The notes under the pieces: generated by a model
What the model was told of the DNA's origin: nothing
Seen by the model: only the letters and a program-made list of their open reading frames with translations
Databases searched by the model: none
Origin: Halonotius pteroides
Lineage (GTDB): Archaea > Halobacteriota > Halobacteria > Halobacteriales > Haloferacaceae
DNA length: 44,062 bases
Direction: 5' to 3'
NCBI RefSeq assembly: GCF_003605635.1
Contig: NZ_QMDW01000020.1
Coordinates: forward strand, 1-44,062
Made by a program: the position numbers and the translations under genes
Part shown: positions 1 to 44,062 of the stretch, piece after piece
How positions within the stretch are numbered: the stretch's first letter is position 1
Layout of the letters: every line of letters begins with the position of its first letter

Positions 1-267
1 ACGACAGATTGCGCGCAAATACGTCACTTGACGACTCAGTTCTGTATCGCATTCAGGGATTATTTCAAGGATTAAAACATAAATTATCTCTTCAGAATGA
101 GAAATATACTTCCGCACCGAAATAGTCAGTAAGCTGGTCAGAATCGGAGTGCTCACTAATATTTCAGCACAAGATCCAACTCGATTCGCCGAGAAATCGG
201 GATTTCGGCAGGTGTATCAAACTATCTATGAAAAACCTTCCAAGCGGAGGGGCGATCCCGACCCCCT

Positions 268-904
268 TGCTCAACTATTGATATTCTGTGTAACAACGCC
301 GGGGTGATGGCAATCCCACGGCAGGAGACTGAAGACGGCTTCGAGAAACAGCTTGGAGTGGATCACCTCGGCCATTTTGCACTGACCGGTCACTTGCTGG
401 AGCTGCTCGTTAATAACGACGACAAAAGCTGTATTGTCACCCACTCCAGTGGCGCACCTGAGGCCGGCGAAATAGATTTTGATAATCTCCACGGTAAAGA
501 ATCACAGTAAGTGGGCGGCCTATGGGCAGAGTAAACTGGCTAACCTACTGTCTGCCTACGAATTACAGCGACGGTTTGAGCCAGCAGATATTACCGATAT
601 CATTAGTGTTGCCTGCCATCTCGGCTACGCGGCCACGAACCTGCAGTATCGTGGTTCGGAGCAATCGGGCTCACGACTTCGGTTGGCGATAATAAGGATC
701 GCCAACGCTGTCGTCGCTCAGTCACCCGCAAAGGGTGTGTTGCCACTACTGTATTCAGCGACAGCTGCCGAGGTAACCGGTAGAGAGTACTACGGTTCGG
801 ACGGGTTCAAGAATATACGAGGCTATCCTACCGAGCAGACTTCTAACGATGCTTCATATGACGAAAAAACGCCGAAACGTTGTGGGAGACCAGTGTGGAA
901 TTGA
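268..904 (+). pseudogene. broken short-chain dehydrogenase/reductase (SDR)
   Basis: Remnant of a classical SDR oxidoreductase. The readable part begins inside the Rossmann fold with [11 protein letters not shown] (the NNAG motif) and continues with [13 protein letters not shown] and CIVTHSSGA (the catalytic-Ser strand). The frame then ends at a stop near 510. The next frame carries KWAAYGQSKLANLL, the YxxxK active site, followed by a normal C-terminal half, so there is a frameshift near 500-510. The N-terminal TGxxxGxG nucleotide-binding segment is missing: the 260 bases upstream are low-GC and show nothing recognisable. Both a 5' truncation and a frameshift argue against function. The original substrate cannot be told. 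Confidence is high that it is an SDR and that it is broken. Confidence 0.85.
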
Positions 905-1377
905 CTGACGTGAGCTACGCAAACACGCTTTGAGGTTTGCACCGAAGTCGGCGAGCGGACAACGATGCTGGTGGTATCTCGATGATCGATTAGCTTGCTT
1001 TCTTTGACTGATCGTCACATTGAGTCAGCCGGGATTATAGAATGGCAAGGTGAGTACACCCGGTTTTCGGTGAGGAACGAGTGTTCCGGGCGGTTCGGTC
1101 GGAATCGGGTGACGAACACGTAAATGATGAAACCGACATGGACGAGTGCATTCACGACACAATAGCATGGCCAGATATTCAACGTACTGGTGGGTTTCCG
1201 CTCCTCGACGTGGACGATGAACGAATGCTGTGTTTCTGCTTACTGGAGTACCGAACCCCATTGGCGGTGTTGTGGTCGGCGTTCACTTCATATCTATATT
1301 TCTATTAAGATGTAGTAGGACTGCTTCACTATCTTCGGCAAGTCTGAAGGAGATAACAGAGATGTCGCTCGGAAGTG
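905..1377. other. low-coding interval, no convincing gene
   Basis: About 470 bases between the dead SDR and the PHP gene. Several short open stretches exist on both strands, but none has haloarchaeal acidic composition or a family I recognise. One minus-strand stretch (about 1027-1217) reads FIVHVEERKPTS and then a hydrophobic run; it could be a decayed membrane-protein gene, but it has no start codon and an in-frame stop just upstream. Confidence 0.4.
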
Positions 1378-1380
1378 TTT

Positions 1381-1387
1381 TTTATAT
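1381..1387 (+). promoter_or_regulatory. TATA box of the PHP gene
   Basis: TTTATAT lies 20-26 bases before the ATG at 1407, the spacing expected for an archaeal TATA element driving a leaderless transcript. It is the main reason for choosing the 1407 start over the longer open frame that begins at 1230. Confidence 0.6.
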
Positions 1388-1406
1388 CAGTGGCTTCATC
1401 ATTCAT

Positions 1407-2195
1407 ATGTCATCCTCCATTGTTGCTGACCTACATTCACATACCACAGCCTCTGATGGTGCGCTCACAATTGAGGAAATCCCTACGGCTGCCACTGAGG
1501 CAGGCGTCAGCTGGGTTGCTACCACTGATCATGATTGTATCCACTCTGGAGTGGACAGCCCAATCACGACTATTGAGGGGGTCACTATCATCCGAGGGAT
1601 CGAACTTCGTGTCCAGACGGATACCCAGCAAATCGACCTCTTGGGATATCGTGTTGAATCTACAGAAGAGCTCACAAACGAGATCGCGCGACTGCAAGAA
1701 AACCGAGTTAACCGTGCTCGAAAGATAATCACCCGTGTCGAGGCAGAGATTGAACTTTCGCTAGATATCGACCCAAGCTCTGGAATTGGACGACCGCACA
1801 TTGCAACTGCCATTGCTGAAAGCGATGCGCCATACGATTACACAACGGCATTTGAGGAGCTCATTGGCGATGATTGCGACTGCTATTTTGCTAGAGATGT
1901 CACCGCGGTTGATCAGGGCATCAGACTCCTCAAAGACGCTTGTCCTGTCGTTGGATTAGCGCACCCGTTGCGGTACGATGATCCTGAATCCGCACTTGCG
2001 GTTACGGACAAACTTGATGCAGTCGAACGATACTATCCATACGGAACCGAGGTTAATACAAGCATAGTTGATCGTGCCATCGAGCGTAATAATCTACTCG
2101 TAACCGGTGGCAGTGATGCACACAACAAACGTCTTGGACAAGCTGGGCTATCCGAGTCACAGTTTGAGGAATTCAAGACGGAGCTCTACTCATGA
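1407..2195 (+). CDS. PHP-domain metal-dependent phosphoesterase
   Basis: Predicted 262-residue cytoplasmic PHP-family hydrolase, the fold of histidinol phosphatase and the DNA polymerase PHP domain. Metal ligands are visible in order: DLHSHTTASDG at residues 8-18, TTDHD near 40, GIEL near 65, GLAHP near 185 and GGSDAHN near the C-terminus. PHP proteins use two or three metal ions to hydrolyse phosphoesters; the substrate of this subfamily (TrpH/YciV-like length) may be 3',5'-nucleoside bisphosphates or short oligonucleotides, but that is inference. The start at 1407 is set by the TATA box and by the family's usual MxxxxDLHxHT beginning; the frame is open further upstream to 1230 but that part has no matching sequence. 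It stands alone in lower-GC DNA, suggesting an accessory copy. A second, different PHP protein lies at 36206-37018. Confidence 0.85.
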   Translation: MSSSIVADLHSHTTASDGALTIEEIPTAATEAGVSWVATTDHDCIHSGVDSPITTIEGVTIIRGIELRVQTDTQQIDLLGYRVESTEELTNEIARLQENRVNRARKIITRVEAEIELSLDIDPSSGIGRPHIATAIAESDAPYDYTTAFEELIGDDCDCYFARDVTAVDQGIRLLKDACPVVGLAHPLRYDDPESALAVTDKLDAVERYYPYGTEVNTSIVDRAIERNNLLVTGGSDAHNKRLGQAGLSESQFEEFKTELYS

Positions 2196-2480
2196 TCAAC
2201 GCTGTTTGAACCCAGAGTGTCACAGCGCGTTCTGCTCTCGGTTCCCCCGGCCACAACGCTACACGATCAAAGCCAGCGGGAGGGTGTTTCGAGACAGTCG
2301 TACAGGCCGACGGTCTCGGTGAAATCGGTGACAGCTGAGATAGCGGGTTCGGACGGTCGCCGTTGGGGAAGTTCTGAAACAGCCGGGTTACACGCGAATA
2401 CCCGTATGAACATTAAACACAGTCGTTCATAATACCGTTCATAGAAAGCGATTTACCACGCGAGTGAAACCCACAACTGT

Positions 2481-3620
2481 ATGCCCCGCAACAGGCGATC
2501 GGCGAATCGGCGAACATTTGTTAAAACAGCGGGAGCGGCTGGCATCGTTGGCCTCGCAGGGTGTATGGGCGATAGCGAGGGCGGAGACGGCTCCAGTAAT
2601 GATGTGGACGGCAACGGCGGGACGGTAGGCGATTCGGACGGCGGTCCGACCGAGGTCAGTTGGGTTATGAACCCCGCCGAAGAGGAGATCGATATTCAGG
2701 TTCAGTATCAGCCCCTCTTCGAGTACATCGAGTCCGAAGTCGATGTGGAGATCGTCGGTCAGCCGACAGCGAGCTATTCTGCGACGGTACAGGAGCTCCG
2801 GCGCGCGGCGGAAGGCGACCGGGTTCTCGCTGACACCTCCCCGGGCGCAGTAGCACAAATCGGCGACGAGATCGATGTCACCGGAATGCGGGTCGCGTTC
2901 GGCGCCGAGCAGTACTTCTCGCTCATCACTACAACGCCGGACAGTGAGATTGAGTCGCTGAGCGACCTCAAAGACGAGACTATCGCCTCCGGCGCGCCAA
3001 CGTCCGTTTCGGGAACGTTGTTCCCGCTGTTGATGCTCAGAAATGCCGGCCTCGATATCGGTGGCGCACCAGGTACCAGTCCGGAGGACTTCGATCTCCG
3101 AACGTCTGACCATACGACCGCACGCGAACAGATGATCGGAAACGACTTGATCGCCGCGGCAGCGACCGGCGCGTTCTCGACAGCGGCACATGTTCCCCAA
3201 GAACAGTTCGACGAGATGTCACAGGACTTCGTTGATATTTCGGCGGAGTACGCTGGGGCCGGCGAGCGCGACCCTGAGCTCCAACTGCTCAGTGTTTCCA
3301 ATCCGATCCCACGTGCCCCGATCGTGGACAACGCAGACTGGGACGAACCACTCAAAACGGAGATACGCGAGACAATAATCAACGCGCCTGACGAGGCGTA
3401 CGCGTACGAATCCGAGGCCGACATTGCGGAGGCGCTCAACATCGATCCGGAGCTACTTGAGCGGGACGAGGAGAACCTCTCCGACAGCGAGCTCTCAGAT
3501 GTCCAGCTGGTTCAGGATCACGGCCTCTGGTTCAGTGGCGTTGTTGAGGCGACCCGCGAGGACTACGACCCCGTGGTTGAGCTCGGTCAGGCACTTGGAC
3601 TCGACTGGGGCGACCTGTAA
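2481..3620 (+). CDS. phnD: phosphonate/phosphate-type ABC transporter substrate-binding lipoprotein
   Basis: 379-residue extracellular binding protein of the PhnD/PtxB family that feeds the PhnC-PhnE permease encoded directly downstream. The N-terminus carries a twin-arginine motif (RRTFVK, residues 10-15), a short hydrophobic segment and a lipobox LAGC with Cys28, so it is probably folded in the cytoplasm, exported by Tat and lipid-anchored, as is usual in haloarchaea. A Ser/Gly/Asp-rich linker (about 30-55) precedes the binding domain, which starts at VSWVMNPAEEE. The PhnD-typical SLSDLKDETIASGAPTSVSG segment lies near 155-175. The true ligand (phosphonate, phosphite or phosphate) cannot be told from sequence. 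No C-P lyase or phosphite dehydrogenase gene is present nearby. phnC begins 26 bases after the stop. Confidence 0.92.
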   Translation: MPRNRRSANRRTFVKTAGAAGIVGLAGCMGDSEGGDGSSNDVDGNGGTVGDSDGGPTEVSWVMNPAEEEIDIQVQYQPLFEYIESEVDVEIVGQPTASYSATVQELRRAAEGDRVLADTSPGAVAQIGDEIDVTGMRVAFGAEQYFSLITTTPDSEIESLSDLKDETIASGAPTSVSGTLFPLLMLRNAGLDIGGAPGTSPEDFDLRTSDHTTAREQMIGNDLIAAAATGAFSTAAHVPQEQFDEMSQDFVDISAEYAGAGERDPELQLLSVSNPIPRAPIVDNADWDEPLKTEIRETIINAPDEAYAYESEADIAEALNIDPELLERDEENLSDSELSDVQLVQDHGLWFSGVVEATREDYDPVVELGQALGLDWGDL

Positions 3621-3646
3621 GCGGCTTCGGTCCTTCGTTACTCCTC

Positions 3647-4447
3647 ATGAGCTATCTCAAAGTAGACGGTATTACGAAGCGATTCGGCGATGTTGTCGCG
3701 CTAAACGACGTGTCATTCGAGGTTCCAGCCGGTGAGTTCGTCATCGTCCTCGGCGTCTCTGGCTCCGGGAAGTCGACGCTTCTCCGGACGATGAGCGGAC
3801 TGCTCTCGCCGACGGAGGGAGAAATTCAGATCGACGGCCAGCCGATGATCACACCCCGACCGGAAGTGGCGATGATCTTTCAACAACACAACATCATCGA
3901 CGACATGTCCGCGTATTCGAACGCCCTCTCGGGCGGCATCAACGAGTTTGGATTCCTCTCAAGCGTGCTCCAGCTACAGGACGAATCCGAGAAACATCGC
4001 GCCCTCGACGCGTTGGACACGGTTGGACTGCTCAGCGAAGCCGAACAGAAGGCTCGCCGAATGAGCGGCGGGCAACAGCAGCGCGTCGGGATTGCCCGCG
4101 CGTTAGTTCAGCGACCGAACGTGCTTCTCGCCGACGAGCCGGTCGCAAGCCTTGACCCGGGAAGCGCACAGGACGTGATGGGATATCTCCGTAGCGCATC
4201 CAAGGAACGCGATCTGACGACATTTTGTAGCCTCCATCAAGTGAACATCGCACGAAAGTTCGGACACCGATTTATCGGGCTGAGAAACGGAAAAAAGGTG
4301 TTCGACGGCTACCGGGACGAACTGACGATCGATGTGATCGACGACCTCTACGGCGACATCGATACCGAGGGGATGTTTGTGAGCGGCAGCGGCGACACCA
4401 GAGGCACGGTCGACGATGCGCCGACAACCCAACCCGAACAGAGCTGA
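3647..4447 (+). CDS. phnC: phosphonate/phosphate ABC transporter ATP-binding protein
   Basis: 266-residue ATPase subunit. All ABC motifs are present: Walker A GVSGSGKST (residues 36-44), Q-loop at IFQQHN, signature MSGGQQQRVGIARAL near 138-152, Walker B VLLADEP near 160, D-loop SLDPGS, and the switch His in CSLHQV near 200. The insert between Q-loop and signature (NALSGGINEFGFLSSV) is typical of PhnC, which normally has NxLxGR here. The final 25 residues are a poorly conserved acidic tail rich in Asp, Thr and Gly. It would sit on the cytoplasmic face, powering PhnE. It lies in one operon with phnD upstream and phnE, whose likely start is 8 bases after this stop. Confidence 0.93.
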   Translation: MSYLKVDGITKRFGDVVALNDVSFEVPAGEFVIVLGVSGSGKSTLLRTMSGLLSPTEGEIQIDGQPMITPRPEVAMIFQQHNIIDDMSAYSNALSGGINEFGFLSSVLQLQDESEKHRALDALDTVGLLSEAEQKARRMSGGQQQRVGIARALVQRPNVLLADEPVASLDPGSAQDVMGYLRSASKERDLTTFCSLHQVNIARKFGHRFIGLRNGKKVFDGYRDELTIDVIDDLYGDIDTEGMFVSGSGDTRGTVDDAPTTQPEQS

Positions 4448-4454
4448 TCTATAC

Positions 4455-5540
4455 GTGACAACAGACACGACTGAATCCGACAAAACACGTGGTTCTGATC
4501 CGGCCCCTGAAGTAACTAATGTTTCGGATCGAATCGTCGAACAGTTCGAGAGCATCAAGCGAACGCGGCGACGACGAGCATTGGGGTGGACCGGCCTCCT
4601 CGGTTTCATCATATTTGTGACGATCCAGGCGTTCGCCGCAACCGAGCTTCTCGACCCTGACGCGCGGATCGGGACGCTTCTTGCGTCGCTAAACGAGTTC
4701 TTCCCGATCACGTACTATTTTGATGTCATCCCGTTTCTTGACTTCGGACGGTACATCTCGTTCATCCGCGACGCGAACCTGCTGTACGACCCCGAGATCG
4801 GCAGGCTTCTCTTCCAGTTGCCGCCGAGCGCGACCGACGTGTACGCGTTCTTCTTTACCGAGTTCGGGATCTTTCAGATCTTCGGCGAGGCGGGTATAAC
4901 GCTCGCGATGGGGTTTGTCGGAACCGTCGTCGGTTTCCCGTTCGCGCTGGTGTTTGGTACCCTCGGCTCGGGACGCGTCACCCCGTTCCCGTTCAATTTT
5001 ATTTTCCGCGGGACGATGTCGTTCATCCGAGCGGTTCCGGCGATCGTCTGGACGCTTATTTTCATCCCGTTTCTCGGGCTCGGTCCCGCCTCCGCGGCGC
5101 TGGCGATCGCGTTTGACACGATAGGAAACCTTGGGCGGTTGTTCGTCGACGAGCTTGAAGAAATTGAAGAGGGTCCGGTGGAGGCGATACGGACGACCGG
5201 TGCGAACAAACCGCAGATCGTGTTCTTCGGCATGTTGAGTCAGGTCCGAACCGCGTTCATCGGCTGGACGCTGTACGTTCTTGAGATTAATGTCCGAATC
5301 GCCGTCACCGTCGGGGTCATCGGCGCAGGTGGGCTTGGGTTTGTTGTGACCGCTCAACAAAATCTGCTTCAATTCACAAATATGATGGCGACGCTCATAT
5401 CTATTTTCCTCCTCATCATCTCCGTTGAACTGTTCAGCCAGCGGCTCCGGTCGCGGCTCCGTTCCGACGACGTGAAGATGGGACTCTGGGAACTCATCAC
5501 CGGGTTCCCGCGCCGCATGGCCACATCCGCGTTAAAATAG
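4455..5540 (+). CDS. phnE: phosphonate/phosphate ABC transporter permease
   Basis: Integral membrane permease of the PhnE family, about 361 residues from the GTG at 4455. An in-frame ATG at 4416 would overlap phnC by 32 bases; the N-terminus from 4455 (TTDTTESDKTRG) is acidic and haloarchaeal, so I prefer it. A cytoplasmic N-terminal segment of about 40 residues precedes a first membrane segment (GWTGLLGFIIFVTIQAF). The six-helix BPD core includes GITLAMGFVGTVVGFPFAL, AIVWTLIFIPFLGLG and an EAA-type loop around VEAIRTTGANKPQIVFFG that contacts PhnC. The last helix is near MMATLISIFLLIISVELF. It is the third gene of the phnDCE operon. The operon ends here and decayed tnpB sequence begins within a few bases. 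Confidence 0.9.
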   Translation: MTTDTTESDKTRGSDPAPEVTNVSDRIVEQFESIKRTRRRRALGWTGLLGFIIFVTIQAFAATELLDPDARIGTLLASLNEFFPITYYFDVIPFLDFGRYISFIRDANLLYDPEIGRLLFQLPPSATDVYAFFFTEFGIFQIFGEAGITLAMGFVGTVVGFPFALVFGTLGSGRVTPFPFNFIFRGTMSFIRAVPAIVWTLIFIPFLGLGPASAALAIAFDTIGNLGRLFVDELEEIEEGPVEAIRTTGANKPQIVFFGMLSQVRTAFIGWTLYVLEINVRIAVTVGVIGAGGLGFVVTAQQNLLQFTNMMATLISIFLLIISVELFSQRLRSRLRSDDVKMGLWELITGFPRRMATSALK

Positions 5541-5542
5541 TG

Positions 5543-6162
5543 GTGTTGACCGCTGGAAACAGGCAAACGGACAAACAACCCAGAGTTCACCTCGGGGAGT
5601 ATAGTCTATCACAGGGGGAGTACCACGTTCTACCGGAACAAAATCTCGCTTCCAACGGTCAACGGACAAGTTGAATGTGATCGTGAACGTCCAGCAGACA
5701 GTCCAACGCCATACGAGGAATCCGTTCTTCTGTGCGCCCACGAGTTTTGAACGAGTACACTCCAGTACGACCACGCAATCGGCGAGTTCTGCGTCCACCT
5801 CAAAACACCGAAAGAATGCATAGCCGGTGAAGCTGTTGGAATCGAAGGTTTAGATCACACCGAATACCAGACGCTCTTCGGGATCAACCTCGGTGTGAAC
5901 GGTCTTGCCGTTTCGGCAACGGGCACGTTCTGGAGTGGCGACGAGTGCGGCCACCGGATCTATGAGTTCGAGAAGCGTCAGATGGGGATACAACAGCGTG
6001 GCACACAAGCCGCTGATAATGCTGTGTTTCGACCTCGGAAATAAAAACGAGCACGGCGAAAACAGTATCTCCACACAGTCGCCAGCGAGACCGCTGGGGG
6101 GTGGCTGCCCACAAATGCGACGTGACTGTATTCAAAGATTCAGTCGATCACATCGAGAGGTC
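5543..6162 (+). pseudogene. decayed tnpB (IS200/IS605-type), 5' part
   Basis: N-terminal and middle part of a TnpB-type RNA-guided nuclease in ruins. Recognisable pieces, spread over more than one frame with internal stops, are VDRWKQ (about 5543), ISLPTVNGQVECDRERPADS, then INLGVNGLAVSATGTFWSGD (the first catalytic Asp region, normally DLGVN and here NLGVN), FEKRQMGIQQRGTQAADNA and KCDVTVFKDSVDHIER (the FED catalytic region, now FKD). The first roughly 90 codons expected for haloarchaeal TnpB are absent. The gene breaks at CGAGAG (6154-6159) and resumes at 9194, so an ISH3-family element entered here. Loss of the Asp and Glu catalytic positions, plus the stops, makes it inactive. Confidence 0.85.
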
Positions 6163-6421
6163 GTAGTTGGAAAGCAGGTTGCTAATCACCAGACAGCGGA
6201 GGGTTGGACATTATGTGTCAGATATCATAGTTGGTCGAATGTAAGATAGTATTTCCCATATCGTGTTTAAATTGAACAAACTACAATTTAGACGGTATAA
6301 TTACACCTCAGAGATTGTGATTTAAACTTCGAATTAATTTATATAATTTGTCGTATGAAAAATGTCGGAGTAGAGTGATTCAGACTGCTGTTTTCGAATG
6401 AGAGAACTGCTATCCAACTAC
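6163..6421. mobile_element. 259-bp MITE, copy A
   Basis: Non-coding low-GC element matched over its whole length, at the same 259-bp size, by 6874-7132. It begins GTAGTTGGAAAGCAGGTT and ends AACTGCTATCCAACTAC, which are inverted copies of each other apart from two bases, so it has terminal inverted repeats of about 17 bp. The flanks are CGAGAGGTC on the left (6154-6162) and GGAGAGGTC on the right (6422-6430), a target duplication of 8-9 bp with one mismatch. It lies exactly at the junction of tnpB and the ISH3-family element, so it probably arrived after that insertion. It carries no open frame, so a transposase must act in trans; the parent IS is not identifiable here. Confidence 0.85.
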
Positions 6422-6519
6422 GGAGAGGTCCACCACTGTCGATAGCGGATGTTGAATCGGTGGGTTCGGTGACTATCTGATCGTCGGGATGTCGTGAACA
6501 AGATCTTTTATCCTCGACA

Positions 6520-6553
6520 GTCGCTGTCGGCGGCGATCTGCCGCCGACGCGAC
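6520..6553. repeat. strong GC-rich hairpin downstream of the ISH3 transposase
   Basis: Arms GTCGCTGTCGGCGGC (6520-6534) and GCCGCCGACGCGAC (6540-6553) pair with one bulged base around a 5-base loop. It lies about 40 bases past the stop of the ISH3 transposase, inside the element, and could be its transcription terminator or a subterminal structure. Confidence 0.55.
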
Positions 6554-6782
6554 AGTGTCGCCACTCAATAGGGTCGCCGATTCTGGCGACAGCTATCGGA
6601 AGAACCGCTCGTCCAGTGCTTGATTCGCTGGAACGGATCGACGAGCGCCAAGCACTGTCCACGCTGCGCGGAGTACCATCTCGCAGAATTCGATGAACGA
6701 CCACTCCCAGAGGTGGCGGCCGCCGCGTCGCGGCGCCGCCACGTACTTCCAGTGAAGATATCGCCAGCTGTTCTGATAATGT

Positions 6783-8121
6783 CTAAGATAAATCTTTACC
6801 GGTTAAATACGTCCAGATATTCGGTTCGTCAATTGTAGCTAACCCACGTCGGAGATAATCTTTCAGCGTAGAAGTAGTTGGATAGCAGGTTACTAATCGC
6901 CAGACAGCGAAGGGACACATTTTATTTGTCAGATATCATAGCTGGCCGAATGTAAGATAGTATTACCAATATTGAGTTAAGATTGAACGAACATCAATTT
7001 AGGTGGTATAATTACACCTCAGAGATCATGATTTAAACAACGAATATAGTTATATAATTTATCGAATGAAAAATGCCGAACTAGAGCGGCTCAAGCTGCT
7101 GTTTTCGAATGAGAGAACTGCTATCCAACTACCAGCGTAGAAAGGTCAGGGACAAGACGGTACTTGAACCACTCAAGCAGTTGATCCCAGCAACCCTCAA
7201 CGGCGTTTAATTCGGGAAGCTTTGGCGGAAAATACCAAACTTCGACTTCATCTCCATGGACACACGAGACCGAACTGTCTCCGACAGTTTCGGTCTCTCT
7301 TGTACCACTGACGTGTTCCCAGAGATCCTTCGTGTAGAAGTAGGTTGCTCGATCCAGAAACACGACTAATTCCTCGCCAAAACGTTCCTTCAACGCTTCT
7401 AACAATCGAATACCGTGATCCGCGTTAAGATTTTCCTCTGTCCAGCAAAAGAAGCTGTCACCGTCGTTGGTGACAGCACCCAGTACTGTCACAGACTTCC
7501 AAGATGTGCTGACCTCAATTGTCGGATTTGAGCCAATCGGATACCACCCATTGCGCTGTACGGTTCCAACGCGCTTTGTAAACTGATCGACGACAGCAAC
7601 GGTCTTTTCACTCAATTCAGGGTGTTTTTTTCGACTGTGTTTTCAAATTCAGCCTTCTTTTCTGGATCAGCTTCATGATGTTGCGGCCGTGCTGTCCGCA
7701 AGGACAGCCCGGCCTGTTTTAGCAGCTCGTACGCGTACATTTCGTGGTACTCAACGCCATATTCTTCTTTGATATGATGGAGCAGCAATTTGCGTGACCA
7801 TGCTTGATGATCATAACCGAGTTCAGTCGGTGCTTGCTGCAGTTCTTCAAACAGCTGCTCACGCTCTTCACCCCCAATTTTTGCTGGGCCTCCTGGTCGA
7901 GGTTCGTCGTAAGGTGCCTCGTGTAACGGCTGTTCTTTGAACCGATCTAGCCAATTGCGGATCGTTTTCTCAACGACACCGTGCCGAGAGGCGAGCGTAT
8001 GCAGGTAATCGCCCTGCCTGCGACCAATTGCCGCGAGAACGCGTTCTCGCGGCTTCCCATCGGCCGTTTGCTCCTTCAATTCGTGGAGCTCGTCAAGCGT
8101 GATACCATCAAGCCGACCCAT
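6783..8121 (-). pseudogene. IS630-like transposase (orfA/orfB, tail cut by MITE)
   Basis: Minus-strand transposase in two overlapping frames. orfA (8121-7612, about 169 residues) has a helix-turn-helix region (LASRHGVVEKTIRNWLDRFK) and a second winged-helix segment. orfB (7615 leftward) has the catalytic half: VAVVDQF (first Asp), VVFLDRATYF (second Asp), LPELNAVEGCWDQL (Glu). The junction is an A7 run (complement of 7625-7631); a -1 slip there gives VEK-KHPELSEKTV, a continuous protein, so the two frames may be joined by programmed slippage as in other IS630 members. The C-terminus is interrupted at LVPDLSTL by MITE copy B. Beyond it the frame resumes as LKDYLRRGLATIDEP, then WTYLTGKDLS and a stop at 6783-6785. 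Reassembled length is about 356 residues. Confidence 0.88.
6874..7132. mobile_element. 259-bp MITE, copy B, inside the IS630-like transposase
   Basis: Second copy of the MITE, starting GTAGTTGGATAGCAGGTT and ending AACTGCTATCCAACTAC. It is flanked by a perfect 10-bp duplication CAGCGTAGAA (6864-6873 and 7133-7142). Deleting the element plus one duplication restores the transposase reading frame across the gap, which proves it is a discrete insertion. Same length and orientation as copy A. Shared internal landmarks are TCAGATATCATAG, GTAAGATAGTATT, GGTATAATTACACCTCAGAG and GCTGTTTTCGAATGAGAG. Confidence 0.92.
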
Positions 8122-9193
8122 GGCCTATGTAACGCCATTTATTGGTAAATAACTTGCTTAAACATTATGAAGGACGAGACTCACAACAAACAGCAGCAGC
8201 CGCAACCCAGCGTCACGAGAACTGGTCATAGCGAGGCTCTGCTTGGCTAATCGATAGCTCGATTCGATGCCAAACCGCTTGCTGTAGTGGTGTCTGGCAT
8301 CGCGTGGTGTATCGATGAACGGCGCGTCAGCGGCGTAGCCGTGACGCGCCACTCCATTTTCGTCGTATCGTCCTCGCTGGTAGACACAGTCAATGAACAC
8401 AGGGAACGTTACCTTCCCGGTGAGTCCGTGCTCAATCTCACGGCTCCAGCCGCTGTTAAGCTCATCTTGAATCGTTTCGCCCCACTTGATGATCGGAACG
8501 ACATAGGCGTAGTTGTAGGCGTACAGCAGATTGAGACAAGTGCTGTTGTAGAAGCCCCGGTCGAGATAGACGGCCTTGACGCTGAGGTCAAGGCCATCAA
8601 GCAGTTCAAGGAACTCACCGAGTGCATCACCGGTGGTTTCGCCAGCGGTCAGCTGGCGAACCGCCAGGGTATAGCGTTTGTTTCGAACTCGGACGTAGAG
8701 GGTCGCATAGGCGTGAAATGACGTGGTACCGCGTTTCGCTTGTGAGGAGTACAGCGTCTCTGTTTCCTCCTCGTTACCGTAGTAGGGATCAAGGTGGAGG
8801 TCGGCACAGACCTCCACCGGTCGATCAGGCAGCGTCTCAACCGTATCTCGCTGGAGGAGTGTATCTCCAACCGATTCAACAGCGTTAAGATCGAATTGAT
8901 CGGTGAGATATCCACGGACGGTATTGGCGTGGGGCGATTCATCGGTCTTCTCGCAGATGTGGTTGATCGAGGTTCCGCCGGTGCTGGCGCCGGCGAGAAC
9001 CTCGTAGAGTTCCTCCGTCGTGGTATCAACGTTCTCTCCGAGATCAATCGGAAGTTCCTCTTCGAGGTTGTTGATCATAAAATTAAGCAGATGTTCTTCC
9101 TTTAGCTCGTTGTCAGCTCGGGGTGTTTGCACAGCTTCTCCGAGCGGACACTTCTACTAACCCGATGTGATCGACTGAGATTTGATTACCATC

Positions 9194-9487
9194 CGAGAGC
9201 GGCTATCCCACGCTGACTGGGCTCATATCCGGGCACTTTGCCGTCTTGTCGAGTACGTCAGATCCAAACGACCAGATCATAATGTAACTACTGAACAGGT
9301 TGCCCCCGGCTACACCAGCCAGCGGTGTTCTCACATTGACTGTTGATTTAGACACGAAAACAACCGGGATAGCGAGCAGTTCCGGTGTCCCAACTGTAGG
9401 TATGAGGTGCACGCGAAGCACAGTAGCGGAAAAACGTTGGATTACGGACGTACACAAGGAGAAACCCTCGCGCTTTAGCGCGGGGAA
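9194..9487 (+). pseudogene. decayed tnpB, 3' part, with right-end hairpin
   Basis: Continuation of the tnpB that stops at 6162. It reads ERLSHADWAHIRALCRLVEY, then a TTEQVAPGYTSQRCSHIDC stretch, an in-frame TGA, then FRHENNRDSEQFRCPNCRYE. This is the C-terminal RuvC segment plus the CxxC...CxxC zinc ribbon of TnpB, and the last catalytic Asp (normally in DYNAAKN) has become KHSSGK. It joins smoothly to the 5' part (…HIER + RLSHADW) once the intervening elements are removed. Confidence 0.85.
9465..9485 (+). repeat. IS200/IS605-type right-end hairpin of the tnpB element
   Basis: CCC-T-CGCGC, loop TTTA, GCGCG-GGG: a 21-base stem-loop right after the tnpB C-terminus. Haloarchaeal tnpB elements typically end in such a hairpin, and in active elements this region overlaps the 3' end of the guide (omega) RNA. 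Here the host gene is dead. Confidence 0.65.
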
Positions 9488-9854
9488 AGTCTCAACGTAC
9501 CTGTGACGGCGATAACACAGCCTGTGTTCCTTGTCCACGTCTGGGAGCGCAAACGCACCAGTAAGCGTGAATATAACTGGTGGAATGCTGAACGGCGACC
9601 GCTGTCGGCCACCTCTGGAGAACCGATCACCTGTAGTCTGGGTTTGCTGACGGCTGATTGAATCAAGTTAGGATCAGGGAGGACACACCCTAAAAAATGT
9701 AGTTATCTATCTTTAATCAAAGAAATCCGGCTAAACGGGACAAAATTGCTCTGGGGGCAACAACAAAACCGAGCCCGTGTCAGCTCCTGCAGTCGAAGTT
9801 ATTTTGCCTTGGTGATCCGACGTACTGACAGGTCCCAGTGGGCCGGAACCAAGC
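9488..9854. other. interval without a convincing gene
   Basis: About 370 bases between the dead tnpB and the P-loop kinase. A 54-codon open stretch (about 9503-9664, with FLVHVWERKRTSKREYNWW) has no match I recognise and no promoter. The 3' half (9690-9760) is AT-rich and probably contains the kinase promoter, but no clear TATA box at leaderless distance was found. Confidence 0.35.
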
Positions 9855-10433
9855 ATGACTGGAGATCACGGCGACATCGACAGGCGAGACCAGCCGGTCA
9901 TGACCGAGCGGGCCGACGCCACGAAAACTACCGAGCCCTGGCTGGTCGTCCTCTGTGGACTTCCGGGTGTAGGGAAATCCACCGTCGCGGAGTTCGTCGC
10001 CAAACGGTTGGGCGCAAAACGGCTTCGAACCGATGTGATCCGCAAAGATCTGTACGACGATCCCCAGTACACCGACAGAGAGATCGAACGGGTCTACCGC
10101 GAACTATTTGACCGCACTGAATCCGCGCTCAAAGCGGGTGACCCCATCGTTCTTGACGGCACGTTCGCCAAACGGGGGCACCGACGCACAGCTAAAGCGA
10201 TTGCTACGGGGGTAGGTGCAGGGTTTCGCTTGCTCGAAGTCGTCTGTGAGCGCCCGGTTGCCGAAGCGCGGATCGCCGACCGCAGGGATGGAATGAGCGA
10301 CGCTGACATCGAGGTCTACCGTGAGTTCCGCGAAGAGTTTCACCCGATCGAAATGTACCACGTCGCGATCGACAACTCCGGCTCGCAGGCGGAGACACGC
10401 GAACAGGTCGCACGGACGTTTTTCGATCGCTAG
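9855..10433 (+). CDS. P-loop kinase / AAA-type ATP-binding protein
   Basis: 192-residue cytoplasmic nucleotide-binding protein related to the predicted-kinase family COG0645 (gluconate-kinase and zeta-toxin-like fold). Walker A is GLPGVGKST (residues 36-44), followed by LRTDVIRKDL, the substrate-side Asp/Arg region of these kinases, and IVLDGTFAKRGHR as the Walker-B-like strand with catalytic Asp. CERPVAEARIADRRDGMSD is the lid with its arginines. The first 15 residues before Met16 (9900) are not conserved-looking, so translation may begin at 9900. The substrate is unknown. It converges on the HD phosphohydrolase, and the two stops overlap in a single CTAG (10430-10433). Confidence 0.75.
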   Translation: MTGDHGDIDRRDQPVMTERADATKTTEPWLVVLCGLPGVGKSTVAEFVAKRLGAKRLRTDVIRKDLYDDPQYTDREIERVYRELFDRTESALKAGDPIVLDGTFAKRGHRRTAKAIATGVGAGFRLLEVVCERPVAEARIADRRDGMSDADIEVYREFREEFHPIEMYHVAIDNSGSQAETREQVARTFFDR

Positions 10434-11590
10434 ACGATCCCCAGCACGCCACGGGCAGCCTGCCCGACCGACTCGGTCTGTTCGTCAGGACAGTAGACGC
10501 CAAGTCGCCAGCGGGCACGTTCTGCCAGCCGGATTCCTCCAACCAGCTCGGAGGCGTCCTCGAGCCGTTGGACGCCATCCCCGGCGACGACACTGGTCGA
10601 TGACTCCTTGAGCCGTGGCCGATCCGGAATGTCGACGATCACGTCGGTCGGATCAACCCCTGCCGCGTCAGCGATCTCCCGTTCCGCCCGCCGTTGTTCC
10701 TCGTAGCCCACATCGACAGTGCCCGGTGGGACATCCTCGATTCCCGTCCAGACCGCACGCTTGTACAGATCGCGGTGTTCCAAACGGTGTCCAAACACGG
10801 AGACATGCTCGGCCAGTGCAACGAGCAGGTCGTGGTCAGCCATCCGGCGGAACGACTCAATACCCACATCGGTTCGGTTCAGATATCGCTCACAGGCGCG
10901 GTCTAGCATTGCCCCGGCGATCCGGGAGACGTGGTGTCGGTAGACAACGGCGTTCATTAACGCGCGTGAGAACAGCATCGATTCAGCTGTCGCGACGTTG
11001 CCCTCACTAAGGACGAGTTGGTCGTTCTCCAGACGGAGTTCACGAATAAGCCGACTGTGATCGATCGCCCCATACGGCACGCCGGTATGATGAGCGTCGC
11101 GGGTGAGATAATCCATCCGGTCGACATCGAGTTCACCCGAGACGAGTGCGCCGAGCCGTCCCTCGCCTGCGACGAGGTCGGCGACACGCCCGGGGTCGAG
11201 TCCGAACTGTTCCAGGGTCTGACAGACTGGTCGATTGGGATCGGTCAGCAGCCAGTGGATCTCATCGTGATCGGTGCCTGTCCGCCGGTAAATCACATCC
11301 TCAGTCTGGTGGCCGTATGGCCCATGCCCAGCGTCGTGGAGGAGTGCGGCGGCCCGGAGGTGTGCCGCGGTGGAGGTGTCGATGTCGAGATGGTTGACAG
11401 CAGTGTCAGCAAGATGGTAGACGCCGAGGCTGTGTTCAAACCGGGTATGATTGGCAGCGGGGTATACCAGTCGGACTGTTGAGAGTTGTTTGACGTTGCG
11501 AAGCCGCTGGACGGTCGGTGTGTCGATCAGGGCTTCGGCAGCTCGATTAAGCGCGATGTAATCGTGAACGCTGTCCTTAATCGGTTTCAT
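10430..11590 (-). CDS. HD-domain phosphohydrolase
   Basis: 386-residue soluble metal-dependent HD hydrolase of the dGTPase/SAMHD1-like type common in archaea. It starts MKPIKDSVHDYIALNRAAEA, the usual beginning of this family; the open frame continues 9 codons further upstream, but that part is not typical. Metal-binding residues lie in HTRFEHSLGVYHLA (first His) and ALLHDAGHGPYGH (HD pair), with a later Asp in GELDVDRMDYLTRDAHHTG. The C-terminal third is divergent and acidic. Homologues cleave dNTPs or related nucleotides; the substrate here is inferred only from family. Its stop shares CTAG with the convergent kinase. Confidence 0.88.
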   Translation of the reverse strand: MKPIKDSVHDYIALNRAAEALIDTPTVQRLRNVKQLSTVRLVYPAANHTRFEHSLGVYHLADTAVNHLDIDTSTAAHLRAAALLHDAGHGPYGHQTEDVIYRRTGTDHDEIHWLLTDPNRPVCQTLEQFGLDPGRVADLVAGEGRLGALVSGELDVDRMDYLTRDAHHTGVPYGAIDHSRLIRELRLENDQLVLSEGNVATAESMLFSRALMNAVVYRHHVSRIAGAMLDRACERYLNRTDVGIESFRRMADHDLLVALAEHVSVFGHRLEHRDLYKRAVWTGIEDVPPGTVDVGYEEQRRAEREIADAAGVDPTDVIVDIPDRPRLKESSTSVVAGDGVQRLEDASELVGGIRLAERARWRLGVYCPDEQTESVGQAARGVLGIV

Positions 11591-12360
11591 TATATCGGAG
11601 ACGGCCCCCCGGCGCAACTCGGTTTCGATCGGGTTCGAGTTGTTACACTCCGGTCTGTGTTCAAGCCAACCCGTTGGTCTGGCAGTTGAGTCTACAGGCG
11701 ATCAGGGGCTTTCGCCGCTAAAGCGAGTCACGTCGATATCAGTAGGAAATGAGTCAAAATATTGTCTCTGTCAGGGATAAGCGTGCCATCGGCAGGTGAA
11801 CTGCCGCGGTATCGTGTTTGTGACTGATGGCAGGCTCGTTGCCGACTGGGTCACAGAGAGCGACATCCAGTTTCTTCCAGAAGCCCTTGATGGAGATTTT
11901 CGGTTCCTTCAACCAGTTCGGGCTTACGCTGCTGGGGTTCGGAAAAATGAACAGCAGGCTCAATACTGCTAGCAAGACAGTATATATCCGAATTTTACTA
12001 AATCTGCTGGTAGAGACCTTCTAATCAAGAAATGATTCAAGCAGCAGCTCGTGAATTTCGGGTATTTACCGGCTGACACGGCGAATACCACGGGGATTGA
12101 CCCCGAGGCGGTTCACCACGGTCAACGTTGGCGACATGCTCACGATCGGTTCCAACGCGGAAGAGTAATTCAATTTTTGATTATATAAAATTTCATGTTC
12201 TTACATTACAGAAATATACTTGTTTCACAAGTTCCTTGGGTAAATATGGGAAATTCTAGGACAGATAGAAAAAATATTATAGAAAACATATATAATTACA
12301 TCCTTGCGAATAACTGCACCACTGGTGACCAGATAATAATAAACAGTAGGGTATATCGTT
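11591..12360. other. low-GC interval with one short unrecognised open frame
   Basis: About 770 bases, increasingly AT-rich toward the lactate permease. Besides the short frame listed separately (11796-11972), nothing recognisable is present. The last 40 bases hold the permease promoter: ATAATAAA at about 12335-12343, 18-26 bases before its GTG. Confidence 0.4.
11796..11972 (+). CDS. short unrecognised open frame, possibly a gene fragment
   Basis: A 58-codon frame with GTG start, reading VNCRGIVFVTDGRLVADWVT, then SDIQFLPEALDGDFRFLQPV. Its composition resembles a haloarchaeal coding sequence and the FVTDGRLVADWVTESDIQFL portion looks like a real beta-alpha segment, but I do not recognise a family and there is no evident promoter or ribosome-binding site. 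It may be the 3' remnant of a larger gene in this decaying region. Confidence 0.25.
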   Translation: MNCRGIVFVTDGRLVADWVTESDIQFLPEALDGDFRFLQPVRAYAAGVRKNEQQAQYC

Positions 12361-14055
12361 GTGAGTGAGCCGTTGTTGACGATAGCGGCCGGACTACCGC
12401 TCATCGCTGCGGTGGTGCTTCTTGTTGGTGCGCTCTGGCCAGCAACAAAGGCGATGCCGGTTGTGTGGGTGATTGCTGTGGTCATAGCGGCTACAGCTTG
12501 GCAGCTTCCGGTTCGGTGGATCGCGGCAGCGACGATGTGGGGAGTGTTGCTCGCCACTGAAATACTCTGGATCGTATTCGGGGCGTTGGTGTTGCTGTAT
12601 ACGCTGCAACGAGCTGGCGCAATAGCACATATCGCCTCAGGGTTTGCTTCGATTAGCAGCGATCACCGCGTTCAGACGATTCTTATTGGTTTCTTTTTGA
12701 CAACGTTTCTTACGGGCGTTGCCGGATTTGGTACCCCTGCAGCCATCGTTGCACCACTGCTTGTCAGTCTTGGTTTTCCGGCGCTGGCAGCTGTCATCGT
12801 TGCGCTCCTAGGACACGCGATCGCAACAACATTTGGTGCTGTCGGCGTTCCGATCCGGCCGGGGGTAGCCGACGCGATCGGGTCTATCACAGGGGTTTCT
12901 GCTACCGAGGCGACAGCATTTGCTGCCGATGTTAGCGGTCTTGCTGCCGCTTACCATCTTCTCCCGGGATTGTGTATTCCGCTTGTTACGGTCTCTATGC
13001 TCGTGTACTTTTTCGGTGATGTCACTGACCGGTCGCTTGCGGCAGTACGACCAATTATGCCGCTCGCGTTATTTGCTGGAGTAGCATTTATTATTCCGTT
13101 TGTCGCAGCGGCAGTACTCATCGGCCCGGAGTTTCCGTCTATCATTGCACCAATGATCGGCGGCGGTGTGACTGTTGCGGCGCTTAGACGTGGGATGTTC
13201 CATCCTGAAGACGAATGGCGACTTCCTGAGCCGGAGGCATGGCCAGATGCGTGGAAGACTTCAGTAGATAGCGGTCGCCCGGCTGCTTCCGGTTCAGGCG
13301 TTGCTACTGATGGCGGCGCGTCTATGTCGCTGGTGCGCGCATGGCTTCCATACCTGATCCTTGTCGTTCTTCTTATTGTAACGCGTACTTTCACTCCAAT
13401 CGGAGCGATTCTTACAGATATCACACTGTTTGCGCCGGTTTGGAGTGACATATTCGGAACGACGATCACAAACGGTGTTGAGTGGGCGTTTGCTCCGGGT
13501 ACATGGCTTATACTCACCGCACTCGCTGCGATTCCATTGTACGGACTCTCTGGTGGCGATGTCAGACAAGCGTTGGGCGACGCCAAGACCACCGTTGCCG
13601 ACCCTGCCGTGGCACTCGTGTTTATTATCGGTACCGTTGGTATCCTGCTTCACTCAGGCCAGTATCCAGGTGCGCCCGGTGAAACAAGCATGATGCTTAC
13701 TCTCGCCAACGGAATAGGAGGCACGCTCAATGGGGTATATAGCTTAGTAGTCGCGCCAATCGGCGTAATTGGAACATTTGTCACCGGTTCTGTTATGGTC
13801 TCGAACGTTACGTTCAGTGCCTTACAGTACGAGTTAGCTGGTGAACTGTCACTCAGCCAGACACACGTGATCGCCGCACAGGCTGCTGCGGGAGGCATGG
13901 GCAATGCCATTTCGGTTCACAATGTAATCGCAGCACTCGCCACTGTCGGCCTTGTTGGCGAGGAAGGGAAGGTAATTAGACTGAATCTAATCCCGGTCGT
14001 AGCATACACGCTCGTCGTTGCTATCTTACTTACAATTACTGCTACAATCGGATAA
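12361..14055 (+). CDS. lctP: L-lactate permease family transporter
   Basis: 564-residue polytopic membrane protein of the LctP/LldP lactate permease family, which imports L-lactate (or glycolate) with protons or sodium. About 12-14 hydrophobic helices run through the protein. Family landmarks include TFLTGVAGFGTPAAIVAPLL (near residue 120) and ATTFGAVGVPI (near 155), and the C-terminal AAQAAAGGMGNAISVHNVIA, which is highly characteristic. A hydrophilic cytoplasmic loop (about 280-320, rich in Pro, Gly and Ser) separates the halves. The GTG start follows a TATA-like ATAATAAA by about 20 bases, suggesting a leaderless transcript. No lactate dehydrogenase gene is adjacent; the nearest metabolic gene is the convergent aldehyde dehydrogenase. 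GC is clearly lower than in the core region. Confidence 0.93.
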   Translation: MSEPLLTIAAGLPLIAAVVLLVGALWPATKAMPVVWVIAVVIAATAWQLPVRWIAAATMWGVLLATEILWIVFGALVLLYTLQRAGAIAHIASGFASISSDHRVQTILIGFFLTTFLTGVAGFGTPAAIVAPLLVSLGFPALAAVIVALLGHAIATTFGAVGVPIRPGVADAIGSITGVSATEATAFAADVSGLAAAYHLLPGLCIPLVTVSMLVYFFGDVTDRSLAAVRPIMPLALFAGVAFIIPFVAAAVLIGPEFPSIIAPMIGGGVTVAALRRGMFHPEDEWRLPEPEAWPDAWKTSVDSGRPAASGSGVATDGGASMSLVRAWLPYLILVVLLIVTRTFTPIGAILTDITLFAPVWSDIFGTTITNGVEWAFAPGTWLILTALAAIPLYGLSGGDVRQALGDAKTTVADPAVALVFIIGTVGILLHSGQYPGAPGETSMMLTLANGIGGTLNGVYSLVVAPIGVIGTFVTGSVMVSNVTFSALQYELAGELSLSQTHVIAAQAAAGGMGNAISVHNVIAALATVGLVGEEGKVIRLNLIPVVAYTLVVAILLTITATIG

Positions 14056-14107
14056 CATCAGTTGTTGCTAATATAATAATTTCTATCGAAAAGCCAACTG
14101 TGACCGA

Positions 14108-14299
14108 TCAACCGTTGCTAGTTTCGATTTCTGATAGATCATCGAAGCTGAACGCTGATGGCTCAGTTGATTGCGTTACTTCGCCGCTGGGATGCTGAGC
14201 GACAGCAATTGAGCCTGCTTCGTGAGCGAGAGCAAACCGCCGGATAGGATCGGCATCAGTGTAGTTGTCCGGAGCGTCGATATTGACACGGTCGGCCAT
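14108..14299 (-). CDS. small acidic hypothetical protein
   Basis: 63-residue frame beginning MADRVNIDAPDNYTDADPIR and ending DDLSEIETSNG. Composition is strongly acidic, as expected for a real haloarchaeal protein, unlike the shadow frames around it. No domain, membrane segment or cysteine cluster is visible and I do not recognise the family. The open frame extends 11 codons upstream of this Met. It lies between the stops of the convergent permease and aldehyde dehydrogenase genes, on the same strand as the latter and downstream of it. Confidence 0.45.
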   Translation of the reverse strand: MADRVNIDAPDNYTDADPIRRFALAHEAGSIAVAQHPSGEVTQSTEPSAFSFDDLSEIETSNG

Positions 14300-14448
14300 G
14301 CTGCTGGTTTGGAGACAGACCCATCCGGCCAAAACAAGAGCTACTTTTGTGGCATGTTCATCTTAGTCGGAGGATGTCATCAGGGGCAATGGCGACCTAT
14401 CGGGCGCAGAGTTCGCCGTCGACCGACGGGAATGGAACGGTTATGACT

Positions 14449-15972
14449 CTACAAGCTGATATTGATCGTTTTGGTCTGGGTGTAGTGGTCAACAGCCTCT
14501 TTACCGATCTCGCGACCGATCCCTGACTGTTTGTACCCACCGAACGGCTGGCCCGCAGGGAAGTCGTTGTACGTGTTGACCCAGATATGGCCCGCCTCGA
14601 TATCCTTCGCACACTGATGAGCCCTCGTGAGATCCTCAGTAAGGATTCCGGCAGCAAGGCCGTAATCGACATCGTTGGCCAACTCAATCATCGTCTCGTA
14701 CTCACTCCAAGTGAAGACCTCCTGAACGGGTCCAAAGATCTCCTCCTGAACCGGCTTGGAGTCGTGATCGATTTCGTCGATCAGCGTCGGCGCAACAAAA
14801 CAGCCGTCCGAGAGTGCCTCGTCGTCGGGTTGACTCCCACCGGTAACGAAGGCCGCACCCTCTTGATCGGCCTCCTCAATGTAGCTCATCGTTCGTTCGA
14901 CTTGTTCGGTGGTCACCTTCGGGCCGAGGTCTGTTGAGTCAAGCAGGGGGTCATCGACATTCAATGCCTCGGCTGCAGCGGCCAGTTCGTCAAGGAACTC
15001 AGCTTTGATGTCTTCGTGGACGAAGAGCCGTGATCCAGCACAACAGCACTCGCCGGTATTGAAGAAAATCGCTGTGATTGTCGTTTCGACGGCTTGTTCG
15101 AGGTTGGCGTCAGGGAACACGACAAGCGGGCTTTTACCGCCAAGTTCAAGCGTAACATCGGTAATATTGTCAGCCGCGCTTTTCATCACCTTGCTTCCAA
15201 CCGCGGTCGATCCAGTAAATGCCAACTTCCGAATCTGGCCATGTTCTGACAGGGGTTCGCCAGCGTCTGAACCAAACCCGGTGACGATGTTGACGACACC
15301 ATCAGGGATCACGTCGTTGGTCTCTTCCAGCAGCTTGAGAATCGACAGCGGCGTTTCCTCAGCCGGTTTGAGAACGACACTGTTTCCGGCCGACAGCGCA
15401 GGGCCAAGCTTCCATGCAGCCATCAAGAGTGGAAAGTTCCATGGAATTATCTGGCCGACGACACCGTAGGGCTCCTCGATTGTCTGGCCGTGGCGGCTGT
15501 CGTCGGTGTCGACCGTCCGACCATCATGTGAGCGGGCGATTCCCGCAAAATAACGGAAGTGGTCGATGACAAGCTCAATGTCGATACGCGCCTCAGTAAT
15601 CGGTTTTCCGTTATCAAGAGATTCCAGTCGGGCAAACTCTTCATCTTTGGCCTCAATGCGGTCGGCGATGGCCTCAAGCATCGCCTGCCGTTCAGCGGCC
15701 GAGAAGCCACTATATCTCTCGTCATAGGCCTCCCACGCTGCGTCAATAGCACGATCGATATCGTCAGCGACGCCGGCCTGCACCTCAGCAAGCCTCTCAC
15801 CGGTGGTTGGGTCGGTTGTCTCAAAGGTCTCACCAGAAGCACTCGGCACCCACTCGCCGCCGATATACAGTTCCCGATGTTCTGGGAGAACTTCGCTTGC
15901 AGCCTGTTCGTGCCGCTTTTTGATCGCAGATTTACGTTCGGAGGGAGTCTGTGGTGTGTCATCTACTGACAT
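14449..15972 (-). CDS. NAD(P)-dependent aldehyde dehydrogenase
   Basis: 507-residue soluble ALDH-superfamily enzyme oxidising an aldehyde to the acid. Visible motifs are PWNFPLLMAAWKLGPALSAG (cofactor-binding Asn near 175), FTGSTAVG, LELGGKSP (general-base Glu near 273), NTGECCCAGSR (catalytic Cys near 305), EEIFGPV and the C-terminal PFGGYKQSGIGRE. Length and motifs fit the betaine/phenylacetaldehyde/retinal-type group rather than methylmalonate-semialdehyde dehydrogenase; the substrate is not determinable. A run of three cysteines at the active site is characteristic of several members. TTTAATCATAATTA upstream (complement of about 15995-16010) is a plausible promoter. It converges on lctP. 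Confidence 0.93.
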   Translation of the reverse strand: MSVDDTPQTPSERKSAIKKRHEQAASEVLPEHRELYIGGEWVPSASGETFETTDPTTGERLAEVQAGVADDIDRAIDAAWEAYDERYSGFSAAERQAMLEAIADRIEAKDEEFARLESLDNGKPITEARIDIELVIDHFRYFAGIARSHDGRTVDTDDSRHGQTIEEPYGVVGQIIPWNFPLLMAAWKLGPALSAGNSVVLKPAEETPLSILKLLEETNDVIPDGVVNIVTGFGSDAGEPLSEHGQIRKLAFTGSTAVGSKVMKSAADNITDVTLELGGKSPLVVFPDANLEQAVETTITAIFFNTGECCCAGSRLFVHEDIKAEFLDELAAAAEALNVDDPLLDSTDLGPKVTTEQVERTMSYIEEADQEGAAFVTGGSQPDDEALSDGCFVAPTLIDEIDHDSKPVQEEIFGPVQEVFTWSEYETMIELANDVDYGLAAGILTEDLTRAHQCAKDIEAGHIWVNTYNDFPAGQPFGGYKQSGIGREIGKEAVDHYTQTKTINISL

Positions 15973-16334
15973 AGCAACAACTGCTACACATTAATTATGA
16001 TTAAACGTTAGGATTATTCAACAGTCAGTAGCCAAGAGTATCACAGGCCAGTTGCTCGGGTCTGAATCACCCGACGAGCCTAATGGGCTTCGGTGATGTA
16101 GTTCATGATTGTAGTTCATACACCCGCACTGGCCGACCACCGTCGTCAACGGTCTGGACGCCACTGCCGTCAGGTGGAATAATCCGAGACGTGGCTAACC
16201 AACTCCCTACAGCGTACTGTAGAATTGTTGGTTAGCTCACTACAGATGGTTCTGAGTCCTCTGAGTGAGCAACTCAGCTGTCAGAGCATCGAAATTGATA
16301 CTAGTTGCCATGCAAGATAGAAGGCACAGGTCGG
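15973..16334. other. intergenic region upstream of aldehyde dehydrogenase
   Basis: Holds the aldehyde dehydrogenase promoter on the minus strand and, further right, a short minus-strand gene fragment (16103-16231). The palindrome CTACAGCGTACTGTAG occurs near 16207-16222. No other coding sequence was recognised. Confidence 0.4.
16103..16231 (-). pseudogene. C-terminal fragment, possibly of a winged-helix regulator
   Basis: 43-codon open stretch ending SRIIPPDGSGVQTVDDGGRP, then VRVYELQS and stop. Upstream it runs into a stop with no start codon, so only a tail remains. The ending resembles the wing and C-terminus of haloarchaeal winged-helix proteins, but this is a weak resemblance. Most likely debris. 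Confidence 0.3.
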
Positions 16335-17438
16335 TTACTCAACGATGGTTCGGAGCGTCTCCTCAGTTAGCAGCGTCGTAACGCTGAGTGCCTCGATTGT
16401 CATCCAGCCGAGAAAACCCACGTACATCGCGAGGAGTACGTATCCCTCCTTGGTGGAGAGTTCGAAGTCCGTCGCAGCTAAGACCACAACGACGAGGGTG
16501 GTGTAAAACAAGAATAACAACAACGGCACGGATGTTAGAAAGCCGATGGAGACACCGCCGGCGAGGATGATACCGATGGGCAATGCCGCGACAAGATTGA
16601 ACGTGTTCGTCCCGAAGACGTTCGCAACCGCCGCCCGCTGGTCGCCGGCCTCACCCATCTTCACGCCGACAAGCAGGTCGGGAAACGAACTCATTGCCGA
16701 CAACACAGTCACGGAGATCAGGAAGGGCGGCGCGTTGAGCGCGTCCGAGATCTGTACCGTCATACTGACCATTGACTCAACACCGACAAGCACAATCACC
16801 AACCCGGCCGCGAACAGTCCCACCTGCTTTGGAACATTTGTCGACTCTGTTTTCCTTTGCGCTGATGTGCCGCTCTTGCCACCGACCAATAAGACGACGT
16901 ACACGCCGTACAACACCAGCAGGCCGACACCCATCTGCGGGGTGATCTGTGCGCGTTGCTGTCCGGCGGTTCCGAGAACGCCGAGCGCGATCACGCCGAA
17001 GAGGGCGAGAACGGCGACTGTATAGAAGATGGCGTCGCGATAGACGATCCCCTGTGTCGTCGTTGTGTCGCCGCTAGTAATAGTGACGGCACTCGGGATA
17101 ACCAGGATATTGAACACCGCCGTCCCAATGAGTGCGCCGGCACCGACGCCAAAATCGTCGAGTACAAGCACTGAAATAACGATAATGGCGAGTTCAGGGA
17201 ATGATGTCGCGGCCGCGACGATAAGTCCACCCTGGACGGCTTGGGAGACGCCGAGGTGGTCGCTGATCTTTGAGGTCGTCGACTCGACGATATTTGCGCC
17301 CCTCCAAGTCAGCAGGAACCCAATCGTGCCAATCACGATCCAAACGGCTAGCGACTGATCCCCGATGAGTTCCTGAACTATTGTCACGTCATGGTTCTGT
17401 GTCTGGGGGTGATTATTGCTTTCGAAGGGCGAGAGCAC
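16335..17438 (-). CDS. Na+/Ca2+ exchanger (CaCA) family antiporter
   Basis: Polytopic inner-membrane antiporter with the two inverted halves of the CaCA superfamily (YrbG-like), about 10-11 helices. Alpha-1 repeat: LIVAAATSFPELAIIV followed by GALIGTAVFNILVI. Alpha-2 repeat: VTVLSAMSSFPDLLVGV followed by NVFGTNTFNLVAALPIG. The acidic Glu and Asp in SFPE and SFPD coordinate the cation. A cytoplasmic loop around GKSGTSAQRKTES lies between the halves. The ATG at 17438 gives 367 residues; a GTG at 17387 (VTIVQELIGDQSL) removes a 17-residue His/Asn/Gln-rich leader and fits the family better. The ion (Ca2+, K+ or other) is inferred. Confidence 0.9.
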   Translation of the reverse strand: MLSPFESNNHPQTQNHDVTIVQELIGDQSLAVWIVIGTIGFLLTWRGANIVESTTSKISDHLGVSQAVQGGLIVAAATSFPELAIIVISVLVLDDFGVGAGALIGTAVFNILVIPSAVTITSGDTTTTQGIVYRDAIFYTVAVLALFGVIALGVLGTAGQQRAQITPQMGVGLLVLYGVYVVLLVGGKSGTSAQRKTESTNVPKQVGLFAAGLVIVLVGVESMVSMTVQISDALNAPPFLISVTVLSAMSSFPDLLVGVKMGEAGDQRAAVANVFGTNTFNLVAALPIGIILAGGVSIGFLTSVPLLLFLFYTTLVVVVLAATDFELSTKEGYVLLAMYVGFLGWMTIEALSVTTLLTEETLRTIVE

Positions 17439-17512
17439 ATCGCTGCCGATTCAGGATGCTCCGTTCTCTCATCGGAATTCATATACTAAAATTAAAACGC
17501 AAGTCTAACACA

Positions 17513-17716
17513 TCAGGTAGCAGACTTACCGGTATTCGGCCGTTGAGTCCGTTCATAGTAATCTGCGATGAAGATCATTCCGAGCATCAAAAATCCGACT
17601 GACGTGACTATCTCTGTTGGCGAATATCCATCTATCAAAACCACCAATAGGCTCATACAGCCTGCAAATGTGTTGATAATAGCCAACGCCAATAATAGCT
17701 GGTTGGAAATCGCCAT
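17513..17716 (-). CDS. small two-helix membrane protein
   Basis: 67-residue frame starting MAISNQLLLALAIINTFAGC with two predicted membrane helices (residues 6-26 and 33-51) and a charged tail (DYYERTQRPNTGKSAT). I do not recognise the family. The Met at 17716 was chosen because everything upstream in the open frame is Arg/Cys-rich and non-haloarchaeal in composition, and because a TATA-like element (complement of 17745-17754) lies about 30 bases upstream. It is downstream of nothing obvious and on the same strand as the antiporter. Confidence 0.55.
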   Translation of the reverse strand: MAISNQLLLALAIINTFAGCMSLLVVLIDGYSPTEIVTSVGFLMLGMIFIADYYERTQRPNTGKSAT

Positions 17717-17989
17717 TATACTATGACTGAGAGTACAACCCCGGCATATAGAAAATTGACGTTTGTGATAGCTCAATATTAACCAATATAACCTCTGTGT
17801 CTTGCACAGGTTGATAGCATCATTTTGAGGCAGATACCCCTGTTTTACCATCCTCAGTAAGCATCGAGTTCGGTTGTCTCGACACTGTGGGCGTTGAGTT
17901 TGTTTTCGATGTGAATCTTCAATTCTACCAGAATTGAACCATTTTGACACAGTGAATTTATTCAGGCCAGAGCCGATTTACAGCCAAGT

Positions 17990-18559
17990 GTGGGAAAACT
18001 TGAGCGGCCAGCCGTTCGGTGGGTGATTGCGTGTGTGTTTCTTGCTGTCGAGCTGTTGCTGTTCGTTGTCATTCCTGACCCAGGGGAAGGGGGCAGATAT
18101 GTGGTCACTCCCGCCACCCAAGCGATGTGGACAGTACTCTCGTTTGTATTATTCTTCGTGCTGTTGTCGGCGTTGAAAGATCTCGGCGAAAGAGACAGGC
18201 CGCTCGCCTATGCTGCCGAGCAGGTTGAGAGTACCCAGCAACGACGGGCTATGTATATTCACAAGATAGCCCAGTTGGTGCGGGTTGAGACGACTGGGCC
18301 GCTCGCATCGTGGTTCGCTGCCAGCTTCTTGATTCTTCTGGCGGTTGGGGTGGCAACAGAAAGCGTCTCCGGACAGCCAGTTCGACTCATCTGCACGACA
18401 AGCATATATGCACTGTTGGCAGCCTTTGCAGCCCCTCCTGTCCGTGGCTACATCACCCGGAAGCTGCGAGTGACGATCCCACGGCCGATTGTGGTCATCA
18501 TTCTCGTTGTGGGGGCCATCCTGAACCAGGCGGCGGTAGCCCCACCACTAACGACCTAA
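17990..18559 (+). CDS. hypothetical multi-pass membrane protein
   Basis: 189 residues from a GTG, with about five hydrophobic segments: WVIACVFLAVELLLFVVI, AMWTVLSFVLFFVLLSAL, WFAASFLILLAVGVA, ICTTSIYALLAAFAAPP and PIVVIILVVGAILNQAAVA. Between helices two and three is a charged cytoplasmic stretch (KDLGERDRPLAYAAEQVEST). No known domain recognised. It stands alone between a divergently transcribed small membrane protein and a convergent membrane protein. Confidence 0.6.
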   Translation: MGKLERPAVRWVIACVFLAVELLLFVVIPDPGEGGRYVVTPATQAMWTVLSFVLFFVLLSALKDLGERDRPLAYAAEQVESTQQRRAMYIHKIAQLVRVETTGPLASWFAASFLILLAVGVATESVSGQPVRLICTTSIYALLAAFAAPPVRGYITRKLRVTIPRPIVVIILVVGAILNQAAVAPPLTT

Positions 18560-18752
18560 ACTAGTTAGGACTGCTTCGTTCAGGGATCAAGGTCGCTGAC
18601 TACACCCTCTACACCGGTCACTTGGCGACCTATCAGCTACTGAATGGAATGATACGCCAACTGCTGAATGCAGCGCGCGTATCTCATATATGAGTATCTC
18701 TAATCTCAGTCGGGGCAACACAGCCGAACTACTCGATCACTAGTTGTACTTC

Positions 18753-19259
18753 TCATGATGTGTGAGCGTATACACCCACACGCAACGGAATAGATGCAAG
18801 GCACATGGATAGCAACGTAAGTGCTGTCCATGTAGGGGCGTCACCAAGCAAGACTTGGACGCCAAACATGAGTACAAAGAGTCCGGTGAATCGGATTCGA
18901 GCATCTGCCCAAAGCCGCTGGAATCGCTCACTTATGAACGAGCCATACGTCAGAGCAGTGGCGAGACTGATACCGAGAGTTGTTGGGCCAACGAGTGATT
19001 GTGGCGTAACTGAGAGGGTGAGTGAGCCCGGTTGCCAGTATATCGTTGCGCCAATCAGAAGCGATAGCAAGCCATACAAACAAACATACAGATAAACGCC
19101 TGAGCGAGAATCTGGTTCGCTCAACGTCGTTGGAAACACCTGCATATAACTGGACGACACGCTGTACAATAATAACTGTTCAACCACGATCTCAGCGCCA
19201 ACAGCACTTGGAGGTTGATAGGTTGGCCGCTCTATAAGTGTAAGTATATTGCTACTCAT
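18753..19259 (-). CDS. hypothetical membrane protein
   Basis: 168 residues with four likely helices: around GVYLYVCLYGLLSLLIGATI, SLVGPTTLGISLATALTYG, IRFTGLFVLMFGVQVLL and WTALTLLSMCLASIPLRVGV. The N-terminal 50 residues are polar with no signal. I do not recognise the family. Its GC is moderate and the frame is clean, and the hydrophobic pattern is regular, which favours a real gene. It ends the accessory stretch before the core region begins. Confidence 0.55.
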   Translation of the reverse strand: MSSNILTLIERPTYQPPSAVGAEIVVEQLLLYSVSSSYMQVFPTTLSEPDSRSGVYLYVCLYGLLSLLIGATIYWQPGSLTLSVTPQSLVGPTTLGISLATALTYGSFISERFQRLWADARIRFTGLFVLMFGVQVLLGDAPTWTALTLLSMCLASIPLRVGVYAHTS

Positions 19260-19468
19260 GGTAAATCAGCCCTGTTTGCTGAATCGTTTGGGAGGTAAAC
19301 TCAGCGTAAAATCGAGACGGTTGCTGTGCTGAACTGAATCTCTATATCCTTCACTCATATTCAACCATATGACATATCTGCCAGCTTTTTTCACCGGATT
19401 AGGCAAGGGCCTCAGAAAATAGCGGGCTGTTTCAGTGGGTTTAAGCCCCAATCAGGCCGGATAACTGT

Positions 19469-20857
19469 ATGGAACGCGTAGATGTCGCCATCGTCGGTGG
19501 CGGTCCGGCTGGGGCGGCCGCGGCCCACGCTGCCGCCGACGAGAACGCCGAGGCGGTCGTCCTCGAAAAAGGCGTCCCCCGAGCCGACCGCGACGTTCTT
19601 GGCCCGGATTCGACAGATGCCGCCGGGATCCTCGACTACTGGGTTGACGTTATGGGGGTTCACCCGGATGAGTTTCCCGATGATGTCATCTGTCAGGAAC
19701 TCGACCGCGCGGAGTTTGTCGGCCCGACGGAGGATTGCACGCTGACGAGTACGGGTATCGACTCCTCATATGACCATTTCGGGTACACCTTCCAGCGTGC
19801 GCGATTCGACGACTGGCTTCGGGAACGGGCTGAGGCCGCCGGTGCGAGTTATCGGGTCGGCGTGCGGGTCAGAGATGTCGAGAGCGATCTTGCGACCACC
19901 GGCGACGAGCCTCGCCACCGGGTCGTGGTCGCTGACGGTGAGGCTATCGGTGCCGATGCCGTGGTTCTCGCTGACGGGCCACAGCGAACCGTCACAAACC
20001 AGGTGCTCGACGACTACCTTCCTGAAGACACACCGGCCTCTGAGCGGTTGGCCGCTCCGAAAGCCAACCACATCGCCTACCAGGAGTACCGTCGGGTGCC
20101 CGATGCTGTCTTTGAGGAGCTCAAAACGGCGATCACCTTCTGGTGGGGGCATATGCCCGGCCACACCGCCTACCCGTGGGTGTTCCCGAACGATGACGGC
20201 GTCTGTCGGATCGGGTTGACGATGCCGATCGGGCTCGACATCGACGCGGTTGCGGATCGCGACGCCTACCCGCTGCTCGAAGCTGACGACGAGACGATCC
20301 CGAACGGGGCAACCTACATCCGCCGCCTGCTTGAACTGGAATGGGGCGATACATACGATATCGAGACGGACTTCCCGATCGTCGAGGATCGCGGCAAACG
20401 CGACGGCACCGAAACCTACAGTATCTCCTCGACGCAGCCGATCGAATCACCAGCCGACGCCGGGATCGCCGTCGTCGGCGGGGCGATGGGAACCACGTCA
20501 GCATTCCATGAGGGCGGCGACCACGTCGCCGTTCGAACCGGCGCCATCGCTGGTGAGCTGGCGGCCACCGGTGAGCTGGCGGCGTACAACGACCGCTGGC
20601 GATCGGCGATCGGCGACGAGTTGCTTCGGAATGTGACGTTTGCGGAGCTGTGTCGGGACTACGGCCCGGACGACTGGGATCGCACGTTTAAATCGGTACG
20701 AGGGATGCTTACCGCCGAGGGGGTGAATCTCTTCGAGATGAACACGCTCCGCTCCGGGCTCTCAGGAGCGAAGATCCTCTATCAGTATAAAAAACAGAAA
20801 CGCCGGCTGCGGAAGCAGGGATACACGCAGTTGACCGAGAACGACTACGTCTACTGA
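19469..20857 (+). CDS. geranylgeranyl-reductase-family FAD oxidoreductase
   Basis: 462-residue flavoprotein of the geranylgeranyl reductase/FixC group. FAD-binding dinucleotide fold at the start: VDVAIVGGGPAGAAAAHAA (residues 4-22) and VVLEKG. The second FAD contact is GAMGTTSAFHEGGDH near 350, and YTFQRARFDDWLRERA is the typical conserved helix. In archaea this family saturates isoprenoid chains of membrane lipids, but several paralogues have other roles, so the substrate is inferred. A TTTAAG element 25 bases upstream suits a leaderless start. The C-terminal 60 residues are basic (QYKKQKRRLRKQG), possibly membrane-associated. First gene of the GC-rich core segment. Confidence 0.8.
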   Translation: MERVDVAIVGGGPAGAAAAHAAADENAEAVVLEKGVPRADRDVLGPDSTDAAGILDYWVDVMGVHPDEFPDDVICQELDRAEFVGPTEDCTLTSTGIDSSYDHFGYTFQRARFDDWLRERAEAAGASYRVGVRVRDVESDLATTGDEPRHRVVVADGEAIGADAVVLADGPQRTVTNQVLDDYLPEDTPASERLAAPKANHIAYQEYRRVPDAVFEELKTAITFWWGHMPGHTAYPWVFPNDDGVCRIGLTMPIGLDIDAVADRDAYPLLEADDETIPNGATYIRRLLELEWGDTYDIETDFPIVEDRGKRDGTETYSISSTQPIESPADAGIAVVGGAMGTTSAFHEGGDHVAVRTGAIAGELAATGELAAYNDRWRSAIGDELLRNVTFAELCRDYGPDDWDRTFKSVRGMLTAEGVNLFEMNTLRSGLSGAKILYQYKKQKRRLRKQGYTQLTENDYVY

Positions 20858-20933
20858 GCGACGTGGCGACTACGGTCGCTACACGATGGGCTGTGACACG
20901 CGCTTGCGGGGACAACGTCGTCAAAAGATCCGA

Positions 20934-21119
20934 TTAGACTTTCGCGGCTTTCTTCCGGGTGATGTAGCCGGCGACACGGTTGCGAACACCCTTTGATTCG
21001 ACGGTGGTGAGCTTGCTGACGTGTTCCTTGTTCGTCTCAAAATCCGTATTGAACGCCTCCGGATAGTCCTCAAGCAGTGTGCGACCGAGCTGCTTGACGT
21101 ACTTCGGTTTGATTGCCAT
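20934..21119 (-). CDS. rps17e: 30S ribosomal protein S17e
   Basis: 61-residue small-subunit ribosomal protein, MAIKPKYVKQLGRTLLEDYP at the start and ITRKKAAKV at the end, matching the short archaeal S17e form. It binds 16S rRNA in the small subunit. The open frame continues 8 codons upstream, but MAIKP is the conserved start. It lies about 55 bases downstream of the DUF447 gene on the same strand. Confidence 0.95.
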   Translation of the reverse strand: MAIKPKYVKQLGRTLLEDYPEAFNTDFETNKEHVSKLTTVESKGVRNRVAGYITRKKAAKV

Positions 21120-21173
21120 ACACGAAGTTATCCGGAACACCACTAAAACGATTCGTTCCGCGACAGTCGTCGT

Positions 21174-21812
21174 TCAGTCCGCATCACCGGTCAGCGACCG
21201 CCAGTCGGTCGCTTCACTAAGCGTTTCAAACGCCGCCCGCTCCCGAGGCCCCCCACATTTTTCTACCGTTTCCGCAAAGTACGTTAGTCGATCGAGCAAC
21301 GTTTCGGTGTCGTAGCTCGGCACATCCAACCGCGAGGCGGCGACGGTCGCATCGATAACGGCCCCGAAGCCACGGTTGATCGTGTGTGGTCGCTCGGCGG
21401 CGACAGTCCCCGCGTCGGTTGGCCGAAGCGCCCACCGCTCCCACTCGGTGCCGCCATCCGTGCCGGTTGCGACGGATTCAACTACAACCTCTACCCATGC
21501 GTCGGCACTCGGCAATACGGGATGCTCCTCCTCCCGGATCGTCACCGCGGCGTCGACAAACGCTCGTGGATCAGGGGTGAACTGGACGACACCACCGCCC
21601 TGTCGATGAAAGTTGCGCTTGGTGCGGGTGTTGCCCCACGTTGTCGCTTCAACGGGTTCGCCCGATTTCTCGGGGGCGTGTAACCCAAGCGCAGCCATGT
21701 TCCAGCGATCGTTCGGGCCGAGGGTGGCGACGATCGACTCGGTGACGCCCCGGAGCGCAACCGGCCAATCGCTGGCGACGTCTTCGCCGGAGGGCCCGTC
21801 GTCGCTGGTCAT
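21174..21812 (-). CDS. DUF447 (COG2457) protein
   Basis: 212-residue cytoplasmic protein of the DUF447 family, which has a split-barrel fold related to FMN-binding flavin reductases. Visible family features are ALRGVTESIVATLGPNDRWN at about 18-38, WGNTRTKRNFHRQGGGVVQFT near 59-80, and a C-terminal RPHTINRGFGAVIDATVAAS followed by an AFETL-type helix. Function is not established. Homologues sit in tetrahydromethanopterin and methanofuran gene clusters of methanogens and methylotrophs as I recall, so a cofactor role is plausible. Its start overlaps the stop of the CitG-like gene (ATGA-type, 21809-21812), so they are probably co-translated. Confidence 0.85.
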   Translation of the reverse strand: MTSDDGPSGEDVASDWPVALRGVTESIVATLGPNDRWNMAALGLHAPEKSGEPVEATTWGNTRTKRNFHRQGGGVVQFTPDPRAFVDAAVTIREEEHPVLPSADAWVEVVVESVATGTDGGTEWERWALRPTDAGTVAAERPHTINRGFGAVIDATVAASRLDVPSYDTETLLDRLTYFAETVEKCGGPRERAAFETLSEATDWRSLTGDAD

Positions 21813-22714
21813 ACAGATAATCCGCGTTCAAGCGCAATAAACAGCGCGGCGGCGGCCAGATCCGCCGTCGTACCGGGGTTGTAGCCGGCATCAACGAACT
21901 CCCCGGCGAGCTCCTCGGCGGCTGTGAGGTCGCCGTCGGCAGCAATGCGCTCGGCAACTGTGGCGGCCCGTTGGGAGACCTCGCGGGCGGTAGCCGCGTC
22001 GTGGGTAGTCGCTACGAGCGTATCCGGCTGCGCAGCCAGCAAGTCGAGAAAGAGTCGCGCCGTGCGATCGCCGACCGGCCCACTGTCGGCCAGCAATTTG
22101 TCGGCTGCTGTGAACGCGCGGTCGAAGCCGGTGACCCACTCGCGGGCGTTGCCGTCAGGAACCCCCTCGGCGGGGTCGGCCGCCAGTTCCATGATCGCAG
22201 CCAGTGGTAGTTCTCGCTCCCGCAACGTCGATTCAGCCGCGGCCCCCCGGCGGACGTCAAGTGCGTCAGCATCCGGCGGCGGGTCGCCGACGGCGACATC
22301 GACGTGCTCGAAGGCGCGATAGAACTGCACCGCGTCGTCGACGGTCGTTGCCGCAACGATCTCGCTAACGCCGGCCGGTGAGAGATCATCCGTCGCAGCA
22401 GCCCGAACCAGTGGGACGAGCAACAGCAGGCAGCCAAACTGCGTGTTGCCGCCCTGTTGGGTCGCCATGCCGGCGACCGCCTCCTCGAAGGCGACGCCGA
22501 CCGGATCGCCGGCTTCCGCCCGGCGGAGCCCCGCGGCCGCGCCGACCGCACCGGCCATGAAGTGCTCAAAGCGGAGCCCATCGAGATCGCGGTGGCGGTC
22601 GACATTCCCTGGCTTTGGGGTGCCACTAACTTCGAGCAGCAGGGCGAGTTGCGCGTTTTCGGCTGGGGTTCGGTCTCGATCGCTCTCAGCCGGCGGCCGG
22701 GTGTTGTCGCTCAT
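21809..22714 (-). CDS. CitG-like triphosphoribosyl-dephospho-CoA synthase family protein
   Basis: 301-residue protein of the CitG/MdcB family (COG1767), which in bacteria joins ATP to dephospho-CoA to make the prosthetic group of citrate or malonate lyase. The conserved LLLEVSGTPKPGNVDRHRD (residues ~28-46) and MATQQGGNTQFGCLLLLVPL (~83-102) segments are present. No citrate or malonate lyase acyl-carrier gene is nearby, so archaeal members like this one probably act on another substrate, perhaps in cofactor synthesis with the neighbouring cofD and DUF447. That is inference. It overlaps the downstream DUF447 start by 4 bases and the upstream Dus-like stop by 4 bases. Confidence 0.85.
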   Translation of the reverse strand: MSDNTRPPAESDRDRTPAENAQLALLLEVSGTPKPGNVDRHRDLDGLRFEHFMAGAVGAAAGLRRAEAGDPVGVAFEEAVAGMATQQGGNTQFGCLLLLVPLVRAAATDDLSPAGVSEIVAATTVDDAVQFYRAFEHVDVAVGDPPPDADALDVRRGAAAESTLRERELPLAAIMELAADPAEGVPDGNAREWVTGFDRAFTAADKLLADSGPVGDRTARLFLDLLAAQPDTLVATTHDAATAREVSQRAATVAERIAADGDLTAAEELAGEFVDAGYNPGTTADLAAAALFIALERGLSV

Positions 22715-23466
22715 GGGTTCGCCTCCGGGGTGTGCTGTGTAACGGCGTCGGCGACACGGCGCAATACCTGGCCGTCTGGATCGCGGCTCGGTCGCCCGAC
22801 GCTGACGGCGTCGGCTCCGAGGCGACGATACTCGCGAACGCTGTCGGCGTCTCTGACCCCGTTGTTCGCGATCACGAACAGCTCGGTCGCGTCGGCAACC
22901 GCACCGACAACGGGTTCGGCGTCCATCGCATCGATATGGATCGCATCGCCACCGGCCGCCTCGATCGCCTCGGCGACCGCGAGGAGATCAACGCCGTCGA
23001 CCTCGGCTCTGACCTTGACGCTGACAGCTGCCCCTTCCTCGGCGGCGACGGCGACGTAGTCGGCCAGCCGGCCGCTATCGGCCAACAGGGACTCGCCACA
23101 GCCGACCGCACGGAGTTCCGCTTGGCGACAGTGAGCATTGATCTCTAAGATCGCATCGTGGTCGGCACAGATCGCTGCCGCCGCTCTGATCGGGTCGGCG
23201 GTCGTGGTTCTGACGTTGATGGCTGGGCGAATCGACGCGGTATCGGTGGCGACCGCTCGGAGTTGGTCGTCGATGAACGCCAGTGGCTCAGCCGGGAGGA
23301 ACTCATTGCGGTCGCGGGCGACAAGCTGACCGGCGGCCTTGCGGGTGGGTGCATCGAGGGCGATCCCACCGAGAAACGCCGCGCCCGCGTGATCGGCGGC
23401 AGCCAGTGCCCACTCGGCGTCGGCTTCGCCGCTCAGGCTGGCCAACGCGAGCGGTGGCTCAAACAC
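22711..23466 (-). CDS. tRNA-dihydrouridine synthase-like flavoprotein (archaeal type)
   Basis: 251-residue TIM-barrel protein resembling Dus/dihydroorotate dehydrogenase-like flavoproteins. [20 protein letters not shown] near 110-130 corresponds to the Dus ExNxxCP region. [11 protein letters not shown] follows, and [15 protein letters not shown] and [12 protein letters not shown] are the C-terminal phosphate-binding strands for FMN. The bacterial catalytic Cys-Pro is replaced by Cys-Arg, and the tRNA-binding C-terminal domain is absent, so the substrate may not be tRNA. The start overlaps the cofD stop by 8 bases. Part of the cofD operon. Confidence 0.78.
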
Positions 23467-24448
23467 GCGCCAACGCCTCCCGGATCGCCGCGAACACGCG
23501 CTCGCTGTCGGCGACCGTCTCGATCGCGGTGTCGGTGCGGACGACCGGCCGATCTAGCTCGGTGTCGTCGTCGGTATCAAGCACGAAGGCGTCGACGAAC
23601 GGGTAGGCGTCGGCAACACCCTGTGTACTCGGTTCTCGGCCGGTCGCGGCCATGAGATCGGCCGCCGGCCCTGAAAAGACACGATCGTTAATAAATGGCG
23701 AGACAGCGACGACCTCGGTCTCGTCGAGGGCGGCTTCGACGCCGTCGAGGGCGAGCATCGGGCCGATGCTCGTCACCGGGTTTGAGGGGCCGATGATGAC
23801 CGGGTTGTCGAGAGCGTCGAGCACGGCGTCGGTTGGTTCAGCGTTGTCGGCTCCGCGGAACTCCACATCGTCGACAACAACGTCGCCACGGTGGCCAACC
23901 CAGTATGCCTGGAAATGCAGCAGTCCCGAATCGGTGTGGATGAGCGACGCGACCGGATCGTCACTCATCGGGAGCAGCGTCACCTCGACATCGAACGCAT
24001 CGGCGAGAACCGCGGTTGTCTCGGTGAGCGAGTACCCCTCGTCGAGCAGGCTCGTTCGTGTGATGTGGACGGCCCGATCGCGGTCGCCGATGGTCATGAA
24101 CTCCGCGATTCCAGAAAAGCGTCGCCAGCGGGCGAGTTCGCGGCCGGTGGTCTGGTTGTCGTCGGGGAGAAATCGCGGGCCATCGTCGAGGCCGGCGGCG
24201 TCGGCCAGCCGGTGGAGTTCCGCGGTTGTTTCGTGGCTGTCGCCGTCGATCCCCCACCAGCGGTCGGTGTCGAGTACCCCGCCTTCGTGGAACAGCACCG
24301 TATCGAGATCCGGACAGACGAGCAATCCGCCGAGTTCGACATCATCGCCGGTGTTGCCGACAACGGCCACCCCGGCGGGATCGACGTGAGCTTTTGCGCC
24401 GGCCAGCAGCTTTGGCGTTCCTGTCCCGCCGGCGAGCAGCGTATGCAT
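23459..24448 (-). CDS. cofD: 2-phospho-L-lactate transferase (F420 biosynthesis)
   Basis: 329-residue enzyme that transfers the phospholactyl group from lactyl-2-diphospho-5'-guanosine to the deazaflavin FO, making F420-0. Landmarks are [15 protein letters not shown] at residues 4-18, [21 protein letters not shown] near 29-49, [39 protein letters not shown] and [20 protein letters not shown] near 217. First gene of a minus-strand operon with the Dus-like, CitG-like and DUF447 genes, all with overlapping ends. Divergent from the biotin ligase, with 67 bases between the two starts. Confidence 0.95.
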
Positions 24449-24515
24449 ACCGCTAGTTCGGCTCCAGGCTGTTTGTATCCGACGGCTCTTTGCCAGCCCA
24501 CACCAAGCCGGTCAT

Positions 24516-25493
24516 ATGAACGAAACACGACGAACACTGTTGTCGGCCTTGGAAACGGGAGCGGCAACAGGCCCAGCACTCGCCGACGAGTTGGGTGTCT
24601 CGCGGGCCGCCGTCTGGAAACAGGTCGACGCGTTGCGTGAGGCCGGCTTCGAGATCGAGAGCACACCGGACGGCTACGCTGTCACGAGCGTCCCGGCCTA
24701 CGGCGCGGCCGCAATCGAGTACGAACTTGAGGCGCCCTATACGGTCGAATACCACGAGTCGATCGGAAGTACGAACGACCGTGCCCGCGAGCGTGCGGCC
24801 GACGGCGACCGGGATATCGTTGTCGTTGCGGATGAACAGACCGGCGGCCGGGGGCGACTTGAGCGCTCGTGGGACTCGCCGCCCGGTGGGATCTGGGCCT
24901 CGACGGTGCTCGATCCGACGTTGCCGGCCGCCCACGTTCCGCTTGTCACGTTAGCCGCTGGGGTTGCTGTCGTCGATGCCTGCCGTGCCGTTGGCGTTGA
25001 GGCGACGCTCAAATGGCCCAATGACGTACTCGTTGGCGATGCCCCCGACAGCAGGCGCGGCGATGCTGACGCAACTACCGATGCCGCCCGCGGCGGTCAG
25101 AAGCTCGCCGGCATTCTCACCGAGATGGAGGGGGAGGCCGATCGCGTCTCCTGGCTGTTAGTGGGGGTTGGGCTCAACGCAAACATCGCACCCGAAGCGT
25201 TGCCGAACGACGCGACAAGCCTACAAGAGCAGATCGGCGCGGTCGATCGCCGGGCGGTGCTGCAGACGATTCTTGAATCGCTGTCGGCGCTGGTGGCTGC
25301 CCCGGAGACGATCATCGAGCAGTGGCGGGCCTACAGCAGCACGCTCGGCCGGACAGTCCGTGTCGACACGGGTCGAAACGAGATCGAGGGGAAGGCCGTC
25401 GACGTCCAGTTTCCCGGCGCGCTCGTCGTCGATACCGACAGCGGCGAGGAAGTCGTCCATGCCGGCGATTGTGAGCATCTTCGGCCGGTGTAA
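24516..25493 (+). CDS. birA: biotin-[acetyl-CoA-carboxylase] ligase with N-terminal HTH
   Basis: 325-residue bifunctional-type biotin ligase. Residues 1-60 form a winged helix (PALADELGVSRAAVWKQVDA), which in bacteria represses biotin genes. The catalytic domain carries SIGSTNDRAR near 82-91, the biotinyl-AMP loop GGRGRLERSW (110-119), TLKWPNDVLVG near 165 with an unusual acidic insertion (about DSRRGDADATTDAARGG), then KLAGILTEMEG and GVGLNAN. The C-terminal SH3-like domain ends CEHLRPV. It biotinylates carboxylase carrier proteins in the cytoplasm. Whether it represses transcription here is unknown. Confidence 0.93.
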   Translation: MNETRRTLLSALETGAATGPALADELGVSRAAVWKQVDALREAGFEIESTPDGYAVTSVPAYGAAAIEYELEAPYTVEYHESIGSTNDRARERAADGDRDIVVVADEQTGGRGRLERSWDSPPGGIWASTVLDPTLPAAHVPLVTLAAGVAVVDACRAVGVEATLKWPNDVLVGDAPDSRRGDADATTDAARGGQKLAGILTEMEGEADRVSWLLVGVGLNANIAPEALPNDATSLQEQIGAVDRRAVLQTILESLSALVAAPETIIEQWRAYSSTLGRTVRVDTGRNEIEGKAVDVQFPGALVVDTDSGEEVVHAGDCEHLRPV

Positions 25494-25498
25494 CCAGC

Positions 25499-25699
25499 TT
25501 AGAGGTAGCCGAGATCGCTGAGCCGGTCTTCGAGTTCGGGGTGATCTGCGATAGCCTCCCTGAGCGTTGAGACCTCCACCTTACTGGCTTCCAGTATCTG
25601 AAGTGCCGATCGCAGTTTGTAATGTACCTCCTGGTCGTCGGTGTCCTCGATCACCGATTCAAGCAGCGTCTGTACCGTCTCCAATGGATCCTCGCTCAT
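25499..25699 (-). CDS. small conserved haloarchaeal protein
   Basis: 66-residue acidic helical protein starting MSEDPLETVQTLLESVIEDT and ending LEDRLSDLGYL. No membrane segment, no cysteine. It looks like a small soluble helical bundle; I believe such proteins are conserved in haloarchaea, but no function is known to me. It converges on birA, separated by 5 bases from its stop. Confidence 0.7.
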   Translation of the reverse strand: MSEDPLETVQTLLESVIEDTDDQEVHYKLRSALQILEASKVEVSTLREAIADHPELEDRLSDLGYL

Positions 25700-25765
25700 G
25701 GTCTGTTTGGGGGCTGGATGAGTATAATCGGTCTGCTTCCGGCTCTGAGTCGCCAGCGGTGAGTC

Positions 25766-26149
25766 TCACTCGCCGTGGCGATACGTTTCGATAATATCGT
25801 CGAGAACCATCGCCCGCGGGTCGGTCGCGGGATACTGCGTATCGATCAGCTCGCGGGCGGTATCGACCTCACCGCGGAGGGCAAACTGCCGGACGCGGGC
25901 GGCGGCCTGATAGAACTCGCCGTCGCCGTCACCCTCGGGCTGCTCGCGACCTACGGCGTGATCGGGAAACACCTCATCGCGGACAGCCTCGAAATCCAGC
26001 ATTTCGGGCTCGTAGTCATCGACCTCGGAAAGAACGTATTCGACGGCAAACCGCTGGAACTCCGATTTACTGGAAAACTGGTCGCCGGAGACCAGCTCCT
26101 CGACCCGATCCATCACCGTCTCGGAGAACCTGACTGTGGATTTGACCAT
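25766..26149 (-). CDS. ribbon-helix-helix (CopG-like) DNA-binding protein
   Basis: 127 residues. The N-terminal 45 form a typical RHH: VKSTVRFSETVMDRVEELVS then GDQFSSKSEFQRFAVEYVLS, with the beta strand that reads the major groove at residues 2-7. The C-terminal two-thirds is an acidic helical region (EFYQAAARVRQFALRGEVDT). RHH proteins are transcription regulators or antitoxins; no toxin gene is adjacent. Longer haloarchaeal RHH proteins include the cell-division regulators of the Cdr type, but I cannot assign it to them. Confidence 0.8.
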   Translation of the reverse strand: MVKSTVRFSETVMDRVEELVSGDQFSSKSEFQRFAVEYVLSEVDDYEPEMLDFEAVRDEVFPDHAVGREQPEGDGDGEFYQAAARVRQFALRGEVDTARELIDTQYPATDPRAMVLDDIIETYRHGE

Positions 26150-26250
26150 TTGTCTTCGGTGTTGGGTGGCAGCTACGTAAGCCTATCCCAGCGTCAGACG
26201 CCCGTCAGCCGCCGATGTGGTGGAAGCGACTCCAAGCGAACGGTCGGCGA

Positions 26251-26742
26251 TCAGCCCCGCCGATCGCGGACGACATCGATGGCCTTCCCCGGCGCGCCGA
26301 GAACGTTGAACCCGACGCCAACAAGCACAAACAGGGTATAGAGGCCAAGCGTCGACAGAAAGATGATCAGCATAGCGAGGATCGCTAGCCAGTCACTCTG
26401 GAGCCAATAAAATGCCCCGAGGGTCATGACGGTACCGTACAACAAGACCAGATATGGCCCCCAGCCGCGGGCGTGGCCGCGGCGGCGCTTTCGGCGAATG
26501 TAGCGTTCGAGGTCAGCTTTGAGGGCTGGCTTATCGACGGTTCGATCCTCGATATCGGCCTCGAAGTCGTCAAACTCCGCGCGAAGCTCCGCAAGGCGGG
26601 CGTCGAGATCGCTGATATCCGGGGCCCCACGCGGCTCGACGCGACCGCCGTCGCTGGCGGTCGGTTTGTCGGCACCGGGGGTGTCGCCGCCACGTTCCCC
26701 ATCGTCAGCGGTCGACTCCTCGGCGGTTCGCTCAGGCGACAT
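26251..26742 (-). CDS. conserved two-helix membrane protein
   Basis: 163 residues: an acidic disordered N-terminus (1-45), a helical/coiled-coil segment (DLDARLAELRAEFDDFEADI), a basic patch (RYIRRKRRRGHARG, about 87-100) and two membrane helices (YLVLLYGTVMTLGAFYWL and WLAILAMLIIFLSTLGLYTL), ending in a polar tail. The basic patch before the helices predicts a cytoplasmic N-terminus. Function unknown; I do not recognise a named domain. Confidence 0.7.
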   Translation of the reverse strand: MSPERTAEESTADDGERGGDTPGADKPTASDGGRVEPRGAPDISDLDARLAELRAEFDDFEADIEDRTVDKPALKADLERYIRRKRRRGHARGWGPYLVLLYGTVMTLGAFYWLQSDWLAILAMLIIFLSTLGLYTLFVLVGVGFNVLGAPGKAIDVVRDRRG

Positions 26743-27298
26743 GTATCCGACACCTCGGCTGGGAGGGTGTTGTAACCACCGATCCGGAACCGCGATCGGT
26801 CGGCGGGTACTGTCTCAGGTTGGGTCGCCACGCTGTCGATGTCGGCCAGTATCGGGCTGATGATCGCGCCCAAGGTCGCGATGTCCGCTGCGAGATACAG
26901 TCATGTCATCAGCAACAGGGTGCCGCGAACAAACCGCATACGCTGTGTACTGAGTTGTGCTCATGCTTCCGCCGCCCGTCGCCACAACCGGCTTGATCGT
27001 CGAGACGGCCGCCCGAATTCGAGCGTGCACGGATTGCTGGTGTGGGGAGTCGCCGAACGGTAGTTGGTTGGGTTCGGGCTCCGCTGTCGGTGCTCAACGT
27101 GTATTCTCGTTTCACAGGTTGCTGAACAGCCACATTCCTCATTACCACCGTCTCGGTCGGCTTTAGCTCAACTGAGCAAAGTCGATTGGTGTAACGACAG
27201 AGATAGCGGGCGTGCAGTATGGATCGCCCACACAGTGCAGCCGTTGGATCCCTCAATCGAAGGGTGATCACTTCTGGGATGTAGTCGGGCTCGAAAAA
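26743..27298. other. interval without an intact gene
   Basis: About 560 bases. A minus-strand stretch just upstream of the 26742 start reads MRFVRGTLLLMT, stop, LYLAADIATLGAIISPILAD, which might be a small membrane-protein gene killed by one TGA, but there is no further support. The rest shows no coding sequence I recognise. Confidence 0.4.
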
Positions 27299-27306
27299 AG
27301 TATATT
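27299..27306 (+). promoter_or_regulatory. TATA box of the DUF433/DUF5615 pair
   Basis: AGTATATT, preceded by an A-run (CGAAAAA, a BRE-like purine stretch), lies 27-34 bases before the ATG at 27333. A short or absent leader is expected. Confidence 0.55.
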
Positions 27307-27332
27307 GGCTGTCACACCTACATAGAGATAGT

Positions 27333-27623
27333 ATGGCAATACAAACGTCGGGCGTCGCGGAGACGCTCCTCGATGAGCCACACGTCGAGGGGCGGCGAAT
27401 CTCGGTGCTCCAGCTCCGCGACCGTGTCGAGGAAATCGGCGACACACCGCCGGCGACCGCTGCGGACTATGACCTCGACCTCGCGGCCGTCTATCAGGCG
27501 CTCGCGTACCACCACACGCACCCGGAGAAGATGGCGGCCGTCCGCGAGGCGCGGCAAACACAAACCGACGCCCGCCGCGAAGAGATCGACGCGAACCGAC
27601 CGGATGGCGTCACACCGCCGTAG
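27333..27623 (+). CDS. DUF433 antitoxin-type protein
   Basis: 96-residue DUF433 protein: HVEGRRISVLQLRDRVEEIG near 17-36, then AAVYQALAYHHTHPEKM near 51-67, the conserved helix-turn-helix core of the family. DUF433 proteins are predicted antitoxins that pair with DUF5615 PIN-like nucleases. The partner here starts immediately after the stop (TAGATG) but is broken. The protein itself appears intact. Confidence 0.85.
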   Translation: MAIQTSGVAETLLDEPHVEGRRISVLQLRDRVEEIGDTPPATAADYDLDLAAVYQALAYHHTHPEKMAAVREARQTQTDARREEIDANRPDGVTPP

Positions 27624-27982
27624 ATGGCTGGTGCTGAGTGAGGCTTTTTGATTGGTGAGAACGTCGGGCGGGAGGCCGCTCACCACTCACCCAGCGTGGG
27701 TATCACGCCGATCTCGTCATCGATGTTCTCGAACCCGGTGTCGCAGACCGCAGCGAGATCCTTCCATACGCCCGCAAGCACGGTCTCGTTGTCGTGACCA
27801 AGGATTGTTCGGATTTTAGCGCGCTGCCACCGTCCGAACATGAGGGATTGATTCTCGTTGCGAACCACACTCATTCGCCGATCGATTTGGCGGCCGCCAT
27901 CGGCACGCTCGTCGATACCTATCCGTCGCGTGCGGCGTTCCGTGGGCAAGAGGAATTTATCGATGACTGGGTTGCTCACTGA
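27624..27982 (+). pseudogene. DUF5615 PIN-like toxin, inactivated
   Basis: Frame starting at the ATG right after the DUF433 stop reads MAGAE, then TGA stop, then GFLIGENVGREAAH, where the family has FLIDENVGRE; the catalytic Asp is now Gly. A frameshift near 27685-27690 then leads into RGYHADLVIDVLEPGVADRS, then LVVVTKDCSDFSAL, which carries the second PIN-type Asp, and the C-terminal EEFIDDWVAH. A stop, a frameshift and a lost acidic residue together mean the toxin is dead, while its antitoxin is intact. Confidence 0.82.
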
Positions 27983-28021
27983 GAGATCCCCCCAACGTTT
28001 GGTACCAACCCAGCCAGCAGT

Positions 28022-29152
28022 TCAGTTGTCGGCACCGGGAGCCGCCGCCTCGCGGATTTCTGTGACATCCGCGTCTGTTTTGAACGCCGTCCCGCTGTAT
28101 TGGGCGTGAGTCGCCTCGTAGCCCGCCGCGCGCAGATCCTCAAGAAACTCGTCCATCGCGTTGGCCGGCACGCCCCACTGTTTGCAGAGGCGATGTTGAT
28201 CGTAGTGAGTCGGCGTATCGAGTTCAGCAGCGACCGTCGCCAGCAGTTTGTCAGCCTGTTTTCGTTCGCCCAATTCTGGGCTGAGTTGCTGGCGAACCAG
28301 TTCGGTAAACTCGCTGTCGGCGACCCCGCCGAGCCAGATTGGGCCGGCGGTGACGACGCGGTTGCTCCCACAGTTCGGACACGTCTCGGGCACCGACTCG
28401 GGATACCACCCAAACGCATGCTCGCGGGCGAGACAGTCCTCGCAGTGGTGGACAAACCCCAGCGATTCGAGCAGGTCGTCGGCGCGGCTCGCGCTGTGAT
28501 CGAGTTCCAGATACGTGCGGGCGTAGTGGCGGCTGACGTGTGAGCAGATCGGTTCGGCGGCTACATCGTAGCGGGCAGCCGTCCGAACTAACGCGGAGAT
28601 CAGCGTTCGCAGCCCCATCTCAGGGTGGTAGTCGGTGTTGCGCGGCACCGCGCTGTACTTGCGTTTCCCGCTGTTGAGATGCGCTCCACAGATCGGTGCG
28701 GTGTCGGTCGCCGTCACACAGACCATATTGCGGGTTTGAGCGAAGGCAGCGTCAGCGAAGGGGATCGGCGTCCCAAATGGATCGAGATCGACGATATCAA
28801 ACATCTCCTCATGCAGGAGGGCGTTGACGTTGCGTTCGGTGGCTGTCCCATCAAGATCGTTGCGAGCGAGGTTCTCGCGGGCGAGGGCGACGGCCTCGCT
28901 GTCGGTATCACAGCAGGTCACGTCGTACCCCTCGTTTGCGGCTCGTACGCCCCGAATCCCGGAGGCGGCCATCCCATCGAGATAGGTGGCAACACGCGGT
29001 TCGCGCTCTTGGTAGGCCCGCAGCACGGCAACCGTGATATCCCGATTGAGTTCCATTGTCGGATTGAAGAACACGCCGTCGCCGCTGCCCTCCCGGGTAC
29101 CGTCTCGTGGCTGCTCGACGTCGATCTCGACGCCGCCTTCGCTGAGTTCCAT
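28022..29152 (-). CDS. trm1: tRNA (guanine(26)-N(2))-dimethyltransferase
   Basis: 376-residue SAM-dependent enzyme that makes m2,2G26 in tRNAs. From the Met at 29152 it reads [16 protein letters not shown] and then [19 protein letters not shown], the standard Trm1 start; the open frame extends 34 codons upstream with Arg/Pro-rich sequence that I discount. SAM-binding: [17 protein letters not shown] near 59-75. Catalytic DLDPFGTP near 122. A zinc-binding cysteine set lies in [11 protein letters not shown] and ETCPNCGSN. The C-terminal domain ends in an acidic tail. Divergent from the SWIM-domain gene. Confidence 0.95.
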
Positions 29153-29223
29153 AGCGACCGTGGGTACCGCCGCCCGAAAAAGGACACCGAACCTCATTAG
29201 GCCCGGTGTGCTGTAAGCCCGCT

Positions 29224-29562
29224 GTGAGCGAGGTCGACGACTGGCGGGCGGCACTCGATGCGGCCGGTGAGCTACAGCCGGCGATCGTCACCGCCATCCT
29301 CTCGGCCCACGGCGACCGCGGCGGCAAGGCTATCGATGCGGTGGCCGAACAACGGGTGAAGCGGTACCGTGATTTCACCGTCGTCGTCGGCTACGAATCC
29401 GAATACGTGATCGAAGACGGCGGCTGCACCTGCAAGGACAGCCAGTACAATCTCGACGCCCATGAACAGTGTTGGCACGCGCTGGCCGTCGAGATCGCCG
29501 AGCGTATCGGTGCGATTGATCACCACGACATGTGGTACTCCGACGTACGGGAGTTCATGTAG
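29224..29562 (+). CDS. SWIM zinc-finger protein
   Basis: 112 residues from the GTG at 29224 ([15 protein letters not shown]); the open frame reaches 29206. The SWIM zinc site CxCx(n)CxH is visible as [11 protein letters not shown] and [12 protein letters not shown] near 67-90. SWIM domains bind DNA, RNA or protein and occur in recombination and ubiquitin-like pathways. Small haloarchaeal SWIM proteins of this kind have no assigned role that I know. It is divergently paired with trm1, with 71 bases between the two starts. Confidence 0.85.
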
Positions 29563-29574
29563 GCTGTGGCGACC

Positions 29575-30246
29575 TCACCGCGGAGCTGTCGTCAACACAT
29601 AACCAAATAGTGGCCCGAAGGCGGCGACCAACGCCGCGGCGACAAGCGGCTCAGCTAGCCCAGTCGTGCCCCCGGCGATGACAACCAAGCCGGCAGCTAC
29701 AGCGAGGCCACCGAGCAGTGTGTTTCGGCGTTGTCGCTGTGTCGGCTGTACGCCGCCGACGTAGAATAGCCAACCGGCGAGGAAAACGAACAACGCGCTG
29801 ATCGCCGCCGGGCCGGTGGCAGCGACCGTTCCGACAGCAAGTAGCCCAGCCGCACCGAGCGTCGTTACGACGACAACAGCACGCGGCTTGAGGCTCGCTG
29901 GTGGGGTGCCGTAGCTGGTGGCGTAGCCCGCAACCGGCAGAAAGACCACGAGCGCCAACAGCCAACCGAAGACAACCGTGTCGATGGTTGGTGGCTGTTG
30001 GCGAACGATCTCGCCCCAAACAACAAGTGACGCACCGCCGGCAACGGCCGTGAGGAGTCGCGGCGGTAAGACGCCAGTCGGTGAATCGCTGGTACGTACC
30101 GCGTAGGCCCCGAAGGGGTACCAGCAGACGACGGTGGCGACGATCGCCGCGGCCGGATCGCCAAGCGAAACGAGGACGAACCCGCCGACCCCGCCCCCGA
30201 GGATCCCCCCGGCGATTAGGGCCAACTCGGGCGCATACCGGTTCAT
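29575..30246 (-). CDS. hypothetical polytopic membrane protein
   Basis: 223 residues from MNRYAPELALIAGGILGGGV; about seven hydrophobic helices fill nearly the whole length (GGVGGFVLVSLGDPAAAIVA, LLTAVAGGASLVVWGEIV, VVFGWLLALVVFLPVAGYA, VVTTLGAAGLLAVGTVAA, ISALFVFLAGWLFYVGGV, LAVAAGLVVIAGGTTGLA, VAAALVAAFGPLFGYVLT). A Gly/Ala/Val-rich composition with no recognisable transporter motif. The upstream 11 codons of the open frame are not hydrophobic and were excluded. Confidence 0.65.
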   Translation of the reverse strand: MNRYAPELALIAGGILGGGVGGFVLVSLGDPAAAIVATVVCWYPFGAYAVRTSDSPTGVLPPRLLTAVAGGASLVVWGEIVRQQPPTIDTVVFGWLLALVVFLPVAGYATSYGTPPASLKPRAVVVVTTLGAAGLLAVGTVAATGPAAISALFVFLAGWLFYVGGVQPTQRQRRNTLLGGLAVAAGLVVIAGGTTGLAEPLVAAALVAAFGPLFGYVLTTAPR

Positions 30247-30336
30247 ACAGCCACCTGATGGCGGGTGCCAAAGAGTCACGCGGTTTGCGATCCCGGCAGC
30301 GGAAGCGTTTAGACGGGGGATTCGCTACGACAGTGT

Positions 30337-30861
30337 ATGGCGAACTGTCCACTGGCGGAGGACTGTCCGAGCTTCTCCGAGCGGATGCAAGGCATGGGGT
30401 GTCAACACTACGAGGAGAACCGCGGCGGCGCGGAGTGGTGTCAACACTACGGGATGCCGATCACCGAGCTCAAACAGCAGCCGGTCACCCCTGGCGAGGA
30501 GGTCATCGTCGACATCGACGATATCCACGAAAGCGGGGCCGGCGTCGGCAGCACCGAGGATGGCTTCATCGTGTTTGTCGATGGGCTGCTCCCCCCGGCC
30601 CGTGCGAAGGTGCGAATCGATCGTGTCAAAGGCAGCCACGCCCGCGCAAAGAAGGTCGTCGAACGGCTCCCCCTAGAGGACGACGAGGAAACAGCGGAAG
30701 ACGCCGATTCGGATGATGACGAGACCGACGATACCGATGCCGACGACAGCGATACTGCGGAATCGGCCGATGAGGAGGACGACCCAGACAACAGCGACGA
30801 CAGTCCGAATCGCCCCGACCGCGACCGCCTCGGCAGCCGCGAGAACTTCTGGGGTGGCTGA
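30337..30861 (+). CDS. TRAM-domain RNA-binding protein
   Basis: 174 residues. The N-terminus has a small Cys/His cluster (CPLAEDCPSFSER, GMGCQHYEENR, EWCQHYG), probably a zinc site. Residues ~52-108 form the TRAM beta-barrel (PVTPGEEVIVDIDDIHESGA through VFVDGLLPPARAKVRI). The last 65 residues are a low-complexity Asp/Ser/Thr-rich acidic tail. TRAM proteins in archaea bind RNA and can act as cold-shock-type RNA chaperones. No operon partner is evident; the Tfx gene follows after 75 bases. Confidence 0.88.
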   Translation: MANCPLAEDCPSFSERMQGMGCQHYEENRGGAEWCQHYGMPITELKQQPVTPGEEVIVDIDDIHESGAGVGSTEDGFIVFVDGLLPPARAKVRIDRVKGSHARAKKVVERLPLEDDEETAEDADSDDDETDDTDADDSDTAESADEEDDPDNSDDSPNRPDRDRLGSRENFWGG

Positions 30862-30936
30862 GGCCCCCCATCGAGCGATGCCGCCGTGGACAGCAAAGTC
30901 TGTAGCTTTTTGCGATCCCCCGACAATAGCTGAGCA

Positions 30937-31449
30937 ATGACTGACAGCGATGGCACGCCAACCGCGACGCCACCGGATGAGGACGGCGCGTCACTCGATG
31001 TGGACGCACTCCTCGACCGGATCGGGTTCGATCCCGAGACCAATGTGTTGACCCAGCGGCAAGCCGAGGTGCTTGCGCTCCGGGAACACGGCCTCCGCCA
31101 GCGGGATATCGCCGACCGACTCGGCACCTCCCGGGCCAACGTCTCAAACATCGAGAGCAGTGCCCGCAAAAATGTGCAGAAAGCGACCGAGACCGTTGGG
31201 TTTGCCGAAGCGTTGTCGGCACCCGTGCGCGTCGAAATCCCTGCCGAGACGGATCTCTATGACGTGCCGAACCTGATCTTCGATGCGGCCGACGAGGCGA
31301 ACCTGAAGGTTACCTACACCGCCCCCGACCTGATGAAGTTGATCAGCGATGAGGCTTCGACGGCGATCAAAGGCCGGAACGTCAGAACCAGACTGTTCGT
31401 TAGTGTCACCTCGGAAGGTGCGATCCGGGTTCGACAGACGACGCACTAG
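30937..31449 (+). CDS. Tfx-family DNA-binding regulator
   Basis: 170 residues with a LuxR-like HTH (LTQRQAEVLALREHGLRQRD, then IADRLGTSRANVSNIE) at about 38-72, then the C-terminal Tfx domain (ETDLYDVPNLIFDAADEANL, VTYTAPDLMKLI). Tfx was first described in a methanogen as a regulator of molybdenum formylmethanofuran dehydrogenase; haloarchaea lack that enzyme, so the target here must differ. Its stop overlaps by 4 bases the stop of the convergent DUF7091-type gene (31446-31449). Confidence 0.88.
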   Translation: MTDSDGTPTATPPDEDGASLDVDALLDRIGFDPETNVLTQRQAEVLALREHGLRQRDIADRLGTSRANVSNIESSARKNVQKATETVGFAEALSAPVRVEIPAETDLYDVPNLIFDAADEANLKVTYTAPDLMKLISDEASTAIKGRNVRTRLFVSVTSEGAIRVRQTTH

Positions 31450-31766
31450 CTGTCGGTATTTTCGTCTCCGTTGGCGTCCCAGGTTTCGATCCGCCCGGCG
31501 TCGATATCCTCAACACAGCCACGGCAGTCGACGTGTTCGGCGTCGAAACAGGCAGGGCGGCCTTCGTTGTCGACCTTGGCGGCGCGCTTCACCCCATGGC
31601 GGCGGCACACGAGCTGCGCACGGCCGGCATCGTCGGTTGGCAACGCCGTACTCGCGTCGTCGTCAGTTTCGGCTTTGCCCTCGCTGAAAGCGGCACGCGT
31701 GCGTTCGACGTTCCGGCCGGCTGCGCGGAGTCGCTCCCGCAGGAACGTTTCAAGCCGGTCGTCCAT
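31446..31766 (-). CDS. conserved haloarchaeal protein (DUF7091-type)
   Basis: 106-residue acidic protein starting MDDRLETFLRERLRAAGRNV. A CxxxC-type pair (HVDCRGCVEDI) and another Cys in QLVCRRHGVKRAAKVD suggest a zinc site. It resembles a small uncharacterised haloarchaeal family (I believe DUF7091); function is unknown. It converges on Tfx. Confidence 0.65.
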   Translation of the reverse strand: MDDRLETFLRERLRAAGRNVERTRAAFSEGKAETDDDASTALPTDDAGRAQLVCRRHGVKRAAKVDNEGRPACFDAEHVDCRGCVEDIDAGRIETWDANGDENTDS

Positions 31767-31913
31767 AGTTATCCATCGATGGCTGTCGGTATAGACTCGT
31801 TGCTGGTGGCGTTCCGGGCTTGCGTTACCGTAGTGTCACTGAAGATGTCTGATGTGCTATCGTTCAACCCCGCGGCTTGCTGTCGGATTTCACTTTCAGC
31901 CTGCTCCCGATAT

Positions 31914-31922
31914 CTTTTATAC
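31914..31922 (+). promoter_or_regulatory. TATA box of rpa3
   Basis: CTTTTATAC, 21-29 bases before the ATG at 31943. It decides that start over the longer frame from 31877, which would begin upstream of the promoter, and over the internal ATG at 31979. Confidence 0.65.
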
Positions 31923-31942
31923 GATGCGACACCAACCGACAT

Positions 31943-32908
31943 ATGTCTCCCATTGAAAACACCGCGGAGGCAACCACCATGACCGAACTGCGAACACACG
32001 CAGCTGAGATCGCCGAACAGTTCTCAGACCACGTCGATGTCACCGAAGACGAGGTCGAATCCAAGCTCCAACAGCTCGTTGAGGAGTACCAAGTCCCCCT
32101 TGATGAGGCCACCCGGAGTGTCAGAAACAGCTACCTCGAAGCGGCCGGCATCGAACGCGAGGAGATCAGCCAGGGCGGCAGCGACCAAGTGCTGGTCAAC
32201 GAGATCAACCAAGACGAGCAGTGGGTCGACCTCCGCGTCAAACTGGTCGACCTTTGGGATCCCCGTAGTGACTCCATCTCCCAAGTTGGTTTGCTGGGCG
32301 ACGAATCGGGGACGATCAAGTTCGTCGCGTTCAAAACCTCCGAACTGGAGAAACTGACGGAAGGCAAATGCTACGAGCTCTCGAATGTCGTCACCGACGA
32401 GTACGAGGGTACCTACTCGGTTAAACTCAACCGCACGACGACGATCACCGAGATCGACGAGGCGGTCGAGGTTGGCGACAACAGCGACACCGTCGAGGGT
32501 GCGTTGGTCGATGTCCAATCTGGTAGCGGCTTGGTCAAACGGTGCCCCGAGGACGACTGTACGCGCGTCCTCCAGAACGGACGGTGTGCCGAACACGGCG
32601 AGGTCGACGGCGAGTTCGATCTCCGTATCAAGGCTGTCCTCGATGATGGCCATGAGGTGCAGGACGTGATCTTCAACCGCGAGGCAACCGAGGCACTGAC
32701 CGGAATCGAACTGGACGAAGCCAAACAGCTTGCAAAAGATGCCCTCGATACGACGGTCGTTGCCGACGAGATGCGCGCCGACATCCTCGGCCGGTATTTC
32801 ACCGTCACGGGCCCGACGCTCGGCCGCTACGTGCTGGCCAACGAGTTCGACCAACACGACGGGCCAGCCGATGCCGAGAGCGTGCTAATCAAAGCGAGGT
32901 CGATCTAA
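31943..32908 (+). CDS. rpa3: single-stranded DNA-binding protein, replication factor A (RPA3-type)
   Basis: 321-residue RPA-like protein for replication, repair and recombination. It contains an N-terminal helical region (ELRTHAAEIAEQFSDHVDVT), one OB fold around residues 85-165 (WVDLRVKLVDLWDPRSDSIS, TIKFVAFKTS), a zinc finger near 200-217 (CPEDDCTRVLQNGRCAEHG), and a C-terminal domain ending VLIKARSI. One OB fold plus zinc finger, this length, and the adjacent partner gene fit the haloarchaeal RPA3 rather than RPA1 (three OB folds) or RPA2. The next gene begins two bases after the stop, so translation is coupled. Confidence 0.9.
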   Translation: MSPIENTAEATTMTELRTHAAEIAEQFSDHVDVTEDEVESKLQQLVEEYQVPLDEATRSVRNSYLEAAGIEREEISQGGSDQVLVNEINQDEQWVDLRVKLVDLWDPRSDSISQVGLLGDESGTIKFVAFKTSELEKLTEGKCYELSNVVTDEYEGTYSVKLNRTTTITEIDEAVEVGDNSDTVEGALVDVQSGSGLVKRCPEDDCTRVLQNGRCAEHGEVDGEFDLRIKAVLDDGHEVQDVIFNREATEALTGIELDEAKQLAKDALDTTVVADEMRADILGRYFTVTGPTLGRYVLANEFDQHDGPADAESVLIKARSI

Positions 32909-32909
32909 G

Positions 32910-33602
32910 ATGAGCGAATCGGACGCCGAATCCGTCAGCCGCGAGGTCGCACAGCGTGTGTTCGCCGCCGAGTTCAACGACGCCAGCTACACATTCAAGG
33001 AAAGCGATGACGACCGCGCGCCGGTGTACCTGCTGTTGCCGACCGGCGAGCGCGCCAACCGGATTTTCGTCGTCGGCACACTCACCGAAACCGAGGATGT
33101 CGGCGAGGACAACGAATACTGGCGCGGCCGGATCGTCGATCCGACGGGGACGTTCTTTGTCTACGCCGGTCAGTATCAGCCCGATGCCGCAACCGCGCTA
33201 CGAGAGCTTGAACCGCCAGCCTACGTTGCGGTCGTCGGCAAACCCCGCACCTACGAAACCGACGAGGGCGGGATCAACGTCTCTGTGCGCCCCGAGTCGA
33301 TCACCGAGGTCGATGCCGCAACGCGGGATCAGTGGGTCGTCGAAACCGCTGACCGAACACTCGACCGGATCGACGCCTTCGATGCGGCTGGCAACGAGTA
33401 CGCCCGCATGGCAGGCGAGGAGTACGGCGATGTTGGCTCGAACTACACTGAGACCGTCGTTGAGGGGCTGGAGAGCCTCGAAACAACGGATGAACTCGGT
33501 GCGGATGTGGCTGCCGACACTGACGGTGATCGTTCGGATTCAACTGACGATGACATCGAAAGCGACGCAGTCGATACGGCTGATCCGAGCCCACAGCCGT
33601 AG
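32910..33602 (+). CDS. rpap3: RPA-associated protein (COG3390)
   Basis: 230-residue partner of the upstream RPA. The N-terminal 130 residues form an OB-like domain (REVAQRVFAAEFNDASYTFK, RANRIFVVGTLTETEDVG, WRGRIVDPTGTFFVYAGQYQ, YVAVVGKPRTYET). The last 60 residues are a low-complexity acidic tail. In Haloferax the rpa3 and rpap3 products form a complex and are encoded together; this layout is the same. The start is 2 bases after the rpa3 stop. Confidence 0.9.
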   Translation: MSESDAESVSREVAQRVFAAEFNDASYTFKESDDDRAPVYLLLPTGERANRIFVVGTLTETEDVGEDNEYWRGRIVDPTGTFFVYAGQYQPDAATALRELEPPAYVAVVGKPRTYETDEGGINVSVRPESITEVDAATRDQWVVETADRTLDRIDAFDAAGNEYARMAGEEYGDVGSNYTETVVEGLESLETTDELGADVAADTDGDRSDSTDDDIESDAVDTADPSPQP

Positions 33603-33728
33603 TTGCACTCGCCGCCGTTAGCGATCCGGTTTCGCGCTTGTGTTAGCCTGAGTTCCGCGTCGACACGCCGCGTCTGACGAATTATTAAGTATTCGCACCC
33701 GTCATGTGTGAGCAACCGAGCGTACACC

Positions 33729-34154
33729 ATGGGAAACAAAAACAAGACCATCTCGTTCCGTGTCAACGAGGATTCCTTCGAGAAACTGGGCGAGATCGCT
33801 GAACAGCGTGATATCTCCCTGTCGGCTGTGTTCCGAGAGTACGTCGAAACTCTCGTCGCCCACGATGGCCACGTCGAGGTCGTTCCCGAGGCGCGCATCG
33901 ACGATGCTGACGACAGCGATGCGTTCCCACCGAAAGTTGAGGTGCCGAAGAGCTTCGTCCGCGAACACGAACGGCTCGAACTTGAGGCCGACCACCTCCG
34001 CGAACAGCTCGAAGAGCACAAGCAGTACGTAACGTATCTGCATGACCGCCTTGATGAGCAAACTGAAGACGAAGAGGAGGTCGTCCGGCTGGAGGATCTC
34101 GATGCGGAGGTCGACACGGGCGAAGAAGACGAGCCGACCTTCCGGCTCGGGTAG
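33729..34154 (+). CDS. RHH-like protein with coiled coil
   Basis: About 141 residues from ATG 33729 (MGNKNKTISFRVNEDSFEKL); a GTG at 33708 would add 7 residues and lies closer to an upstream AT-rich TATA-like stretch (ATTATTAAGTATT, 33679-33691), so the true start is uncertain. The N-terminal 45 residues are ribbon-helix-helix-like (TISFRVNEDSFEKLGEIAEQ, ISLSAVFREYVETLV). A coiled coil follows (REHERLELEADHLREQLEEH KQYVTYLHDRLDE with Leu spacing), then an acidic tail. Probably a DNA-binding regulator; target unknown. Confidence 0.75.
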   Translation: MGNKNKTISFRVNEDSFEKLGEIAEQRDISLSAVFREYVETLVAHDGHVEVVPEARIDDADDSDAFPPKVEVPKSFVREHERLELEADHLREQLEEHKQYVTYLHDRLDEQTEDEEEVVRLEDLDAEVDTGEEDEPTFRLG

Positions 34155-34155
34155 G

Positions 34156-34608
34156 TTACCCTGTCAGATCCCGTTTTGCGGTGCGAATCGCTTCGCTCCG
34201 GCCTGTGTCCTCAATGTCGGCCAGTGCCTCAGCAGCCTCCAGTGTGCGGACTGATTGATCGAGAAATGAGAGGATATCCCCGGAGTACGCATACAGCATG
34301 TAGTCGTCGCCCATCACATCGACGATGGCGTCAGGGCCGAACCCTTGGGCGCGAAGCTCCAGCAGGTAGTCGATAAATTTCCGTTCGGCACAGCCACAGT
34401 ACGGGTGAGACTCACAGCTACAGTCGAGGAAATCCTCCGAGAAATCGAGGACGCGATCGCGAGTCGTAGTGTCGAGTTTGGCGAGGCTATCGCCGGTAAA
34501 CAGCATATCAAGCGTTGCCCCCGCAAACGCGCTTTTCGGGAAGCTGGTGTCCAACTGCGAGGCGAGCTGGCGATGATTTTTAACGTAGATTTTGTCCGTG
34601 ATGGCCAC
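34156..34608 (-). CDS. DUF5814-type protein
   Basis: 150 residues beginning MAITDKIYVKNHRQLASQLD. A Cys-rich motif CSCESHPYCGCAERKFIDYL near 82-101 probably binds zinc or another metal. The rest is helical and acidic (DAIVDVMGDDYMLYAYSGDI). I recall this as DUF5814, a family found in haloarchaea and sometimes fused to helicases; no function is established. Convergent with the RHH/coiled-coil gene, one base between stops. Confidence 0.75.
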   Translation of the reverse strand: MAITDKIYVKNHRQLASQLDTSFPKSAFAGATLDMLFTGDSLAKLDTTTRDRVLDFSEDFLDCSCESHPYCGCAERKFIDYLLELRAQGFGPDAIVDVMGDDYMLYAYSGDILSFLDQSVRTLEAAEALADIEDTGRSEAIRTAKRDLTG

Positions 34609-34702
34609 AGCTATTCGTTCATAGCGGCGGCGACGACAAAAGCGTCGCGCTCGGCGGCCAGTGGTTGGATGGCAGGTGTTCCCGCGGAGTCCCCGAGTCG
34701 TA

Positions 34703-34711
34703 ACGTATATC
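34703..34711 (+). promoter_or_regulatory. TATA box of tRNA-His
   Basis: ACGTATATC lies about 30-37 bases upstream of the tRNA-His 5' end, a normal archaeal promoter position. Confidence 0.5.
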
Positions 34712-34739
34712 TTCCCGAACGGAATACGATAGAATGCGT

Positions 34740-34813
34740 GTCCGGGGTAGGGTAGTGGACTATCCTTCAGCCTTGTGGAGGCTGAGACGCGGGTTCGATT
34801 CTCGCCCCTGGAC
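34740..34813 (+). tRNA. trnH: tRNA-His (anticodon GTG)
   Basis: Complete cloverleaf: acceptor TCCGGGG/CCCTGGA (with one G-T pair), D arm GGGTAGTGGACTATCC, anticodon stem CAGCC/GGCTG around loop TTGTGGA with anticodon GTG, T arm GCGGG-TTCGATT-CTCGC. The extra G before position 1 (G-1, 34740) is encoded and faces C73 (34813), the identity pair of histidine tRNA. No intron and no encoded CCA. Its 3' end is repeated three more times downstream. Confidence 0.93.
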
Positions 34814-35210
34814 CTTCTCCGAACCTCACCTTATGAGCGTGTGCTCCGCATGGAGCACCGCGAATAGAACACTGTGAGGAGAAGGTCAAAGAAAAGAGAA
34901 TCGAAGCAGGGAGTGAAGCGAACGTAGTGAGCGAAACGACTGAGGTTCGATTCTCGCCCCTGGACCTTTTTGCTCCGAGAACTTACGCGAGGAGCTACAA
35001 GTCCATCTGAAGAGATCGAACCCTGCCAGTCGCGCGCAGCGTCAGCGAGCACGTCTGGCTTCGGTTCGATTCTCGCCCCTGGACCTTTTTGCTCCGAGAA
35101 CTTACGCGAGGAGCTACAAGTCCATCTGAAGAGATCAAGCCCTGCCAGTCGCGCGCAGCGTCAGCGAGCACGTCTGGCTTCGGTTCGATTACTTGCCTCT
35201 GGATCTTCTT
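34792..35210 (+). repeat. repeated tRNA-His 3' ends (att-like scars), incl. 119-bp tandem repeat
   Basis: The T-arm/acceptor segment GGTTCGATTCTCGCCCCTGG plus ACCTT starts at 34792 (in the tRNA) and recurs at 34944 and 35063; a diverged copy (GGTTCGATTACTTGCCTCTGG-type) starts at 35182. Spacing is 152, 119 and 119 bases. Units 34944-35062 and 35063-35181 are nearly identical, differing only around GATCGAACCC versus GATCAAGCCC. Each unit contains the small inverted repeat GCTCC...GGAGC. Such 3'-end copies are what a tRNA-targeting integrase leaves as att sites; no integrase gene remains in the window. Confidence 0.85.
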
Positions 35211-35263
35211 GTTCTGATTTGTGATCCCAATAGCTTTGAGCGTGCTATCGGCATACTGATCTA

Positions 35264-35743
35264 ATGACGCCTCGTGGTCGCCGACTACTCGCCGTCGCAC
35301 TCCTCGTTGGGCTGTTGGCCGGTCTCTCAGTGTGGCATGGCACGCTTGTGCCACATGCGACAGACGGGCGATATCCCGGCCCAGAAGCTATCGTGATCAA
35401 TGAGGATGTACCTACGGGTGACGCGGTAACAGTCTGGGGGACGGTCGTTGCAGCTGATCCTGTCGTCATCGAAACCGAACCCCGCGGACAATCCGTTCGA
35501 TTCACGCTAACCGGTGAGCCGGTCGCTGATGTATCGGTTGACACGACCGTGGGTGTGCATGGAACGCTGGCGTCTCCTAACAATGTCGCTGTCGACCATG
35601 CGCTGTTGCAAGAATCGTGGGAACTGCAATATCTCTACGGGATCTCAGCTATCGCCGGACTGTGGGTGCTCGGCCGATTTCTCCGTGGCTGGTACCTGGA
35701 CGGCTCGACACTTTCGTTTCAGCCGCGATCACAAGACGACTGA
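35264..35743 (+). CDS. membrane-anchored OB-like hypothetical protein
   Basis: 159 residues. An N-terminal helix (LLAVALLVGLLAGLSVWHGT, ~8-27), then a beta-rich extracytoplasmic domain of about 80 residues (AVTVWGTVVAADPVVIETEP, VRFTLTGEPVADVSVDTTVG, VHGTLASPNNVAV), which has an OB/CcmE-like rhythm, then a C-terminal helix (YLYGISAIAGLWVLGRFLRG) and a short polar tail. I recognise no named family. Could serve as a membrane-tethered ligand-binding module. It directly follows the tRNA-scar array. Confidence 0.65.
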   Translation: MTPRGRRLLAVALLVGLLAGLSVWHGTLVPHATDGRYPGPEAIVINEDVPTGDAVTVWGTVVAADPVVIETEPRGQSVRFTLTGEPVADVSVDTTVGVHGTLASPNNVAVDHALLQESWELQYLYGISAIAGLWVLGRFLRGWYLDGSTLSFQPRSQDD

Positions 35744-35793
35744 TATGGACACCGCAATCGCCACTATCACTACCGAAACATGATGAGCAACCA

Positions 35794-35801
35794 TTATATA
35801 C
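35794..35801 (+). promoter_or_regulatory. TATA box of the CheY-like gene
   Basis: TTATATAC ends 20 bases before the ATG at 35822, so the transcript is probably leaderless. Confidence 0.6.
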
Positions 35802-35821
35802 TCGCCCAGTAACGTACCGCT

Positions 35822-36196
35822 ATGACCCAGCGGGCGATCGTCGTCGATGACTCCTCGTTTCAACGAAATATCGTCTCGAATACAATCGGGAACTGGTTTG
35901 ATGTCGTCGGGACGGCAAAAAACGGCACAGAGGCCATCGAGGTCTTTGAAGCGAAGCGACCGGATGTCATCACCATGGACATCATGATGCCGGAGCTCAA
36001 CGGCATCGAATCCCTTCGCCGAATCAAATCCCGATCCCCGGAAACGACGATCGTGATGGTGACAAGCGTCTCACAAAACGAGAAGATGCGGGAAGCCGCC
36101 CGCGCCGGTGCCGATGGCTACGTGACAAAGCCGGTTGACACCGAAGCCCTCCGCGAGGAGTTCGACGACGTGCTTGATTTTCCGGTGACCCGCTAA
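35822..36196 (+). CDS. cheY: CheY-like response regulator receiver
   Basis: 124-residue single receiver domain. VVDDSSFQRNIV carries the acidic pair (Asp9, Asp10), VITMDIMMPELNG the phospho-acceptor Asp (about 52), VMVTSVSQ the conserved Thr, and YVTKPVDTE the Lys (about 104). No output domain, as in CheY of haloarchaeal chemotaxis, but no other che or archaellum gene is present here, so the role may lie elsewhere. Leaderless promoter upstream. Convergent with the PHP gene. Confidence 0.9.
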   Translation: MTQRAIVVDDSSFQRNIVSNTIGNWFDVVGTAKNGTEAIEVFEAKRPDVITMDIMMPELNGIESLRRIKSRSPETTIVMVTSVSQNEKMREAARAGADGYVTKPVDTEALREEFDDVLDFPVTR

Positions 36197-36205
36197 TCCA
36201 CCTCG

Positions 36206-37018
36206 TTATCGCAGTGCTGCAACCAGTTTTTCCATCCCCGCGAGGCCCTTTTCCACGCCTGTTTTTAGGAGCGATCCGCTCTTGAGCGTCCCAAATCTGG
36301 CATAGGAGGCCGTCTGTAGCGTGCCAACCTTCGCGTAGTAGCCGCTTTTTCTGGCTGCACCGATCGCGTAATGTTTGGCCGCCATCGGCACCGGTGCCCG
36401 TCGCCCCTGGACTGCTGTTGAGCCGTTGCGGATCGCCGTGAGCACATCCTCGCGTGCGACCGCCTCGCGGTCGATCTCCGGGATCGTAATCTCGGTGTAG
36501 GCTCGCCCGACGTACGGCAGCGTGTGGGCGTCGCTGGCGGCGACCGTCGGGTAGCCGTAGGCCTCGGCGTACCGCCGAGCGCGTTGGTTCTTGTAGCCGG
36601 TGAACAGCCAGGCGTTGAACGTCTCGATCGCGTCCACATCGGGGATATTCCTCTTGCGGACGCCGTGGCGGGTTCGCTGGAATGGATGGGGGACGATGGC
36701 GACGCCGCCGCGGTCGCGGATCCAGGTGACTGTTTCGTCGTACGGCGCACGGCGTGGCGGCATCTCATCGATGCCGATCGCAAGCAGGTGGCCGTGGGCG
36801 GTTGAGATTTCGACGCCGGGGATCCCGATAAGCCCGTAGTCAGCCGCGAGTTCGGCTGCACGCTTGGATTCATAGATCACGTCGTGGTCGGTGATAACGA
36901 CGCCATCGAGACCAATGTCGGCGGCGTGTTCAAGAATGAGATCGACCGGCTCGTGGCCGTCGTAGGAGCCCTCCGAGTGGACGTGAAAGTCGAGCTGGAG
37001 GGTTGACATACCACTCAA
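36206..37018 (-). CDS. PHP-domain metal-dependent phosphoesterase
   Basis: 270 residues (267 if starting at 37009, MSTLQLDFHVHS). PHP metal ligands: DFHVHSEGSYDG near 10-21, ITDHDVIYES near 43, GVEIS near 68, IVPHPFQRTRHG near 108 and ASDAHTLPYVGRA near 160. After the catalytic domain comes a basic 60-residue tail with repeated GYYAKVG/YARFGTLKSGSLLKTG-type turns, probably membrane- or nucleic-acid-facing. Substrate unknown. Differs from the PHP protein at 1407-2195 in length and tail. Confidence 0.85.
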   Translation of the reverse strand: MSGMSTLQLDFHVHSEGSYDGHEPVDLILEHAADIGLDGVVITDHDVIYESKRAAELAADYGLIGIPGVEISTAHGHLLAIGIDEMPPRRAPYDETVTWIRDRGGVAIVPHPFQRTRHGVRKRNIPDVDAIETFNAWLFTGYKNQRARRYAEAYGYPTVAASDAHTLPYVGRAYTEITIPEIDREAVAREDVLTAIRNGSTAVQGRRAPVPMAAKHYAIGAARKSGYYAKVGTLQTASYARFGTLKSGSLLKTGVEKGLAGMEKLVAALR

Positions 37019-37059
37019 AACACCCTACACGAACAAAAAGCTCGGCACTCGGTGATCGA

Positions 37060-38109
37060 TTACACTGTCGCCGCCAGCCGCTCGCCAACGTCGACACCAC
37101 ACCACAGGGCCTCATGGGCTCGCCCCTCGCCGACAACCCAGTCGCCGGCGAGATAGAGGCCGTGTGTTTCCAGCGGCTCGACAGCGTCACTGTCGACGCC
37201 AGCATCCGGCAACGCGTACCGCCACCCCTGATCGTCGACCCAGTCCGGTTCCGTGAGGCGGTCGTCATCGAGCAGCTGAGCGGCCTTCATAGCAGCCTCG
37301 CTTGCGGCGTCGTCGAGCGGCATATCATAGTTTGCTGTCGACCAGTCGGGTGCCATCTGGACGACGAGTAGCTCCTCGCCGGCCGGGATGTGGCCGGGCT
37401 TGCAGGATTCCCGAGCCAGCCAGCCGATATCGTGGCCGCGGTCATCGTTGACCAGAGCGTAGTATGGGGGATCGATCTCGAAGGGGTAGTGAAGCATGAG
37501 CGACCGGATCGTTCGGTACGGCACCTGATCAACGGCGTCGGTAGCGGCCGCGAGGTCGTCGTCGCCGTCGAGGAGTTCGGTCGCCCGCAGGAGGTCGGCC
37601 GTCTGGGGGGCCGGCGGTGTCAACACGACGGCGTCAAACGGGCCGTGGGTCGCTCCGTCGGTATCACTGATCGTCCAGCCTGACTGGCCTTCTTCGAGTG
37701 TGTCGACGCGAGTTTCTTTCCTGATGTCAGCATCCGTTCGGTCAAACAGCCGCTTTGCGAGTTGGGTGATCCCGGCCTCCCACGTCCATTTGTGGGATTC
37801 TGGCCGCTGGCTCTTCGAGATCGTTCCCTCGGCGTCGAAGGGCCATACCGGCGCGTCGATGTCGACAAGCCCGTCGGCCCCAAGCGACTGCAGCAGTTCA
37901 CGGGTTCGCTCGTCGCTGTCTTTGATATAGTTCGCGCCGTGGTCGTACCGACAGCCGTCTCGACGACGGGTCGCGGCACGGCCGCCGACGCCGCGGCTCT
38001 TTTCGAGCACCGTGACCGACACTGATCTGTCGCTGAGTGCGTCGGCTATCCCCGCTGCGGCGAGTCCGGCACCCACGATACAGAGGCGACTCTCGTCGTC
38101 TGTGGACAT
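37060..38109 (-). CDS. FAD-dependent amine-oxidase/renalase-like protein
   Basis: 349-residue flavoprotein. FAD fold: LCIVGAGLAAAGIADALSDR at 9-28, VTVLEKSRGVGGRAATRRRD at 33-52 and DHGANYIKD. The C-terminal FAD contact is GLYLAGDWVVGEGRAHEALW. This set matches the renalase/NAD(P)-binding amine-oxidase-like family common in haloarchaea; the true substrate (reduced nicotinamide anomers in renalase) is not established here. Cytoplasmic. 40 bases downstream it is followed by the PHP gene on the same strand, so possibly one transcript. Confidence 0.85.
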   Translation of the reverse strand: MSTDDESRLCIVGAGLAAAGIADALSDRSVSVTVLEKSRGVGGRAATRRRDGCRYDHGANYIKDSDERTRELLQSLGADGLVDIDAPVWPFDAEGTISKSQRPESHKWTWEAGITQLAKRLFDRTDADIRKETRVDTLEEGQSGWTISDTDGATHGPFDAVVLTPPAPQTADLLRATELLDGDDDLAAATDAVDQVPYRTIRSLMLHYPFEIDPPYYALVNDDRGHDIGWLARESCKPGHIPAGEELLVVQMAPDWSTANYDMPLDDAASEAAMKAAQLLDDDRLTEPDWVDDQGWRYALPDAGVDSDAVEPLETHGLYLAGDWVVGEGRAHEALWCGVDVGERLAATV

Positions 38110-38157
38110 ACAGATCGATAGCGCGCCAGCCGGTAAAACCTCTCGCCGGCTGCCGTT

Positions 38158-38865
38158 TCAGCGATCGAACGAACGGTTCGCTTCCAGCGTCCGAACCCGC
38201 GTTGCCAACGCCCACAACAGCGGTAGTATGGTGAGGACGACCGCAGCCCACGCCGCCAGTTGAAACGCCGTTGCCGCCAGTGCGATCGGTGTCTCGCGGG
38301 CCAGCGGGATCGCTGTATGGTGTGGCTCACCGACAAGGGGGATAAAGTAGTCAACCGTGAGATCAACTGTATACCACAGTACTGCGAGGCTGACCGCCCG
38401 AACCGGAAAGTCGGTTATTCGGTGGAGGACGAACGCTTGGACGACCATGGCGAGATGGCTGACGAGGAGGAAGGCATACAGCGGGAGCGGTGTGAACGCG
38501 AGGAACTCCTCGGCGAAGACAACCAACACCCACGGCGTCCACAAGCCGAGTTTGATGTTGCTAAAAAAGGCCAACGTCGTCAGCGTGTCGTTGGCTCGCC
38601 CAACAGCCCACAGCGCGAACGCACCCGCAATAAATAGCGTTGCCATCGGGCTGTCAGGGACAAAGAGCCACATTTCTGTGGGCGTCGCGGCAAATTGGGC
38701 GCGGTAGTACCAGAACCCAAAGGCGGTGCCTACGAGATTGATGGCGACAACGAGCCAGACGAGCCGGAAGCCGAGATTCTCTATGGTGGTTGGCACCGGC
38801 GACAGCCACCACGGCAGCTCATCACGAGCGGGCAGTGACTGTCGATCACGCAGCAGCCGGGGCAT
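38158..38865 (-). CDS. DUF1405 membrane protein
   Basis: 235 residues, about six helices (LVWLVVAINLVGTAFGFWYY, MATLFIAGAFALWAVGRA, NIKLGLWTPWVLVVFAEEFL, PLYAFLLVSHLAMVVQAFVL, VRAVSLAVLWYTVDLTVDYF, AWAAVVLTILPLLWALATRV). The GFWYY, SNIKLGLWTPWV and HLAMVVQAF segments are characteristic of DUF1405, found in archaea and Bacillus (YpjA). Function unknown. Same strand and upstream of the renalase-like gene. Confidence 0.85.
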   Translation of the reverse strand: MPRLLRDRQSLPARDELPWWLSPVPTTIENLGFRLVWLVVAINLVGTAFGFWYYRAQFAATPTEMWLFVPDSPMATLFIAGAFALWAVGRANDTLTTLAFFSNIKLGLWTPWVLVVFAEEFLAFTPLPLYAFLLVSHLAMVVQAFVLHRITDFPVRAVSLAVLWYTVDLTVDYFIPLVGEPHHTAIPLARETPIALAATAFQLAAWAAVVLTILPLLWALATRVRTLEANRSFDR

Positions 38866-38908
38866 ACCGGCGGTGGGCCGGCGAGTTCAATAAGTGACCC
38901 GATGCTGC

Positions 38909-40198
38909 TCAGGCACCGGTCTTCTCAACGTGGTACCATGTGCCGTCCCAGCTGACGGCGTACTCAAGAATCGATTTGAGCATGAGGACGCCAAACACCG
39001 GGTAGACAAACGGTGCGATGAGCGTAATCGAGGCGACCGAGTCGATGTCACCGGCTCTGGCGTCCGCCCAGCCGACGCCAGCGGCGATAAGCGCGGTGGC
39101 GAAAATCGGGAGCAGATAAAACAGTGTGGCGTCGAACAACACCAACACCGAGAGCTTCGAGAGCAACACCAACAGGAAGATGCTGCCGCCGATGCTTGTG
39201 ACCATCCGCGACATCGAGATCCAGCGGCGGTGTTGGATCCCGTCGGTGAGCCGACCCATCAACGTCGCATGCAGCACTTCGACCTGTCCAATGCGCCATC
39301 GCTTGCGCTGTCCCCAGAAATCCGTGAGCGTATGTGGGGCCTCCATCAGGCTGGTGTAGTTTCTGGCCTGTCGCACCGACAGATCATGGCGATAACATTT
39401 GTGGGCGAAGGCGAGGTCTTCGGTCAAGAGGTCGTCGTAGCCGCCGACCGTTTCGTACGCCGCTCGGGTAAAGACCGTCGACGAACTCCGGCAGTTGCGG
39501 AACCCGGTCAACTCAACCAGCTTGTAGCTGGCATGGAATGTCACGCGCTCACAGTAAGCCAACGTTTCGACGAAGCCGGTTGGCTCGGGGATCCGACGAC
39601 CTTGGAACACGTCGTGGCCCTCGATGTGAACTGCGCCCATGCCGCTGGCGAGGAACGACTCGTCGACAACCTCGTCGGCGTCGAAGACGGCGAAGACGTC
39701 GCTTTCGGATCGCTCGACAACTGTTTGGATTGCTCCGGCCTTCGAGCCTGGATGCTCGTTGATCATCACCGACACGGTATCGTCGGTCATGGACTCGGCA
39801 GCCATGATCGTCGATTCGTCGTCGGGTTCGCAGGCGATGATGATCTCAAGATTCTCGTAGGTCGACGCCCGCAAGCTGTCGACGCTTCGATGGAGGACAT
39901 TCGCGTCCCGATAGACCGGAATAATCGCCGTCAGCTCTGGGCCGTCGGTGAGTTCGGGCACATTGCTCGCAGGTGTCGAGACCTCATGGATCAGCAACAG
40001 CCCGGTACACAGAAGGAAGCCGGTAAAAACGAGGCTGGCCGAGATGGCATCAAGCCAGACGATCTCTAAGGAGAGCCACAGCAGCTTGACAGTGAGCACC
40101 TGTTGTTGGAGCCCCTGATAGAGGCCAAAGAGCACCAACAACAGGGCGGTTCCAGTCCACCCGACAGTTTCAAACGCACGCCGGAGACGGGCTTTCAT
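38909..40198 (-). CDS. family 2 glycosyltransferase, membrane-bound
   Basis: 429 residues from Met at 40198 (MKARLRRAFETVGW). Two N-terminal helices (TALLLVLFGLYQGLQ, LVFTGFLLCTGLLLIHEV), a GT2 catalytic domain (ELTAIIPVYRDANVLHRSVD; FAVFDADEVVD is the DxD metal site; LTEDLAFAHKC the ED acid; FWGQRKRWRIGQ the QxxRW motif), then three to four C-terminal helices. This layout matches processive hyaluronan/cellulose-synthase-like enzymes, so it likely makes or exports a polysaccharide from a nucleotide sugar. A TATA box (complement of 40217-40225) lies about 20 bases upstream, which excludes the longer frame starting at 40279. Confidence 0.9.
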   Translation of the reverse strand: MKARLRRAFETVGWTGTALLLVLFGLYQGLQQQVLTVKLLWLSLEIVWLDAISASLVFTGFLLCTGLLLIHEVSTPASNVPELTDGPELTAIIPVYRDANVLHRSVDSLRASTYENLEIIIACEPDDESTIMAAESMTDDTVSVMINEHPGSKAGAIQTVVERSESDVFAVFDADEVVDESFLASGMGAVHIEGHDVFQGRRIPEPTGFVETLAYCERVTFHASYKLVELTGFRNCRSSSTVFTRAAYETVGGYDDLLTEDLAFAHKCYRHDLSVRQARNYTSLMEAPHTLTDFWGQRKRWRIGQVEVLHATLMGRLTDGIQHRRWISMSRMVTSIGGSIFLLVLLSKLSVLVLFDATLFYLLPIFATALIAAGVGWADARAGDIDSVASITLIAPFVYPVFGVLMLKSILEYAVSWDGTWYHVEKTGA

Positions 40199-40216
40199 AG
40201 CGGGGTAGTATCGTCG

Positions 40217-40225
40217 TTTTATATC
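40217..40225 (-). promoter_or_regulatory. TATA box of the glycosyltransferase gene
   Basis: On the minus strand GATATAAAA lies 19-27 bases before the ATG at 40198; leaderless start expected. Confidence 0.55.
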
Positions 40226-40405
40226 GCTGTCTAATAAAAGCTCCCGAAAACGACCCGTAGCGTGGCAGATACCCACCATCTAGCATGGGGGACATCAACA
40301 ATCGAGACTGTCGATCGGTCTGGTGCACATCAGGGTCAATGGTTTAGTTCCTAGCCGACAGATGAGATGTATGCTATCCGCAGCACTCCCGCAGTTGGGG
40401 GCTCA

Positions 40406-41380
40406 ATGAGCGAGTCAGTCCGTTCCCGTGGTCGTCGACGTCCGAACGCACGAGCCCAGCAGTCGCTTTGCCGCCCGACGCGGGAAGCGTATTCGATCCG
40501 TACTATCGAGTTCGATAGCGACAACACGGATTGTGTCGGGACGCTGTACCTACCCGCCGAGACCGACACGCCACCGGTCGTTGTGATGGCACCCGGGCTC
40601 GGCATGTGGCGATCGTCTGTCCTCCCGGCGGTCGCCGAGCGGTTCGCGGCCGCTGGCTTTGCTGCCTTCGTTTTCGACTTCCGACACCACGGTGACAGCG
40701 AGGGTGAGCCCCGGCAACTCGCCGAGCCAGCGAAACAGATCGCTGATTACGAAGCCGCAATCGAGGCGATGATCGACACTGACGCCGTCGACAGCAACCG
40801 GCTCGTTCTCTGGGGGTACTCCTTTTCAGGTGGCCATGTTCTTTCAGTCGCTGCCGACGACTTCCGCGTCGCCGGCGTGATCGCAACGGCGCCCTTCGTT
40901 GACGGCCGGCAGGAACTTCGTCGGTCGCTGCGACAGCCAACACGGTTCCTGCGATCGACGCTGGCTGGCTTGCGGGACGCGCTCGGCTCGAAGGTGGGCC
41001 GCGGCCATGAGGTACGACTCGTCGACGAGCCCGGCGAGTTCGCGGTGCTCACCGCTCCCGGCGCGAGACGGGCGATCCTCGATGCCGTCGACCGCGATTC
41101 CGACTGGGTCAACCGGCTGCCGGCCCGTGTCTTCCTCGCGCTGCCGTCGTACCGACCGATCACGACTGTTGAAGAGATTCGCTGTCCCACACTCATCATT
41201 GGGGGCAGTCGCGATCAGATCGTTCCCACCGAGGGCCCCGAGGCCGCGGCCGGCCGCATCCCGAAGTCGACGTATATCGAACTCCCGGCCGACCATATGA
41301 GCGTCTTCGATGCTGACTTCGAGACGGTTGTCGGCCACCAACTCACCTTTCTCCGGGCGACAGTTCACCATCGGCGGTGA
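40406..41380 (+). CDS. alpha/beta hydrolase
   Basis: About 324 residues from ATG 40406 (337 from 40367). Serine hydrolase fold: oxyanion strand VVVMAPGLGMWRSSV, FVFDFRHHGDSEGEP, nucleophile elbow LWGYSFSGGHV (Ser), acid in LIIGGSRDQIVPTE and base in LPADHMSVFD. Family members are peptidases, esterases or dienelactone-type hydrolases. The first 35 residues (MSESVRSRGRRRPNARAQQS) are Arg-rich and unlike the acidic remainder, so either the start is further in (near YSIRTIEFDSD) or there has been an early frameshift. Confidence 0.8.
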   Translation: MSESVRSRGRRRPNARAQQSLCRPTREAYSIRTIEFDSDNTDCVGTLYLPAETDTPPVVVMAPGLGMWRSSVLPAVAERFAAAGFAAFVFDFRHHGDSEGEPRQLAEPAKQIADYEAAIEAMIDTDAVDSNRLVLWGYSFSGGHVLSVAADDFRVAGVIATAPFVDGRQELRRSLRQPTRFLRSTLAGLRDALGSKVGRGHEVRLVDEPGEFAVLTAPGARRAILDAVDRDSDWVNRLPARVFLALPSYRPITTVEEIRCPTLIIGGSRDQIVPTEGPEAAAGRIPKSTYIELPADHMSVFDADFETVVGHQLTFLRATVHHRR

Positions 41381-41455
41381 TCGCGCGACGACTGGCTGCT
41401 GCCGTCGACAGCGACAACCGACAACCCTTAGCAACCGCCGCCCGCAGGCCTCCCT

Positions 41456-42682
41456 ATGACCGCAGACGCCGACCGCGTGGCCGCCCTCGTCGAGCGCGTC
41501 GAGGCCGGCGAGCTCCGCCTTCATGAACTGACTGATCACACTGATTCCGACACCGCCGCCGTCGTCCGCCGGCAGGTCGTCGAAGCCGAAAGCGACGCCA
41601 ACTGTGAGGCGATCGGCGACTACGGCTTCCCAGCGGAGGTCGCTGAACCCAACATCGAGAACATGATCGGCACCGTGCAGGTACCGCTTGGCGTTGTCGG
41701 CCCGGTCGATATCAACGGAGCCGCGTTAGATGACGAGCGATACCTCCCGCTGGCGACCACCGAGGGCGCGCTGTTGGCCTCGGTCAATCGTGGCTGCTCG
41801 GTCATCAACACAGCCGGCGGTGCGACCGCCCGTGTGACGAAAGCCGGGATGACCCGCGCGCCGGTGTTCAGCGTCACCGACGTGGCCGAAGCCCTCGCGC
41901 TTGTCGAGTGGGTTCGGGACAACGAAGCTGCGCTGAGAGATGCCGCCGAGGAGACGACGAACCACGGCGAGCTACAGGACGTGACGCCCTATGTCGTCGG
42001 CAACAACGTCTATCTGCGGTTCCAGTATGACACGAAGGACGCGATGGGGATGAACATGGTCACCATTGCCACGAAAGCGGCCTGCGAGGTCGTCGAATCG
42101 GAGACGGCCGCCTCCTTGGTCGCGCTGTCGGGGAACCTCTGTACCGATAAGAAGCCTGCGGCGATCAACGCCGTTGAGGGACGGGGCCGCTCGGTGACCG
42201 CGGATGTCGTCGTCCCCAGCGAGGTTGTCGCCGAAACGCTTGAGACGACGCCCGAGGCGATCGCCGAGATCAACACCCGAAAGAATCTGCTTGGCTCGGC
42301 GAAAGCCGGCGCGCTCGGATTTAACGCCCACGTCGCCAACCCGGTCGCGGCGATGTTCCTCGCCACCGGACAGGACGAAGCCCAAGTCGTCGAGGGGGCA
42401 AACGCGATTACGACCGCCGAGGAAACCGACGCTGGTGACCTCTACATGTCGGTGTCGCTTGCGAGTCTTGAGGTTGGCACCGTTGGCGGCGGGACAAAGC
42501 TCCCCACCCAGTCAGAAGCCCTCGACATCCTCAGTGTCGGCGGCGGCGGCGACCCTGCCGGGAGCAACGCTGACGCGCTGGCGGAGGCGATCGCGGTCGG
42601 GGCGTTGGCCGGCGAGCTCTCCTTGCTTGCCGCACTCGGCTCACAACATCTGTCGAGTGCCCACGAATCGCTCGGTCGCTGA
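41456..42682 (+). CDS. hmgA: hydroxymethylglutaryl-CoA reductase (NADPH)
   Basis: 408-residue class I enzyme making mevalonate for archaeal isoprenoid lipids. Substrate and catalytic motifs are ENMIGTVQVPLGVVGPV, with the catalytic Glu in ATTEGALLASVNRG, DTKDAMGMNMVTIATKA (catalytic Lys/Asp region), NLCTDKKPAAIN (Lys), GFNAHVANPVAAMFLATGQD and GTVGGGTKLPTQ; the C-terminal His is in SSAHESLGR. It is cytoplasmic, lacking the eukaryotic membrane domain. This is the target of statins in haloarchaea. It stands alone, with upstream hydrolase on the same strand after 75 bases. Confidence 0.97.
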   Translation: MTADADRVAALVERVEAGELRLHELTDHTDSDTAAVVRRQVVEAESDANCEAIGDYGFPAEVAEPNIENMIGTVQVPLGVVGPVDINGAALDDERYLPLATTEGALLASVNRGCSVINTAGGATARVTKAGMTRAPVFSVTDVAEALALVEWVRDNEAALRDAAEETTNHGELQDVTPYVVGNNVYLRFQYDTKDAMGMNMVTIATKAACEVVESETAASLVALSGNLCTDKKPAAINAVEGRGRSVTADVVVPSEVVAETLETTPEAIAEINTRKNLLGSAKAGALGFNAHVANPVAAMFLATGQDEAQVVEGANAITTAEETDAGDLYMSVSLASLEVGTVGGGTKLPTQSEALDILSVGGGGDPAGSNADALAEAIAVGALAGELSLLAALGSQHLSSAHESLGR

Positions 42683-42703
42683 GGTCGGGTCGCTGCTGTC
42701 GGC

Positions 42704-43234
42704 TCACAGCAGCCGATACCGACCGCGACTTTCGGAGGCATCGCCAACCCGACAAAGCTTTTCGAGGAGGTTGCTCGTTTTTTTGTTCGGAACGCCACGG
42801 TCGGCAGCGTAGGCGACGATCTCATCTTCAGTTGGTTTGTCGCCGCCACCAGCCTCCCGGACGGCTTCGCGGACGATCTGGTCATGGGAACCTGCTGATT
42901 CGCGTGTTGTCTCGCCTGCGGCGGCGATGTTGTCGGCGTCAAGTCCGGCCGCTTCTAGGTACTCTCGGTCGTCGATGCCGGCGTTCTCGACCCGCTGTTC
43001 GAGCTCGGAGACGTGAGCAACATCCGCAAAGGTCTCCGAATCGCCCTGCTTTTTCGCCAACAACGCAGATCGGGCCTCCTTCGCTGCTGATCGATCCTCG
43101 GATTCGAACAACCGTTTCAGCTTGCTGGTTTGGTGCGTCCGCTCACATCGCGGGCACGTCGCGGAGTCCGCACTGTCGGGATCGGTAAGCAGCCACAGCA
43201 TGCTGCAGTTGTTGCAGCCAACGACTGCGTACAT
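42704..43234 (-). CDS. DUF5817-type zinc-ribbon protein
   Basis: 176 residues. The N-terminus MYAVVGCNNCSMLWLLTDPD then TCPRCERTHQTSKLKRLFES is a CxxC...CxxC zinc ribbon. A helical middle region (AAKEARSALLAKKQGDSETF) and a C-terminal winged-helix-like domain (EDEIVAYAADRGVPNKKTSN, LLEKLCRVGDASE, RGRYRLL) follow. It looks like a haloarchaeal DNA- or RNA-binding protein (DUF5817 as I recall); no function is known to me. Confidence 0.8.
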   Translation of the reverse strand: MYAVVGCNNCSMLWLLTDPDSADSATCPRCERTHQTSKLKRLFESEDRSAAKEARSALLAKKQGDSETFADVAHVSELEQRVENAGIDDREYLEAAGLDADNIAAAGETTRESAGSHDQIVREAVREAGGGDKPTEDEIVAYAADRGVPNKKTSNLLEKLCRVGDASESRGRYRLL

Positions 43235-43293
43235 ACCTCTGTCGTCGTGCTGTACTGTGTTGAGTGTGTGGGTCGCGCTGCGGCAGCGTTCGG

Positions 43294-43569
43294 TTACCCA
43301 CCGCTGACAGGCGGAAACAGCGCGAGCTCGTCGTCGTCGCTGACGGGCGTGGCGAGGCCGGCATCGGTGATGTTCTCGCCGTTCCGCAGCAGATTGAGAT
43401 GGGATTCAAGATCGCCGTCGGCTGTGAACACCCGCTCTTCCAACTCGGGATGGTCGGCCAGCAACGCCGCAAGCGCGTCGCCGGCGGTCGGCTCGTTGTC
43501 GTCGACAGAGACATCGATCTCGTCGTCGCCGGCGCGTTCGGCGAGATCCGCAAACAGCTTCCAGCGCAT
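43294..43569 (-). CDS. samp1: ubiquitin-like small archaeal modifier protein, SAMP1-type
   Basis: 91-residue MoaD/ThiS-fold protein from Met at 43569 (MRWKLFADLAERAGDDEIDV), ending LALFPPVSGG with the required C-terminal diglycine. SAMP1 is adenylated by UbaA and conjugated to lysines, and it also donates sulfur for molybdopterin. HPELEERVFTADGDLESHLN and GENITD are typical of the family. The longer open frame upstream begins with Arg-rich sequence and is discounted. Confidence 0.88.
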   Translation of the reverse strand: MRWKLFADLAERAGDDEIDVSVDDNEPTAGDALAALLADHPELEERVFTADGDLESHLNLLRNGENITDAGLATPVSDDDELALFPPVSGG

Positions 43570-43643
43570 ACCTGACGGTCGACACGCTGCTGTATGAGCG
43601 TTTCGTCGACGCTGCAACAAAAAATAACGAAGCTCGGAACGAC

Positions 43644-44062
43644 TTACTCGTCTTGGGCCCAGTCTTCGGATCGCTCGACGGCGTCTTTCCAGCGGTCGTA
43701 GTTGACCTCGATGTCGGCGTCCTCGTCGACAGGGAAGCGTCGGTCGACCTGCCAGTTGTCCCGTAGTTCGTCAACCGTATCCCAGTAGCCAACAGCCAGT
43801 CCCGCGGCGTAGGCCGCGCCAAGCGCGGTCGTCTCGTCGACGACCGGCCGGACGATTTCCGTGCCGATAATGTTGGATTGGAGCTGACAGAGGAAGTTGT
43901 TTTTGACCGCACCACCGTCGACACGTAGACTTGAGAGGTCGATGTCGGCGTCCGAGACCATCGCCTCGGCGACGTCTTTGGTCTGGTAGGCGATCGATTC
44001 CAGCGTCGCGCGAACGATGTGTTCGCGGCGCGTTCCTCGGGTCATACCGACGATCGTCCCGC
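43644..44062 (-). CDS. glpK: glycerol kinase, C-terminal part (runs off the window)
   Basis: Last ~140 residues of glycerol kinase: GTIVGMTRGTRREHIVRATL, ESIAYQTKDVAEAM, SSLRVDGGAVKNNFLCQLQS, VVDETTALGAAYAAGLAVGY and an acidic end ERSEDWAQDE. This is the ATP-binding lobe of the FGGY fold (the DGGAVKNN adenosine motif). The 5' part lies beyond 44062. GlpK phosphorylates glycerol to sn-glycerol-3-phosphate, a main carbon entry route in haloarchaea living with Dunaliella. The rest of the glp operon is not in the window. Confidence 0.95.
   Translation of the reverse strand, partial: GTIVGMTRGTRREHIVRATLESIAYQTKDVAEAMVSDADIDLSSLRVDGGAVKNNFLCQLQSNIIGTEIVRPVVDETTALGAAYAAGLAVGYWDTVDELRDNWQVDRRFPVDEDADIEVNYDRWKDAVERSEDWAQDE

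Follow-up and report, generated by a model that had tools for sequence, protein, structure and literature searches.

The window analysed here, the whole 44,062-nt stretch of Halonotius pteroides DNA, is an entire contig (C29) of a 3.0-Mb genome in 115 contigs. In it, three hairpin units lie downstream of an intact tRNA-His gene (Table 1). They measure 152, 119 and about 119 bp, and every one closes with a copy of the tRNA tail of about 22 nt, from T54 to the discriminator. An earlier note, made from the letters alone, had counted four copies of the tRNA-His 3′ end (one in the gene, two more exact and one diverged), and this count was confirmed: the 25-mer GGTTCGATTCTCGCCCCTGGACCTT is exact at 34792, 34944 and 35063, and the copy at 35182–35207, read from the sequence, departs from the exact cores by one inserted base and three C-to-T changes. 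The near-perfect 119-bp tandem repeat described there was also recovered (34944–35062 and 35063–35181, 98% identity). The repeated piece, however, is not the “3′ half” of the tRNA but the stretch from the T-loop to the 3′ end, about 22 nt plus TT. No integrase domain was detected in the eight ORFs flanking or overlapping the array, as the note had observed in saying that no integrase is left, and an Rfam search of the window returned tRNA and no other family. The neighbouring genes encode a DUF5814 protein (34156–34608, minus strand) and a 159-aa protein without a Pfam match (35264–35743, plus strand).

Table 1. Features of the tRNA-His array, in positions of the window.
Feature	Position	Strand	Support
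tRNA-His(GTG), intact	34741..34814	+	ARAGORN; Rfam RF00005, 48.4 bits
G-1 of tRNA-His, encoded	34740	+	
Core copy 1, tRNA-His 3′ end (GGTTCGATTCTCGCCCCTGGACCTT)	34792..34816	+	
Unit A, 152 bp: long h1, then tRNA-matched hairpin, core copy 2 last	34817..34968	+	RNA fold z −5.7
First hairpin (h1) of unit A	34824..34879	+	Fold
Left arm of unit A, inverted tRNA-His 3′ end (GGTCA... and GAGAATCGAA)	34883..34905	+	
Core copy 2, exact	34944..34968	+	
Unit B, 119 bp, core copy 3 last	34969..35087	+	RNA fold z −3.6
h1 of unit B (GCTCC...GGAGC)	34972..34995	+	Fold
Left arm of unit B: GTCCA (acceptor part), unpaired spacer, GAGATCGAACC (T-arm part)	35001..35022	+	Fold; covariation, 32 units
Inner hairpin B, conserved (GCCAGTCGCGCGCAGCG...GAGCACGTCTGGC)	35025..35058	+	
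Core copy 3, exact	35063..35087	+	
Unit B′, decaying duplicate of the 119-bp unit, diverged core copy 4 last	35088..35207	+	Fold z only −1.35
Core copy 4, diverged	35182..35207	+	

The order of parts within a unit is constant. The first hairpin (h1) is rich in T and often has tandem G-A below its loop; next come a left arm, reverse-complementary to the 3′ end of the unit's own tRNA, then an inner hairpin and last the core from T54 to the discriminator. The earlier note was right to describe the intervals between cores as a repeat but missed the inverted 3′-end copy inside them, which is significant (p ≤ 0.01) in 43 of 74 haloarchaeal units. In the fold of unit B, a GUCCA/UGGAC acceptor helix leads over an unpaired spacer to a T-arm helix of 11 bp and then to the GCCAG/CUGGC pairing. 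Among the 32 units with a common inner linker, standard pairs occupy 90.7% of pair cells, and covariation scores 0.221, compared with 0.121 after shuffling (0 of 500 shuffles as high) and at most 0.088 when the arm partners are slid; because the sequences are related, these counts do not represent independent events. Covariation of the two arms holds between tRNAs as well as between species. Left arms fit their own T-stem better than those of other tRNAs, and the same is observed, more weakly, for the acceptor, with p-values that ignore relatedness. Inner hairpins hardly differ from one tRNA to another or between families.

Hairpins with the tandem G-A motif were counted separately, and 86 were found in 0.7 Mb against 2–7 for control motifs. 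Two loci (L149:1300–1650 and L106:3420–3620) hold big intergenic multi-hairpin repeats rich in such hairpins, with no detected tRNA adjoining.

The arrangement is not special to tRNA-His. Of the 41 tRNAs in the home genome, 13 have copies of their own 3′ end within 400 bp, far above chance given that the non-cognate control yielded 3 matches in 1342 comparisons within 400 bp. In two other haloarchaea, where tRNAs were picked regardless of arrays, the fractions were 4/10 and 4/11; over the haloarchaeal genomes sampled, roughly one tRNA gene in three carries such units. The sister groups, non-Halobacteria of the same phylum, gave 0 of 34 tRNAs. A search for the array in 147 relatives found matches in 110, many of the weaker ones short; the loci listed lie mostly just 3′ of tRNAs that cover many isotypes, and in most loci copies of the adjoining tRNA's 3′ end recur at intervals of about 90–180 bp. 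The same unit anatomy is shared at about 15 isotypes and in many families.

A scan of one genome per species (84,980 species) with the inner-hairpin pattern CCAGTCGCGCGCARCG-N(0-28)-GAGCACGTCTGG returned about 97 sites, in haloarchaeal DNA throughout. Inspected by eye, all except one or two lead straight into the 3′ end of a tRNA; their orientation to the tRNA never varies, and 78 have a same-strand tRNA less than 1.5 kb upstream. The home genome contains the pattern twice, both times within the tRNA-His array. Within the class, the exact inner motif is present in 122 of 391 genomes, which represent 53 of 86 genera; the reversed pattern has zero matches in the same 391 genomes. One array at a haloarchaeal-type tRNA-Val is filed under a Bacteroidetes MAG (L110, PXTT01000074.1), a probable case of misbinning. 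Copies of tRNA 5′ ends upstream of the gene were sought at 139 tRNAs, with as many as 2 mismatches accepted over 18 nt, and none was found. A 5′-side counterpart of the 3′-end units was noticed in Salinibaculum sp. KK48 (L154:5500–5620, minus strand), where hairpins made of the first 9–11 nt or so of tRNA-Gly precede tRNA-Gly.

Haloarchaeal tRNA genes are integration targets, and the earlier note took the array for att scars accreted from short elements that had integrated and been lost again and again. Ordinary tyrosine-integrase elements do occur at the same kinds of tRNA. In three species, one sits between tRNA-Ala and an array: a Pfam tyrosine-integrase gene stops just before an acceptor core of about 13 nt, and the array follows (L093, L136 and L146, the last with a catalytic domain below the Pfam cut-off). 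At the tRNA-His of a genome inferred to be Halonotius terrestris (G004, L007), a 43-nt half-tRNA-His that begins in the anticodon arm, like the one at Haloquadratum GI3, precedes the array; L007:1–1470 is apparently a large element integrated at tRNA-His that left this half-tRNA before the hairpins. These boundaries fall in the last 13 nt or so of the acceptor arm or in the anticodon arm, not at T54, the boundary of the arrays, and the element ends seen have neither left arm nor inner hairpin. Since integrase elements end elsewhere, the hairpin units are not their scars. The units, moreover, have one anatomy kept across families, and the 119-bp unit is conserved at tRNA-His of other genera and families (94% in an inferred Halohasta, 82% and 75% in others), an outcome that the note itself had set against the scar interpretation, which is thus disfavoured and seems to us quite improbable. 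Proviruses and islands such as GI3 of Haloquadratum (PMC3119063) likewise have a direct repeat of a tRNA 3′ part adjoining the tRNA; the GI3 repeat at tRNA-His is 43 nt long, with copies tens of kb apart that enclose an integrase and cargo, whereas the arrays described here have repeats of about 22 nt, some 120 bp apart, and no genes.

The note's second suggestion, gene-less units moved in trans, fared better: it is possible, and in part we favour it, given modules of the same build that two half-tRNAs and one plasmid tRNA carry in the T-loop, exactly at 53/54. In the home genome, a half-tRNA-Tyr (L082) and a half-tRNA-Val (L068) are each split at 53/54 by a double hairpin of 66–70 bp. In a plasmid of Haloarcula halophila, tRNA-Cys is interrupted at the same point by h1, left arm and inner hairpin B; this is the one direct match found in plasmids, and the phage collection gave none. 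These inserts, together with an array boundary that is always T54, point to targeting of the T-loop. A bulge-helix-bulge intron was considered for the T-loop inserts and is unlikely, because the stem between insert and 3′ exon measures 8–14 bp and not the usual 4. A Haloarcula halophila plasmid (NZ_CP119561.1, L086:2857–5992) carries about 23 tRNA genes beside genes for a type B DNA polymerase and a TROVE-domain protein, and by eye some of these tRNAs appear to hold hairpin inserts in T-, anticodon or D-loops.

The array belongs to a Halobacteria-wide family of gene-less hairpin repeats on tRNA 3′ ends. Our preferred reading, held tentatively and at somewhat less than even confidence, is that the folded DNA strand of these repeats is active. 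A single-stranded unit would fold back so that left arm and core rebuild a double-stranded tRNA end, with its acceptor part, unpaired spacer and T-arm part, and this folded strand would be the active form at the DNA level. A putative recombinase or repair route would then insert the unit between positions 53 and 54 in the T-loop of a tRNA, entire or fragmentary, and the unit's own core would keep the target tRNA whole. Recombination between direct cores would multiply, permute or delete units. The anatomy, the covariation, the distribution, the point of insertion and the permuted arrays are observed; the choice of DNA over RNA, the enzyme and movement today are our interpretation.

Changes of this last kind are seen. 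Unit order differs among congeners (A-B-B′, B-A and A-B-A), and unit pairs were duplicated together at a tRNA-Ser (G124); core-to-core recombination would yield such changes in order and number. Movement to new tRNAs may be rare or past, since inheritance of His units is largely vertical: the nearest foreign unit belongs to the same isoacceptor in 35 of 52 cases against 12 expected, in a sample biased to His, and the His array is judged old from the closeness of its units to the His units of other genera. Where inserted DNA separates an array from its tRNA (L093, L134, L136, L146 and L157), most cores have changed by substitution or indel, which in this small sample looks as though cores stay uniform through contact with the tRNA.

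Neutral amplification is an alternative. Template-switching at the palindromic T-arm followed by unequal crossing-over could generate fold-back repeats that are neither an element nor functional; quasi-palindrome correction can keep the arms matched, and both the joint duplication at tRNA-Ser and the decay of unit B′ would fit. Slippage alone, however, is insufficient for an inner hairpin that is near-identical across tRNAs and families, and the arrays are absent from the sister groups sampled. We regard this explanation as unlikely.

A structured RNA is a more serious candidate, although still doubtful. Read-through from the tRNA promoter would give a transcript in which acceptor/T-arm minihelices are cut by tRNase Z after each core and act as small RNAs, tRNA mimics of the sort proposed for E. 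coli rtT. Units A and B fold with z of −5.7 and −3.6 (−1.35 in the last, decayed unit), the left arm matches the acceptor strand too, unit orientation relative to the tRNA is constant, and the E. coli tyrT repeats, annotated as the small RNA RttR, are alike in anatomy. Against it, no Rfam family covers the units in the window or at 10 array loci, the discriminator is paired in 13 of the 21 units whose acceptor part pairs, which is unlike a tRNA end, and hairpin modules occur within half-tRNAs and a plasmid tRNA as well. Departures from standard pairing speak for both sides. In h1 stems, 20 are G-U and 15 A-C, with no clear G-U excess, the outcome expected if DNA pairing and not RNA pairing is what is kept; in the left arm, G-U-type departures are about 2.4-fold the A-C-type, leaning to RNA. 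With h1 and the long hairpin in conflict, this asymmetry was set aside as a discriminator between RNA and DNA and is not decisive. Also against the DNA reading, viral contigs contained no match to two inner-hairpin patterns, and the phage collection contained no copy. Overall we lean to the DNA fold-back repeat and give an RNA function nearly a third of our confidence.

No account of tRNA-end hairpin arrays was found in the open-access literature. The closest known system is the E. coli tyrT/rtT locus (RttR, RF00391), where tandem non-tRNA units 3′ of a tRNA likewise each close with a copy of the tRNA 3′ end. The present analysis also found an inverted copy within the E. coli units: in K-12 the repeats are spaced at 178 bp, and each holds GCGGGGAAGGAT, an inverted copy of the tRNA-Tyr end (compared with ATCCTTCCCC), with 10 of 12 positions matching and 3–7 of 500 shuffles as good. 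In the fold, GCGGGGAAGGAT pairs with the tRNA-Tyr end, although the structure as a whole has no unusual stability (z −0.9). The Rfam model for RtT, which scores the E. coli units at 134–138 bits as a positive control, has no match in the window or at the 10 haloarchaeal array loci. The E. coli case is one locus of 178-bp units with an annotated sRNA and the tpr ORF, whereas the haloarchaeal arrays stand at many isotypes in a whole class, with units of 90–180 bp and other inner hairpins.

REP/BIME elements are gene-less palindromes at many intergenic places, but their ends are not known to be copied from an adjoining tRNA. Integron attC sites and the folded attP of CTXphi consist of two paired boxes around an unpaired spacer with a variable apical part, span about 60–150 bp and occur in tandem. 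The unit fold is formally equal to these, with boxes and unpaired spacer; it differs from attC/CALIN sites in having no GTTRRRY/RYYYAAC boxes (the core reads GTTCRA...), in boxes that follow each tRNA and in arrays where neither cassette genes nor an integron integrase was seen. Integrons have been described in archaea in a text that names neither tRNA nor Halobacteria (PMC9668308). We consider it rather improbable that the arrays constitute a class-wide, gene-less, integron-like system at tRNA genes, in which folded single-stranded units of about 120 bp would rebuild the tRNA end, be shuffled in tandem by a putative recombinase and use the tRNA 3′ end as landing site. In an RNA version, they would be arrays of tRNA-specific minihelix RNAs.

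What had been a single-locus oddity of E. coli, tyrT/rtT, gains a class-wide archaeal counterpart. The many independent arrays now available for comparison allow tests of how such repeats arose and what they are for. A duplicated tRNA end in a haloarchaeon is not automatically an integration scar, and the arrays point to either a new recombination route at tRNA genes or a new RNA family.
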